Below, in pieces: positions 1-41,096 of a stretch of DNA of 41,096 nucleotides. Position 1 is the first letter of the stretch. Each line of letters starts with the position of its first letter. Under the pieces are notes generated by a model, which saw nothing but the letters and a program-made list of their open reading frames with translations, made no database searches and was not told where the DNA came from. The position numbers were made by a program, and so were the translations under genes. The DNA is from Pseudomonadota bacterium (GTDB lineage: Bacteria; Pseudomonadota; Gammaproteobacteria; CALCKW01), in the NCBI GenBank assembly GCA_039196715.1, contig JBCCUP010000041.1, forward strand, positions 1 to 41,096, written 5' to 3'.

Positions 1-545
1 CACGGCGAATGAGCCTGGCGTCAAGCACGAAGCCGCCGTCCAGTCCCATCGACCGGTGTGGCTACGCCACGACCAAGCTCCCACAAGAACCTGGGCCAGC
101 CGAGGGAGCCGTGTCCTGGCGCAGCCAGAAACGGCGAATGAGCCTGGCGTCAAACACGAAGCCGCCGTCCATTCCCATCGCTCGGTGTGGCTACGCCACG
201 ACCAAGCTCCCACACGATCCCGGGCCAGCCGTGGGAGCCGTGTCCTGGCGCAGCCAGACACGGCGAATGAACCCGGCGCTAACCACGAAGTCGCCGTTCA
301 TTCCAATCGCTCGGTTTGGCTGCGCCACGACCAAGCTCCCACAGGCTCCGAGGCCAACTGTGGGAGCCGTGTCCTGGCGCAGCCAGACACGGCGAATGGA
401 TCCGTCACGGAAAGCGAAGCGGGCGTCCCACTCAATCGCCCGGTGTGGCTACGCCACGACCAAGCTCCCACAAGGTCTGAGGCCAGCCGTAGGAGCGGTG
501 TCCTTGTCGGGCCGCGCAGGCAAAGCGAGACGCGGCGAATGGACG
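1..545. repeat. Tandem array of ~112-bp elements bounded by GTGGGAGC/GCTCCCAC
   Basis: The array has a 129-bp period. Full elements lie at about 102-213, 231-342 and 360-471, each 112 bp and separated by 17-bp spacers. A partial element ends at 84 (cut by the window edge) and a decayed one starts near 489. Each begins (G)TGGGAGCC and ends AAGCTCCCAC, so its ends are complementary. Each also contains two internal hairpins: GCCGTGT...ACACGGC with an inner CTGG/CCAG, and GTGGC-TAC-GCCAC. Because 129 is a multiple of three, reading frames stay open through it, but the array looks non-coding. It resembles a MITE or a composite REP array. Confidence 0.85.
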
Positions 546-567
546 CAACACCGCACGGTGTCCCGAA

Positions 568-1317
568 TCAGCTAGCCAGCGCTTCCAGGGTCAGTCGCGT
601 CGTCTCGTCGGCCGGGAAGAACAACTCGATCTTGAGGTCGTCGAGCGCGACGTCCTCGGGTGTGCCGAACTGTGCGATCGTGCCGAACAGCGCGAGCCGG
701 GCGCCGTTGACCGCCAACACCATCGGCACCACCGGTGACGCGGGCGCGGCCTCTGGCGCCGGCGCAGACGCGAGCGCGTCGGCGGCGCGGTCGAGCTCGG
801 GGACGCCCCCCTGCGCCGCGCTTTCGGTGCGCAAGCGTTTCGCCGTGTGGTGGGCAACCGTTGGCCAGTTCTCGATGACCGTGGCCAAGGCGTCTGACAG
901 CATCAGCTCCAGCAGACTGTCGCCGGTGTGCACGCCCAGTGCGCCGTAGAGGGCCTCGGCACTCGCGTTCATCGACACGATGCGCCACACCCGGTCGAGG
1001 GCCAGGGCGGGGTAGGGATCGTGACGGCCGAGCATACGCTCGACCGCCGCGCGGATCGGTGCCATCGCCGTGTCGCCCCAGTCGCGTGCGGGGTAGCGCG
1101 CGGCAAAGCCTGCTTGGGTGAGCAACTGATTCTGCGCGCTCAGTGGCAACTGCATGGCTTCACCCAGTCGGCCGATCATCTCGGCGCTCGGTTGGGCGCG
1201 GCCGGTTTCGAGAAAAGAGATGTGCCGCGCGGACACCTCCGCCTCGACGGCCAGCTCGAGCTGGCTCAGGCGGCGGGTCTTGCGCCAGGTGCGCAGGGCG
1301 TCGGAGAAGCGGTTCAT
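568..1317 (-). CDS. XRE-family transcriptional regulator with MmyB-like ligand-binding domain
   Basis: A 249-aa DNA-binding regulator. Residues 1-65 form a helix-turn-helix of the Cro/C1 type (RRLSQLELAVEAEVSARHIS, then FLETGRAQPS). The remainder matches the MmyB-like PAS-type domain, with LALDRVWRIVSMNASAEALYG and the typical C-terminal FFPADETT, which in this family is thought to bind a small hydrophobic ligand. The ATG at 1317 is preferred because it starts directly before the helix-turn-helix. A GTG at 1374 would place the palindrome at 1353-1367 inside the gene. It is divergent from two small membrane-protein genes that it may control. The family call is firm; the ligand is unknown. Confidence 0.85.
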   Translation of the reverse strand: MNRFSDALRTWRKTRRLSQLELAVEAEVSARHISFLETGRAQPSAEMIGRLGEAMQLPLSAQNQLLTQAGFAARYPARDWGDTAMAPIRAAVERMLGRHDPYPALALDRVWRIVSMNASAEALYGALGVHTGDSLLELMLSDALATVIENWPTVAHHTAKRLRTESAAQGGVPELDRAADALASAPAPEAAPASPVVPMVLAVNGARLALFGTIAQFGTPEDVALDDLKIELFFPADETTRLTLEALAS

Positions 1318-1352
1318 GGCGACAGTGTGCACACCCGCGGGTACCGTGTCGC

Positions 1353-1367
1353 TTACCTCCGAGGTAA
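1353..1367. promoter_or_regulatory. Candidate operator palindrome between divergent genes
   Basis: TTACCTC-C-GAGGTAA is a perfect inverted repeat with 7-bp arms around one base. It lies 36 bp upstream of the XRE regulator start and 58 bp upstream of the membrane-protein gene at 1425. Symmetric sites like this, beside the gene of a helix-turn-helix regulator, are commonly its own operator. That assignment is inference. Confidence 0.55.
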
Positions 1368-1424
1368 TTGCCACGCTGACCCGGGGTCACCAGGCTGTGT
1401 GCCTCGTCACCACGGAGCCTGTCC

Positions 1425-1874
1425 ATGTCACACCGTCTTCACCGCCGCTGGCTGAAATTCTCAGCCGTCGTCGTCGGGGCCTTCGGCCCGGTGTTCTTCC
1501 TCGGCTCGATGGCCGCCACCCGCGAGCCGGCCCGATTGACCCTCGACCTGCTGAGTTGGCCGATCGACGGCGCCACGACCTTCGCCGATCCGGACACCCG
1601 CTTCCTCAGTGCCCTTGCAGGCGGTTTCCTGTGCGGCTGGGGCGTGCTGATCTGGGGCCTGGCCTGCAGCGTGTACGACCGCGCGCCCGAGCTGGTGCGC
1701 CGGAGTGTGCTCGCCGGGTTCCTGACCTGGTTTGTGGTCGACGGCGCCGGATCGGTGGCCTCGGGCAACCCGTCGAACCTCGTGTTCAACACCGGCTTTC
1801 TGCTGCTCGGGGTCGGTCCGCTCTGGCGACCCGCGACCGGGCCTGCGCCCGACGCGCAGGCGGTGAACGCATGA
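1425..1874 (+). CDS. Small integral membrane protein, unknown function
   Basis: A 149-aa protein with about four hydrophobic segments: FSAVVVGAFGPVFFLGSM near 12-30, FLSALAGGFLCGWGVLIWGL near 60-79, then around 92-108 and 120-133. I recognise no family. It overlaps the next gene by the four-base ATGA, so the two are very likely co-translated. It is divergent from the MmyB-like regulator, which makes regulation by that protein plausible. MmyB-type regulators often sit beside oxidoreductase genes, but no catalytic motif is visible here. Confidence 0.65.
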   Translation: MSHRLHRRWLKFSAVVVGAFGPVFFLGSMAATREPARLTLDLLSWPIDGATTFADPDTRFLSALAGGFLCGWGVLIWGLACSVYDRAPELVRRSVLAGFLTWFVVDGAGSVASGNPSNLVFNTGFLLLGVGPLWRPATGPAPDAQAVNA

Positions 1875-2227
1875 ACGCGTTTCGCACCCTGGTCGCCGCC
1901 CTCGGCGCGGCGGTGCTCGTGTACACCCTCGCGGTCGTGCCCACCCACGGCATGGCGCTCGCGCCCGTGTTCGTGTCCGACTTGCTGGCGCTGACCTGGC
2001 GCGGCCAGTTCAACCTCGACTTCGCGTGCTACCTCGTGCTCTCGGCCGTGTGGGTGGCCTGGCGCGGCGGTTTCTCGCCTGCGGCGCTCGCCCTTGCCGC
2101 GCTCGCCTCGGTTGGCGGCATGCTGTTCTTCGCGCCGTACATGCTCGTGGCGTCACTGCGCAGCCACGGCGCCGCCAGTCGGCTGCTCCTGGGCGTGCAC
2201 GCGGCGTCGAGTCAGGTCCGATCGTAG
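1871..2227 (+). CDS. Small integral membrane protein, unknown function
   Basis: A 118-aa protein starting MNAFRTLVAALGAAVLVYTL. It has three hydrophobic stretches (about 5-25, 50-66 and 72-95) and a short polar C-terminus. Its ATG overlaps the preceding stop codon (ATGA), which is good evidence for a two-gene operon and for the start chosen. No family is recognised. The pair may form a heteromeric membrane complex; this is inferred only from gene order and size. Confidence 0.6.
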   Translation: MNAFRTLVAALGAAVLVYTLAVVPTHGMALAPVFVSDLLALTWRGQFNLDFACYLVLSAVWVAWRGGFSPAALALAALASVGGMLFFAPYMLVASLRSHGAASRLLLGVHAASSQVRS

Positions 2228-2241
2228 CCGGGACGGGAAGC

Positions 2242-2688
2242 TCAACAGGCGGCTGCCACCGAACAGTGGGTCGCGCGGAATCGGCTGAGCAGCGTGCGTG
2301 TGGCGGCGGTGTCGCCGGTGGGCGCCTCAGCCGAGCAGAGGTAGTCGGTGTGGGGCTGCAAGAGCGCATCGAAGCTCGTGTCCCAACCGGCCTCCACCGC
2401 CAGCATCTGTTCGGCCGAGTAGAGCAGGTGGTCGACGAAGGCACTGTAGGCGCCGCCGTCGGGCGAGGCGATCAGCGCGCAGGCGTCTGCGGGCCGGGCG
2501 AAGCCGGGCTTCTCGACCGCAAGCACCAGGTGGGCGCGAAAGGCGTCGCGCGCGGACTGCTCGCGCTGCAGCGTGTCGTTGGCATCGAGTTGCAGTTTGA
2601 CGCCCACGAGGGCAGCGACGGCAACCGCGGCTGTGACCACCGCGGCGACCGCTTCGATCGCCGCGGCGTGGCGTGCCCAGGCGGGCAC
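2242..2688 (-). CDS. Hypothetical single-pass membrane protein downstream of proV
   Basis: A 148-aa protein beginning with GTG five bases after the proV stop, in the same orientation, so probably the last gene of the proXWV transcript. One N-terminal hydrophobic helix (IEAVAAVVTAAVAVAALVGV, about 11-30) is followed by a soluble domain with cysteines near its C-terminus (DYLC, ATHC, AAAC). I do not recognise the family. No clear ribosome-binding site is seen, so the gene itself is moderately certain. It is not a standard component of glycine betaine transporters. Confidence 0.5.
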   Translation of the reverse strand: MPAWARHAAAIEAVAAVVTAAVAVAALVGVKLQLDANDTLQREQSARDAFRAHLVLAVEKPGFARPADACALIASPDGGAYSAFVDHLLYSAEQMLAVEAGWDTSFDALLQPHTDYLCSAEAPTGDTAATRTLLSRFRATHCSVAAAC

Positions 2689-2693
2689 GGCGC

Positions 2694-3737
2694 TCAGTCC
2701 GCCTTGCTGGAGGAGACCCGTGGCACCAGCGCTTTGACGAGGTCGCGCATGTCGAGCTGGCCGACCGCGTTCCCGTCCTCGAGCACGCGGTAGATCTTGC
2801 CGGTTTCGCCGCCGGAGATCGCGATCAGCTTTTCAAGGCTGTCTCCGGCCTGCACGTCGCCGCCAAACTCCACGTTGTTGTCGAGTTCGCCCATCACCGA
2901 GCGCACACGCAGCACGCGGGCACGGTTGATGTCGCTGACGAAGTCCTCGATGTAGGGGTCGTTCGGGTGCAGCAGGATGCCCTGCGGTTCGCCCTGCTGG
3001 ACCACGGCACCGTCCTTCAGGATCACCAGGTGGTCGGCGAGCTTGAGGGCCTCGTCGAGGTCGTGGGTGATGAAGATGATGGTCTTGTGCAGCTCCTGCT
3101 GCAGCTCGAGCAGCAGGTCCTGCATGTCGGTGCGGATCAGCGGGTCGAGCGCCGAGAAGGCCTCGTCCATCAGCATGATGTCGGTGTTGGCCGTCAGCGC
3201 CCGCGCGATGCCGACACGCTGCTGCATGCCGCCCGAGAGCTGCGCCGGGTAGTGGTTCTCGAAGCCGGCGAGGCCGACGCGGTCGAGCCACTTGGTGGCC
3301 TCGCTGAGGCAGTGCTCTTCCTCCTCGCCGCGCACGATCAAGGGCATGGCAGCGTTCTGCACCACGGTGCGGTGGGGCAGCAGCGCGAACTTCTGAAACA
3401 CCATCGACATCTTGTTCTGACGAATGCCGCGCAAGCCGTCTTTGGAGAGCTGCATGACGTCTTCGCCGTCAACCAGGATTTCGCCGGCGGTGGGTTCGAT
3501 CAGTCGGTTGAGGTGGCGAATGAGGGTCGATTTGCCCGAACCCGAGAGGCCCATGACCACGGTGATCTCACCGGCTTGCATGTCGACATTGATGTCCTGC
3601 AAGCCGAGCACGTGGTTGTGTTGAACCAGCAGGTCTTCCTTGCCGAGTCCGGCCTTGACATGCGCCAGTGCAGCCTTGTCTTCCGGCCCGAAAATCTTGT
3701 AGAGGTCGCGCAGGCGAACTTTGGGTTGTGCTGACAT
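2694..3737 (-). CDS. proV: Glycine betaine/L-proline ABC transporter ATP-binding protein
   Basis: A 347-aa ATPase that powers uptake of quaternary-ammonium osmolytes. Visible motifs are Walker A GLSGSGKST (63-71), the Q-loop FQKFALLPH (around 115), signature LSGGMQQ (167-173), Walker B IMLMDEAFSALD (187-198) and the switch His in ITHD (225). The N-terminal extension with LYKIFGPED and the C-terminal tail (CBS-type region around 280-340, with the GKIYRVLEDGNAVGQLD stretch) are typical of the OpuA/ProV subfamily. In that subfamily the CBS region senses ionic strength. The start has a strong GAGGAGAG site overlapping the proW stop 11 bp away, so translation is coupled to proW. Confidence 0.95.
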   Translation of the reverse strand: MSAQPKVRLRDLYKIFGPEDKAALAHVKAGLGKEDLLVQHNHVLGLQDINVDMQAGEITVVMGLSGSGKSTLIRHLNRLIEPTAGEILVDGEDVMQLSKDGLRGIRQNKMSMVFQKFALLPHRTVVQNAAMPLIVRGEEEEHCLSEATKWLDRVGLAGFENHYPAQLSGGMQQRVGIARALTANTDIMLMDEAFSALDPLIRTDMQDLLLELQQELHKTIIFITHDLDEALKLADHLVILKDGAVVQQGEPQGILLHPNDPYIEDFVSDINRARVLRVRSVMGELDNNVEFGGDVQAGDSLEKLIAISGGETGKIYRVLEDGNAVGQLDMRDLVKALVPRVSSSKAD

Positions 3738-3748
3738 GGTTTCTCTCC

Positions 3749-4783
3749 TCAGTGACCGACGCGCGTCATGTCAACGCGAGACAAGGCGGCTTTGGAGACC
3801 CGGTCGAGGATGACCGCGAGCAGCACGATGCCGATGCCCGCGACGATGCCGACGCCGAGTTCGAGGTTGCGGATGCCCCGCAACACATTGACGCCGAGCC
3901 CGGGCGCGGACACCAAGGACGCGATCACCACCATCGCGAGCGACATCATGATGGTCTGGTTGATACCGGCCATGATGTTCGGCAGCGCGAGCGGCAACTG
4001 CACCCCGATCAGCTTCTGTCGTGAATTCATGCCGAAGGCGTTGGCGGCCTCGATGACGTCGCGGTCGACCAGACGGATGCCGAGGTCGGTCAGGCGAATC
4101 ACCGGCACGATGGCGTAGAGAATGATGGCGATGCCGTAGAGTTTCGATTCCGTCACCGAGAACAGGAAAATCAGCGGGATCAGGTAGACGAAGGTCGGTA
4201 GCGTCTGCAGCAGATCGAGTATGGGGACGACCATGCGTTGCAGGGTGTCGGAGCGCGACATCGCGATACCGATCGGTACACCGAGTAAAACCGAGAACCC
4301 AGTGCACACAAAAATGATGGACAGGGTCTGCATGGCGACGTCGTAGTGGTCGACGAAAGCGAGCAGGCAGATCGAGAAGGCGACGAAAATGGTGACACCA
4401 ATGGACCGCGAGGAGTACCACGCGACGGCCACCAGCAGCGGAATCATGATGAACCAGGGCACGACGTTGAAGAGGTAGAGCGCGCCGTCCAGCAACCAGC
4501 TCAGCGGTTGGGTCAGCGGGTCGAGCACGGTCTTCAGCGCCGGCTTGGCCGCCAGGAAGCTGTCCTCGATGCCCTTGGTCAGGTCGCGGGTTTGCACCAC
4601 GCTGCCACAGCTCTCGTTGAGGTTGTCCAGCGAGGGAAACGGAAAAAGTGGTCCGGACGCGTCGGCGTCGTCGCCACTCGCCTGGGCCAGGAGGTCTGCC
4701 ATTGATAACGGGGCGTTGGATGACCCCTCTTCACACCAGCTCTCGAGTCCGAGAGCCTTGAATGCCCCTTCGTAAAACGCCAT
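3749..4783 (-). CDS. proW: Glycine betaine/L-proline ABC transporter permease
   Basis: A 344-aa inner-membrane permease. The long hydrophilic N-terminal region (about 1-95) and the amphipathic stretch before the first helix are characteristic of ProW. Around six membrane helices follow, with the BPD_transp_1 EAA loop near VIEAANAFGMNSRQKLIGVQ, LPLALPNIMAGINQTIMMSL and the conserved GLGVNVLRGI. The ATG at 4783 is preferred over a GTG at 4807 because AGGAGA lies 7 bases upstream of it. It is the middle gene of proX-proW-proV and is separated from proX by 131 bases that hold three hairpins. Confidence 0.93.
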   Translation of the reverse strand: MAFYEGAFKALGLESWCEEGSSNAPLSMADLLAQASGDDADASGPLFPFPSLDNLNESCGSVVQTRDLTKGIEDSFLAAKPALKTVLDPLTQPLSWLLDGALYLFNVVPWFIMIPLLVAVAWYSSRSIGVTIFVAFSICLLAFVDHYDVAMQTLSIIFVCTGFSVLLGVPIGIAMSRSDTLQRMVVPILDLLQTLPTFVYLIPLIFLFSVTESKLYGIAIILYAIVPVIRLTDLGIRLVDRDVIEAANAFGMNSRQKLIGVQLPLALPNIMAGINQTIMMSLAMVVIASLVSAPGLGVNVLRGIRNLELGVGIVAGIGIVLLAVILDRVSKAALSRVDMTRVGH

Positions 4784-4809
4784 CTGTTCGTCTCCTGGTG
4801 AAAACACAC

Positions 4810-4906
4810 TCCCGCCAGGACGGCGGGAGGTGCCTGTGCCGATCGGTCTGGGGAGACCGCAGCACCCGGAGCCGGTTGGCCCGGGTACCGTGGTGTAGAC
4901 CGGGCC
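4810..4906 (-). terminator. Three consecutive hairpins between proX and proW
   Basis: Three perfect stems lie in the proX-proW gap: TCCCGCC/GGCGGGA (4810-4816/4822-4828), CGGTCT-GGGG-AGACCG (4844-4859) and GGCCCGG/CCGGGCC (4878-4884/4900-4906). None has a U-run, so they look more like partial terminators or mRNA-stabilising structures. Such structures keep binding-protein mRNA in excess over permease mRNA in many ABC operons. The structures are seen; the role is inferred. Confidence 0.6.
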
Positions 4907-4914
4907 TGTCTAGA

Positions 4915-5904
4915 TCACAGCAGCGCTGCGAGTTTTTCCTTGGCGCCGTCGCTCAACCAGTTGCCCCAGACTTCCGGGTAGGTCGAGAGGAAGTAGACCG
5001 CGGCTTCTTCGTTGGACGCGTTGTTGTCCAGGCGCCAGGCCAGCACGTCACCCATCTGCGCGTTGGTGAAAGCCACGTTCTTCAGCAGCTCGGCGATCGC
5101 CGGCTCGCGCTCCATGAACGCGCCCGAGACAGCGGTGACAACCTTGGCTTTCGGATAGGCCGAGAAGGTCGGGTTGGCGCAGTCTGCATCACCGTTGCAG
5201 GTGTGTGCTTCGGCGTCGTACTCACCTACCTGGACCTGCACCATCGGGTACTTGCCAAGCACAGCGGTCGGCGCCCAGTAGTAGCCAAACCACGGTGCCT
5301 TGTCAGCGTAAGCGGACGCGATGGAGGTCTGCAGGGTTTCACCTGAGCCGTGCTGGAAGCGCTCGAGGCCCTGGCTCTCAACGTCCAGTGCTTTGAGGTT
5401 GTTGTTGTTGATGATGTCGCAGGCCCAGCCAGACGGGCAGTCGTGGAACTTGCCACCGACCGCGGCGGGGTTCGCGAGGATACCCTCCATGGTGGTCAGC
5501 TCCGGGTTGGACTCGGCGAGGTAGGCCGGAATCCACCAGGCTTCAATGCCACCGTCAGAGAGCACATTGGTCAGTTCGACCAGCTTGCCCTCGTCGAGCA
5601 GACCTTCGTAGGCCGGCGTGGAGTTTGCCCAGACCTCGGTCAGGATGTCGGGCTCACCGGTTTCTGCGAGTGAGGTCAGTGCCGGCACGGTGGACGAGGG
5701 CACTTTCTGCACGTCGCAACCGTAGCCCTGTTGCATCAGGAACGTGGCAACCGCAGTGACAACCTGCGCGGACGCCCAGTCCATTTCCGTGATCGAGACC
5801 GTGCCGCAGCTGTGGCCGTCTGCGTAGGCAGACTGAATGAACGGCGACGTCGGTGCGCCCATGGTGGCGACGACAAGCGCTGCGCCGAGAATCGTTTTCT
5901 TCAT
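4915..5904 (-). CDS. proX: Glycine betaine/proline ABC transporter substrate-binding protein
   Basis: A 329-aa periplasmic binding protein (OpuAC family) that would deliver betaine-type ligands to ProWV. A Sec signal peptide runs over roughly residues 1-29 (MKKTILGAALVVATMGAPTS up to AYADGHSC). Aromatic-rich segments expected for a quaternary-ammonium cage are visible: TEVWANSTPAY, EAWWIPAYLAE and APWFGYYWAPTA. Cysteine pairs in GKFHDCPSGWACD and HTCNGDADCA suggest disulfides. The ATG at 5904 is chosen over a GTG two codons upstream because GGAG sits 5 bases before it. As first gene of the operon, its promoter should lie in 5905-6151. Confidence 0.93.
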   Translation of the reverse strand: MKKTILGAALVVATMGAPTSPFIQSAYADGHSCGTVSITEMDWASAQVVTAVATFLMQQGYGCDVQKVPSSTVPALTSLAETGEPDILTEVWANSTPAYEGLLDEGKLVELTNVLSDGGIEAWWIPAYLAESNPELTTMEGILANPAAVGGKFHDCPSGWACDIINNNNLKALDVESQGLERFQHGSGETLQTSIASAYADKAPWFGYYWAPTAVLGKYPMVQVQVGEYDAEAHTCNGDADCANPTFSAYPKAKVVTAVSGAFMEREPAIAELLKNVAFTNAQMGDVLAWRLDNNASNEEAAVYFLSTYPEVWGNWLSDGAKEKLAALL

Positions 5905-6151
5905 AATCACTCCAGTGGGTGGTCTTGCGCCGGTGCCGCCAAGGCGGCGCCAACGCGCGGGATCGCTATCTTACGACGTGCACCGGGGCACACGTTAGTC
6001 AAAGCGACACAATACTACGCTCGTCGGCGGATTTTGCGCAGTATTCTGCTGGTATCCGTAGAAACCAGTACCGGTTCACACTTTTGCCGTGCTCTCGCGC
6101 CGGAAATTCGACGAATTTGGCTGATAATACAGTTCTGGCCCCTTCCACCGC
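5905..6151. promoter_or_regulatory. proX upstream region with a 15-bp palindrome
   Basis: This 247-bp gap carries the proX promoter region and the 3' end of the M24 gene transcript. It contains a perfect inverted repeat AAATTCG-A-CGAATTT at 6104-6118 and a smaller hairpin CCAC/GTGG over the M24 stop codon (6145-6158). The palindrome could be an operator for proX or a transcript-end structure. It has no adjacent T-run, so an intrinsic terminator is not supported. No convincing -35/-10 pair was identified. Confidence 0.4.
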
Positions 6152-7330
6152 TCAGTGGCCAAGTACCGGCAGCTCGCTCGGCGTGCGCGATGTCAAGAGT
6201 CTGGCGCCCTCGGGGCGAACAACGATGTTCTCCTCGTGCACCATCATCTGGCCGTCGCCGTAGCCGAGCGACGGCTCGAGCGTGAGCACCATGTTGGTCT
6301 CGAGCACGGTGTTGTCGAAAGCGGCGAGCGACGGTTGCTCGGTGAGTTGCATGCCGAGCCCGTGGCCGAGCCGGCCGATGTCCCCACCGCTGCCGTCGAG
6401 TTCGCGGATCACCGCTGCCATGGCCTCGACCAGGTCGCGACAGGTCGCGCCCGGCACCGCCGCGGCGAGCCCGGCCTCGGTCGCGCGCCAGAGCACGTCG
6501 TGGGCGCGGCGCGCGGCGTCGCCGGCATCGCCCACCGCCCAATTGCGGTCGAAGTCGCAGAAGTAGCCGTCCCAGGTGCAGCCGGTGTCGAGCATCAGCA
6601 CATCGCCTGCTTGAAGTGGCCGGTTGGACGGCGGGGAGATCACGTCGCGGTAGCCACCCGGCTCGGCGGCGCCAACGAGGTAGGGCGTGTCGTCGGCCCC
6701 CTGTGCGAGCGCCTCGCGCCGAAAGGCCCGGAAGCACCCGTCGAGCGGCATGCCCGGCGCGAGAAGGTCTGGAACGCAGTCGAAAGTCGCCGAGCCGATC
6801 GCACAGATGTGCGCGAGTTTTGCGATCTCGGCGTCGGATTTGACCCGGCGAAGGCCGTGCACGAGTGCCGTGGCGTCGTCGACGACGAGGCCGCGCATGT
6901 GACCGTGGCCCAGCAGGCGTTCCCAGTCGCCGAGCGGCATGCGCCAGGCTGTCTCGTGGCCTTTCATGATGCCGAGCCGTGCGCCGGCGTCGGCGAGCGG
7001 GCGCAGCAACTCGACCAGCAGGCTGATGCCGTCGTCCGCGGGCGCCGGGGCGCTCCAGGTGTGGATGTCGTCGAGCCAGGTCTGCCGCATGAGCGCCGCG
7101 CCGATTTCCGGGATCACCGCGACCGGTTTGCCCTCGGCCGGTACGAACACGAACCAGGGCCGCGTCGGGCTCTGCCAGAAGAGCGTGTGGAAGCCGGTGA
7201 AGTAGCGAACTTCCGGCTCGCTGGTGAACAGCAGGCCGGCGAGCCCGGTCTCTGCCATGCGGGTTTGCGCCGCGCGCGTGCGCGCGGTGAATTCGCTTTC
7301 GGGAAACCCGCGTGGGGGTTCAGAGTGCAT
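6152..7330 (-). CDS. M24-family metallohydrolase (ectoine hydrolase/Xaa-Pro peptidase-like)
   Basis: A 392-aa creatinase-type protein with an N-terminal domain (1-160) and a pita-bread catalytic domain. The five metal ligands expected for M24 enzymes are present: Asp248 in LDTG, Asp259 in CDFDRN, His323 in GHGLGM, Glu352 in LTLEPS and Glu367 in HEENIVV. Family members include Xaa-Pro aminopeptidase, creatinase, ectoine hydrolase (DoeA/EutD) and the DMSP lyase DddP. Its length and its neighbours, a PLP ammonia-lyase-like enzyme and a EutA-like protein, favour a eut/doe-type amidohydrolase. The start overlaps the upstream lyase gene by 11 bp, so the two are translationally coupled. The substrate is not established. 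Confidence 0.85.
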   Translation of the reverse strand: MHSEPPRGFPESEFTARTRAAQTRMAETGLAGLLFTSEPEVRYFTGFHTLFWQSPTRPWFVFVPAEGKPVAVIPEIGAALMRQTWLDDIHTWSAPAPADDGISLLVELLRPLADAGARLGIMKGHETAWRMPLGDWERLLGHGHMRGLVVDDATALVHGLRRVKSDAEIAKLAHICAIGSATFDCVPDLLAPGMPLDGCFRAFRREALAQGADDTPYLVGAAEPGGYRDVISPPSNRPLQAGDVLMLDTGCTWDGYFCDFDRNWAVGDAGDAARRAHDVLWRATEAGLAAAVPGATCRDLVEAMAAVIRELDGSGGDIGRLGHGLGMQLTEQPSLAAFDNTVLETNMVLTLEPSLGYGDGQMMVHEENIVVRPEGARLLTSRTPSELPVLGH

Positions 7331-8513
7331 CGTGGCCGGCCATGATGCGCGCGAAGATGTCCGGGTCGGTCACACCCTCCGAGCCGAACAGCAGCACGCG
7401 CGCGTTCGCGTCGAGCCCGAGCGCCTCGGACACCGCGGCGTCGCGCCGTGCGAGGATCAGGGCCGCGAGGCCGGCGACGGCACTCTCGCCTGCGTCGATG
7501 GCCGGATCCCCCGCGAGCGGGCGTGCCAGCAGGCGCACGGCGGGCGCGACGGTGTCGTCCGGGATGGTCAGGAAGTCGCTTGCCTCTTCGGCGAGGATGT
7601 CCCAGGCGAGCGGCGAGGGCTCCCCGCAGGAGAGGCCCGCCATGATGGTCTCCGTCTCGATCGCAACCGACGTCGCGGTGCCAGCCTTGGCACTCTCAAA
7701 CAAGCAGGCGGCGCGGTCGGGTTCGACGATGACCACACGCGGTGACGCCGCGCCGTAGAACTGGCGCAAGGCAGCGGCAATGCCGGCAGCCATGCCACCC
7801 ACCCCACCTTGCAAAAACACGTGGGTTGGCGGCTCTGCAAGGGCGTCGCAGGCTTCGCGTGTCATGACGCCGTAGCCCGACATCACGTCGAGCGGCGGTT
7901 GCGAGTAGCCCGGCCACGAGGTGTCGGAAACGACAAACCAGCCGTTCGCATCCGCTTCGGTCTTCGCCAGCCGGACCGACTCGTCGTAGTCGCCGTCGAT
8001 GCGGATGACGTTAGCGCCGTAGCGGCGCATGGCCTCGGCGCGGCCCTCACTGACTTCAGCGTGGATGTAGATGTTGCACGGCGCGCCGAAGCGCTGGCAG
8101 CCCCAGGCAAGCGAGCGGCCGTGGTTGCCGTCGGTGGCCGACACCAGCGTGATGTCGGCGCAGGCGGCGGCGTGTTCGCCGTTGCGGATGGACGCGAGGC
8201 TCACCGCCTCACCGGTGCGCGCGCTGATCTGCGCCTGCAACACGCGCTGTGCGGCATAGGCGCCACCGAGCGCCTTGAAGCTCGCGAGGCCGAAGCGCGG
8301 CCCCTCGTCCTTGTAGTCGATGCGCGCGACGCCGAGTTCGGCTGCCAGGGCGTCCAGCGACACCAGCGGGGTGGGGGCGTAGCCGGCCCACTGGGTGATT
8401 TCGGCACGCGCGGCGGCAAAGGCGTCTGCGCTGATCACGCGGTGGGCGGCGTCGCCGGTGCCGCGGTCGGCGCTGTGATGGCCGAGATCCGCGGTGGGAA
8501 AGTGAAGCGTCAT
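7320..8513 (-). CDS. Diaminopropionate ammonia-lyase-like PLP enzyme (fold type II)
   Basis: A 397-398-aa PLP-dependent lyase. The signature RFGLASFKALGGAYA (72-86) puts the Schiff-base lysine at Lys80 and is the hallmark of diaminopropionate ammonia-lyase, which converts 2,3-diaminopropionate to pyruvate and ammonia. TDGNHGRSLAWG and the glycine-rich phosphate loop LQGGVGGMAAG also fit. Related fold-II enzymes (EutB, threonine-dehydratase-like) occur in hydroxyectoine catabolism, so the true substrate may differ. The ATG at 8513 is chosen because AGGA lies 9 bases upstream; a second ATG at 8522 lies immediately against the AGGA. It follows the GntR gene by 23 bases and overlaps the M24 gene. 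Confidence 0.8.
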   Translation of the reverse strand: MTLHFPTADLGHHSADRGTGDAAHRVISADAFAAARAEITQWAGYAPTPLVSLDALAAELGVARIDYKDEGPRFGLASFKALGGAYAAQRVLQAQISARTGEAVSLASIRNGEHAAACADITLVSATDGNHGRSLAWGCQRFGAPCNIYIHAEVSEGRAEAMRRYGANVIRIDGDYDESVRLAKTEADANGWFVVSDTSWPGYSQPPLDVMSGYGVMTREACDALAEPPTHVFLQGGVGGMAAGIAAALRQFYGAASPRVVIVEPDRAACLFESAKAGTATSVAIETETIMAGLSCGEPSPLAWDILAEEASDFLTIPDDTVAPAVRLLARPLAGDPAIDAGESAVAGLAALILARRDAAVSEALGLDANARVLLFGSEGVTDPDIFARIMAGHDAL

Positions 8514-8536
8514 GGGGCGCATTCCTGAAACCGGAG

Positions 8537-9286
8537 TTATTGGTTGACCTTGGCGTGGGCGACAAACTCCGCCATTTCGCCGCGCCAGACCTGGCGGCCG
8601 AGGCAGAAGGGTGCGCCATCGCGATCGCGGGTAATCTGTTCGAGTTCTATGGCTGGGTGGTGCGGTGCGAGACCGAGCAGGGCAGCTTCGTCTTCGCGCA
8701 GCGCGCACAACCGGATCACGATGTCGCCGGTGTCGGCGTGGGTGCCGTAGTGTTGCTCCCAGAGCTGTGTCGTCGACTGCCGCAAGTCGTGGCTGAGCAG
8801 CTCTGGGAACCGGGCTGCGATCACCGATTCTGTCTCGATGAATGTCGCGTGACCGGCGCTGCGGAAGAGCCGCGTGTAGGTGTACAGGCTGTCGCCGCGG
8901 TCAATGCCGAGCTGCGCGGCGTTTGCGTCGGTTGCCGGGGTGGTGTCGACGTCGATCAGTTCGATCTCGAGGGCGACGCCCGCGTCGCGCGCATCCGTGG
9001 TAAACCCCAGTCGGTCGCTGATGTTGTAGCTCAGCCGGCCTGGCGACACAAAGCGCCCACGCCGCTCGGCGCTGTAGGCCAGCCCCTCGGCTTCGATGCG
9101 TTCCAGTGCCCGGCGCGCGGTCATGCGGCTGACGCCGTGCACCTCAGCCACGGTGCGCTCGGACGGCAGCGCGGTGTGCGGCGCCAGCGCGCCGCGCGTG
9201 ATGTCACCGCGCAAGGCGTCCACGATCTGTTGAACGCGCGGCGTTGCGGCAGCAGGCGGCACGTTGTGGGGCGACGGTGCAGGCAC
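8537..9286 (-). CDS. GntR/HutC-family transcriptional regulator with UTRA domain
   Basis: A 249-aa regulator. The winged helix is at about 15-85 (LPSERTVAEVHGVSRMTARRALERIEAEGL), and a UTRA ligand-binding domain fills about 95-245 (YTYTRLFRSAGHATFIETES, ALREDEAALLGLAPHHPAIELEQITRDRDGAPF). HutC-subfamily proteins usually repress catabolic operons until an intermediate binds. It is the first gene of the minus-strand operon regulator-lyase-M24. Two copies of a TGGTATATACCA palindrome lie just upstream, each over a promoter -10, which argues for autorepression and repression of the divergent PhyH-EutA-like pair. Confidence 0.92.
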   Translation of the reverse strand: MPAPSPHNVPPAAATPRVQQIVDALRGDITRGALAPHTALPSERTVAEVHGVSRMTARRALERIEAEGLAYSAERRGRFVSPGRLSYNISDRLGFTTDARDAGVALEIELIDVDTTPATDANAAQLGIDRGDSLYTYTRLFRSAGHATFIETESVIAARFPELLSHDLRQSTTQLWEQHYGTHADTGDIVIRLCALREDEAALLGLAPHHPAIELEQITRDRDGAPFCLGRQVWRGEMAEFVAHAKVNQ

Positions 9287-9315
9287 GTGGAACTCATCAA
9301 GGGGATCGTGGGGGA

Positions 9316-9346
9316 TGGTATATACCAGGGTTCAGCGGGCAGTCAA
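9316..9346 (-). promoter_or_regulatory. GntR-gene promoter with operator TGGTATATACCA over the -10
   Basis: The 12-bp perfect palindrome TGGTATATACCA lies at 9316-9327. Read on the minus strand, its core TATATA (9324-9319) forms a -10 with TTGACT (9346-9341) as -35 and a 16-bp spacer. A bound repressor would occlude polymerase at the regulator's own promoter. The sequence is read directly; binding is inferred from HutC-family practice. Confidence 0.7.
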
Positions 9347-9385
9347 GCGCGCTGAACGTTCGATCTCTGACGGCTATTCGTTGGA

Positions 9386-9419
9386 TTGACAGGTCTGTTG
9401 ATCCATTGGTATATACCAA
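9386..9419 (+). promoter_or_regulatory. PhyH-operon promoter with operator TTGGTATATACCAA over the -10
   Basis: A consensus -35 TTGACA (9386-9391), an 18-bp spacer and a -10 TATATA (9410-9415) lie upstream of the PhyH start at 9449. The -10 is embedded in a perfect 14-bp palindrome TTGGTATATACCAA (9406-9419). This is the second copy of the operator found in the divergent promoter, with centres 91 bp apart. The arrangement predicts repression of both operons by the adjacent GntR protein. Confidence 0.75.
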
Positions 9420-9448
9420 ATTTCCGTGACGCTGAACGGGGTACCGCC

Positions 9449-10318
9449 ATGGCCGAACTGACCCGGGCCCAACACGCCGAGTTCTGGCGCGAAGGGGTGC
9501 TCGTGATGGAGGATGCGGTGACCGCAGACGAGCTCGACAGCCTGCGCCGCGTGTTTTCGGGCTGGGTCGAAGAAAGCCGTGCCCACACCGTCGACTACGG
9601 CACCTGCCTCGATGGACGCCCGCGTTTCGACCTGCAGCCGGGCCACAGTGCCGAACAACCGGCCATCCGCCGTGTGCAATCACCCGAGGAAGTGTCGCCC
9701 GAATACCTGCACGTGATGCGCAACGCGCGCCTGGTCGATGCGGTGGCCGAACTCATTGGCCCCGCGATCAAGTTCCACCACGGCAAAGTCAATTCCAAGC
9801 TGCCGGGTTCGGCGACCGAGGTGAAGTTCCACCAGGACTTCCCGTTTCAACCGATGAGCAACGACGACCTGGTCACCGCGCTGCTGTTCGTCGACGACGT
9901 GACCCTCGAGAACGGCCCGCTTGAAGTCGTTCCGGGCTCCCACAAAGGCCCGCTGTACCCCCACTGGCACGAGGGCGTGTTCACCGGCGCGGTCAGCGAT
10001 GCGGTGGTCGCCGAACACCGGGACAGGGTTGTCCCGTGTACGGGCAAAGCCGGCTCCGTCTGTTTCATGCACTCGAGCCTGCTGCACGGCTCGGCGCCGA
10101 ACCGCTCCGACCAGCCGCGCACACTCTACATTGCGACCTACTACAGCGAGGACGCCATCGAACTCAGCCCGAACGCCTTGCCGAGCGCCCACACCCACGA
10201 ACTCGTGCGCGGCGAGCCCTCCGGGCGCGTGCGCTGCAGTGCCTACGAGATGGCCCTGCCGGTGGTGCCGAAGGGCACGTCCTTTTTTGCCCAGCAAGAC
10301 GGGTCGGACACGGGATGA
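9449..10318 (+). CDS. Phytanoyl-CoA dioxygenase-family (PhyH) Fe(II)/2-oxoglutarate oxygenase
   Basis: A 289-aa non-haem iron oxygenase. The iron-binding triad is visible as His128-x-Asp130 in KFHQDFPFQ and His213 in LLHGSAPN, with Arg224 in QPRTLY a likely 2-oxoglutarate ligand. PhyH proteins hydroxylate small substrates, including ectoine (EctD) and phytanoyl-CoA, but the EctD-specific motif is not evident. The ATG at 9449 follows the promoter by 33 bp; an upstream in-frame start at 9386 would lie inside the -35. It overlaps the EutA-like gene by ATGA. It may hydroxylate or oxidatively demethylate the substrate later cleaved by the M24 and PLP enzymes (inference). Confidence 0.85.
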   Translation: MAELTRAQHAEFWREGVLVMEDAVTADELDSLRRVFSGWVEESRAHTVDYGTCLDGRPRFDLQPGHSAEQPAIRRVQSPEEVSPEYLHVMRNARLVDAVAELIGPAIKFHHGKVNSKLPGSATEVKFHQDFPFQPMSNDDLVTALLFVDDVTLENGPLEVVPGSHKGPLYPHWHEGVFTGAVSDAVVAEHRDRVVPCTGKAGSVCFMHSSLLHGSAPNRSDQPRTLYIATYYSEDAIELSPNALPSAHTHELVRGEPSGRVRCSAYEMALPVVPKGTSFFAQQDGSDTG

Positions 10319-11103
10319 GTGCGCCACCCGATCTCGTTGAACAGCTGCCCTTCGCGACCGACGGTGGCCTCGGGCAACGGGCCCGCCTTGGCCTGATTGT
10401 GCTGCAGACCGACCAGACCATCGAGCACGAGATCGGCACTGTCCTGCGAGGGGAGGGGATAGCGCTTTACCACGCGCGCATCCCGAATGCGCAGGCGGTC
10501 ACCCCCGGGACCCTGCGGGCCATGCGCGATGAACTGCCGCGCGCTGCGCGCCTGTTGCCTGCGGAATTTGCCTTCGATGCCATCGGCTACGGCTGCACCT
10601 CCGGCGCGACGTTGATCGGTGAGTCTGAGGTCGACGCGTTGATCCGCAACGCGCACCCCGGCGCCCGCACCAGCAACCCGATCAGTGCCTGCAAGGCGGC
10701 GTTGGCAGCGTTGGCCGTGCGGCGCATCGCCTTGCTCACGCCCTACACCGTGGAGGTGACCGACGCCATGCGCGCCAACCTCACCGCCGCCGGTATTCAG
10801 GTCAACGCGGTTGCGTCCTTCAACCAGTCCGATGACTTCACCGTCGCGCGCATACGGGCGGACAGCATCCTCGATGCCATCACCGAAGTCGGTGCGCTTG
10901 ATGATGTCGATGCGGTGTTTGTCTCCTGCACCAGCCTGCGCGCGTTGTCGGTGATTGAGCCCGCTGAAACCGCGCTTGGCAAACCGGTGCTCGCGAGCAA
11001 CCAGGCGCTGGCCTGGCACCTGATGCGCCTGGCGGGGCTCGCCCACACACCGGCCTGCGTCGGCCAACTCTTCGCTGCACCGCTTGCCGAGGCCCCCGCG
11101 TGA
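10315..11103 (+). CDS. EutA-like protein of the Asp/Glu racemase/arylmalonate decarboxylase superfamily
   Basis: A 262-aa protein resembling maleate isomerase, arylmalonate decarboxylase and EutA. Two catalytic-type cysteines are placed as expected: Cys94 in GYGCTSGATLIG and Cys205 in FVSCTSLRAL. The N-terminal RLGLIVLQTDQTIEHE is typical of the EutA branch found in ectoine/hydroxyectoine catabolic clusters. In those clusters it is thought to racemise or isomerise an intermediate. The start overlaps the PhyH stop (ATGA), so the two are co-translated under the same GntR-type promoter. The exact reaction is not determinable from sequence. Confidence 0.8.
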   Translation: MSAPPDLVEQLPFATDGGLGQRARLGLIVLQTDQTIEHEIGTVLRGEGIALYHARIPNAQAVTPGTLRAMRDELPRAARLLPAEFAFDAIGYGCTSGATLIGESEVDALIRNAHPGARTSNPISACKAALAALAVRRIALLTPYTVEVTDAMRANLTAAGIQVNAVASFNQSDDFTVARIRADSILDAITEVGALDDVDAVFVSCTSLRALSVIEPAETALGKPVLASNQALAWHLMRLAGLAHTPACVGQLFAAPLAEAPA

Positions 11104-11250
11104 CAACGATGTCAGACAGGAAACGATGTCAGACAGGCACTGTTGAAGCAACGATGTCAGACAGGCACTGTTGAAGTACGACCGAACGATGTCAGACAGG
11201 CACTGTTAGCAAAGGTGTTGAAGTAGACAGGCACTGTTGAAGTACGACTG
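11104..11250 (+). repeat. Irregular tandem REP-like repeat AACGATGTCAGACAGGCACTGTTGAAG
   Basis: Four copies of GACAGGCACTGTT and one truncated GTCAGACAGG lie directly after the EutA-like stop codon, with spacings between about 26 and 50 bases. Some copies carry the extra 3' tail TTGAAGTACGAC. An inverted copy, AACAGTGCCTGTCT, lies at 13524-13537 on the far side of the LysE and transposase genes. Variable spacing and lack of unique spacers exclude a CRISPR array. The motif recurs elsewhere in the window near the RAYT genes. Confidence 0.8.
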
Positions 11251-11557
11251 ATCTCGTGAGGACTCAAATGCTATTGGCAGACAGTCATATTTGAAATCCA
11301 AACCACTCAAAATAGCGCGGACAGCCACAGCTCAAGCACGACTGATCCAGGAGCCAGATGTCAACGCGTCACAAGCCAGGCACACTTGGCGCTAAGCTAC
11401 GCAAACGGTTGGGATATTCGCGGGATCCTTCAGCCTCGGTCAGTGTCGCGATAGGCGAATCAAAAGCACCTTGGTCCACGTTACGATGCCGGACGCGTGC
11501 GAGATGGGTTTGGCTGGTGCAATGTGTCAGGTCGTTGCTTAAACCGGGAGTCTTGAA
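11251..11557. other. Intergenic stretch without a supported gene
   Basis: About 300 bases between the REP-like repeats and the LysE gene, visibly less GC-rich than its flanks. A 78-aa open frame starting at 11358 has no recognisable features and runs into the LysE gene in another frame, so it is not annotated. No convincing promoter pair was found, although the LysE promoter must lie in or near this stretch. Confidence 0.4.
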
Positions 11558-12196
11558 ATGGGTGACTATACGTTTCTGTTTGGTGTGGCCCTGACGCTCA
11601 TGGCTGCATTGCTGAGTCCTGGCCCCAGTTTCGTGTTTGTCGCAAGAACAGCGGCCGCGGTTTCAAGAAGAAACGCGATTGCCGTTGCCGTTGGGCTGGC
11701 CAGTGGCAGTGCACTGTTTGCTGCGACAGCGGCTTTCGGTTTGTTCGTTGTCCTGGAAACTGTCCCGTGGCTTTACACTGGGCTGCGAATCGCGGGCGGC
11801 GTATACCTCTGTTACATCGGATTGAAATTGTGGCGGAACGCAAAGTCGTCGTTATCAGAGCCCGGTGATGAAGGCGCGGACGACCCGACACTGCGACGGT
11901 CGTACCTGTCGGGATTGTTGATCCAACTCAGTAATCCAAAGACTGCAATAGTCTTTGCTGGCGTTTTCGCCGCGTTCCTTCCATCAACCATACCCGACCA
12001 CGCGTATACGCTGCTCATTCTGCTGTCGTTTTTTCTCGCGGGCCTGTGGTACGGCGCGGTTGCAATCGTGCTTTCGTTGGAAAAACCACGGACGGTATAC
12101 ACCTCGATGAAGCATTTGATTGACCGTATCGCTGGGGCACTTTTGGGAGCGTTGGGACTCAGGCTAGCGACAGATATTGAAGGAAGCGATCACTAA
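11558..12196 (+). CDS. LysE/RhtB-family amino-acid exporter
   Basis: A 212-aa inner-membrane protein with about six hydrophobic segments. The N-terminal motif SPGPSFVFVARTAAAVSRR (about 20-38), the VGLASGSALFA segment and LSNPKTAIVFAGVFAAF (about 129-145) are diagnostic of LysE/RhtB translocators, which export amino acids or their analogues by proton antiport. The length is normal for the family. It stands alone between REP-like repeats and a RAYT gene and has somewhat lower GC than the flanking loci, so it may have been carried in with the repeat-rich segment. The substrate is unknown. Confidence 0.88.
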   Translation: MGDYTFLFGVALTLMAALLSPGPSFVFVARTAAAVSRRNAIAVAVGLASGSALFAATAAFGLFVVLETVPWLYTGLRIAGGVYLCYIGLKLWRNAKSSLSEPGDEGADDPTLRRSYLSGLLIQLSNPKTAIVFAGVFAAFLPSTIPDHAYTLLILLSFFLAGLWYGAVAIVLSLEKPRTVYTSMKHLIDRIAGALLGALGLRLATDIEGSDH

Positions 12197-12377
12197 TCAA
12201 CGAGCAGATACGGCTGAAGCTCGTGTGACCTGATTCGGGAGAACTGGCGTTCGGGCCAGGCAGCTTGTCCAGCGGCAGAAGTGTCTAGGGGTTGGCTTAA
12301 CAAAAATCGGCGGATCTTCACATCGCGTTTCGCGCACGCAGCTAGGTGTCTAGGCCTGGTTTTGAGCGTAAAACTGA

Positions 12378-13346
12378 TCAGGCTGCGATCAGCGGTGGGG
12401 AACGGCTGCGCATTTTTCCGACGTTGCGGGCGGCAGTCTGGATGGCATTGTCCGTTCCTACCCACTGCTTGAATCGATCTTCGAACTCCGTTGCGATGGT
12501 GAGCCATGTGGATGCACCGATCTCGATGCGGCTGAGAATGTAGGGCAGGTTGTGATCAATCGCGCCGCGCGTCCCTCTCTTGACAACGCGCCCCGTCCAG
12601 TCCACCAGCTCGACATAGTGTTGCAGCGAACAGGGAATGGCGCTTGACTTGTTGTCGCGCGAATGGCCTTGAAAGCGCATCAAGTCCTTTGGAATCTGTC
12701 CCTGTCGTGCCGCAGTGATGCGTTTCCGAATGCTCGTGTGGTCGCTGTCCTCTGGCGTGGTCGCCAACTCCGCACGTATCGGGTTTAGATCGACGTAGGC
12801 CATGGCAGCCAGGATCGCTTTCTCATCCAACAACGCCTGGCTCTTGAAGCGTCCTTCCCAGAACGCGCCAGTACACCGATCTTCCGCATTGGCCTGACGG
12901 GAAATCGGTTCGTTGACACAACGCATGAACCACGAGATATCGGTCAGGCGGTGACGCCATTGATTTGCCAGCTCTCGGACACGCCCAAGCTCTGCTGGAC
13001 TCAACAGGTTTGGACAGTCAAGGAATTTGCGGCTTAGCAGGCTGCCATTGAACAGGCGGTGCCACCGGCCGACGACGTCGCTGTCGGTCCATGTTGCAGC
13101 AGCCGATGTGTCAACGTGCAAGACCACATGGTAGTGGTTTGACATAATCGCAAAGCTCGCTATGTCAATTGAAAACACGGAGGATACGGCGAGCAAGCGT
13201 TGCTCCACCCAGTCGCGACGGTGCTCGAAACTCACCCCTGTCGTGGTGTCCACGCCACACAGGTAGGCGCGCCTGACGCACCGCGACACGCAGTGGTACC
13301 ACGGTGTGTCGTGTAGTGAGATCAACTGGTGTCGTGGTGTCGGCAT
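12378..13346 (-). CDS. REP-associated tyrosine transposase (RAYT), Y1/HUH family, copy 1
   Basis: A 322-aa single-strand DNA transposase of the IS200/IS605 Y1 superfamily. The HUH metal site is in MSNHYHVVLHVD (about 68-79), and the catalytic tyrosine is the one in AMAYVDLNPIRAEL. The N-terminal TPWYHCVSRCVRRAYLCG is a RAYT signature. RAYTs are domesticated-type transposases that mobilise or maintain REP hairpins. The long C-terminal region (about 200-322) is beyond the catalytic domain and is shared with the second copy at 29074-30042. GACAGC...GCTGTC hairpins and AACAGTGCCTGTCT repeats lie just upstream of its start (13472-13541), the usual RAYT/REP arrangement. Confidence 0.9.
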   Translation of the reverse strand: MPTPRHQLISLHDTPWYHCVSRCVRRAYLCGVDTTTGVSFEHRRDWVEQRLLAVSSVFSIDIASFAIMSNHYHVVLHVDTSAAATWTDSDVVGRWHRLFNGSLLSRKFLDCPNLLSPAELGRVRELANQWRHRLTDISWFMRCVNEPISRQANAEDRCTGAFWEGRFKSQALLDEKAILAAMAYVDLNPIRAELATTPEDSDHTSIRKRITAARQGQIPKDLMRFQGHSRDNKSSAIPCSLQHYVELVDWTGRVVKRGTRGAIDHNLPYILSRIEIGASTWLTIATEFEDRFKQWVGTDNAIQTAARNVGKMRSRSPPLIAA

Positions 13347-13471
13347 CTGTATGCACCGGCCAGGGTGTCATGGTGACCTTGTACACCGAACCATGCACTT
13401 CGTTGTTTCGCTTTTTGGGGGGCATCCACCCGCGGAATTGGCTCGTGCAGCCCGCGGTGTGTCTGTCCTGT

Positions 13472-13541
13472 GACAGCAAACAGTGGCTGTCTTGGTCGCC
13501 TCTGCTGGAACTGGCATTACGCCAACAGTGCCTGTCTCGGT
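13472..13541. repeat. REP-like hairpin and inverted GACAGGCAC repeats upstream of RAYT copy 1
   Basis: GACAGC (13472-13477) pairs with GCTGTC (13486-13491). The related copies CAGTGGCTGTCTTGG (13481-13495) and CAGTGCCTGTCTCGG (13526-13540) follow. The latter, extended to AACAGTGCCTGTCT at 13524-13537, is the exact reverse complement of the 11104-11250 repeat. Together they bracket the LysE-RAYT segment in inverted orientation. Confidence 0.7.
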
Positions 13542-13563
13542 AAGACCAAGGGTGCCGTTCAGG

Positions 13564-14799
13564 TCAGGAGGATCGGCGCAGGGGTTGAAATGTGAAATAG
13601 GTCAAGCTGCGCCACAGCCATTCGACCGGGCCGAAACGGTAGCGCGTGAGCCACCAGGCCGACAACTGCAGCTGCACAATCCAGATCAGCACCACGATCA
13701 CTAGTTGTGTGGCGCGGTTGACGTCTCCGAACAGTCCGAGGCCGTAGCTGTAAAAGACCACAGTGCACATCACGGACTGAGCGAGGTAGTTGCTCAACGC
13801 TGTGCGGCCGACCAGGGCAAGTCGCTCTTTGAGCGCTTGGCCGCGCGGACTGCGGCACCACAGCATGACGGCGCCGATGTAGCCGCTCACAATGAGTAAC
13901 GTGGCCAGGCTGTTGGGCACTCCACCCAGAAACAGCGCGTACTCCCAGTGCCACGCAGTGCGGTACAGTTGCCAGAGTCCCGCCAGCGCAATCGGAAAAC
14001 CAACGCCGCAGCCGACGTAGACCAACCTTCGGTAGAAGCGCGCGCTGCGCTTGCCAGTCAGCACGCCCCCTGTGTACAAGGCCATGCCGATCAGCATCAT
14101 GCCCATGGCGCGGCAGAAGGCGTCCAGCAAGTACATCCCATCGGCGGTTTCGACCAGTGGGCCGTCGGGCGCTTTTGGCTTCGAGAGGTCCAGGTCGCCG
14201 GCCCGGTAGTCAACCTGGTCTGTGTAAGGTCTGCTGCCATACAACGCAATCTCTGCTTTTATGTCGTGTTTCGAGGGGTGCCAGTACGCAGCAAGCTGTG
14301 CGCGGTCTGATGTCGACATGCTTGCAATACTGGCGTGTAATGCCATATTCGCTGCAGACGGTACCAGGAAAATCAGCAGGCTGACTGCGCACTGGAAGCG
14401 TGGTTGCCAGTTACGGCAGGCGTAGAGTGGGTACGCGCAGACGGCGTACACGAAAAGATTGTCGCCCTCCCAAAGGTACAGGCCGTGGAGCAGCCCGATG
14501 ATGAGCAACAGCGTGTTGCGCCAGTGGTGATGCCACGCCGTGGGTAAGCCCTTTTCGGCGCGGCCTCGTATCAGCAGCATCACGCTTGCACCAAACAACA
14601 GGGAAAACAGCGCCATTGCCTTCTGATCCACGAGAATGTGCGTCAGACTGAACGCGATCTGATCTGGCAACGTCTCGCCAAAGTACGCTTTCAAGTTCGC
14701 GTAGGCGCTTGCCGGCATCGCGAAGCTGCGGATGTTCATCAGCAGGATGCCGAGCAGCGCAACACCGCGCAAAGTGTCGATAGCGACGATCCGGTTCAT
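13564..14799 (-). CDS. DUF418-family (YeiB-like) integral membrane protein
   Basis: A 411-aa polytopic membrane protein. The N-terminus MNRIVAIDTLRGVALLGILL, followed by MNIRSFAMP, is the hallmark of YeiB/DUF418 proteins. The C-terminal DUF418 block is present with VGRTALSNYLAQSVMC near 310-325, FYSYGLGLFG, and a final WLTRYRFGPVEWLWRSLTY. Around ten hydrophobic segments are seen. The biochemical role is unknown for the family, although the fold resembles acyltransferase-3-type membrane proteins. It is monocistronic here, and length is normal. Confidence 0.9.
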   Translation of the reverse strand: MNRIVAIDTLRGVALLGILLMNIRSFAMPASAYANLKAYFGETLPDQIAFSLTHILVDQKAMALFSLLFGASVMLLIRGRAEKGLPTAWHHHWRNTLLLIIGLLHGLYLWEGDNLFVYAVCAYPLYACRNWQPRFQCAVSLLIFLVPSAANMALHASIASMSTSDRAQLAAYWHPSKHDIKAEIALYGSRPYTDQVDYRAGDLDLSKPKAPDGPLVETADGMYLLDAFCRAMGMMLIGMALYTGGVLTGKRSARFYRRLVYVGCGVGFPIALAGLWQLYRTAWHWEYALFLGGVPNSLATLLIVSGYIGAVMLWCRSPRGQALKERLALVGRTALSNYLAQSVMCTVVFYSYGLGLFGDVNRATQLVIVVLIWIVQLQLSAWWLTRYRFGPVEWLWRSLTYFTFQPLRRSS

Positions 14800-14913
14800 T
14801 ATGGTTTGTCGAGGTCAGGGGGTGTCTTGTCGGCGTTGGTTAGCTGCGGCGGGTGCGAGCTTCGCACGCGATGGGTCTGCTTGCCAGCACCAGCACCAGC
14901 ACCAGCTGGTCGG

Positions 14914-15897
14914 TCAGCAGAGGTGTTTGCCGAATTGGCGTCGGTACCGGACAGGGGGTATGCCCATCGACTTGCGAAATTCGCGTCGGAACGTTTCAGC
15001 AGAGCCGAATCCGCAGGCGTCGCCGATGTCCGAGAGTGGCGTGCTGGTGTGTTCGAGCAACTCGGCGGCACGCAACACACGCTCGGCTTTCAGCCAGTGC
15101 AGTGGGGTGGTGCCGATTTCCTCGTGAAACCGGCGTGCGAGCGTGCGGCTGCTGGTGGCTGCTGTCGTGGCCATGCGTTCGATGGGCCAGTCTTCGTTGA
15201 GGGACGCGCGCACGCGGTCCTGGAGCGCTGCGAGGTTTGCACCCACGCGGGTTTTCGGGTCGGGGCGTGGCACGAACTGGCGTTGGCCGCCATCGCGCTG
15301 TGCCGGCAAGACCAAGCGCCGCGCGACCGAGGCGGCGACCTGCGCACCAAAGTCCTGCCTGATGAGGTGCAAGCCGAGATCCAGTCCGGCGGCCGAGCCC
15401 GCAGACGTGGACACCGTGCCTTCTTCGATAAATAGGACATCCGGGTCCACATGGATGTCCGGGTACTGCGCCGCCAGTTGCTCGGTGTAGCGCCAATGAG
15501 TGGTCGCGCGTTTGCCGTCCAAAAGGCCTGCGGCGGCAAGCACAAAGGCACCCGAGCAAATCGATGCCACGCGTGCGCCGCGTCGGTGCGCTGCGCGCAA
15601 CGCGCGCTGCAAGTCCTGAGGGACAGGTGCGTCCGCGCCGCGCCAACCGGGGACCACGATCAGGCTCGCCTCCTGGAGCCGTCCAAGGCCATCGGTTGCG
15701 TCCACCGTGATGCCGCCGGCCGCGCGTACCGGGCCGGGCTCGGCCTTGACGCTGGCAAACCGATACCACCTCTCGAACTCGGGGCGTGGCAGTGCAATCA
15801 GTTCCACTGCGATGCCAAATTCGAATGTGCAAAGGCCGTCGTACGCGATGGCGCACACGAGCGGTGATGTGTCAGCGGGATCAGCGTGTTCAGGCAT
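14914..15897 (-). CDS. GlxA-family (FtrA-like) AraC-type transcriptional regulator
   Basis: A 327-aa regulator with an N-terminal DJ-1/PfpI class-I glutamine-amidotransferase-like domain (about 10-190) and a C-terminal AraC helix-turn-helix pair (about 225-320). The nucleophile-elbow-like SICSGAFVLAAAGLLDGKRA and ATTHW segments are typical of GlxA proteins. The AraC part shows SSRTLARRFHEEIGTTPLHW and FGSAETFRREFRKSMGIPP. GlxA regulators often activate quaternary-amine catabolism (GbdR, CdhR) or other catabolic genes. It is divergent from an NTF2-like gene, with an ATTGTC-N6-GACAAT inverted repeat between them. Confidence 0.92.
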   Translation of the reverse strand: MPEHADPADTSPLVCAIAYDGLCTFEFGIAVELIALPRPEFERWYRFASVKAEPGPVRAAGGITVDATDGLGRLQEASLIVVPGWRGADAPVPQDLQRALRAAHRRGARVASICSGAFVLAAAGLLDGKRATTHWRYTEQLAAQYPDIHVDPDVLFIEEGTVSTSAGSAAGLDLGLHLIRQDFGAQVAASVARRLVLPAQRDGGQRQFVPRPDPKTRVGANLAALQDRVRASLNEDWPIERMATTAATSSRTLARRFHEEIGTTPLHWLKAERVLRAAELLEHTSTPLSDIGDACGFGSAETFRREFRKSMGIPPVRYRRQFGKHLC

Positions 15898-15918
15898 GTT
15901 GGCAAAATATGACCGGAC

Positions 15919-15936
15919 ATTGTCATATCAGACAAT
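15919..15936. promoter_or_regulatory. Candidate operator ATTGTC-N6-GACAAT
   Basis: A perfect inverted repeat with 6-bp arms (15919-15924 and 15931-15936) around ATATCA lies 21 bp upstream of the GlxA-type regulator start and 58 bp upstream of the divergent NTF2-like gene. Position and symmetry suggest a regulator-binding site. AraC-type proteins more often use direct repeats, so the bound factor is uncertain. Confidence 0.5.
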
Positions 15937-15994
15937 ACTGTGTCCCGGGCGTCGGTGACAAGCTGGTGTCCACACCCATCAGCAAAGGCGCCCC

Positions 15995-16366
15995 ATGACA
16001 TTGCAAGCCGACCTTTTGACCGCAATCGAGACCTACTTCGACGCCATCCACGAATGCGATACCGACAAACTGAACGCCGTGTTCCACCCGCAGTCGAGCC
16101 TGTTCGACGGCGACAACGGCACCGTGTTTGTCGAGTCCATCGACAGCTTCAGCCGCGACGTGGCCGGGCGCGCGTCGCCGGCCAGCGCTGGCCAAGCGCG
16201 CGAGGCGGAGGTGTTGATGGTCGATCACCTGTCGCCGGTCAGCGCGACCGTGAAGATCCGCATCCGCGCGCATCAGAACGTGTTTGTCGATCACCTCGGC
16301 TTCGTGTTGGGCGCGGAAGGCTGGCAAATCGTGTCCAAGATCTGGCACCTCGAACGCACTGTTTGA
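15995..16366 (+). CDS. NTF2-like/SnoaL-type protein
   Basis: A 123-aa cone-shaped alpha+beta-barrel type protein. It has an amphipathic N-terminal helix (LLTAIETYFDAIHECDTDKL), then NAVFHPQSSLFDGDNGTVFVESIDSF and the barrel strands ATVKIRIRAHQNVFVDHLGFV and GWQIVSKIWHLE, a layout typical of the NTF2-like/lumazine-binding-like family (often annotated nuclear transport factor 2 family). Such domains act as small enzymes or ligand-binding proteins. It is divergent from the GlxA-type regulator and probably its target. No clear catalytic Asp-His pair can be assigned, so function remains open. Confidence 0.75.
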   Translation: MTLQADLLTAIETYFDAIHECDTDKLNAVFHPQSSLFDGDNGTVFVESIDSFSRDVAGRASPASAGQAREAEVLMVDHLSPVSATVKIRIRAHQNVFVDHLGFVLGAEGWQIVSKIWHLERTV

Positions 16367-16419
16367 TGTGTAGCCGGGTTTGGCGAGCTCCAAAATTTTT
16401 GTGGATCTGAAAGTCAATC

Positions 16420-16545
16420 AATGGTGCCTGTCTGAGTTTCGGGTCTGAGTTCCGCCGCAGATCTGACAGCATGCCGATGGTGCCTGTCCAAATTCCGGAT
16501 CTCATTCAAGTGGGAACTGACAGCGTGCCAATGGTGGCTGTCTAG
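16420..16545. repeat. Cluster of three REP-like ATGGTGCCTGTCT units
   Basis: Three copies of (C/G)ATGGTG(C/G)CTGTC start near 16421, 16477 and 16531, with a period of 54-56 bases. Two are preceded by CTGACAGC(A/G)TGCC, giving imperfect hairpins GACAG...CTGTC at 16465-16488 and GACAGC...GCTGTC at 16519-16542. The core is the reverse complement of the GACAGGCAC motif near the RAYT genes. No gene lies in 16367-16726. Confidence 0.75.
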
Positions 16546-16726
16546 ATTCCAGGCACCAGCGTTCGGGTGGGCTACTACCGCTAAGCCCACGGCACCGCTG
16601 ACCTTCACCGGTTGTCGGTTTCGCCTTTGCGCCCGTGCGCGGATGTCGTATACCGTTGGCGCGTCAGCCAAGCCAACGGTAACGGGCAGGCATCGGTGCC
16701 GTCCCGTTGCGGCAAGAGGGGTACCC

Positions 16727-17527
16727 ATGCAACCAGCCGTTCACCCAGACACGGTCGCGCAGTTTCAACGCGACGGCGCCACGGTGCTGCGTGGCCACTT
16801 TGCGGCGTGGGTCGACCGCCTGCGCGAGGGCGTGGCGGCCAACATGGCCGACCCGAACCCGAACGCGCGCATCTACCAGAGCCACGAGGGTGGGCGGTTC
16901 TTTGTCGACTACTGCAGCTGGCAACGCATCCCCGCATACCGAGAGTTCATCTTCGACTCGCCCGCCGCAGCCGTCGGTGCAGCGCTGATGCAGAGCGACT
17001 CGGTGCAGCTTTTCCACGAGCACGTGCTGGTCAAGGAGTCGCAAAACGGCATTCCGACGCCGTGGCACCAGGACATGCCGTACTACTGCGTCGACGGCCC
17101 GAAAACCGTCAGCCTGTGGATCCCGCTCGACACCGTGCCGCGCGAGCGCACGCTGGAATTTGTCGCGGGCTCACACCTTTGGGGCAAGTACTACCGGCCC
17201 CAGCGTTTCAATGGCGAACCCCTGAACGCCAACGACGGCCTCGAGGAGATCCCGAACATCGATGCCGACCGCGGCGCCTTCGACATCGTCGGCTGGGCGC
17301 TCGAGCCCGGTGACGCGGTGGCCTTCGACTACCGCACCGTGCACGGCGCCCCGGCCAACACCAGCGTCAGCGCGCAACGCCGCGCCTTCTCTCTGCGCCT
17401 GCTCGGCGACGGCGTGCGCTTTGCCCGTCGCGAGGGCATCGTCACCTCACCGCCGTTCGAGCACGTCACCCTGGGCGACGGCGACGCGCTCGAAGGCAGT
17501 GATTTCCCGATGCTGATCTCCGCCTGA
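16727..17527 (+). CDS. Phytanoyl-CoA dioxygenase-family (PhyH) protein, second paralogue
   Basis: A 266-aa Fe(II)/2-oxoglutarate oxygenase. His114-x-Asp116 in PWHQDMPYY, His206 in TVHGAPAN and an Arg at 218-219 in QRRAFSLRL form the expected iron and 2-oxoglutarate sites. The C-terminal SPPFEHVTLGDGD is typical of a bacterial PhyH subgroup often annotated simply as phytanoyl-CoA dioxygenase. It shares the fold and motif spacing with the gene at 9449 but little else, so they are distant paralogues. The ATG at 16727 is preceded by an AGAGG site and starts where family similarity begins. Substrate unknown; it lies just upstream of the alkyltransferase-like gene. Confidence 0.82.
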   Translation: MQPAVHPDTVAQFQRDGATVLRGHFAAWVDRLREGVAANMADPNPNARIYQSHEGGRFFVDYCSWQRIPAYREFIFDSPAAAVGAALMQSDSVQLFHEHVLVKESQNGIPTPWHQDMPYYCVDGPKTVSLWIPLDTVPRERTLEFVAGSHLWGKYYRPQRFNGEPLNANDGLEEIPNIDADRGAFDIVGWALEPGDAVAFDYRTVHGAPANTSVSAQRRAFSLRLLGDGVRFARREGIVTSPPFEHVTLGDGDALEGSDFPMLISA

Positions 17528-17555
17528 TGTGGCGTGTTGAAGGAGGGCAGCCGAC

Positions 17556-17936
17556 GTGAGTGCCGTGGTCAGCCGCACCGCGGCCTTTGACACCGCGGTC
17601 TGGGATTTCGTGCGTGGCGTGCCGCGCGGCCAGGTGGTGAGTTACGGCCAGGTGGCTGCGGCGGTGGGGCCGCGCGACGGCATGGACCCGCTCGGCTTTC
17701 GGCGCGAAGGCCCGCGGCTGGTGGGCGGTGCGCTGGCAGCCTGCCCGGACGACGTGCCGTGGCACCGCGTCGTCAACGCGCGCGGCCTGATCAGCTACCA
17801 GGGCGCCGCCGCAGAACAGCGCGCGCGGCTCGCCGTGGAGGGCGTCGCGGTGGTCGACGGCGCCATCGACCTCGCGCGCCACCAGTGGTCCGCACCTGGC
17901 GAGGCGGTTGTGCCGGCGCAGCAGGCGTTGTTCTAG
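17556..17936 (+). CDS. Alkyltransferase-like protein (ATL), MGMT homologue lacking the catalytic Cys
   Basis: A 126-aa DNA-binding protein of the O6-methylguanine methyltransferase superfamily. The active-site motif reads PWHRVVNARG with Trp69 where MGMT has the acceptor Cys (PCHRV), which defines ATL proteins. ATLs flip O6-alkylguanine and flag it for nucleotide-excision repair. The Tyr in VVSYGQVA (about 30) and helix-turn-helix region are retained. There is no N-terminal domain, as is normal for ATLs. The GTG start has a strong AGGAGG 9-10 bases upstream. It lies 28 bp after the PhyH gene and may be co-transcribed. Confidence 0.88.
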   Translation: MSAVVSRTAAFDTAVWDFVRGVPRGQVVSYGQVAAAVGPRDGMDPLGFRREGPRLVGGALAACPDDVPWHRVVNARGLISYQGAAAEQRARLAVEGVAVVDGAIDLARHQWSAPGEAVVPAQQALF

Positions 17937-18026
17937 GTTGCTGACGGTTCAGCGTGGTGCCGGGTCGAGGCGGTCGACCGGTGCTCCCCGGCCTCTCATG
18001 GACACCGCCACGAAAAGGATAACGAG

Positions 18027-18482
18027 ATGACTGATGAACACAAGGAACACTGGCTTTGGGGGTACAAGAACCTGGCAACCCTCGGAGCTGTCGTGGCTCT
18101 TTCGAGTGCCGTGCCCCTGGGTCTCTTGCCAGAACGCTATATCGGCATCTTCGCGCCGAAGTCTGCCGACCAGATCAACGAGCTGGTGCTCGCGGTGGCC
18201 CGGCTCTACGCCGGCTTGCTCGCCACCGTGGGCATGGTGCTGGGCTATTCACGCGACTCCCGCCTGTCTCGGGCCCGCAATGCACTCGTTCTGATGATCC
18301 TGGTCGGCTCAGGCGTGCTGTTCGTGCTGAACCTGCAGTTGCTGCTATCAGGCATCAGCGGGTTCTTCATGGTGCCGCTGCTCTTGTGTATGGCGGCGTT
18401 GTTCGGCTGGTCGTTGGTCCGGTATCGGACAGACTTCGCCGCGCTGCGCGTGTTGCGGGCGAGTGGGCAGGCGGTGCCCTAA
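18027..18482 (+). CDS. Small four-helix membrane protein, unknown function
   Basis: A 151-aa protein with four likely transmembrane helices: about 17-37 (LATLGAVVALSSAVPLGLLP), 53-75, 83-105 and 108-127 (GISGFFMVPLLLCMAALFGW). The start ATG is preceded by AAAGGATAACGAG, a good ribosome-binding site. I recognise no family. It is followed by the DmdA-like gene after 175 bp without a visible gene, so it probably belongs to its own transcript. Confidence 0.65.
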   Translation: MTDEHKEHWLWGYKNLATLGAVVALSSAVPLGLLPERYIGIFAPKSADQINELVLAVARLYAGLLATVGMVLGYSRDSRLSRARNALVLMILVGSGVLFVLNLQLLLSGISGFFMVPLLLCMAALFGWSLVRYRTDFAALRVLRASGQAVP

Positions 18483-18657
18483 CCGGACTGCGTGACATCG
18501 CACGGTCTGGCTCGGGTTCCACCTGCGGATTCCGCGACGCTGAAGGGCGTGTCTGCGACGGTCAGTGTCGGCGTTTCAGGGCAGCCTGTTACAGTCTGCG
18601 CGCCGTCGCGACCTGTGCGGCGCGATGGCCGTCACCCAGACACCGAGACCCACCGAC

Positions 18658-19806
18658 ATGAGCGCGCCTGAACTTGAAGACAACGAATACGGCTGTCAGG
18701 TGCGCAAGTCGCCGTTCTTTGCCGCGACACAACGGCACGGCTGCACGGGCTATTCCGTGTACAACCACATGTACATCCCGCGCAGCTTCGGCGACCCGGA
18801 GGCCAATTTCTGGCACTTGGTGAACGACGCGATCCTCTGCGACGTGTCGGTCGAGCGGCAGGTGGAAATCACCGGGCCCGACGCCGCGCGCTTCGTGCAG
18901 TCACTGACACCGCGCGACCTCTCGCAGTGCGCCGTCGGCCAGTGCAAGTACGTGTTCATCACCAGCGCCGAGGGGGGCATCATCAACGACCCGGTGTTGC
19001 TGAAGCTCGCCGACGACCACTTCTGGCTGTCACTGGCCGACAGCGACGTGCTGCTCTGGGCCAAAGGCGTGCAGGTGCACGGCGGCTACGACGTCGAGAT
19101 CCGCGAGCCTGATGTGTCGCCCTTGCAATTGCAGGGTCCGAAGTCGCGCGACATCATGGCGGCGGTGTTCGGCGACTGGGTGCGGGAGCTGCGCTACTAC
19201 CGCTGCGTCGAGCACGAGCTCGACGGCATCCCGCTGGTGATCTCGCGAACCGGCTGGAGCAGCGAGCTCGGCTACGAGATCTTCCTGCGTGACGGCACCC
19301 GCGGCGACGCCCTCTGGACCCGGCTCATGGACGTCGGCGAGCCGCTTGGCTTGCACGTCGGCCACACCTCGACCATCCGGCGCATCGAGGGCGGCATGCT
19401 CTCCTACGTCACCGACATGACGATCGAGAACAACCCCTTCGAAATGGGCTGGGACCGCCTCGTCGACCTCGACATGGAGGCCGACTTCATCGGCAAGGCG
19501 GCGCTGCGCGCAATCCGCGACGCGGGTGTGTCGCAGCGTTTTGTCGGGCTCGAGATCGGCGGGCCGCCGCTCGCGCAGCCGAACGGCAACCATTGGCCGG
19601 TGCGCATCGGTGGCGAGACCGTCGGCAAGATCACCTCGGCCGTCTACTCGCCGCGGCTGAAACGCAACATCGGCCTCGCCATGCTGGCCGTCGCGCACAC
19701 CGCGCTCGGCACCGAAGGGGTCGCCGACACCGCGACCGGCGAGCGTCCCGTCACCGTGGTGCCCAAGCCCTTTTACGATCCACAAAAAAAAATCGCCGCC
19801 AGCTAG
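18658..19806 (+). CDS. dmdA: DMSP demethylase-like GcvT-family aminomethyltransferase
   Basis: A 382-aa folate-dependent methyltransferase-type protein. Long stretches match what is known of DmdA: VYNHMYIPRSFGDPE, DVSVERQVEITGPDAARFVQ, LTPRDLSQ, ADSDVLLWAKG, EPDVSPLQLQGPKS, SRTGWSSELGYEI, TIRRIEGGMLSY and the C-terminal PFYDPQKK. DmdA transfers a methyl from dimethylsulfoniopropionate to tetrahydrofolate, giving methylmercaptopropionate. DmdA-like paralogues with other substrates exist, so DMSP specificity is likely but not certain. The ATG at 18658 is chosen over 18625; both fit. The 3' end carries a run of nine A that serves as the T-run of an opposite-strand terminator. Confidence 0.78.
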   Translation: MSAPELEDNEYGCQVRKSPFFAATQRHGCTGYSVYNHMYIPRSFGDPEANFWHLVNDAILCDVSVERQVEITGPDAARFVQSLTPRDLSQCAVGQCKYVFITSAEGGIINDPVLLKLADDHFWLSLADSDVLLWAKGVQVHGGYDVEIREPDVSPLQLQGPKSRDIMAAVFGDWVRELRYYRCVEHELDGIPLVISRTGWSSELGYEIFLRDGTRGDALWTRLMDVGEPLGLHVGHTSTIRRIEGGMLSYVTDMTIENNPFEMGWDRLVDLDMEADFIGKAALRAIRDAGVSQRFVGLEIGGPPLAQPNGNHWPVRIGGETVGKITSAVYSPRLKRNIGLAMLAVAHTALGTEGVADTATGERPVTVVPKPFYDPQKKIAAS

Positions 19807-19817
19807 ACGCGGCGGCG
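19784..19817 (-). terminator. Intrinsic terminator of the minus-strand lipoprotein gene, inside the DmdA-like 3' end
   Basis: On the minus strand CGCCGCC (19817-19811) and GGCGGCG (19800-19794) form a 7-bp GC stem with a 10-base loop, followed at once by a run of nine T (19792-19784). It lies about 40 bases past the lipoprotein stop and overlaps the last codons and stop of the convergent DmdA-like gene. Confidence 0.85.
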
Positions 19818-19826
19818 AGGCCGTGG

Positions 19827-19849
19827 CCGGGCAGCGCGAAGCTGCCCGG
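19827..19849. terminator. GC-rich hairpin between convergent genes
   Basis: CCGGGCAGC (19827-19835), loop GCGAA, GCTGCCCGG (19841-19849): a perfect 9-bp stem between the convergent stop codons at 19806 and 19858. There is no T-run on the plus side, so it is a weak or factor-assisted terminator for the DmdA-like gene and may protect 3' ends. Confidence 0.65.
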
Positions 19850-19857
19850 GCGGGGGC

Positions 19858-20967
19858 TCACTTCGAGGCGAAGATCGCGTTGACCATCTGCGTGTTGTCG
19901 CCCGGCGACTGACCGACGCAGCTCATGATGCGTTTGCCGGTGCCCAGCACGTCGCTGTCGATCATGCAGGCGACGTTGCCGGTGTTGGCGCTGCCGTTGT
20001 CGGTCAACGTCCCGGTGATCAGGCCGGCACTCGGGTCGTCGACGGTGTTGGTCAGCGCGAGTGTCCACGGGTCGGACGCGGTGGCGGTGTTCTCCGGGCC
20101 GGACAGCAAGGTGCCGCTGCAGGTGCCGCTGGTGCAGGTCATCGCCGCCGGGATCAAGCGCGCGCCGGCGCTGAAATTGCCGTCGAACACCATGCCGGCG
20201 TAGTCGCCGTCAAAGTTCGCGACGTTGGTGATGGCCTTCTGCGCAAGCGCGAAAATGAACGAGGACTCGTTCGGGTCGGACACCTGGGTGTGGACAATCG
20301 CACCGCCGTTGGTGGTCAGGTACATCACCGCGTCGCTCACCAGCGCAATGCCGTCGGTGCAGGTCGATGCGCCGAGGCTGTTGGCGCCCTGGTTGGTGAA
20401 GCTGTTGTCGAGCGCGTGCACGGAGGGCAGGATGGCGGTCGAGGTTGCAGCGGTGTACTGGTAGCTGCCGAAAAAGTCGCGCGACGAGCTCGTGGCGTCA
20501 GACGAATTCGATTTCTTCACGATGACCCAGTTGGCGGCGAAGTCGGCGGTCGGGCAGCTGCCCGAGGCGACCATCGGAATCACCTGGTCGGACCCGCTCT
20601 CCATCGGGCTGAGCAACAAGGCGTAGCCCGGCACGTCGATCGCCCAGGCGGTGTCGCCCGCGCTCGGCCCGCCGGTGCCGGTGACGGTGCCGACTGTCAT
20701 GAGCTTGAAGCCGGAGGTCGAGGTGGTCCAGGTGCCCTCGACGGTGAAGTCGACCGGCGCCGTTGTGTTGGCGCGTTTGGTCACGACAAAGGTGCCGCCG
20801 CTGTTGAACGTGACATCCCACTTCGAGCCCGGCCCGTTGTAGGTGACGTCGTCGGCCGGCGCCGTGGTGTTGCTGCTGTCGCTGCTGCTGACGCAGGCGG
20901 TGATGGTCAGGGTGGCGGCGCTCGCGAGCAATGCGGCCGCCCCCAGTTTGCTGAAACGGGGTTGCAT
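19858..20967 (-). CDS. Putative surface lipoprotein, unknown function
   Basis: A 369-aa predicted lipoprotein. A type-II signal peptide ends in the lipobox TITAC with Cys25, followed by a Ser/Thr/Asp linker (VSSSDSSNTTAPADD). The mature part is rich in Gly, Ser, Thr and Asp with short beta-type strands (GPGSKWDVTFNSGGTFVVTK, FTVEGTWTTSTSGFKLMTVG) and scattered cysteine pairs (SGSCPT, STCTDG, MTCTSGTCSG, VACM, MSCVG), suggesting an extracytoplasmic beta-rich, disulfide-bonded domain. I do not recognise a family. The ATG has a GGAGA site and the gene ends in a clear intrinsic terminator, so it is expressed alone. Confidence 0.72.
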   Translation of the reverse strand: MQPRFSKLGAAALLASAATLTITACVSSSDSSNTTAPADDVTYNGPGSKWDVTFNSGGTFVVTKRANTTAPVDFTVEGTWTTSTSGFKLMTVGTVTGTGGPSAGDTAWAIDVPGYALLLSPMESGSDQVIPMVASGSCPTADFAANWVIVKKSNSSDATSSSRDFFGSYQYTAATSTAILPSVHALDNSFTNQGANSLGASTCTDGIALVSDAVMYLTTNGGAIVHTQVSDPNESSFIFALAQKAITNVANFDGDYAGMVFDGNFSAGARLIPAAMTCTSGTCSGTLLSGPENTATASDPWTLALTNTVDDPSAGLITGTLTDNGSANTGNVACMIDSDVLGTGKRIMSCVGQSPGDNTQMVNAIFASK

Positions 20968-21149
20968 TGTGCGTCTCCGGTGACTTCCTTGTGGATCGAC
21001 ACCGACCGTATCGGCACACGGCTGCGGCTATTGACGGCGAGTTTGTTGGCGCAGGATTGATCGTGTGCGACTCGACACCGTGGTCGCGGTAGACGAATGG
21101 CGTTAGTGCAAGCCCGTTTTCGTGTCGGTGCGAACGGCTGCGTGTGGGG

Positions 21150-21827
21150 TCAGAGTTGCTTCAGGCCGAGCTGTATCAGCAAACCGACCAGCACGTCCTT
21201 GGCGCGCTCGCGGTGTTGCTCATGGCGGGTAGCAGCCGTCTCCGCCTCGCCCGCGCGGATCGCGTCGAGCACCGCGCGGTGGTCGGCGTTGGATTGCACC
21301 GGCAGAGGGCGCACATGCAGCGTGACGGCCCTGGCACGTCGCACCTGGTCGCTCATGCGCTCGAAGATCGCCATCACCCGCGTGTTTCTCGCCAGGCGCA
21401 CCAGTTCGCGGTGGAACACCTCGTCTGCCCGGGCCCAGGCCTCGCGGTCTTCACGGGCGATGGCCGCGTCCATGTCGTCGATGGCCTCGGCCAGCACGGT
21501 GAGGTCGCTCTCGGCGTAGCCGCTCGCCGCGGCCTTGCGCGCCGCCAGGCTCTCGATGGCGGTCAGCACCTCGTAGATCTCGCGCATGTCATCGGGTGAC
21601 ACCGGCAGGATGCGCACGCCCCGGCGCGGTATCACCTCGATCAGCCCCTGGCTTTCGAGCACCAGCAGCGCCTCGCGCACCGGCGTGCGCGACATCGCCA
21701 GCCGCGTGGCGAGCTCGGTCTCGAGGTGGTTCGAACCGGGCCAGAGCTTGCCCGAGAAAATCAGGTCGCGCAGCGCCGCCGTGGCACGTTGGCTGTTGGA
21801 CGAGGACTTGGACGGGCTTGAGGTCAC
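21150..21827 (-). CDS. GntR/FadR-family transcriptional regulator (FCD domain)
   Basis: A 225-aa regulator with a winged helix at about 12-80 (ELATRLAMSRTPVREALLVLESQGLIEVIPRRGVRI) and an all-helical FCD ligand domain at about 85-215. In it, metal-binding-type residues are visible in the EVFHRELVRLA and SNADHRAVLDAIRAGE segments. FCD regulators commonly sense carboxylic acids and repress their transport and catabolism. It lies next to the dehydrogenase and TctCBA genes, the likely targets. The start codon is GTG at 21827. A GTATAC-containing site lies 44 bp upstream, matching one in the tctC promoter. Confidence 0.92.
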   Translation of the reverse strand: MTSSPSKSSSNSQRATAALRDLIFSGKLWPGSNHLETELATRLAMSRTPVREALLVLESQGLIEVIPRRGVRILPVSPDDMREIYEVLTAIESLAARKAAASGYAESDLTVLAEAIDDMDAAIAREDREAWARADEVFHRELVRLARNTRVMAIFERMSDQVRRARAVTLHVRPLPVQSNADHRAVLDAIRAGEAETAATRHEQHRERAKDVLVGLLIQLGLKQL

Positions 21828-21867
21828 GGCGGAAAGTCGGGTCGGGTGGTCCGAAGGAGCGGCGCAC

Positions 21868-21877
21868 AGTGTATACC
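21868..21877. promoter_or_regulatory. Candidate GntR site AGTGTATACC upstream of the FadR-type regulator
   Basis: GTGTATACC contains the palindromic core GTATAC (21871-21876). The same core, as TGTATACA, occurs in the spacer of the putative tctC promoter (23111-23118). Shared GTATAC cores at both promoters fit regulation by the adjacent FCD-type GntR protein; this is inference. Confidence 0.45.
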
Positions 21878-21945
21878 GTCAGGCGGGGTGCCAGCGCGCC
21901 CGCGGGATACAACGCCGTCCCTCGTCGCGGGCCATGACACGCCGG

Positions 21946-23046
21946 TCAGGCGGCCACCGTGCCGCGCAGGGCATCGGCCACGCTGTCCGCAACAGCCTGC
22001 GTCGTCGCCCGCCCGCCGAGGTCGCGGGTCAGGCAGTCGGGGTCGCCGAGCACCGCGTCGACCGCGAGCTGCACGCGCTTCGCGTCGCGGTTCAGCTCGG
22101 CGATGCCGTGCTTGGTGCCGAGCCAGTCGAGCATCATCCCCGCCGAGAGCAGCATGGCGGTGGGGTTGGCCACGCCGGTGCCGGCGATGTCCGGCGCCGA
22201 GCCGTGGCAGGGCTGAAACACCGCGTGGTGGGCACCGATGTCGGCCGAAGGCGCCACACCGAGCCCGCCCATGAGGCCGGCGCCGAGGTCCGAGAGGATG
22301 TCGCCGAACATGTTCTCCGTGACCAGCACGTCGAAATCCCAGGGGCGTTGCACCAGCCAGAGCGCCATCGCGTCGACGTAGGCGTGGTGGTGTGGGATGT
22401 GCGGGTGGCGCCGGGCTTCGGCGTCGAACAGCGACCGAAAGAACGCAAAGGCGCGGAAGACGTTGGCCTTGTCGACGCACGTCACGCCGGAGCGGGCGCC
22501 GGCGGCGGGCTGGCGCTGCGCGGCGAGGTCGAAAGCGAAGGCGCAGAGCGGCTCGGTCACCGCGCGGGTGATGCGCAAGGTCTCGCGCGCCTCATCGGCG
22601 CTGCACTCGCCGTTGCCTTGCGAGTAGAAGAGGCCCTCGGTGCTCTCGCGGATCAGCACGAAATCGATGGATTTGCCCTCGGGCAGGCGGAGCGGGCAGA
22701 GGTGCGGCAGCGCGCGCACCGGGCGCACCCCGGCGAACAGCCCGAGTGCCTTGCGCAGCGTGATCTGCGGCGCGATCTCGGTGCCGTCCGGGTAGCGCAC
22801 GCTCGGCAGGCCCATCGCCGACAGCAGGATCGCGTCGGCCCGCTGCGCATCCTGCAGGCCGGTTTCGCTGAGGTCGACGCCGGTGTCGCGGTAGTGCGCG
22901 GCGCCGGCCGGGACGGTGGTGAAGTGCAAACGGTAGTCGCGCGCGTCCTGCGACAGCGCGCTCAGCAGGTCGAGCGTGGGGCCCATGATTTCCGGGCCGA
23001 TGCCGTCGCCCTCGAAGACGGCGATCGAGAGGGTGGTCGTGGTCAA
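21946..23046 (-). CDS. Isocitrate/isopropylmalate/tartrate-family dehydrogenase
   Basis: A 366-aa NAD-dependent beta-decarboxylating dehydrogenase. Motifs: FEGDGIGPEI at the N-terminus, the substrate-binding arginine segment LRKALGLFAGVRPVRALP, ESTEGLFYSQG, the catalytic lysine in CVDKANVF, DVLVTENMFGDILSD (metal-binding aspartates) and HGSAPDIAGTGVANP for NAD. It could be a tartrate dehydrogenase/decarboxylase, a malate-type enzyme or a 3-isopropylmalate-like paralogue; leuC/leuD are absent, and neighbouring TctCBA suggests catabolism of an imported hydroxy-acid. The start appears to be TTG at 23046 with GGAGG 9-10 bases upstream, an unusual choice that may limit translation. Confidence 0.87.
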   Translation of the reverse strand: MTTTTLSIAVFEGDGIGPEIMGPTLDLLSALSQDARDYRLHFTTVPAGAAHYRDTGVDLSETGLQDAQRADAILLSAMGLPSVRYPDGTEIAPQITLRKALGLFAGVRPVRALPHLCPLRLPEGKSIDFVLIRESTEGLFYSQGNGECSADEARETLRITRAVTEPLCAFAFDLAAQRQPAAGARSGVTCVDKANVFRAFAFFRSLFDAEARRHPHIPHHHAYVDAMALWLVQRPWDFDVLVTENMFGDILSDLGAGLMGGLGVAPSADIGAHHAVFQPCHGSAPDIAGTGVANPTAMLLSAGMMLDWLGTKHGIAELNRDAKRVQLAVDAVLGDPDCLTRDLGGRATTQAVADSVADALRGTVAA

Positions 23047-23103
23047 AGTGGCGCGCCTCCAGCGGCGAAAACGGGTCGGGCAACAAAGTATATTTCTATG
23101 CCG

Positions 23104-23130
23104 TTGACAATGTATACATAAAATTATACA
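23104..23130 (+). promoter_or_regulatory. Putative tctC promoter with TGTATACA palindrome in the spacer
   Basis: A consensus -35 TTGACA (23104-23109) lies in an AT-rich stretch. A weak -10 (TATACA, 23125-23130, 15-bp spacer) and the 8-bp palindrome TGTATACA (23111-23118) between them suggest an operator that blocks polymerase. The same GTATAC core precedes the FadR-type regulator gene. The exact -10 is uncertain. Confidence 0.55.
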
Positions 23131-23170
23131 AATAGCCCACCCAACGTCAGAGCTGAAGGAGGATCAACGC

Positions 23171-24178
23171 ATGGGAACACCGTTCAAGTTCATGGCCGCC
23201 GCGGTGGCCGCACTCGCCAGTGCCAGCGGCGCCGCCGTTGCACAGGACTACCCCTACCGCGACATCACCACCGCTGTGGTGTGGGGTGCCGGTGGCGGCA
23301 CCGACTCGATCAACCGCATGATCATGGCCGAGATGGAGCAGCACCTGCCGGTCTCGATCAACGTCATCAACCAGACCGGCGGCGTCGCCGGCTCGAACGG
23401 CATGGTCTACGTGATGAACCAGCCCGACGACGGCTACACCCTGGTGGGCCTGTCGGAGTCGAACGTCACCGCGGCCGTGCAGGGCGGCTGGGACCAGAAG
23501 TTCGACTACTGGTACCCGTTCATTGTCGGCGGCTCGCCCGACCTGATCTCGGTGCCCGCCAACAGCCCCTATGACTCGCTCGAGGCCCTGGTGGACGCGG
23601 CCAAAGCGGCGCCCGGCACCATCACGGCGGCGGCCTCCGGCGCGGGCAGCATCCACCACCTCAACCTGCTGGCAATCGAGAACGGCTCGGGCGCGAGTTT
23701 TCGTTTCATTCCCTACAAGGGCTCGGCACCGAGCCAGGAAGCCGCGCTCGCCGGCGAGATCGAACTGGTCGTCACGTCACTCGCCGAGCAGGCTGCGCTG
23801 ATCGAGGGCGGTGAGCTCAAACCGCTCGCCATGCTGACGCCGGACAGCGTCGAGATCGCGGGCATGACCGTGCCCTCGGCCTTCGACAGCTACGACGGCC
23901 TCGACCAGTACCTGCCGCTGATGCAGGCCATCGGCTTCGCCGTGCACAACTCGGCGCCGGACAACGTCAAGGCGGTGCTCGGCAGCGCGTTCGAACAAGC
24001 CATCGCCTCGAGCACGGTGGCCGACTGGGCCACTGCCAACAACTACGCGGTGAGCGGTGTGTACGGCGAGGCCGCGCAGGCGACCTTCTCGACACTCGAG
24101 AGCAACTTCGCCTACACCCTGCAGGCGCTCGGCGCGACCACCGTCGACCCGGCCACGCTTGGCATAGCCAAGCCCTGA
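23171..24178 (+). CDS. tctC: TTT transporter substrate-binding protein (TctC/Bug family)
   Basis: A 335-aa periplasmic receptor for a tripartite tricarboxylate transporter. A signal peptide covers about 1-25 (FMAAAVAALASASGAAVAQD). The Bug-type ligand loops are visible: VVWGAGGGTDSINRMI near the N-terminus, NQTGGVAGSNGMVYVMNQPDDGYTL, and GSIHHLNLLAIENGSGASFRFIPYKGSAPSQEAALAGEIEL. It should bind a carboxylic acid, possibly citrate, tartrate or a related compound. The strong GAAGGAGGA site just before the ATG predicts high expression, as usual for the binding protein. It heads tctC-tctB-tctA. Confidence 0.92.
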   Translation: MGTPFKFMAAAVAALASASGAAVAQDYPYRDITTAVVWGAGGGTDSINRMIMAEMEQHLPVSINVINQTGGVAGSNGMVYVMNQPDDGYTLVGLSESNVTAAVQGGWDQKFDYWYPFIVGGSPDLISVPANSPYDSLEALVDAAKAAPGTITAAASGAGSIHHLNLLAIENGSGASFRFIPYKGSAPSQEAALAGEIELVVTSLAEQAALIEGGELKPLAMLTPDSVEIAGMTVPSAFDSYDGLDQYLPLMQAIGFAVHNSAPDNVKAVLGSAFEQAIASSTVADWATANNYAVSGVYGEAAQATFSTLESNFAYTLQALGATTVDPATLGIAKP

Positions 24179-24241
24179 CGGCCCACGCGGACGGTGTGCC
24201 TGGGCGCTGGCCCGGGCGCGCCCCGCACCGAGACCGCACCC

Positions 24242-24991
24242 ATGACCGCAACCGACGACACCGCCACGCGCCGCGCCCGGGACGTCTGGGCCGCCCTGGT
24301 GCTGATGGGCGTGTCCGTGTTCTTTCTCTGGCAGACCGCCGACATCCCGCTCTTCGGTGACAACCGCGCCGGTGTGCGCGGCACGGACTGGTTCACCTCG
24401 GCCGCGTTGGTGCCGCTCGGGGTGTTCGGCGCCATGCTGTTGTTGTCGGGCGGGCTGCTGGTCACGGCGTTGCGGGCCGTTGGCTGGCGACGGGCGCTGC
24501 GCCTTGACGGGCTCGGCATCACGCGCGACGCGGCGCGGCGTTTCACCACGCTCGTCGCGGTGCTCGCGGCCTACATCGTCGGCCTGGTGCCGCGGGTCGA
24601 TTTCATTCTCGCGAGTGCGCTGCTGATCTCCGCGCTCGTCTACGGCTACTACGGCGACCACCCGCGGCGCGCTTGGGTGGCGGCGGGCGCGGTGGCGGCA
24701 CCGGCGGCCTTCGCGTTGGTGGCTTTTCCCGCGCAGCGCGACTGGGGCGCGCACACCGACGACACCGTCACGCTCGGCGTCTGGCTCGGCCTGACAGCGC
24801 TGGTGGTCCACGCGGCGCGCCGCGAACCGGTGCTGCGGGTGGTGCCGGTGTTGTCGATTGTGGCGCCGACGCTGCTCGTTTGTGCGATGGCCTTCGGATT
24901 CCGGCAGAACGTGCCGGCCCGGACGGGGCTGGTGTTCAAGCAGATCGAATACCACTACTTCGTCACCCTCAAACCGCTGTTTGCCCGGTGA
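24242..24991 (+). CDS. tctB: TTT transporter small membrane subunit (TctB)
   Basis: A 249-aa membrane protein of the TctB family, larger than the common 150-aa form. Hydrophobic segments lie at about 17-36 (ALVLMGVSVFFLWQTA), 57-77, 100-118 (LVAVLAAYIVGLVPRVDF), 120-135, 140-160, 170-190 and 205-220. The N-terminal signature RARDVWAALVLMGVSVFFLWQTADIP, then LFGDNRAGVRGTDWF, matches the TctB start. The ATG at 24242 is chosen because homology begins there. Its stop overlaps the beginning of the tctA leader by a few bases, so TctB and TctA are coupled. Confidence 0.82.
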   Translation: MTATDDTATRRARDVWAALVLMGVSVFFLWQTADIPLFGDNRAGVRGTDWFTSAALVPLGVFGAMLLLSGGLLVTALRAVGWRRALRLDGLGITRDAARRFTTLVAVLAAYIVGLVPRVDFILASALLISALVYGYYGDHPRRAWVAAGAVAAPAAFALVAFPAQRDWGAHTDDTVTLGVWLGLTALVVHAARREPVLRVVPVLSIVAPTLLVCAMAFGFRQNVPARTGLVFKQIEYHYFVTLKPLFAR

Positions 24992-24998
24992 GCTGCCC

Positions 24999-26489
24999 GT
25001 GTTTGTCGAGCAACTGACCGCCTTCGCCGCCGTGTTCACGGCGCTGGTCGCCGACCCGACCACCTACCTCTACCTGGTGTCGTCGGTGTTCCTCGGCATC
25101 ACTTTCGGCGCCCTGCCGGGGCTGACGGCGACGCTGGCGGTGACCATCCTCACGGGCTTCTTCGGCAACAAGATCCCCTTCGACTACGCGCTGATTGCGC
25201 TGATCGGCGCCTACGTCGGCGCGATCTACGGCGGCTCCTACCCGTCGATTCTCTTGAACATACCGGGAACTGCAGCGAGCGCCGCAACGGCCATGGACGG
25301 CTACCCGTTGGCACGCGCGGGCCGGGGTGGGGAGGCGCTCGGATTGACCACCACGGCCAGTGTCATCGGGACTTTGATCGGCACGGTCGCGCTGTTGGCG
25401 TTCTCGTGGGTGCTGCTGCTGATCGCCAAGAACATTGCAAGCCCGGAGAAGGCCCTGCTGGCGCTGTTCGGCATCCTGCTCTCGGGCACGCTGATGAGCG
25501 AGGACCTCGTGATCAAGGGCTGGCTCTCGGGGCTGATCGGGCTCGGCATGGCGATGGTCGGGCTCGACCCGCTGCTGAGTGAACCGCGCTACACCTTCGG
25601 CTGGTCGTACCTGCTGTCGGGCTTTCAGGTGGTGCCGGTGTTGATGGGCGCCTTTGCCGTGCCGCAGATCATCGAGGGCATGCGCCACGTGGCGCGCGGC
25701 ACGGTGCAGCCGCTGACCGGCCGCATCGCACCGAACGTCGCGACCGTGCGCCGCCACTTGCCGACCATCGGCCGCTCGGGCCTGATCGGCACCGGCGTCG
25801 GCGCGCTGCCGGGGGTGGGCGAGGACGTCGCCGGCTGGGTCAGCTACGGCGTCGGCAAGAACCTCAGCCGCGAGGGGCAGCGCTTCGGCAAGGGCAGTTT
25901 CGACGGCTTGCTCTCCTCGGAAACCGCCAACAACGCCTGCATCGGCGGCGCGCTGATCCCGCTGCTGGTGCTCGGCATCCCGGGCTCGCCGCCCGCGGCC
26001 GCGCTGCTCGGCGCACTGAAACTCAACAACGTCATCCCGGGCCCCACCATCGACCCGGTGATCATCCTGCAGGTGGTCGCCATCCTGATCCTGTCGTCGG
26101 TGACGCTGCTGATCATGGGCCTCTACACCGCGCGCGTCTTCGTGCGCATCCTGACCATCCCGCAGACGCTGTTCCTGCCCGTGGTCATGGTGCTGACCAC
26201 GCTCGGCTCGTTCAGTGTCGGCGGCGGCATCAACGACCTCTACCTCATGCTCGCGGTCGGGGTGGTTGCCTACTTCCTCGGCGTGTTGAAGTTTCCGATC
26301 GCGCCGCTCGTGATCGGGGTGATCCTCGGTGGCCTGTTCGACGAGAGCCTGCGCCGCGCGCTGCTGATCACCGGCGGCGACCTGAGCGAGGCGTTGGCCC
26401 GGCCTGGCGCGGCGCTGCTGATGACCCTCAACGTCGCGCTGGTGCTGAGCCAGGTGCCGGCGATCAAGCGGCGGTTCCGCCGCGGCTGA
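24999..26489 (+). CDS. tctA: TTT transporter large membrane subunit (TctA)
   Basis: A 496-aa membrane permease with about twelve helices. Diagnostic motifs are LGITFGALPGLTATLAVTIL near 35-55, YVGAIYGGSYPSILLNIPGT, DGYPLARAGRGGEALGL, TGVGALPGVGEDVAGWVSYG, SSETANNACIGGALIPLLVLGIPGSPPAAALLGAL and a typical C-terminal half. The GTG at 24999 gives a normal TctA N-terminus 7 bases after the tctB stop. The translocation path for the carboxylate is built from this protein with TctB, energised by ion gradients. Confidence 0.93.
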   Translation: MFVEQLTAFAAVFTALVADPTTYLYLVSSVFLGITFGALPGLTATLAVTILTGFFGNKIPFDYALIALIGAYVGAIYGGSYPSILLNIPGTAASAATAMDGYPLARAGRGGEALGLTTTASVIGTLIGTVALLAFSWVLLLIAKNIASPEKALLALFGILLSGTLMSEDLVIKGWLSGLIGLGMAMVGLDPLLSEPRYTFGWSYLLSGFQVVPVLMGAFAVPQIIEGMRHVARGTVQPLTGRIAPNVATVRRHLPTIGRSGLIGTGVGALPGVGEDVAGWVSYGVGKNLSREGQRFGKGSFDGLLSSETANNACIGGALIPLLVLGIPGSPPAAALLGALKLNNVIPGPTIDPVIILQVVAILILSSVTLLIMGLYTARVFVRILTIPQTLFLPVVMVLTTLGSFSVGGGINDLYLMLAVGVVAYFLGVLKFPIAPLVIGVILGGLFDESLRRALLITGGDLSEALARPGAALLMTLNVALVLSQVPAIKRRFRRG

Positions 26490-26564
26490 GCAAACCGGCG
26501 CGCGAGACCCGCCGGCCGCGCGGCAGCTACACTGGCACCCAGCCGCCGACCGAAGGGCTCCACC

Positions 26565-26984
26565 GTGGACACCGCGCGCTTCACCCTCAGACGGGACACC
26601 CCCGACGCCGCCGAGTTTGCGGCGCTGCGCGCGGCTGTGGGCTGGGGCCGTGTGGAGACTGCTGTGGCGCAACGCGCGCTCGACTGTGGCCTCTGCTGCG
26701 TCACCGTGCGCGAGGGCGAGACTCTCGTTGGCGTTGGCCGTGTGGTGGGCGATGGGGCGTTGTACTTCTACATTCAGGACCTCGCCGTCGCGCCCGCGTA
26801 TCAAGGCCTCGGGATCGGCGCCGAAATCCTCCAGGAGATCGAGCGGTTTTTGCGTACAGACGCGCCGGCCGGTGCCACGGTAGGGTTGTTGGCGGCCCGC
26901 GGCAAAGAGGCGTTCTACGCCCGCGCCGGCTACGTCGAGCGCACGGGCGAACCGCTCGGCAAAGGCATGTGCAAATTCGTGTGA
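26565..26984 (+). CDS. GNAT-family N-acetyltransferase
   Basis: A 139-aa acyl-CoA-dependent acetyltransferase. Motif A, the acetyl-CoA pyrophosphate loop, is seen as AYQGLGIGAEILQEIERFL (about 79-97), preceded by YIQDLAVAP, and the C-terminal FYARAGYVERTGE is the usual GNAT end. The small size points to single-domain enzymes that modify amino acids, antibiotics or peptides. The GTG start lies 76 bases after tctA; the TACACT element at about 26527 could be a -10 for it. Substrate unknown. Confidence 0.85.
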   Translation: MDTARFTLRRDTPDAAEFAALRAAVGWGRVETAVAQRALDCGLCCVTVREGETLVGVGRVVGDGALYFYIQDLAVAPAYQGLGIGAEILQEIERFLRTDAPAGATVGLLAARGKEAFYARAGYVERTGEPLGKGMCKFV

Positions 26985-27018
26985 GGGCAGGGCCCCACCG
27001 ACAGAACGGTAGAGCGAT

Positions 27019-27504
27019 ATGGTGAGCAAAGCGGGGGTTCGGGTGCTGGCGGCGTTGGCGGTGCTCGTCGTGAGCGGCTGTTCGACGGCGTTCAAGGGCG
27101 AGGTCCTCACCGGCGAGATCGTCGCCGACGACTGGCGCATGCCGATCGCACCGGCCTACGACGCCTTCTTCGACGACACGCTCTACTCGATCCAGCGCGA
27201 GGGCATGGTGGGTGCCTTCCAGATCAGCACGGTGTCCAAGACGGGTGGCGCGGTCACCGAGGCTGACATCAACAAGATGGCCGAGCCCTTCATCCGCCGC
27301 CGCGCCACCCTCGAGTCCATGCCAATGGCGGATGGCATCGCCTACCGCACCGTGTTCAGCGACACCGGCGTGCATTGGCGCGCCTGGTACTTCGGTGTCG
27401 ACAACACCGTGGTGTTCGTCACCTACAGCGCCTACGAGCGCGAGCTGAACCGCGCCGAACTCGACGAGATCGAGTCCATGGTCGCGCGCTTTCGCGCCAC
27501 CTGA
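27019..27504 (+). CDS. Predicted lipoprotein, unknown function
   Basis: A 161-aa protein with a type-II signal peptide (VRVLAALAVLVVSGCS, Cys21). The mature domain has FKGEVLTGEIVADDWRMPIAP, SIQREGMVGAFQISTVSK and a C-terminal FVTYSAYERELNRAELDEIESMVARFR, a small mixed alpha/beta layout. I do not recognise the family. It starts 34 bp after the GNAT gene in the same direction and may share its transcript. Confidence 0.68.
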   Translation: MVSKAGVRVLAALAVLVVSGCSTAFKGEVLTGEIVADDWRMPIAPAYDAFFDDTLYSIQREGMVGAFQISTVSKTGGAVTEADINKMAEPFIRRRATLESMPMADGIAYRTVFSDTGVHWRAWYFGVDNTVVFVTYSAYERELNRAELDEIESMVARFRAT

Positions 27505-27755
27505 GGCGAGCCCGACCGGGCACAAGGTCCACCGCCGGCCGCGCGGCGTACCAGCTTTGTAACACGACCGACATGCGATTTGGTGCGTCTGTACCAATGT
27601 TGCGGTATTCGCGCACGGTGGACCAACTGGGCTATCAGCCGTCGCCGCATGGTGCGCTAGGGTGCCGCTAGCTCCTGTGTGCGCGAGGTAAGCGGTCTGC
27701 GCAGTTGGTCCGGTAGCTGGTGTTCCCCATCAACGTGTTACCGGAGCTGCAGTCC

Positions 27756-28898
27756 ATGCAATGTGCTCGCGCGTCCTCTCGTGAATTCCGCCTGGCCCGG
27801 ACGGCCAGCCTGTCGGCCCTGCTGGTGGCGCTGTGTGTTGGTGTGGCGCACGCGGACTCGCCACTGATTGATCCCCCACGCGGCTGGCAAGGCGGGAACA
27901 CGCCGCGGGTGAACTACGACGGCACACCTGGCGAACGCATCAGCGACAGCTGTGCCCACTTTGGCACTACCTTCAAACGATGGGCTAGCCAAACCACGAC
28001 GATTGATGCGCGCGGGCACGAGAAACGGACCTGGGACGGCGAATGCGAGACCGGTCGACGCATTCGGTTGCAAGAGAATGCGTACTGCCCAGGCAACCGT
28101 GGACTGCGCTGGTCGAGTGCGAGTGAGCCGCAGTTGTGCAGTGTTGGTACGGCCGGTGGTCCCGTCGAGTCGGTGACCAACCCCCAGTTGGGCTGCACAA
28201 CTGGCAACCCGATCCACCTCGCCTCGGGCACCAAGATTCAACGGGAGACCGACTACCGCGTCAGCGACTTGCTGCAGTTCACGCGCTTTTACCGCCACCG
28301 TGCGGTCAGCGGCGAAAACGGGGCCGAGCCGGTGCTCGACGCCTTGTACGGCCGATGGACGCACACCTACTCACGCGCCTTGTTCTTCACATGGTCAGCC
28401 GGCTACGAAGACGAATCCTCGTTGCCGGGCCACATCTTTGTCACGCGCCCCGATGGTCGCCAGGCGCTTTACCTGCGCCAGGGCGACAACGCCGTGTGGC
28501 GGCCGCTCAACGCGGAAAACGCCGAACTCACGCGCGCGTCCGACGGCACCTGGCGGCTGCGCAACCCGCAGAACGAGACCGAGCACTACGATGCCTCCGG
28601 CGCGTTGACGCGCATCACCGAGGTGGGCGGCTACCACGTCACGCTGACCCGCAGCGCCGACACCATCGTGGTGCGCGACGCCCATGGCAAGACGCTGCGG
28701 CTCTCACTCGATGCGAACGCCCGTGTCACCACGCTCACCCGCGCCACGGGCGACACTGTCAATTACGCGTACGACGCCAACGGCGTGATCAGCGAAGTCA
28801 CCTACCCCGACAACCGCAGTCGACGCTACACCTACGAGGCGAGCGGCCAACGCTACCTGACCGGCATCGTCAACAATAAATTAGACAGGCACCGTTAG
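27756..28898 (+). pseudogene. Truncated RHS/YD-repeat protein (DUF6531), interrupted by a REP/RAYT element end
   Basis: The 380-aa reading frame has a signal peptide (SLSALLVALCVGVAHAD), a DUF6531-type block (CTTGNPIHLASGTKIQRETDY, about 146-166, followed by FTRFYRHR) and the first YD-type repeats (YDASGALTRI, NYAYDANGVISEVTYPD, RYTYEASGQRYLTGIV). Proteins of this family normally run well over 1,000 residues and end in a toxin or effector domain. Here the frame stops right after GIVNN, where the sequence changes to TTAGACAGGCACCGTTAG (28881-28898), the RAYT-associated repeat. It is therefore most likely a 5' fragment of a disrupted gene. The ATG at 27756 has a GGAG site. Confidence 0.8.
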
Positions 28899-29004
28899 TA
28901 GGCAGTGCAATTTTTTTGCTGAGTTAGTCCCCGCAAACCTAAGAAAGAGTGTTGTTGTTCGTGCGATAGCGCAGTTCTCTTTGTCTGTCACAGTCAGAAC
29001 TGCG
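28883..29004. repeat. REP-like repeat AGACAGGCACCGTT and CGCAGTTCT hairpin downstream of RAYT copy 2
   Basis: AGACAGGCACCGTT (28883-28896) differs by one base from the 11104-11250 repeat and marks the junction with the truncated RHS gene. A separate inverted repeat, CGCAGTTCT (28970-28978) and AGAACTGCG (28996-29004), a 9-bp stem with a 17-base loop, lies between it and the RAYT stop codon. Confidence 0.7.
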
Positions 29005-29073
29005 GTGTGGCCAAACAGCGACCAACGCAAGCAGCCGCGATGCCGCGGCGGGTTATGTTTGATTGGTTAGAGG

Positions 29074-30042
29074 TCAGGCGGCGATCAGCGGCGGCGATCG
29101 ACTGCGCGTTTTTCCCACGTTGCGCGTGGCTTGCCGGATCGCTTCTTCGGTGCCGACCCAGTTCCGAAATGCCCCTTCGAACTCGGTTGCAATGGTCAAC
29201 CAGGTATCCGCGTCAATGCCGAGGCGTGTGAGGATCGGCGGTAGCGATTCGTCAATGGCCCCGCGTTTCCCGTTGCGCACGACACGACCTGTGAGATCGA
29301 CAAGCTCGATGTAGTGCTCGAGCGCGAAGGGAATACCGTCGGGCTTGTCTCGGTTCGCGCTTCCCTGAAACCGCATCAGCTCGGCTGGAATGCTGCCGTC
29401 CTTCGCTTTTTCTATTCGCCGCTTGATGCTCGTGTGCTCACTTGTCTCGGGCGTATCAGCGAGCTTGGCGCGAACGGGGTTGAGATCAACATAAGCCATC
29501 GCTGATAGCACTGCGGCCTCGTCGAGCAGTGCCTGGCTCTTGAACCGGCCTTCCCAAAAAGCGCCAGTGCAGTGGTCCTCTGCGTTGGCGCGCCGTGCGA
29601 TAGGCTCGTTCACGCAGCGCATGAACCAGGAAATGTCCGTCAGGCGCTCGCGCCAGACCACAGCACAGGCGTGCACGTGGGTCACTTCGCCGCTGGTCAG
29701 GGTGTTTCGTGCGTGGAGATACCGCTGACTGAGCCGCGAGCCGGTGAACAGCCAATGCCACCGCTCTATTACCTCGTCTGTGCTCCAGGTAGCAGCGCGC
29801 TCGAGATCGACGCGCAAAACCAGGTGGTAGTGGTTGGACATGATGGCGTAGGCAGCGACATCGATGGCGAAGACACGGGCAACCGCCACAACACGCTTCT
29901 CAACCCACGGCCTGCGGTGCTCGTAGTCCTGACCGGAGTACGCATCCTCGCCGCACAGGAACGCCCTGCGAACGCAGCGAGACACCACGTGGTACCAAGG
30001 CGTGTCAGAAAGGGAAATCAGTTGTGCGCGTGGTGTAGGCAC
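29074..30042 (-). CDS. REP-associated tyrosine transposase (RAYT), Y1/HUH family, copy 2
   Basis: A 322-aa homologue of the transposase at 12378-13346, with the same length and closely similar sequence throughout. HUH site: MSNHYHLVLRVD. Catalytic Tyr: AMAYVDLNPVRAKL. N-terminal signature: TPWYHVVSRCVRRAFLCG. The GTG at 30042 aligns exactly with the ATG of copy 1 (MPTPR versus VPTPR), so the longer frame from 30105 is not used. It lies between the truncated RHS gene and an AT-rich nuclease fragment, flanked by the GACAGGCAC motif. It is intact and could be active. Confidence 0.88.
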   Translation of the reverse strand: MPTPRAQLISLSDTPWYHVVSRCVRRAFLCGEDAYSGQDYEHRRPWVEKRVVAVARVFAIDVAAYAIMSNHYHLVLRVDLERAATWSTDEVIERWHWLFTGSRLSQRYLHARNTLTSGEVTHVHACAVVWRERLTDISWFMRCVNEPIARRANAEDHCTGAFWEGRFKSQALLDEAAVLSAMAYVDLNPVRAKLADTPETSEHTSIKRRIEKAKDGSIPAELMRFQGSANRDKPDGIPFALEHYIELVDLTGRVVRNGKRGAIDESLPPILTRLGIDADTWLTIATEFEGAFRNWVGTEEAIRQATRNVGKTRSRSPPLIAA

Positions 30043-30173
30043 TGCTTCTGTCGTTAGAGGATGTGGACGTGTGTTTGTACAACACTGCCAGTGGTGACAT
30101 GTCACGATCGCTCAAGCGACACACGCACAACCGGCTTCCCGTGCCAGCATCGTTGCGTTTGTGTGCCAAGGGT

Positions 30174-30610
30174 GGGTGTCTTTAACTTTGATAATATTCT
30201 CGACAATCGTGAGCCTGCGATTGATACATTTGTAGACAGTGGCTTTATCGATCTAAACAATACAGACGGGCCCACATACTGGAGCTCGCAATTTGGTGAA
30301 TCGCCTTTCGATCGAGCCATTGTTGCGGCAGACCGCCCAGAATTTAAGGACAGCAGACAGTATATTATGCGGTCATCTGATCTAGTTCTGCATGATCGCT
30401 ATTTGTCCGATCATCAGATGATCAAGATCAGCGTCAAGCTCTATCTTGATGACAATGACCCAAAGTGAACTGCGCAATTCTCCGATACGTCACTGCTCTA
30501 ATACTGAATTCAATCACGTTTTTTGGAAAGTGATCGCAGGATTTGCGCATGAAAAAAAGGGAGTCGTAGTTGCTTCAGTAAACTTGAAGTGGACGGGTGT
30601 CTTGAACTTT
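30174..30610. repeat. Direct repeat GGGTGTCTT(T/G)AACTTT bracketing the AT-rich island
   Basis: GGGTGTCTTTAACTTT at 30174-30189 and GGGTGTCTTGAACTTT at 30595-30610 match at 15 of 16 bases in the same orientation and lie at the two edges of the AT-rich segment that contains the EEP fragment. They could be ends of a lost element or the two ends of an inserted one. Nothing else recognisable lies in 30469-30594. Confidence 0.55.
30190..30468 (+). pseudogene. C-terminal fragment of an endonuclease/exonuclease/phosphatase (EEP) family gene
   Basis: About 93 codons encode DSGFIDLNNTDGPTYWSSQ, then FDRAIVAADRPEF and RYLSDHQMIKISVKLYL. These resemble the EEP C-terminal half, in which the catalytic Asp-His lies in SDH and an Asp precedes RIV/RAIV. 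The N-terminal half with WN, QE and GDxN motifs is missing; the reading frame upstream is composed of the RAYT flank. The stretch is markedly AT-richer than the rest of the window, pointing to a foreign, decayed remnant. No start codon or ribosome-binding site supports expression. Confidence 0.6.
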
Positions 30611-31897
30611 CTAGTCTTCCGCGACATCGTGCTGTTCGAGCGCGGAATGCAATACTGAGACATTGCCAAAGGTCAGCAGGCTAGCGCAAGTCACACCCAG
30701 CCCAGCGCCCAGCAGCACGGTGATGTTCAGGGCGGAGAGGTTGCCAAAAGCATTGAGTCGCAGAAACAGCAGGCCCAACGCAAGCGCGGGCAACGCACCT
30801 GCGCTGACAAGGCTTTCAAACGCTCCCGCCGCGAACACGAGAATACGCTGCCGTGTCCAAGGCAGTTCCAATCGCCCACGCAAGCTGAGCGGCAGCCAGG
30901 CGAATGTGGTGAAGAGCGCGGGCTCTTGGTCGACGATGCGCGTGAGGTGCCGCGTGTGCGCACAGAAGTAACTACACAACGACAGTAGGATCAGAGGCGA
31001 AGCGAAGATCGCAAGGCTGCCCGGAATTGTCGTGCCGAGGATCGACACTGACCGCGCCGTCGGACTGGACGCGGCAAGGTTGTCGGCCAGGCGTTGTGAC
31101 AGCACGCCGAGCTTGTCGGTGCGAAGCACGCCGCCGTCGTCCGCCAACGTTGGCGCAAAGACCAGCTCGTCGCCTCGGACTGTCACCACTGTGTCGTCAA
31201 AGGACTGCGAACGCACCCAGGTCACAAAATCGCTGTTTTCCAGTTCGATGATGTCCGCCTCGAAGCTCGCGCTGAACACGGGAACCCCGCCAACACGCAC
31301 CGCGTCGAGCAACTCGAAGTGCAGCCCGACCGTGACCGACTCGCCCGGCAAGAAAGACTCCGCCACGAAGGAAAAATCTGTCAGCGCCAAGTCTATTCCC
31401 GCCACCCGACGACCCGCACCTGGGTTGTCTCGGATAAAGGCATCAATCTCGTCGAGCAGTCCGTCTACCCGCGGCACCAGCACTTGCGCATTCGCTGTGA
31501 GCGACAGCCCGTTCAACGCGTTTAGTGAAATCACCGAGGCGTTGTCGACCTCGCTCAGCACCGTGTCCGCGACCAGCACTTTGCCGACGTGGATCGGTTC
31601 TGCGAAAGCCGCCGCCAAGGTGTCGAGTCCGAAAACAAGGTGCGCTTGTTCGTCAAAGTGTTTGGCGATCTGATCGGCAATGGGCTGCAGTACCGCCTCC
31701 CGGGCGGACTCCACCTTCTCAGCCACGAACGCGTCATAGGGGCTCAGGTCGAGGCCAATCAGCCCATTGACTAGCGCTTGCTGGCGAGCTGTGTCCGCAG
31801 GCCGCTCGACCGACAGCGCAAATACGATCGTGACCAACGACACCGTCATAATCAGCCGATGCAGCGTCCGTGTGGATTTCAGGGCATCTTCAATCAC
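30611..31897 (-). CDS. Large membrane-anchored protein of unknown function
   Basis: A 428-aa protein with one N-terminal helix (LHRLIMTVSLVTIVFALSV, about 13-31), a long extracytoplasmic-type region (about 35-300, rich in Asp, Glu, Val and Leu), then C-terminal helices at about 303-320 (LAIFASPLILLSLCSYFC), 358-378 and 381-420. The GTG at 31897 is selected because a near-perfect AAGGAGG lies 5 bases upstream; the longer frame from 31945 lacks such a site. I do not recognise the family. Its end abuts the AT-rich island but the protein appears complete. Confidence 0.65.
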   Translation of the reverse strand: MIEDALKSTRTLHRLIMTVSLVTIVFALSVERPADTARQQALVNGLIGLDLSPYDAFVAEKVESAREAVLQPIADQIAKHFDEQAHLVFGLDTLAAAFAEPIHVGKVLVADTVLSEVDNASVISLNALNGLSLTANAQVLVPRVDGLLDEIDAFIRDNPGAGRRVAGIDLALTDFSFVAESFLPGESVTVGLHFELLDAVRVGGVPVFSASFEADIIELENSDFVTWVRSQSFDDTVVTVRGDELVFAPTLADDGGVLRTDKLGVLSQRLADNLAASSPTARSVSILGTTIPGSLAIFASPLILLSLCSYFCAHTRHLTRIVDQEPALFTTFAWLPLSLRGRLELPWTRQRILVFAAGAFESLVSAGALPALALGLLFLRLNAFGNLSALNITVLLGAGLGVTCASLLTFGNVSVLHSALEQHDVAED

Positions 31898-32088
31898 CCG
31901 CACCTCCTTGGCAGGCCGTGAATCGCGCACTGCGACACTGGCCACAGTCTACAGCCCGCACTGGTTGCTGTTGCACCCCGACTGGACGGACCTGTGGCAA
32001 ACCAGGTGGGCCACCCACGCGTCGCCCCAACGACGGCAGACGCCGCATAAGCGATCAGCGCCGTGTCGGCGGTTCTGGCGGCTGAACG

Positions 32089-32094
32089 TATACT
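32089..32094 (+). promoter_or_regulatory. Putative -10 element TATACT upstream of the FAD/GcvT dehydrogenase
   Basis: TATACT lies 70 bp upstream of the start at 32164 and is embedded in ACGTATACTC, so a GTATAC core overlaps it. No good -35 is visible at 17 bp, suggesting activator dependence. Evidence is limited to the hexamer and position. Confidence 0.35.
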
Positions 32095-32163
32095 CTGCAC
32101 ACCTTCGAGTGCGGTGCGCCCAGGGCTGCCCGGCTCGCTCAAATTGCCTGCGGAGTCAAACAC

Positions 32164-34728
32164 ATGGCCACGTTTCCCGAACGCGCCAAGGTCGTCATCA
32201 TCGGTCAGGGCGGTATCGTCGGCGCCTCGGTTGCGCACCACCTGATCGAGCGCGGCTGGGACGACATCGTCGGCATCGACACCTCCGCCATTCCGACCGA
32301 CGTTGGCTCAACCGCCCACGCCTCGGACTTCTGCTACGCGACCGCACACGACAACTTCACGTGCTACACCACGCTCTACAGCATCGACTTCTTCGAGAAG
32401 CGCGGCCACTACGCGAAGGTCGGTGGGCTCGAGGTGGCGCGCGTCGGGGACGACGAACGGCTCGGTGAGCTCAAGCGCAAGGTGGCTTCGGGCAAGGCAT
32501 TTGGCACACGCGCGACCATGATCTCCGCGGCCGAGGCGAAGGCGAAGTTCCCCCTGCTCGAGGAAGACATGATCACTGGCGCGCTCTGGGACCCGGACGC
32601 CGGGCTCGTGACGCCGCGCTCGCAGACCGTGGCCGGCGAGCTGGTTGAAGAGGGTGTGAAGACCGGCAAACTTGCCGCCTTCGCCAACACCGCCTGCACC
32701 GGGCTGGTGATCGAAGACGGGCGGATCAAAGGCGTCGAGACCTCGCGCGGTACCGTCCTCTGCGACTATGTGGTCAACTGCGCCGGCCTCTGGGGCCGCC
32801 TGATCGCCGAGATGGCCGGCGAGGACTTGCCAGTGATGCCGGTCGACCACCCGCTGACCTTCTTCGGCCCCTACACGGAATTCGAGGGCACGGGCAAGGA
32901 AATCGGCTACCCGCTGTTGCGCGACCAGGGCAACTCGGCCTACCTGCGTGACACCGGCGATCCGACCACCGCCGAGGGCGGGCAACTCGAGTGGGGTTAC
33001 TACGAAGAGAAAGACCCGCGCATGTGCCACCCGCGCGACCTCCTCTCGAAGGAAGACGCGCGCTTGTCACCGTCACAGCGGGACCTCGAGCTCGACCAGG
33101 TCATCGAGCCGCTCGAGCGCGCAATGGAGCTCACCCCGGCGCTCGCGGAGCTCGGCTACGACGAGAAGTACTCGTTCAACGGCCTGCTGCAGGTCACGGC
33201 TGACGGTGGCCCCTCGATCGGCGAATCCACCGCCGTGCGCGGTCTCTGGCACGCGATCGCGGTCTGGGTGAAAGACGGTCCGGGCACCGGCAAGGTCATC
33301 GCCGACTGGATGACCGACGGGCGCACCGCCGTCGACCACCACAGCATCGACGTCGCCCGCCTCTACCCGTTTCAGCAGGAGGAACAGTACATCGCCGACC
33401 GCTGTTACGAATCGGCCTTCAAGATCTACAACCCGGCGGTGCACGACCGCGAGCCGTACTCCAAGGGCCGCAGTGTGCGCCAACCGCCGTTCCACGAGCG
33501 CGAGGTTGCGCTCGGAGGGCATTTCATGGAACTCGCCGGGTGGGAGCGCGCGCACGGCTACGCGAGCAACGAACACCTGCTGGCCGAGTACGGCGACCGC
33601 GTGCCGGTGCGCGAGCACGAGTGGGACAACCGCCATTTCTGGCGTGTGTCGAACGCCGAACACCTGAAGCTCTCCGACGACGTCGGCATGATCAACCTCT
33701 GCCACTTTGCCGAGTTCGACGTACAGGGGCCGGACGCCGAGGCCCTGCTCGAGTGGGCCTGTGTGGCCAAGGTTGGCGGCACCACGCCGATCAACAAGGG
33801 CGTCTACACCCACTTCCTCGATGACACCGGCGGTGTGATGGCCGACCTCACCGTGCTGCGGCTCGCCGAGGACCACTACCGCGTGATCGACGGCGCCGAC
33901 GCCGGCCACCGCGACATGGTCTACACGCGGCGCCTGATCGAGGACAAGGGCTTCGACGCGACCGTCACGGACACGTCCGAGGACTACGGCTGCATCGGCG
34001 TCTGGGGACCGAACGCGCGCACGACCCTCGAGCAGATTGCCGCCGACCCGGCGGACCTCGGCAACGACGCCTTCCCCTTCGCCGCGATTCGCCATATCAC
34101 CCTCGGCGGGGTCGAGGTGATGGCACTGCGTCTCTCCTACGTCGGGGAGCAAGGCTGGGAGTTGCATTTCAGGATGGCCGACGGCCTCGCGCTCTGGGAT
34201 GCGATCCACGGCCTGGGTGTGACGCCCGTCGGCATCGAGACCTACGCCAACACACGGCGGATGGAGAAGAGCCTGCGGTTGCAGAACGCCGACCTGCTGA
34301 CCGACTACAACCTGCTCGAGGCGGACCTTGCCCGCCCCAAGGTCAAGGACGCGGATTTCCGCGGCAAGGCCGCCTACCTCGAACACCGCGCGCGGGACCA
34401 CCAGCCGGCGATGCTCTGCACGCTCTCGATGATCGACAACACCGACCCCAACGGTGTCAAACGCTACCCGCTGGGCAACCTGCCGATCATGGACCCGGAC
34501 AGCGGCGAGGTGCTGGTCGATGCACTCGGCCGACGGAGCTACACCACCTCGATCGCCTTCGGCCCGACCCTCGGCAAGAACATCGCGCTCGCCTACCTGC
34601 CACACGCCTACTGCGAGGTCGGCCGGACCCTGCACATGGACTACATGGGCGACACCTACCCGGTGCGCGTGGACGCCATCGGTTACGGTTCCCTGTACGA
34701 CCCGGAACACGCCAAGCCGCGCTCGTGA
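32164..34728 (+). CDS. FAD-dependent dimethylglycine/sarcosine dehydrogenase-like protein with GcvT domain
   Basis: An 854-aa two-part enzyme. Residues about 8-390 form a DAO-type FAD domain with VVIIGQGGIVGASVAHHL (dinucleotide site) and GSTAHASDF, in which His52 corresponds to the covalent FAD-linking histidine of dimethylglycine dehydrogenase. A linker (FAO_M-type) precedes a folate-binding GcvT domain at about 480-835 with LSYVGEQGWELHF, GIETYANTRRMEKSLR and the C-terminal barrel. Such enzymes oxidise N-methyl groups of dimethylglycine, sarcosine or related amines and pass the one-carbon unit to tetrahydrofolate. With ProXWV and the DmdA-like protein it fits methylated-osmolyte catabolism. 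GGAG lies 8 bases before the ATG. Confidence 0.87.
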   Translation: MATFPERAKVVIIGQGGIVGASVAHHLIERGWDDIVGIDTSAIPTDVGSTAHASDFCYATAHDNFTCYTTLYSIDFFEKRGHYAKVGGLEVARVGDDERLGELKRKVASGKAFGTRATMISAAEAKAKFPLLEEDMITGALWDPDAGLVTPRSQTVAGELVEEGVKTGKLAAFANTACTGLVIEDGRIKGVETSRGTVLCDYVVNCAGLWGRLIAEMAGEDLPVMPVDHPLTFFGPYTEFEGTGKEIGYPLLRDQGNSAYLRDTGDPTTAEGGQLEWGYYEEKDPRMCHPRDLLSKEDARLSPSQRDLELDQVIEPLERAMELTPALAELGYDEKYSFNGLLQVTADGGPSIGESTAVRGLWHAIAVWVKDGPGTGKVIADWMTDGRTAVDHHSIDVARLYPFQQEEQYIADRCYESAFKIYNPAVHDREPYSKGRSVRQPPFHEREVALGGHFMELAGWERAHGYASNEHLLAEYGDRVPVREHEWDNRHFWRVSNAEHLKLSDDVGMINLCHFAEFDVQGPDAEALLEWACVAKVGGTTPINKGVYTHFLDDTGGVMADLTVLRLAEDHYRVIDGADAGHRDMVYTRRLIEDKGFDATVTDTSEDYGCIGVWGPNARTTLEQIAADPADLGNDAFPFAAIRHITLGGVEVMALRLSYVGEQGWELHFRMADGLALWDAIHGLGVTPVGIETYANTRRMEKSLRLQNADLLTDYNLLEADLARPKVKDADFRGKAAYLEHRARDHQPAMLCTLSMIDNTDPNGVKRYPLGNLPIMDPDSGEVLVDALGRRSYTTSIAFGPTLGKNIALAYLPHAYCEVGRTLHMDYMGDTYPVRVDAIGYGSLYDPEHAKPRS

Positions 34729-35048
34729 GACGGCGCCGACAGCCCGCCCGCAGCACCGGCTGCGCTGCCGGGCGTACAGTTTACGGATTACTACTTACAC
34801 ACTAAGCGAGAGTTCGACGGTCATAAGAACGCCTGCCGCGCTATCATAGGGGGTGGCCAGCGCGATCGCGTGTGCGCTTGCGCGTGTGCGTCCCACCGGG
34901 GTACCCGGGTCGCGGCCGTGACCGGGGCCCGACAGGGGGACAGGCACAGCAGGCTGTGTGCACCCGCCGCGTACCGCGAAACCGGCGCGCGGGTGCGCAG
35001 TGACAAACGACCGTGTCGGCAGACGGGTTTTAACAGGGCTGATCTCGC
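34729..35048. other. Intergenic region upstream of the ATP-grasp operon
   Basis: A 320-bp non-coding stretch. It holds a possible -10 TATCAT (34842-34847) without a strong -35, and another copy of GACAGGCAC (34939-34947) that runs into a perfect CACAG-CAGG-CTGTG hairpin (34945-34958). No terminator with a T-run was seen after the dehydrogenase gene. Confidence 0.45.
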
Positions 35049-35879
35049 GTGATTCTTCGCTTTCTCTTGGTTGTGTCGTACATCGCCTACTGCGCTCGGT
35101 TGCGTACGAACCCAAGTCGCTACTTTCAGCTCAACGCGACCCACTTCAACCCGCACAAGGGCTACTTTTCCAAGCTCGACATCGATCAGCTGATCCCGAG
35201 CAAATGGCGGCTGCGGCAGTGCCTCGACAACGGCGTCGACACCGATTTCAGCTACCCGGTGTTCGTGAAGCCCGAGTGGGGCCAGAACGGCCACGGCATC
35301 CAGCGCGCCGACGACGCCGCCATGCTGACCTCGATCCGCACCCACGCGATCGATCGGAAGATGCCGCACATCATTCAGGAAGCCGCGCCGGGTGCACGCG
35401 AGTTCGAGATTTTCTGGGTGCTGTCGGCACAAGACGAGCGTCGACCGGCCGTGTTTGGTGTCGCCGAAGCCACCAACCCCTGTGCCGAGCGCTATCCGAT
35501 CAACAGCGTCAAACACCCGAACACGGCCTACCACGACATCACGGCGTCGCTGGACGACGCACAACTCGACGCACTGTGGCAGCACATGCGCAGCCTCGGG
35601 CGGCTGGTCATCGCGCGTGCCGGGGTACGCGCGGACACGATCGAGCAGCTGATCAACGGTGATTTCCACGTCATCGAGGTCAACCTCTTCGTGCCCATGC
35701 CCCTGCACGTGCTCGACGCCGACACCCCTTGGGAACAGCGTGTGCGCGAGGTCTGTCGCACCACGCGTGCGCTGGCCCACATGACCCGCCGCATCCCGCG
35801 AAATCAGGCCACGCGATCAATCTTCTTTCGCAAGTGGCGCTTGTCCCGGCGCAACAAGATGCTGCCGTTGACACGCTAG
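35049..35879 (+). CDS. ATP-grasp ligase-like protein 1
   Basis: A 276-aa predicted ATP-dependent carboxylate-amine ligase. The ATP-grasp nucleotide lysine is in YPVFVKPEWGQNGHGIQR (Lys74). QEAAPGAREFEIFWVLS corresponds to the second ATP-binding strand, and FHVIEVNLFVPMP (Glu210, Asn212) gives the Mg ligands. The protein lacks a full N-terminal pre-grasp domain; instead it begins with a hydrophobic segment (VILRFLLVVSYIAYCA). Members of this superfamily form peptide-like amide bonds (D-Ala-D-Ala ligase, glutathione synthetase, RimK). The start codon is GTG. It is the first gene of a three-gene operon with a second ATP-grasp protein and a permease. Substrates are unknown. Confidence 0.75.
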   Translation: MILRFLLVVSYIAYCARLRTNPSRYFQLNATHFNPHKGYFSKLDIDQLIPSKWRLRQCLDNGVDTDFSYPVFVKPEWGQNGHGIQRADDAAMLTSIRTHAIDRKMPHIIQEAAPGAREFEIFWVLSAQDERRPAVFGVAEATNPCAERYPINSVKHPNTAYHDITASLDDAQLDALWQHMRSLGRLVIARAGVRADTIEQLINGDFHVIEVNLFVPMPLHVLDADTPWEQRVREVCRTTRALAHMTRRIPRNQATRSIFFRKWRLSRRNKMLPLTR

Positions 35880-35888
35880 GGGCCGGGT

Positions 35889-36800
35889 GTGATCGAGTGG
35901 TTCAAGAAGCACGTGTACGCCGCGATCAGCGAGCGTTACATGCACGGCTGCAGCAACTACAACGACCTCGAGGTGCGCCGCAGCTGCCGTTCCAAGGAAC
36001 AGGGCCGCACCCGCTTCGCCGAAGGCGGTGTGCCGCACGCGCGCGGGCTGGTGTTCTTCAACCCGTGGAAGGCCCACCGGTTCGCCAAGGAACACGGCTT
36101 TCCGTTGGTCATCAAACCGAATGTCAGCGGCTATTCCCGCGGCAGCTATTTCCCGATCACCAATTTCCGGGACCTCTGGAAAGCCATGGCACTGGCGCGG
36201 ATCTGGTGGCCGCGAACCGTGGTCGAGCAGTACCTCGAAGGGCCCAACTACCGTGTGGTGACGGTCAAGGGCAAGATCATGTCGGTGATCCAGCGCTACC
36301 CGCCGTTCGTCATCGGCAACGGGCGCGACACGGTCTCGGCGCTGATCGATGCGGAGAACGCGATACGCGAATCGATGGCGCTCTACGGGGGCATGTTCCC
36401 CATCAGCAAAGGCGAGCTGGTGGTCAAACACCTGAAAAAGCACGGCCACACACTCGACAGCGTGCCGGCCGACGGTGAGCGTGTCGAGTGTTTTCACCGG
36501 GTCGCGCTCGCCCCGGGCGGCGTCGTCCACGCCATCGAAAGCGAGACCGTGCACCCGGACAACCTCGAGCTGTTCCTGCACGTGCTCGAGCTGTTCAAGG
36601 CGAACATCCTCGGCATCGACGTGATATTCGAGCGCGGCATCGAGGAGAGTCACAAGACGCAGCGCTGCATCGTCCTGGAAGTGAACTCGCGGCCGTACCT
36701 CAAGATGCACGACTACCCGCGCTACGGGAAGAAGCACGACCTGTCAGGTTACTACGCCGAGCTGGATCAACTGGCTGTGAACCAACCGCACACCTTCTGA
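35889..36800 (+). CDS. ATP-grasp ligase-like protein 2 (cyanophycin-synthetase/GshAB-like)
   Basis: A 303-aa ATP-grasp protein. PLVIKPNVSGYSRGSYFPI (Lys76) gives the ATP lysine and loop. VVEQYLEGPNYRVVTVKGKI and the PPFVIGNGRDTVSALIDAEN segment closely resemble the ATP-grasp core of cyanophycin synthetase and bifunctional glutathione synthetase. LGIDVIFE (Asp244) and IVLEVNSRPYL (Glu264, Asn266) supply metal ligands. It starts with GTG nine bases after the previous stop, with an AGGGG site, and its stop overlaps the permease start (TGATG), so all three genes are tightly coupled. It shares the fold but little sequence with ligase 1, suggesting two successive ligation steps. Confidence 0.82.
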   Translation: MIEWFKKHVYAAISERYMHGCSNYNDLEVRRSCRSKEQGRTRFAEGGVPHARGLVFFNPWKAHRFAKEHGFPLVIKPNVSGYSRGSYFPITNFRDLWKAMALARIWWPRTVVEQYLEGPNYRVVTVKGKIMSVIQRYPPFVIGNGRDTVSALIDAENAIRESMALYGGMFPISKGELVVKHLKKHGHTLDSVPADGERVECFHRVALAPGGVVHAIESETVHPDNLELFLHVLELFKANILGIDVIFERGIEESHKTQRCIVLEVNSRPYLKMHDYPRYGKKHDLSGYYAELDQLAVNQPHTF

Positions 36801-37945
36801 TGCCCCGCAGCAGCGCGCTGCGCTTCTACCAGTTCTCCGCTGCCCACGCCCTGCTGATCGGACTGTTGCCGTTCTACCTGCCGGCACTGCTGTGGCAAGC
36901 CGGCCAATCGCTCGCCGACATCGCCGTGTTCATTGCCATCGGCGGGTTCAGCTACGCGGCCTGCCTGCTGGCGTGGGACGCACTTCGCGCGCGCCACGCC
37001 TTCCCCGTGCTGGTGGTGCCCTCCTTCGTCTTGTGGCTCGCCGTGGTGGCCGCCACCGTGTTCGACCCCGAGTTTGCCACCACACCCCTCACCGCGGCGC
37101 TGTACGGCGCCTACGGTTGCTTCTACTGGATGACGCAGCGCCTGTTGTTTGTCGAATGCACCGGCCCGGACAACACCGGCCGACGCTTCGGCAATGCGCA
37201 GATTCTGGTCACGGTGTTGCTGAAGGTCGGCATCCTCTGCGGCGGCTTTCTCTGGGACCGGGCCGGTGCGGGCAGCGTGCTGACTGTCGCGGTCGTGTTG
37301 GGCCTGGTCACCACCGTGGCGAGCCTGCGCCTGAGCTGGCCGACTCACACCCGCGTGCCGGCGAGCCGTCCGCGTGACCTGGTCGGTTTCAGCGACCGCC
37401 ACCGATCGCGCGCCGTGTTCCTCGTCGACGGCGTGTTTCTCTTCGCCGAGAGTTTCTTCTGGGTCATCACCCTGTACGCGCTCGCCGACCAGAACATCGC
37501 CAACCTCGGCGTCCTGGTGGTGGTGCTGTCCGCGGTCCTGTCGGTGGTGTTCTACCTGATCAAGAACCGGCTCGACACGGCGCCGCCGCACCGGATCTAC
37601 GTGCTGGCTGTGCTCGGCTACGCGGCGTCGTGGGGGCTGCGTGGCGCCGTGGATCTGGCAGGCGGAGCCACCTGGAGCTACGTTGTCATCGTGCTCATCG
37701 CGTTCCTCACGGCGCTGTTTCGGCTGGTGTTCAACAAGCGTTTCTTCGATTTGGCCCGACTCGAGCAGCCCCATGCCTACATCGTCGCCAAGAGCCAGTG
37801 GTCGCAATTGGCCCTGGGCGTTGGCTACCTTGCCTGTGCCCTGACAGTCTTCGGTGGCCTGTCGCCAACGTGGGCTTTGCCGCTGTTCTACGCACTGCTG
37901 GTGCCCCTGACCGGGGTGTACTTGCGCTACCGCGCCGCGCTGTAG
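36800..37945 (+). CDS. MFS-like permease of the ATP-grasp operon
   Basis: A 381-aa integral membrane protein with about ten to twelve helices (for example HALLIGLLPFYLPALLWQAG at about 14-33, LADIAVFIAIGGFSYAACLL, VLVVPSFVLWLAVVAATVF, ILVTVLLKVGILCGGFLW, VVIVLIAFLTALFRLVFNKR). The layout fits the major facilitator superfamily, although canonical motif A is weak. ATG overlaps the previous stop as TGATG. Its place after two ligases suggests export of the ligated product, or import of a precursor (inference). The charged RHRSRAVFLVDGVF loop separates the two halves. Confidence 0.75.
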   Translation: MPRSSALRFYQFSAAHALLIGLLPFYLPALLWQAGQSLADIAVFIAIGGFSYAACLLAWDALRARHAFPVLVVPSFVLWLAVVAATVFDPEFATTPLTAALYGAYGCFYWMTQRLLFVECTGPDNTGRRFGNAQILVTVLLKVGILCGGFLWDRAGAGSVLTVAVVLGLVTTVASLRLSWPTHTRVPASRPRDLVGFSDRHRSRAVFLVDGVFLFAESFFWVITLYALADQNIANLGVLVVVLSAVLSVVFYLIKNRLDTAPPHRIYVLAVLGYAASWGLRGAVDLAGGATWSYVVIVLIAFLTALFRLVFNKRFFDLARLEQPHAYIVAKSQWSQLALGVGYLACALTVFGGLSPTWALPLFYALLVPLTGVYLRYRAAL

Positions 37946-37972
37946 CCACACCTGCCCATCACTTGAATTTAT

Positions 37973-38098
37973 GAGCCGATTTAGGCTCTTTAGTATCTAT
38001 TTATTCAAATTTGGAGTCATTTTTGGCATTTTACTTGATTTATATTATTGAGCCATAATAGACACATAAAATGTGAAAAAAGCACTCTTGAGCCACAT
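37973..38098 (+). promoter_or_regulatory. AT-rich hipBA promoter region with GAGCC operator motifs
   Basis: This AT-rich stretch contrasts with its GC-rich flanks. It contains GAGCC-GATTTA-GGCTC (37973-37988), an inverted repeat, and two further direct copies of TTGAGCCA(T/C)A at about 38048-38057 and 38088-38097. HipB-type repressors bind multiple inverted sites upstream of hipBA, so these are candidate operators. The first inverted repeat, followed by TTTAG, may also help terminate the upstream operon. Confidence 0.6.
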
Positions 38099-38455
38099 AT
38101 GTCTCACAGCATTGATATCCAGTCTGCTCCCATCGACCGTGTGGTCAGCGCGCTGACCCAGCGCCTCGACACCGAACGGCTGACCCAGAACGTGAGCCAG
38201 GCGAGCCTCGCGCAAACAGCCGGGGTCTCGCGCCGCACGGTGATCCGCATGGCCGCTGGCGAGGGCGTGTCACTCGAATCCTACGTGCGCGTCGCACTGG
38301 CCCTCGGCCTCACAGACGCGCTGTCAACGTTGTTGACGCCGCCCGAGCTGAGGCCACTTGAGCAACTCACCCGCAAACCCGCCCGCCAGCGCGCCAGCCG
38401 CGGCAGTACCGATGACACCGTCGCCTGGCACTGGGGCGACGAGAACGCGCCGTGA
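38099..38455 (+). CDS. hipB: HipB-like XRE-family antitoxin
   Basis: A 118-aa DNA-binding antitoxin. A Cro/C1 helix-turn-helix occupies about 30-75 (NVSQASLAQTAGVSRRTVIRMAAGEGVSLESYVRVALALGL). The C-terminal tail (QLTRKPARQRASRGSTDDTVAWHWGDENAP) is basic and would contact HipA. The ATG at 38099 is chosen; the longer frame from TTG at 38048 would run through the operator motifs. The stop overlaps the hipA GTG start (GTGA), typical of toxin-antitoxin coupling. HipB neutralises HipA and represses the operon. Confidence 0.88.
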   Translation: MSHSIDIQSAPIDRVVSALTQRLDTERLTQNVSQASLAQTAGVSRRTVIRMAAGEGVSLESYVRVALALGLTDALSTLLTPPELRPLEQLTRKPARQRASRGSTDDTVAWHWGDENAP

Positions 38456-39753
38456 GCACGTCGGCCTGGGTCGAGCTGTGGGGCCGCCGCATCGCGGGCG
38501 TGAGCTGGGACGCGGAGCGCGAGCACGGCGTGTTTCAGTACACCCCTGCGTTCGCGGCGTCGGCGATCGAGGTCGCACCGCTCACCATGCCGCTGCGCAC
38601 CGCACCTTACCGTTTCACCGCCCTGCCGCGCGAGAGCTTCCACGGTCTGCCGGGCCTGCTTGCCGATTGCTTGCCGGACCGCTTTGGCAACACCCTGATC
38701 AACGCATGGCTCGCCGAGCAGGGCCGCACGCCGGCGAGTTTCAACCCCGTCGAGCGTCTGTGCTACATCGGCTCTCGGGCAATGGGTGCACTGGAATTCA
38801 AACCGTCCATCGGGCTCGACGGGCGGGCCGGGCGCCGCATCGCGCTTGACGGGCTGGTCACACTGGCGAACCGCGTGTTGGACGAGCGCCTCGGGCTGAC
38901 CGGCGCGCTCGGCGGCCACGACGACCGAACCGACATCGAAAACATCCTGCGCGTCGGCACCAGCGCCGGTGGGGCGCGCGCCAAGGCCGTGTTGGCCTGG
39001 CACCCCGACACCGGCGCGTTCCGCTCCGGCCAGGTCGCCGCGGACAGCGGCTACCAACACTGGCTGGTCAAATTTGACGGGGTCCACGGCAACCGCGACA
39101 AGGAACTGGCCGACCCACAGGGATTCGGCCGAATCGAATACGCCTACGCGCGCATGGCCGCCGACGCGGGCATCGACATGAGCCCATCACGGCTGTTCGA
39201 GGAAGGGGGACGGGCGCACTTCATGACCCGGCGATTCGACCGGCGAGATGACGGTGCCAAGTGGCACATGCAGTCGCTGGCGGCGATGCGCCACTTCGAC
39301 TTCAACGCCGCCGGCAGCAACAGTTACGAGGAAGCGATCCAGACACTTCGGCAGCTTGGCCTGCCCGCATTGGATGTCGAGCAACAGGTGAGGCGTGCGG
39401 TGTTCAACGTGTTGGCGCGCAACCAGGACGACCACGTCAAGAACATTGCCTTCCTGATGGACAGCCGTGGCGATTGGCGGCTCAGCCCCGCTTTCGACGT
39501 CACCTACGCCTACAACCCGGACGGTGCCTGGACCAGCCAGCACCAGATGAGCCTGAACGGCAAGCGACGCGGCTTCACGCGCGACGACCTGGTCCGCTTC
39601 GCTGCGTACGCCAACCTGAAGAAACGCAAGGCCGACGCCCTCATCGAAGACGCACTCTCCGCCCTCGGCGCCTGGCCCGGACACGCGCGCGACGCCGGCG
39701 TCGACCCGGCGGACGCGGCGCGCATCGCCCGCAGCTTTCGCTGGCTCTCCTGA
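38452..39753 (+). CDS. hipA: HipA-family serine/threonine kinase toxin
   Basis: A 433-aa HipA kinase. The N-terminal subdomain 1-110 precedes the autophosphorylated P-loop, VGTSAGGARAKAVLAW, with Ser171 as likely phosphoacceptor. The ATP lysine is in HWLVKFDG (Lys207). The catalytic loop ARNQDDHVKNIAFL has Asp326 and Asn331, and LSPAFDVTY (Asp349) is the DFG equivalent. HipA phosphorylates glutamyl-tRNA synthetase in E. coli and causes dormancy; targets vary between homologues. All key residues are present, so the toxin looks active. The protein is of normal length and overlaps hipB by four bases. Confidence 0.93.
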   Translation: MSTSAWVELWGRRIAGVSWDAEREHGVFQYTPAFAASAIEVAPLTMPLRTAPYRFTALPRESFHGLPGLLADCLPDRFGNTLINAWLAEQGRTPASFNPVERLCYIGSRAMGALEFKPSIGLDGRAGRRIALDGLVTLANRVLDERLGLTGALGGHDDRTDIENILRVGTSAGGARAKAVLAWHPDTGAFRSGQVAADSGYQHWLVKFDGVHGNRDKELADPQGFGRIEYAYARMAADAGIDMSPSRLFEEGGRAHFMTRRFDRRDDGAKWHMQSLAAMRHFDFNAAGSNSYEEAIQTLRQLGLPALDVEQQVRRAVFNVLARNQDDHVKNIAFLMDSRGDWRLSPAFDVTYAYNPDGAWTSQHQMSLNGKRRGFTRDDLVRFAAYANLKKRKADALIEDALSALGAWPGHARDAGVDPADAARIARSFRWLS

Positions 39754-39785
39754 TACCCAGCGACACGGGCAGCAGGACAGAGCGG

Positions 39786-39791
39786 GTATAG
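39786..39791 (+). promoter_or_regulatory. Putative -10 element TATAGT upstream of the EEP lipoprotein
   Basis: TATAGT lies 40 bp upstream of the ATG at 39831 in the intergenic gap after hipA. No convincing -35 is seen. Evidence is only the hexamer and its position. Confidence 0.4.
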
Positions 39792-39830
39792 TCGAGCGCG
39801 TCTCCCTACCCCTGCGTGAACACCGATCCC

Positions 39831-40751
39831 ATGCGTACACACTCCGTTTGGGGGCACGCGCTGCTGGCTGTGCTGACCTGCAGCGTGCTCGCGGCCTGCC
39901 AAAGCGCTCCGCCCAACGCCCCACCGCCACACACCGATCGCAGCGCACTGCGAGTGGCCACCTGGAACATCCACTACATCTGGCTCAACCGTGACAGCGG
40001 TCGGTGGTCACGTGGCCACTGGGACGCACGCAAAGACGCCGCCCTTGCCGCCTTCAAGGCGCTGGACGCCGACGTGGTGGCGTTCCAGGAGATGGAGTCG
40101 TTCGGCGGCAGTGACGATGACAGCGTCAACCTCGCGCGTAGCGCGCTGTTGGCCGCCAACCCCGGCTACGCCGCCGCGGCGGTCGGCGACTGGCGCCGCT
40201 TCCCGTCCACACAACCGCTGCTCTACCGCACCGACCGCCTCACGCTGCTCGACCAGGGGTGGTTTTTCTTCTCAGACACGCCCGACCGGATCTACTCACG
40301 CAGCTTCGACGGCGGCTACCCCGCGTTCGCGTCCTGGGCGGCGTTCGAGCAGCACAGCACCCAACAGCGGTTTCGCGTGGTCAACGTCCACTACGACTTC
40401 TCCAGTCGACACAACCGACGTGCGTCCACCGCCCTGACCGTCGAGCGCACACGCAGCTGGGTGCAACAGGGCGACACCGTGTTCCTGGTGGGTGACCTCA
40501 ACGCACGACTGGGTTCGGACGTGGTCGCGACCTTGCGTGACGCCGGCTTCCGCTTTGCCGATATCGCCGGGTCGACCTACCACTTCAACCTGGGCCTCAA
40601 CCTCTTCGGCGCCATCGACCACATTGCCGCCACCCCGGGCGCCACACTTGAGCACGGGCCCTGGGTGCTCAGGCAGCGGTGGGACGGCGTCTGGCCCAGC
40701 GACCACTACCCCATCGCCGCGGACTACGCATTGAACGCCGGAGCCGACTGA
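39831..40751 (+). CDS. Endonuclease/exonuclease/phosphatase (EEP) family lipoprotein
   Basis: A 306-aa secreted EEP-fold hydrolase (DNase I, sphingomyelinase or inositol phosphatase superfamily). A type-II signal peptide ends in SVLAAC. Catalytic motifs are all present in order: ATWNIHY (Asn), VAFQEMES (Glu), VNVHYDFSSRHN (His), LVGDLNARLG (Asp, Asn), GAIDHIAAT (Asp) and SDHYPIA (Asp-His). The lipoprotein anchor places it in the periplasm or outer membrane. Substrate (nucleic acid, phospholipid or phosphoester) is not determinable. The ATG at 39831 gives a clean signal peptide; a GTG five codons upstream is possible. It is unrelated in sequence to the EEP fragment at 30190-30468. Confidence 0.9.
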   Translation: MRTHSVWGHALLAVLTCSVLAACQSAPPNAPPPHTDRSALRVATWNIHYIWLNRDSGRWSRGHWDARKDAALAAFKALDADVVAFQEMESFGGSDDDSVNLARSALLAANPGYAAAAVGDWRRFPSTQPLLYRTDRLTLLDQGWFFFSDTPDRIYSRSFDGGYPAFASWAAFEQHSTQQRFRVVNVHYDFSSRHNRRASTALTVERTRSWVQQGDTVFLVGDLNARLGSDVVATLRDAGFRFADIAGSTYHFNLGLNLFGAIDHIAATPGATLEHGPWVLRQRWDGVWPSDHYPIAADYALNAGAD

Positions 40752-40754
40752 CAC

Positions 40755-41096
40755 GGCACGACCGCACGCCGCGAGAACCGCATCCTTGCGCAGCAATGCG
40801 TGCCCTCTTCGTGGGAGCCGCATCCTTGCACAGCACGATGCGGCGATGCGATAGCGAACAGGGCGTTGCGATCGGTGCAACTCCTATTCGCCCCAGGCAC
40901 GCTTCGCGTACGCTGGCGCTCCCACAGGATCGCGTCACGCTACGGGCGCTGCATCCTTGCGCAGCAACACGCGCCCTCGCTGTGGGAGCCGCATCCTTGC
41001 GCAGCACGATGCGGCGATGCGATAGCGAACAGGGCGTTGCGATCAGTGCAACTCCTATTCGCCCCAGGCACGCTTCGCGTACGCTGGCGCTCCCAC
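40755..41096. repeat. Tandem 115-bp elements bounded by GTGGGAGC/GCGCTCCCAC
   Basis: Two near-identical elements, 40811-40925 and 40982-41096 (113 of 115 bases equal), each start GTGGGAGCCGCATCC and end GCGCTCCCAC. Each has an internal hairpin GCCGCATC...GATGCGGC. The period is 171 bp; the 56-bp spacer and the preceding 40777-40810 carry half-units GCATCCTTGCGCAGCA. The array continues past the window edge. Its architecture parallels the 1-545 array although the internal sequence differs. Confidence 0.85.

Follow-up and report, generated by a model that had tools for sequence, protein, structure and literature searches.

Operon layout in the window

The window, the entire 41,096-nucleotide stretch of DNA that was analysed, carries on its forward strand a compact operon (35049–37945) of two dissimilar ATP-grasp ligases, LigA and LigB, followed by an MFS-type permease. 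The layout is as an earlier note on this DNA had described it: LigA and LigB are separated by 9 bases, and LigB and the permease gene overlap by one base in the motif TGATG.

35049–35879, + strand: LigA, ATP-grasp ligase; open frame, GTG start, 276 aa
35889–36800, + strand: LigB, ATP-grasp ligase; open frame, GTG start, 303 aa
36800–37945, + strand: MFS-type permease; open frame, ATG start, 381 aa
37973–37988, + strand: possible terminator hairpin then TTTAGTATCT, just 3′ of the permease gene; from a pattern scan only, in which the region showed no excess of such hairpin sites over shuffled sequence

The trio are real genes rather than chance frames in GC-rich DNA, since homologues in the same order and on the same strand occur in dozens of genomes; for the two ligases, the invariance of their ATP-grasp catalytic residues leads to the same conclusion. 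A DAO/GCV_T-type oxidase gene precedes LigA, and genes that by reading are an Xre-like regulator and a HipA-like gene lie directly 3′ of the operon (38048–39753). The window's open reading frames thus agree with the earlier statement that no carrier, racemase or NRPS gene lies near the trio. The Xre-like and HipA-like genes, which overlap by 4 bases and have an AT-rich leader, look like a HipBA-type toxin–antitoxin pair.

Conservation and distribution of the trio

A LigA scan of genome contigs returned 53 loci, nearly all from marine gammaproteobacteria and one from Desulforhopalus. Later additions brought the set to 67 loci, a few of which are same-species repeats or near-identical contigs. 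LigB is present in 65 of the 67 and the permease in 63, with constant order and strand, and the pairwise identities of LigA, LigB and permease between loci correlate at 0.86–0.92. The three genes are therefore one conserved unit. A lack of co-conservation in other genomes had been named beforehand as a finding that would refute the earlier note; with 63 of 67 LigA loci complete, the opposite was observed. Exceptions to the full trio include L149 (decayed), L052 (broken), L042 (at a contig end) and L072, which has a VTT-domain membrane protein instead of the permease. In the decaying operon of L149 (6447–8198), an intact decarboxylase gene is followed by a LigA remnant; in L052 (near 8001–8672), the broken LigA adjoins a TANGO2 gene. 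An in-frame TGA in the LigA of another genome (G245) was considered and rejected as anything other than a real stop codon.

Hosts of the trio include Colwellia, Psychromonas, Neptunomonas, Amphritea, symbionts of Osedax and of sponges, a closed 1.5 Mb genome and sulfate reducers. LigA forms an isolated family: it was found in 10 of 369 sampled gammaproteobacterial genomes, in every case at 2e-95 or better, and the other genomes gave no match past 1e-8. Even within the window's genus its distribution is patchy, with copies in two of four genomes, the window's own and G003. Identity between those two copies is just 44%, whereas the copies at L004 and L022 share 54% with the window LigA. This combination of patchiness and a more divergent same-genus copy suggests horizontal transfer.

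The unit is often larger than three genes. Same-strand neighbours across the 67 loci include DoxX-like (43 loci), YHS-domain (34), DinB (22) and TANGO2/NRDE (14) genes; the DoxX assignment was made by reading, with one member giving a weak Pfam match to DoxX_2. Four hydrophobic segments are present in the DoxX-like protein, and a single N-terminal one in the YHS protein. None of the DoxX-like, YHS, DinB and TANGO2 genes is in place at the window operon, and a solitary DoxX-like homologue (51% identity) lies elsewhere in the window's genome. These companions were dropped as a clue to the pathway, being frequent but without a tested function that fixes it. At five loci from Osedax symbionts and related genomes (L023, L029, L031, L036 and L054), the DoxX-like gene is separated from LigA by a gene for a pyridine-nucleotide-disulfide oxidoreductase-like protein of 721 to 750 aa.

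The YHS neighbour matches the NCBIfam model YHS_seleno_dom. Four proteins above the cut-off of this model are encoded in the window's genome (L154, L155 and contigs C128 and C129 of G000), none of them adjoining LigA. A selenium link was rejected, because these proteins are not beside LigA and the copies inspected carry Cys. A betaine or sarcosine context, raised by the oxidase in the window and by a GMC-type dehydrogenase near L004 and L022, was likewise rejected because other loci lack it.

LigA and the permease

LigA was described in the earlier note as a compact ATP-grasp protein with a hydrophobic N-terminus, and this holds in the AlphaFold2 model (pLDDT 89.8), which has a helix at residues 2–17, matching the single hydrophobic stretch at 1–19. 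The model adopts a fold of the D-Ala-D-Ala ligase (Ddl) type, with a TM-score of about 0.5 to Ddl, and residues Lys74, Glu118, Glu120, Glu210 and Asn212 are invariant in 46 of 46 aligned sequences. LigA thus shares the ATP-grasp core of Ddl at a distance. Unlike Ddl, it has no pre-ATP-grasp domain, the 276-aa model starting with one helix, and identity to Ddl is about 15–20%. The window protein falls below the Pfam cut-off for PF07478 (21.4 against 24) and scores at most 20 bits against Ddl models with cut-offs of at least 245. A LigA profile matches the L-amino acid ligase BL00235 (3vot) weakly (E=0.0047).

The permease has 10–11 hydrophobic segments by hydropathy. Its earlier description as MFS-like is weak for the window protein taken alone (MFS_1, 17.2 bits; cut-off 33.4) and stands for the family, in which 25 of 32 members match MFS_1 (best E=1.1e-16).

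LigB and its predicted pocket

The claim that ligase 2 has a core of the cyanophycin synthetase (CphA)/GshAB type is borne out by sequence and by fold. LigB matches cyanophycin synthetase model TIGR02068 at E=1.4e-41 (142.4 bits; cut-off 850) over profile positions 212–463 of 862. Scores are lower against GshAB (PRK02471, 84 bits, cut-off 425; TIGR01435, 39.3, cut-off 656) and N-acetylglutaminylglutamine synthetase (TIGR03103, 82.3 bits, cut-off 569). The first matches of the AlphaFold2 model (pLDDT 90.1) are CphA2 (7ta5) and CphA1 (7wac), with TM-scores of 0.75–0.79 and about 27% identity. Membership of the pair in a known family with a defined product had been named as a finding that would overturn the earlier note. 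No such family came up among the profile models and the open-access literature searched, and both ligases score below the cut-offs of the named families.

The LigB pocket was mapped by alignment on the TeCphA1 complex (PMC9427784), with residues numbered by hand count. Catalytic residues are invariant among 45 aligned relatives: Lys36, Lys76, Arg122, Glu264 and Asn266 of LigB correspond to Lys220, Lys261, Arg309, Glu450 and Asn452 of CphA1. Arg323 of CphA1 is also kept, as Arg136. Elsewhere the pocket differs, with the aspartate-binding CphA1 residues Asn394, Ser396 and Arg458 and the catalytic His267 replaced by Ala/Ser206, Ala208, Lys272 and Tyr/Phe82, and LigB has two additional invariant arginines at positions 204 and 268. 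In CphA1, Arg458 binds the α-carboxylate of the incoming aspartate, and the equivalent residue is Met or Tyr in glycine-using GshF (PMC9427784). Arg122, Arg136, Lys272 and the invariant arginines 204 and 268 suggest a site suited to a negatively charged amine such as hypotaurine or taurine. Judged from the aligned residues, the same pocket would also suit an acidic amino acid.

LigB therefore resembles the G domain of CphA1 and CphA2 in its top matches and retained residues. It differs from CphA in having neither the N domain nor the Mur-like M domain, in the four replaced residues and in being partnered by a second ATP-grasp enzyme. With GshAB (GshF) and N-acetylglutaminylglutamine synthetase it shares an ATP-grasp subgroup and, with GshF, a Tyr or Phe at the position of CphA His267. 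Unlike these enzymes, LigB stands alone, without a glutamate–cysteine ligase or acetyltransferase part, and it has Lys at the acceptor-carboxylate position, where GshF has Met or Tyr.

Putative hypotaurine-route genes beside the ligases

In relatives of the window operon, the ligases adjoin genes of the enzyme families that convert cysteine to hypotaurine. Each of the five family-bearing Desulfobulbia (L053 and L146–L149) has, directly upstream, a decarboxylase of the cysteine sulfinate decarboxylase (CSAD)/glutamate decarboxylase (GAD) family, as do two gammaproteobacteria (L072 and L079). At three of these loci (L053, L072 and L147), a cysteine dioxygenase gene is placed between the decarboxylase and LigA. 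The order in the Desulforhopalus locus L053 and in L147 is decarboxylase, dioxygenase, LigA, LigB, permease; L079, L146 and L148 have the same order without the dioxygenase. The closed 1.5 Mb genome of L072 reads DoxX-like, PLP decarboxylase, cysteine dioxygenase, LigA, LigB. Four decarboxylase–dioxygenase pairs distant from the ligases occur elsewhere in LigA-positive genomes (L123, of the window's own genus, L124, L125 and L135).

Within the sample of 369 gammaproteobacterial genomes, the decarboxylase occurs in five of 10 LigA-positive and one of 359 LigA-negative genomes (Fisher 2.7e-8), a figure to be read with the points that the decarboxylase used as query is from a doubly positive genome and that the sampled genomes are not independent, although the five positives span five families. 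In the sole LigA-negative genome with the decarboxylase, the contig breaks off within that gene, at the flank expected to hold LigA. The dioxygenase was found by profile in four of 10 LigA-positive and none of 359 LigA-negative genomes; as the rows of that profile all come from LigA-positive genomes, its absence elsewhere is the informative part. Weaker decarboxylase matches in Oceanospirillales, which are not beside a dioxygenase, were excluded as support.

The solved structures nearest to the decarboxylase are those of CSAD (2jis and 6zek), with GAD and GADL1 scoring close. The dioxygenase is nearest cysteine dioxygenase I (PF05995, E=3.5e-9). Its residues His83, His85, Tyr56 and Arg58, which we take to be rat CDO His86, His88, Tyr58 and Arg60, are invariant in six copies, so that the cupin His-X-His motif and the substrate Arg of CDO are present. 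The window's genome gave no decarboxylase match (to 1e-40) and no dioxygenase match, and most Colwellia and Neptunomonas-type genomes are without the dioxygenase. In having both enzyme families next to the ligases, the relatives resemble the known cysteine dioxygenase–cysteine sulfinate decarboxylase route. They differ from it in that gene order links the route to the two ligases and the permease, and in its absence from the window's genome.

Proposed pathway and alternatives

The adjacency of the trio to cysteine-to-hypotaurine genes in relatives suggests that it probably makes and moves a small hypotaurine or taurine amide. The specific proposal, to which we give an even chance, is that LigA and LigB build such an amide from an amine that is either synthesised or imported, and that the permease moves it. 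Each ligase would bind ATP, form an acyl-phosphate from a carboxylate and couple it to an amine; we infer one amide bond per ligase. LigB would take an anionic amine in its cationic pocket, as the CphA G domain does, most likely hypotaurine or taurine. Where the genes are present, the amine would derive from cysteine through cysteine dioxygenase and the cysteine-sulfinate-type decarboxylase; because the window's genome lacks both genes, uptake of the amine from the surroundings must be assumed there. The acid partner could be an amino acid, for example, or a dipeptide prepared by LigA, and the MFS-type protein would move the product, most likely outward. What the data show are the genes, their folds and catalytic residues, their joint conservation and their linkage to decarboxylase and dioxygenase genes; which substrates are used, which ligation comes first and whether transport runs outward rather than inward are inferred. 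A minimal pathway for an amide-bonded product, as suggested in the earlier note, is consistent with all the tests; from the window alone, neither the often larger unit nor the link to hypotaurine genes in relatives could be seen.

Several observations count against a hypotaurine product. The amine would have to be imported by the window's organism, and likewise wherever the dioxygenase is missing, as in most Colwellia and Neptunomonas-type genomes. An O2-using dioxygenase is odd in Desulfobulbia, which are mostly anaerobes, and the decarboxylase family also contains aspartate and glutamate decarboxylases. One member, GADL1, prefers aspartate (PMC5947694). The decarboxylase could accordingly be an aspartate decarboxylase, with the ligases making a β-alanyl peptide in a bacterial analogue of the GADL1–carnosine synthase route. 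The membership of GADL1, the nearly equal scores of GADs and CSAD against the decarboxylase profile, and the three operons with a decarboxylase and no dioxygenase all fit a β-alanyl product. It is nonetheless distinctly unlikely: β-alanine needs no dioxygenase, yet cysteine dioxygenase accompanies the decarboxylase in three operons and again in the four pairs away from the ligases. Alternatively, the hypotaurine genes may be mere frequent companions of enzymes that make a peptide resembling glutathione or cyanophycin, built from ordinary amino acids and serving as a thiol, store or osmolyte. LigB is, after all, nearest CphA, GshAB and N-acetylglutaminylglutamine synthetase, its P-loop residue is Tyr or Phe as in GshF, and many loci lie in genomes without a hypotaurine gene. 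Such a peptide would leave unexplained both the operon linkage in two bacterial classes and the skew of the decarboxylase towards LigA-positive genomes, and we regard it as unlikely.

A membrane anchor is conceivable for the N-terminal hydrophobic helix of LigA, and the DoxX-like and YHS neighbours also bear hydrophobic segments, features that would suit ligases modifying a ribosomal peptide or membrane-bound partner, in the manner of graspetides, rather than free small molecules. Conserved operons are packed so tightly, however, that little space is left for a conserved precursor gene, and the neighbourhood list, which covers frames of at least 70 aa, holds no conserved extra family beside the ligases. 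LigB also matches the fold of the graspetide ligase PsnB much less closely (TM about 0.5) than that of CphA. On the grounds of precursor space and fold, a graspetide-like role was rejected as highly improbable.

Returning to the hypotaurine or taurine amide, a fuller form of the proposal is a previously undescribed pathway in which the two unlike ligases would attach hypotaurine made from cysteine, or imported taurine, as a cap to an amino acid or short peptide before export. The products would be peptide metabolites of a new class, carrying a sulfinate or sulfonate group. Its hosts would be marine gammaproteobacteria, thiotroph-like small genomes and sulfate reducers. This form is put forward tentatively, at somewhat less than an even chance.

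Relation to known systems

Bacilysin-type dipeptide operons combine the ATP-grasp ligase BacD, of a type that makes L,L-dipeptides, with the MFS exporter BacE. The trio is like them in placing an ATP-grasp amide ligase and an MFS permease in a single operon, and unlike them in its two dissimilar ligases and in its hypotaurine, YHS, DoxX-like, DinB and TANGO2 companions. A single ATP-grasp dipeptide ligase with an MFS exporter is known. No described cluster with the present gene set was found in the open-access literature searched, where this pair of ligases and its hypotaurine link are undescribed.

Marine animals and sulfidic habitats are rich in taurine compounds. If correct, the proposal would account for a gene set retained across cultured genera, animal symbionts and sulfate reducers, and would name a readily testable substrate class. 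It would also bring a dedicated hypotaurine or taurine amide, as a new metabolite, into marine sulfur cycling or host–microbe exchange.

Repeats at the contig ends

At the left contig end (window positions 1–504) lie tandem copies of about 129 nt with palindromic arms, and at the right end (40765–41096) a direct repeat with 171-nt spacing, 91% identical; these repeats are probably where the assembly broke. Two related open reading frames (12378–13346 and 29074–30105) resemble, by reading, REP-associated transposases of the Y1 type, whose REP elements may be the palindromic repeats of the left contig end.
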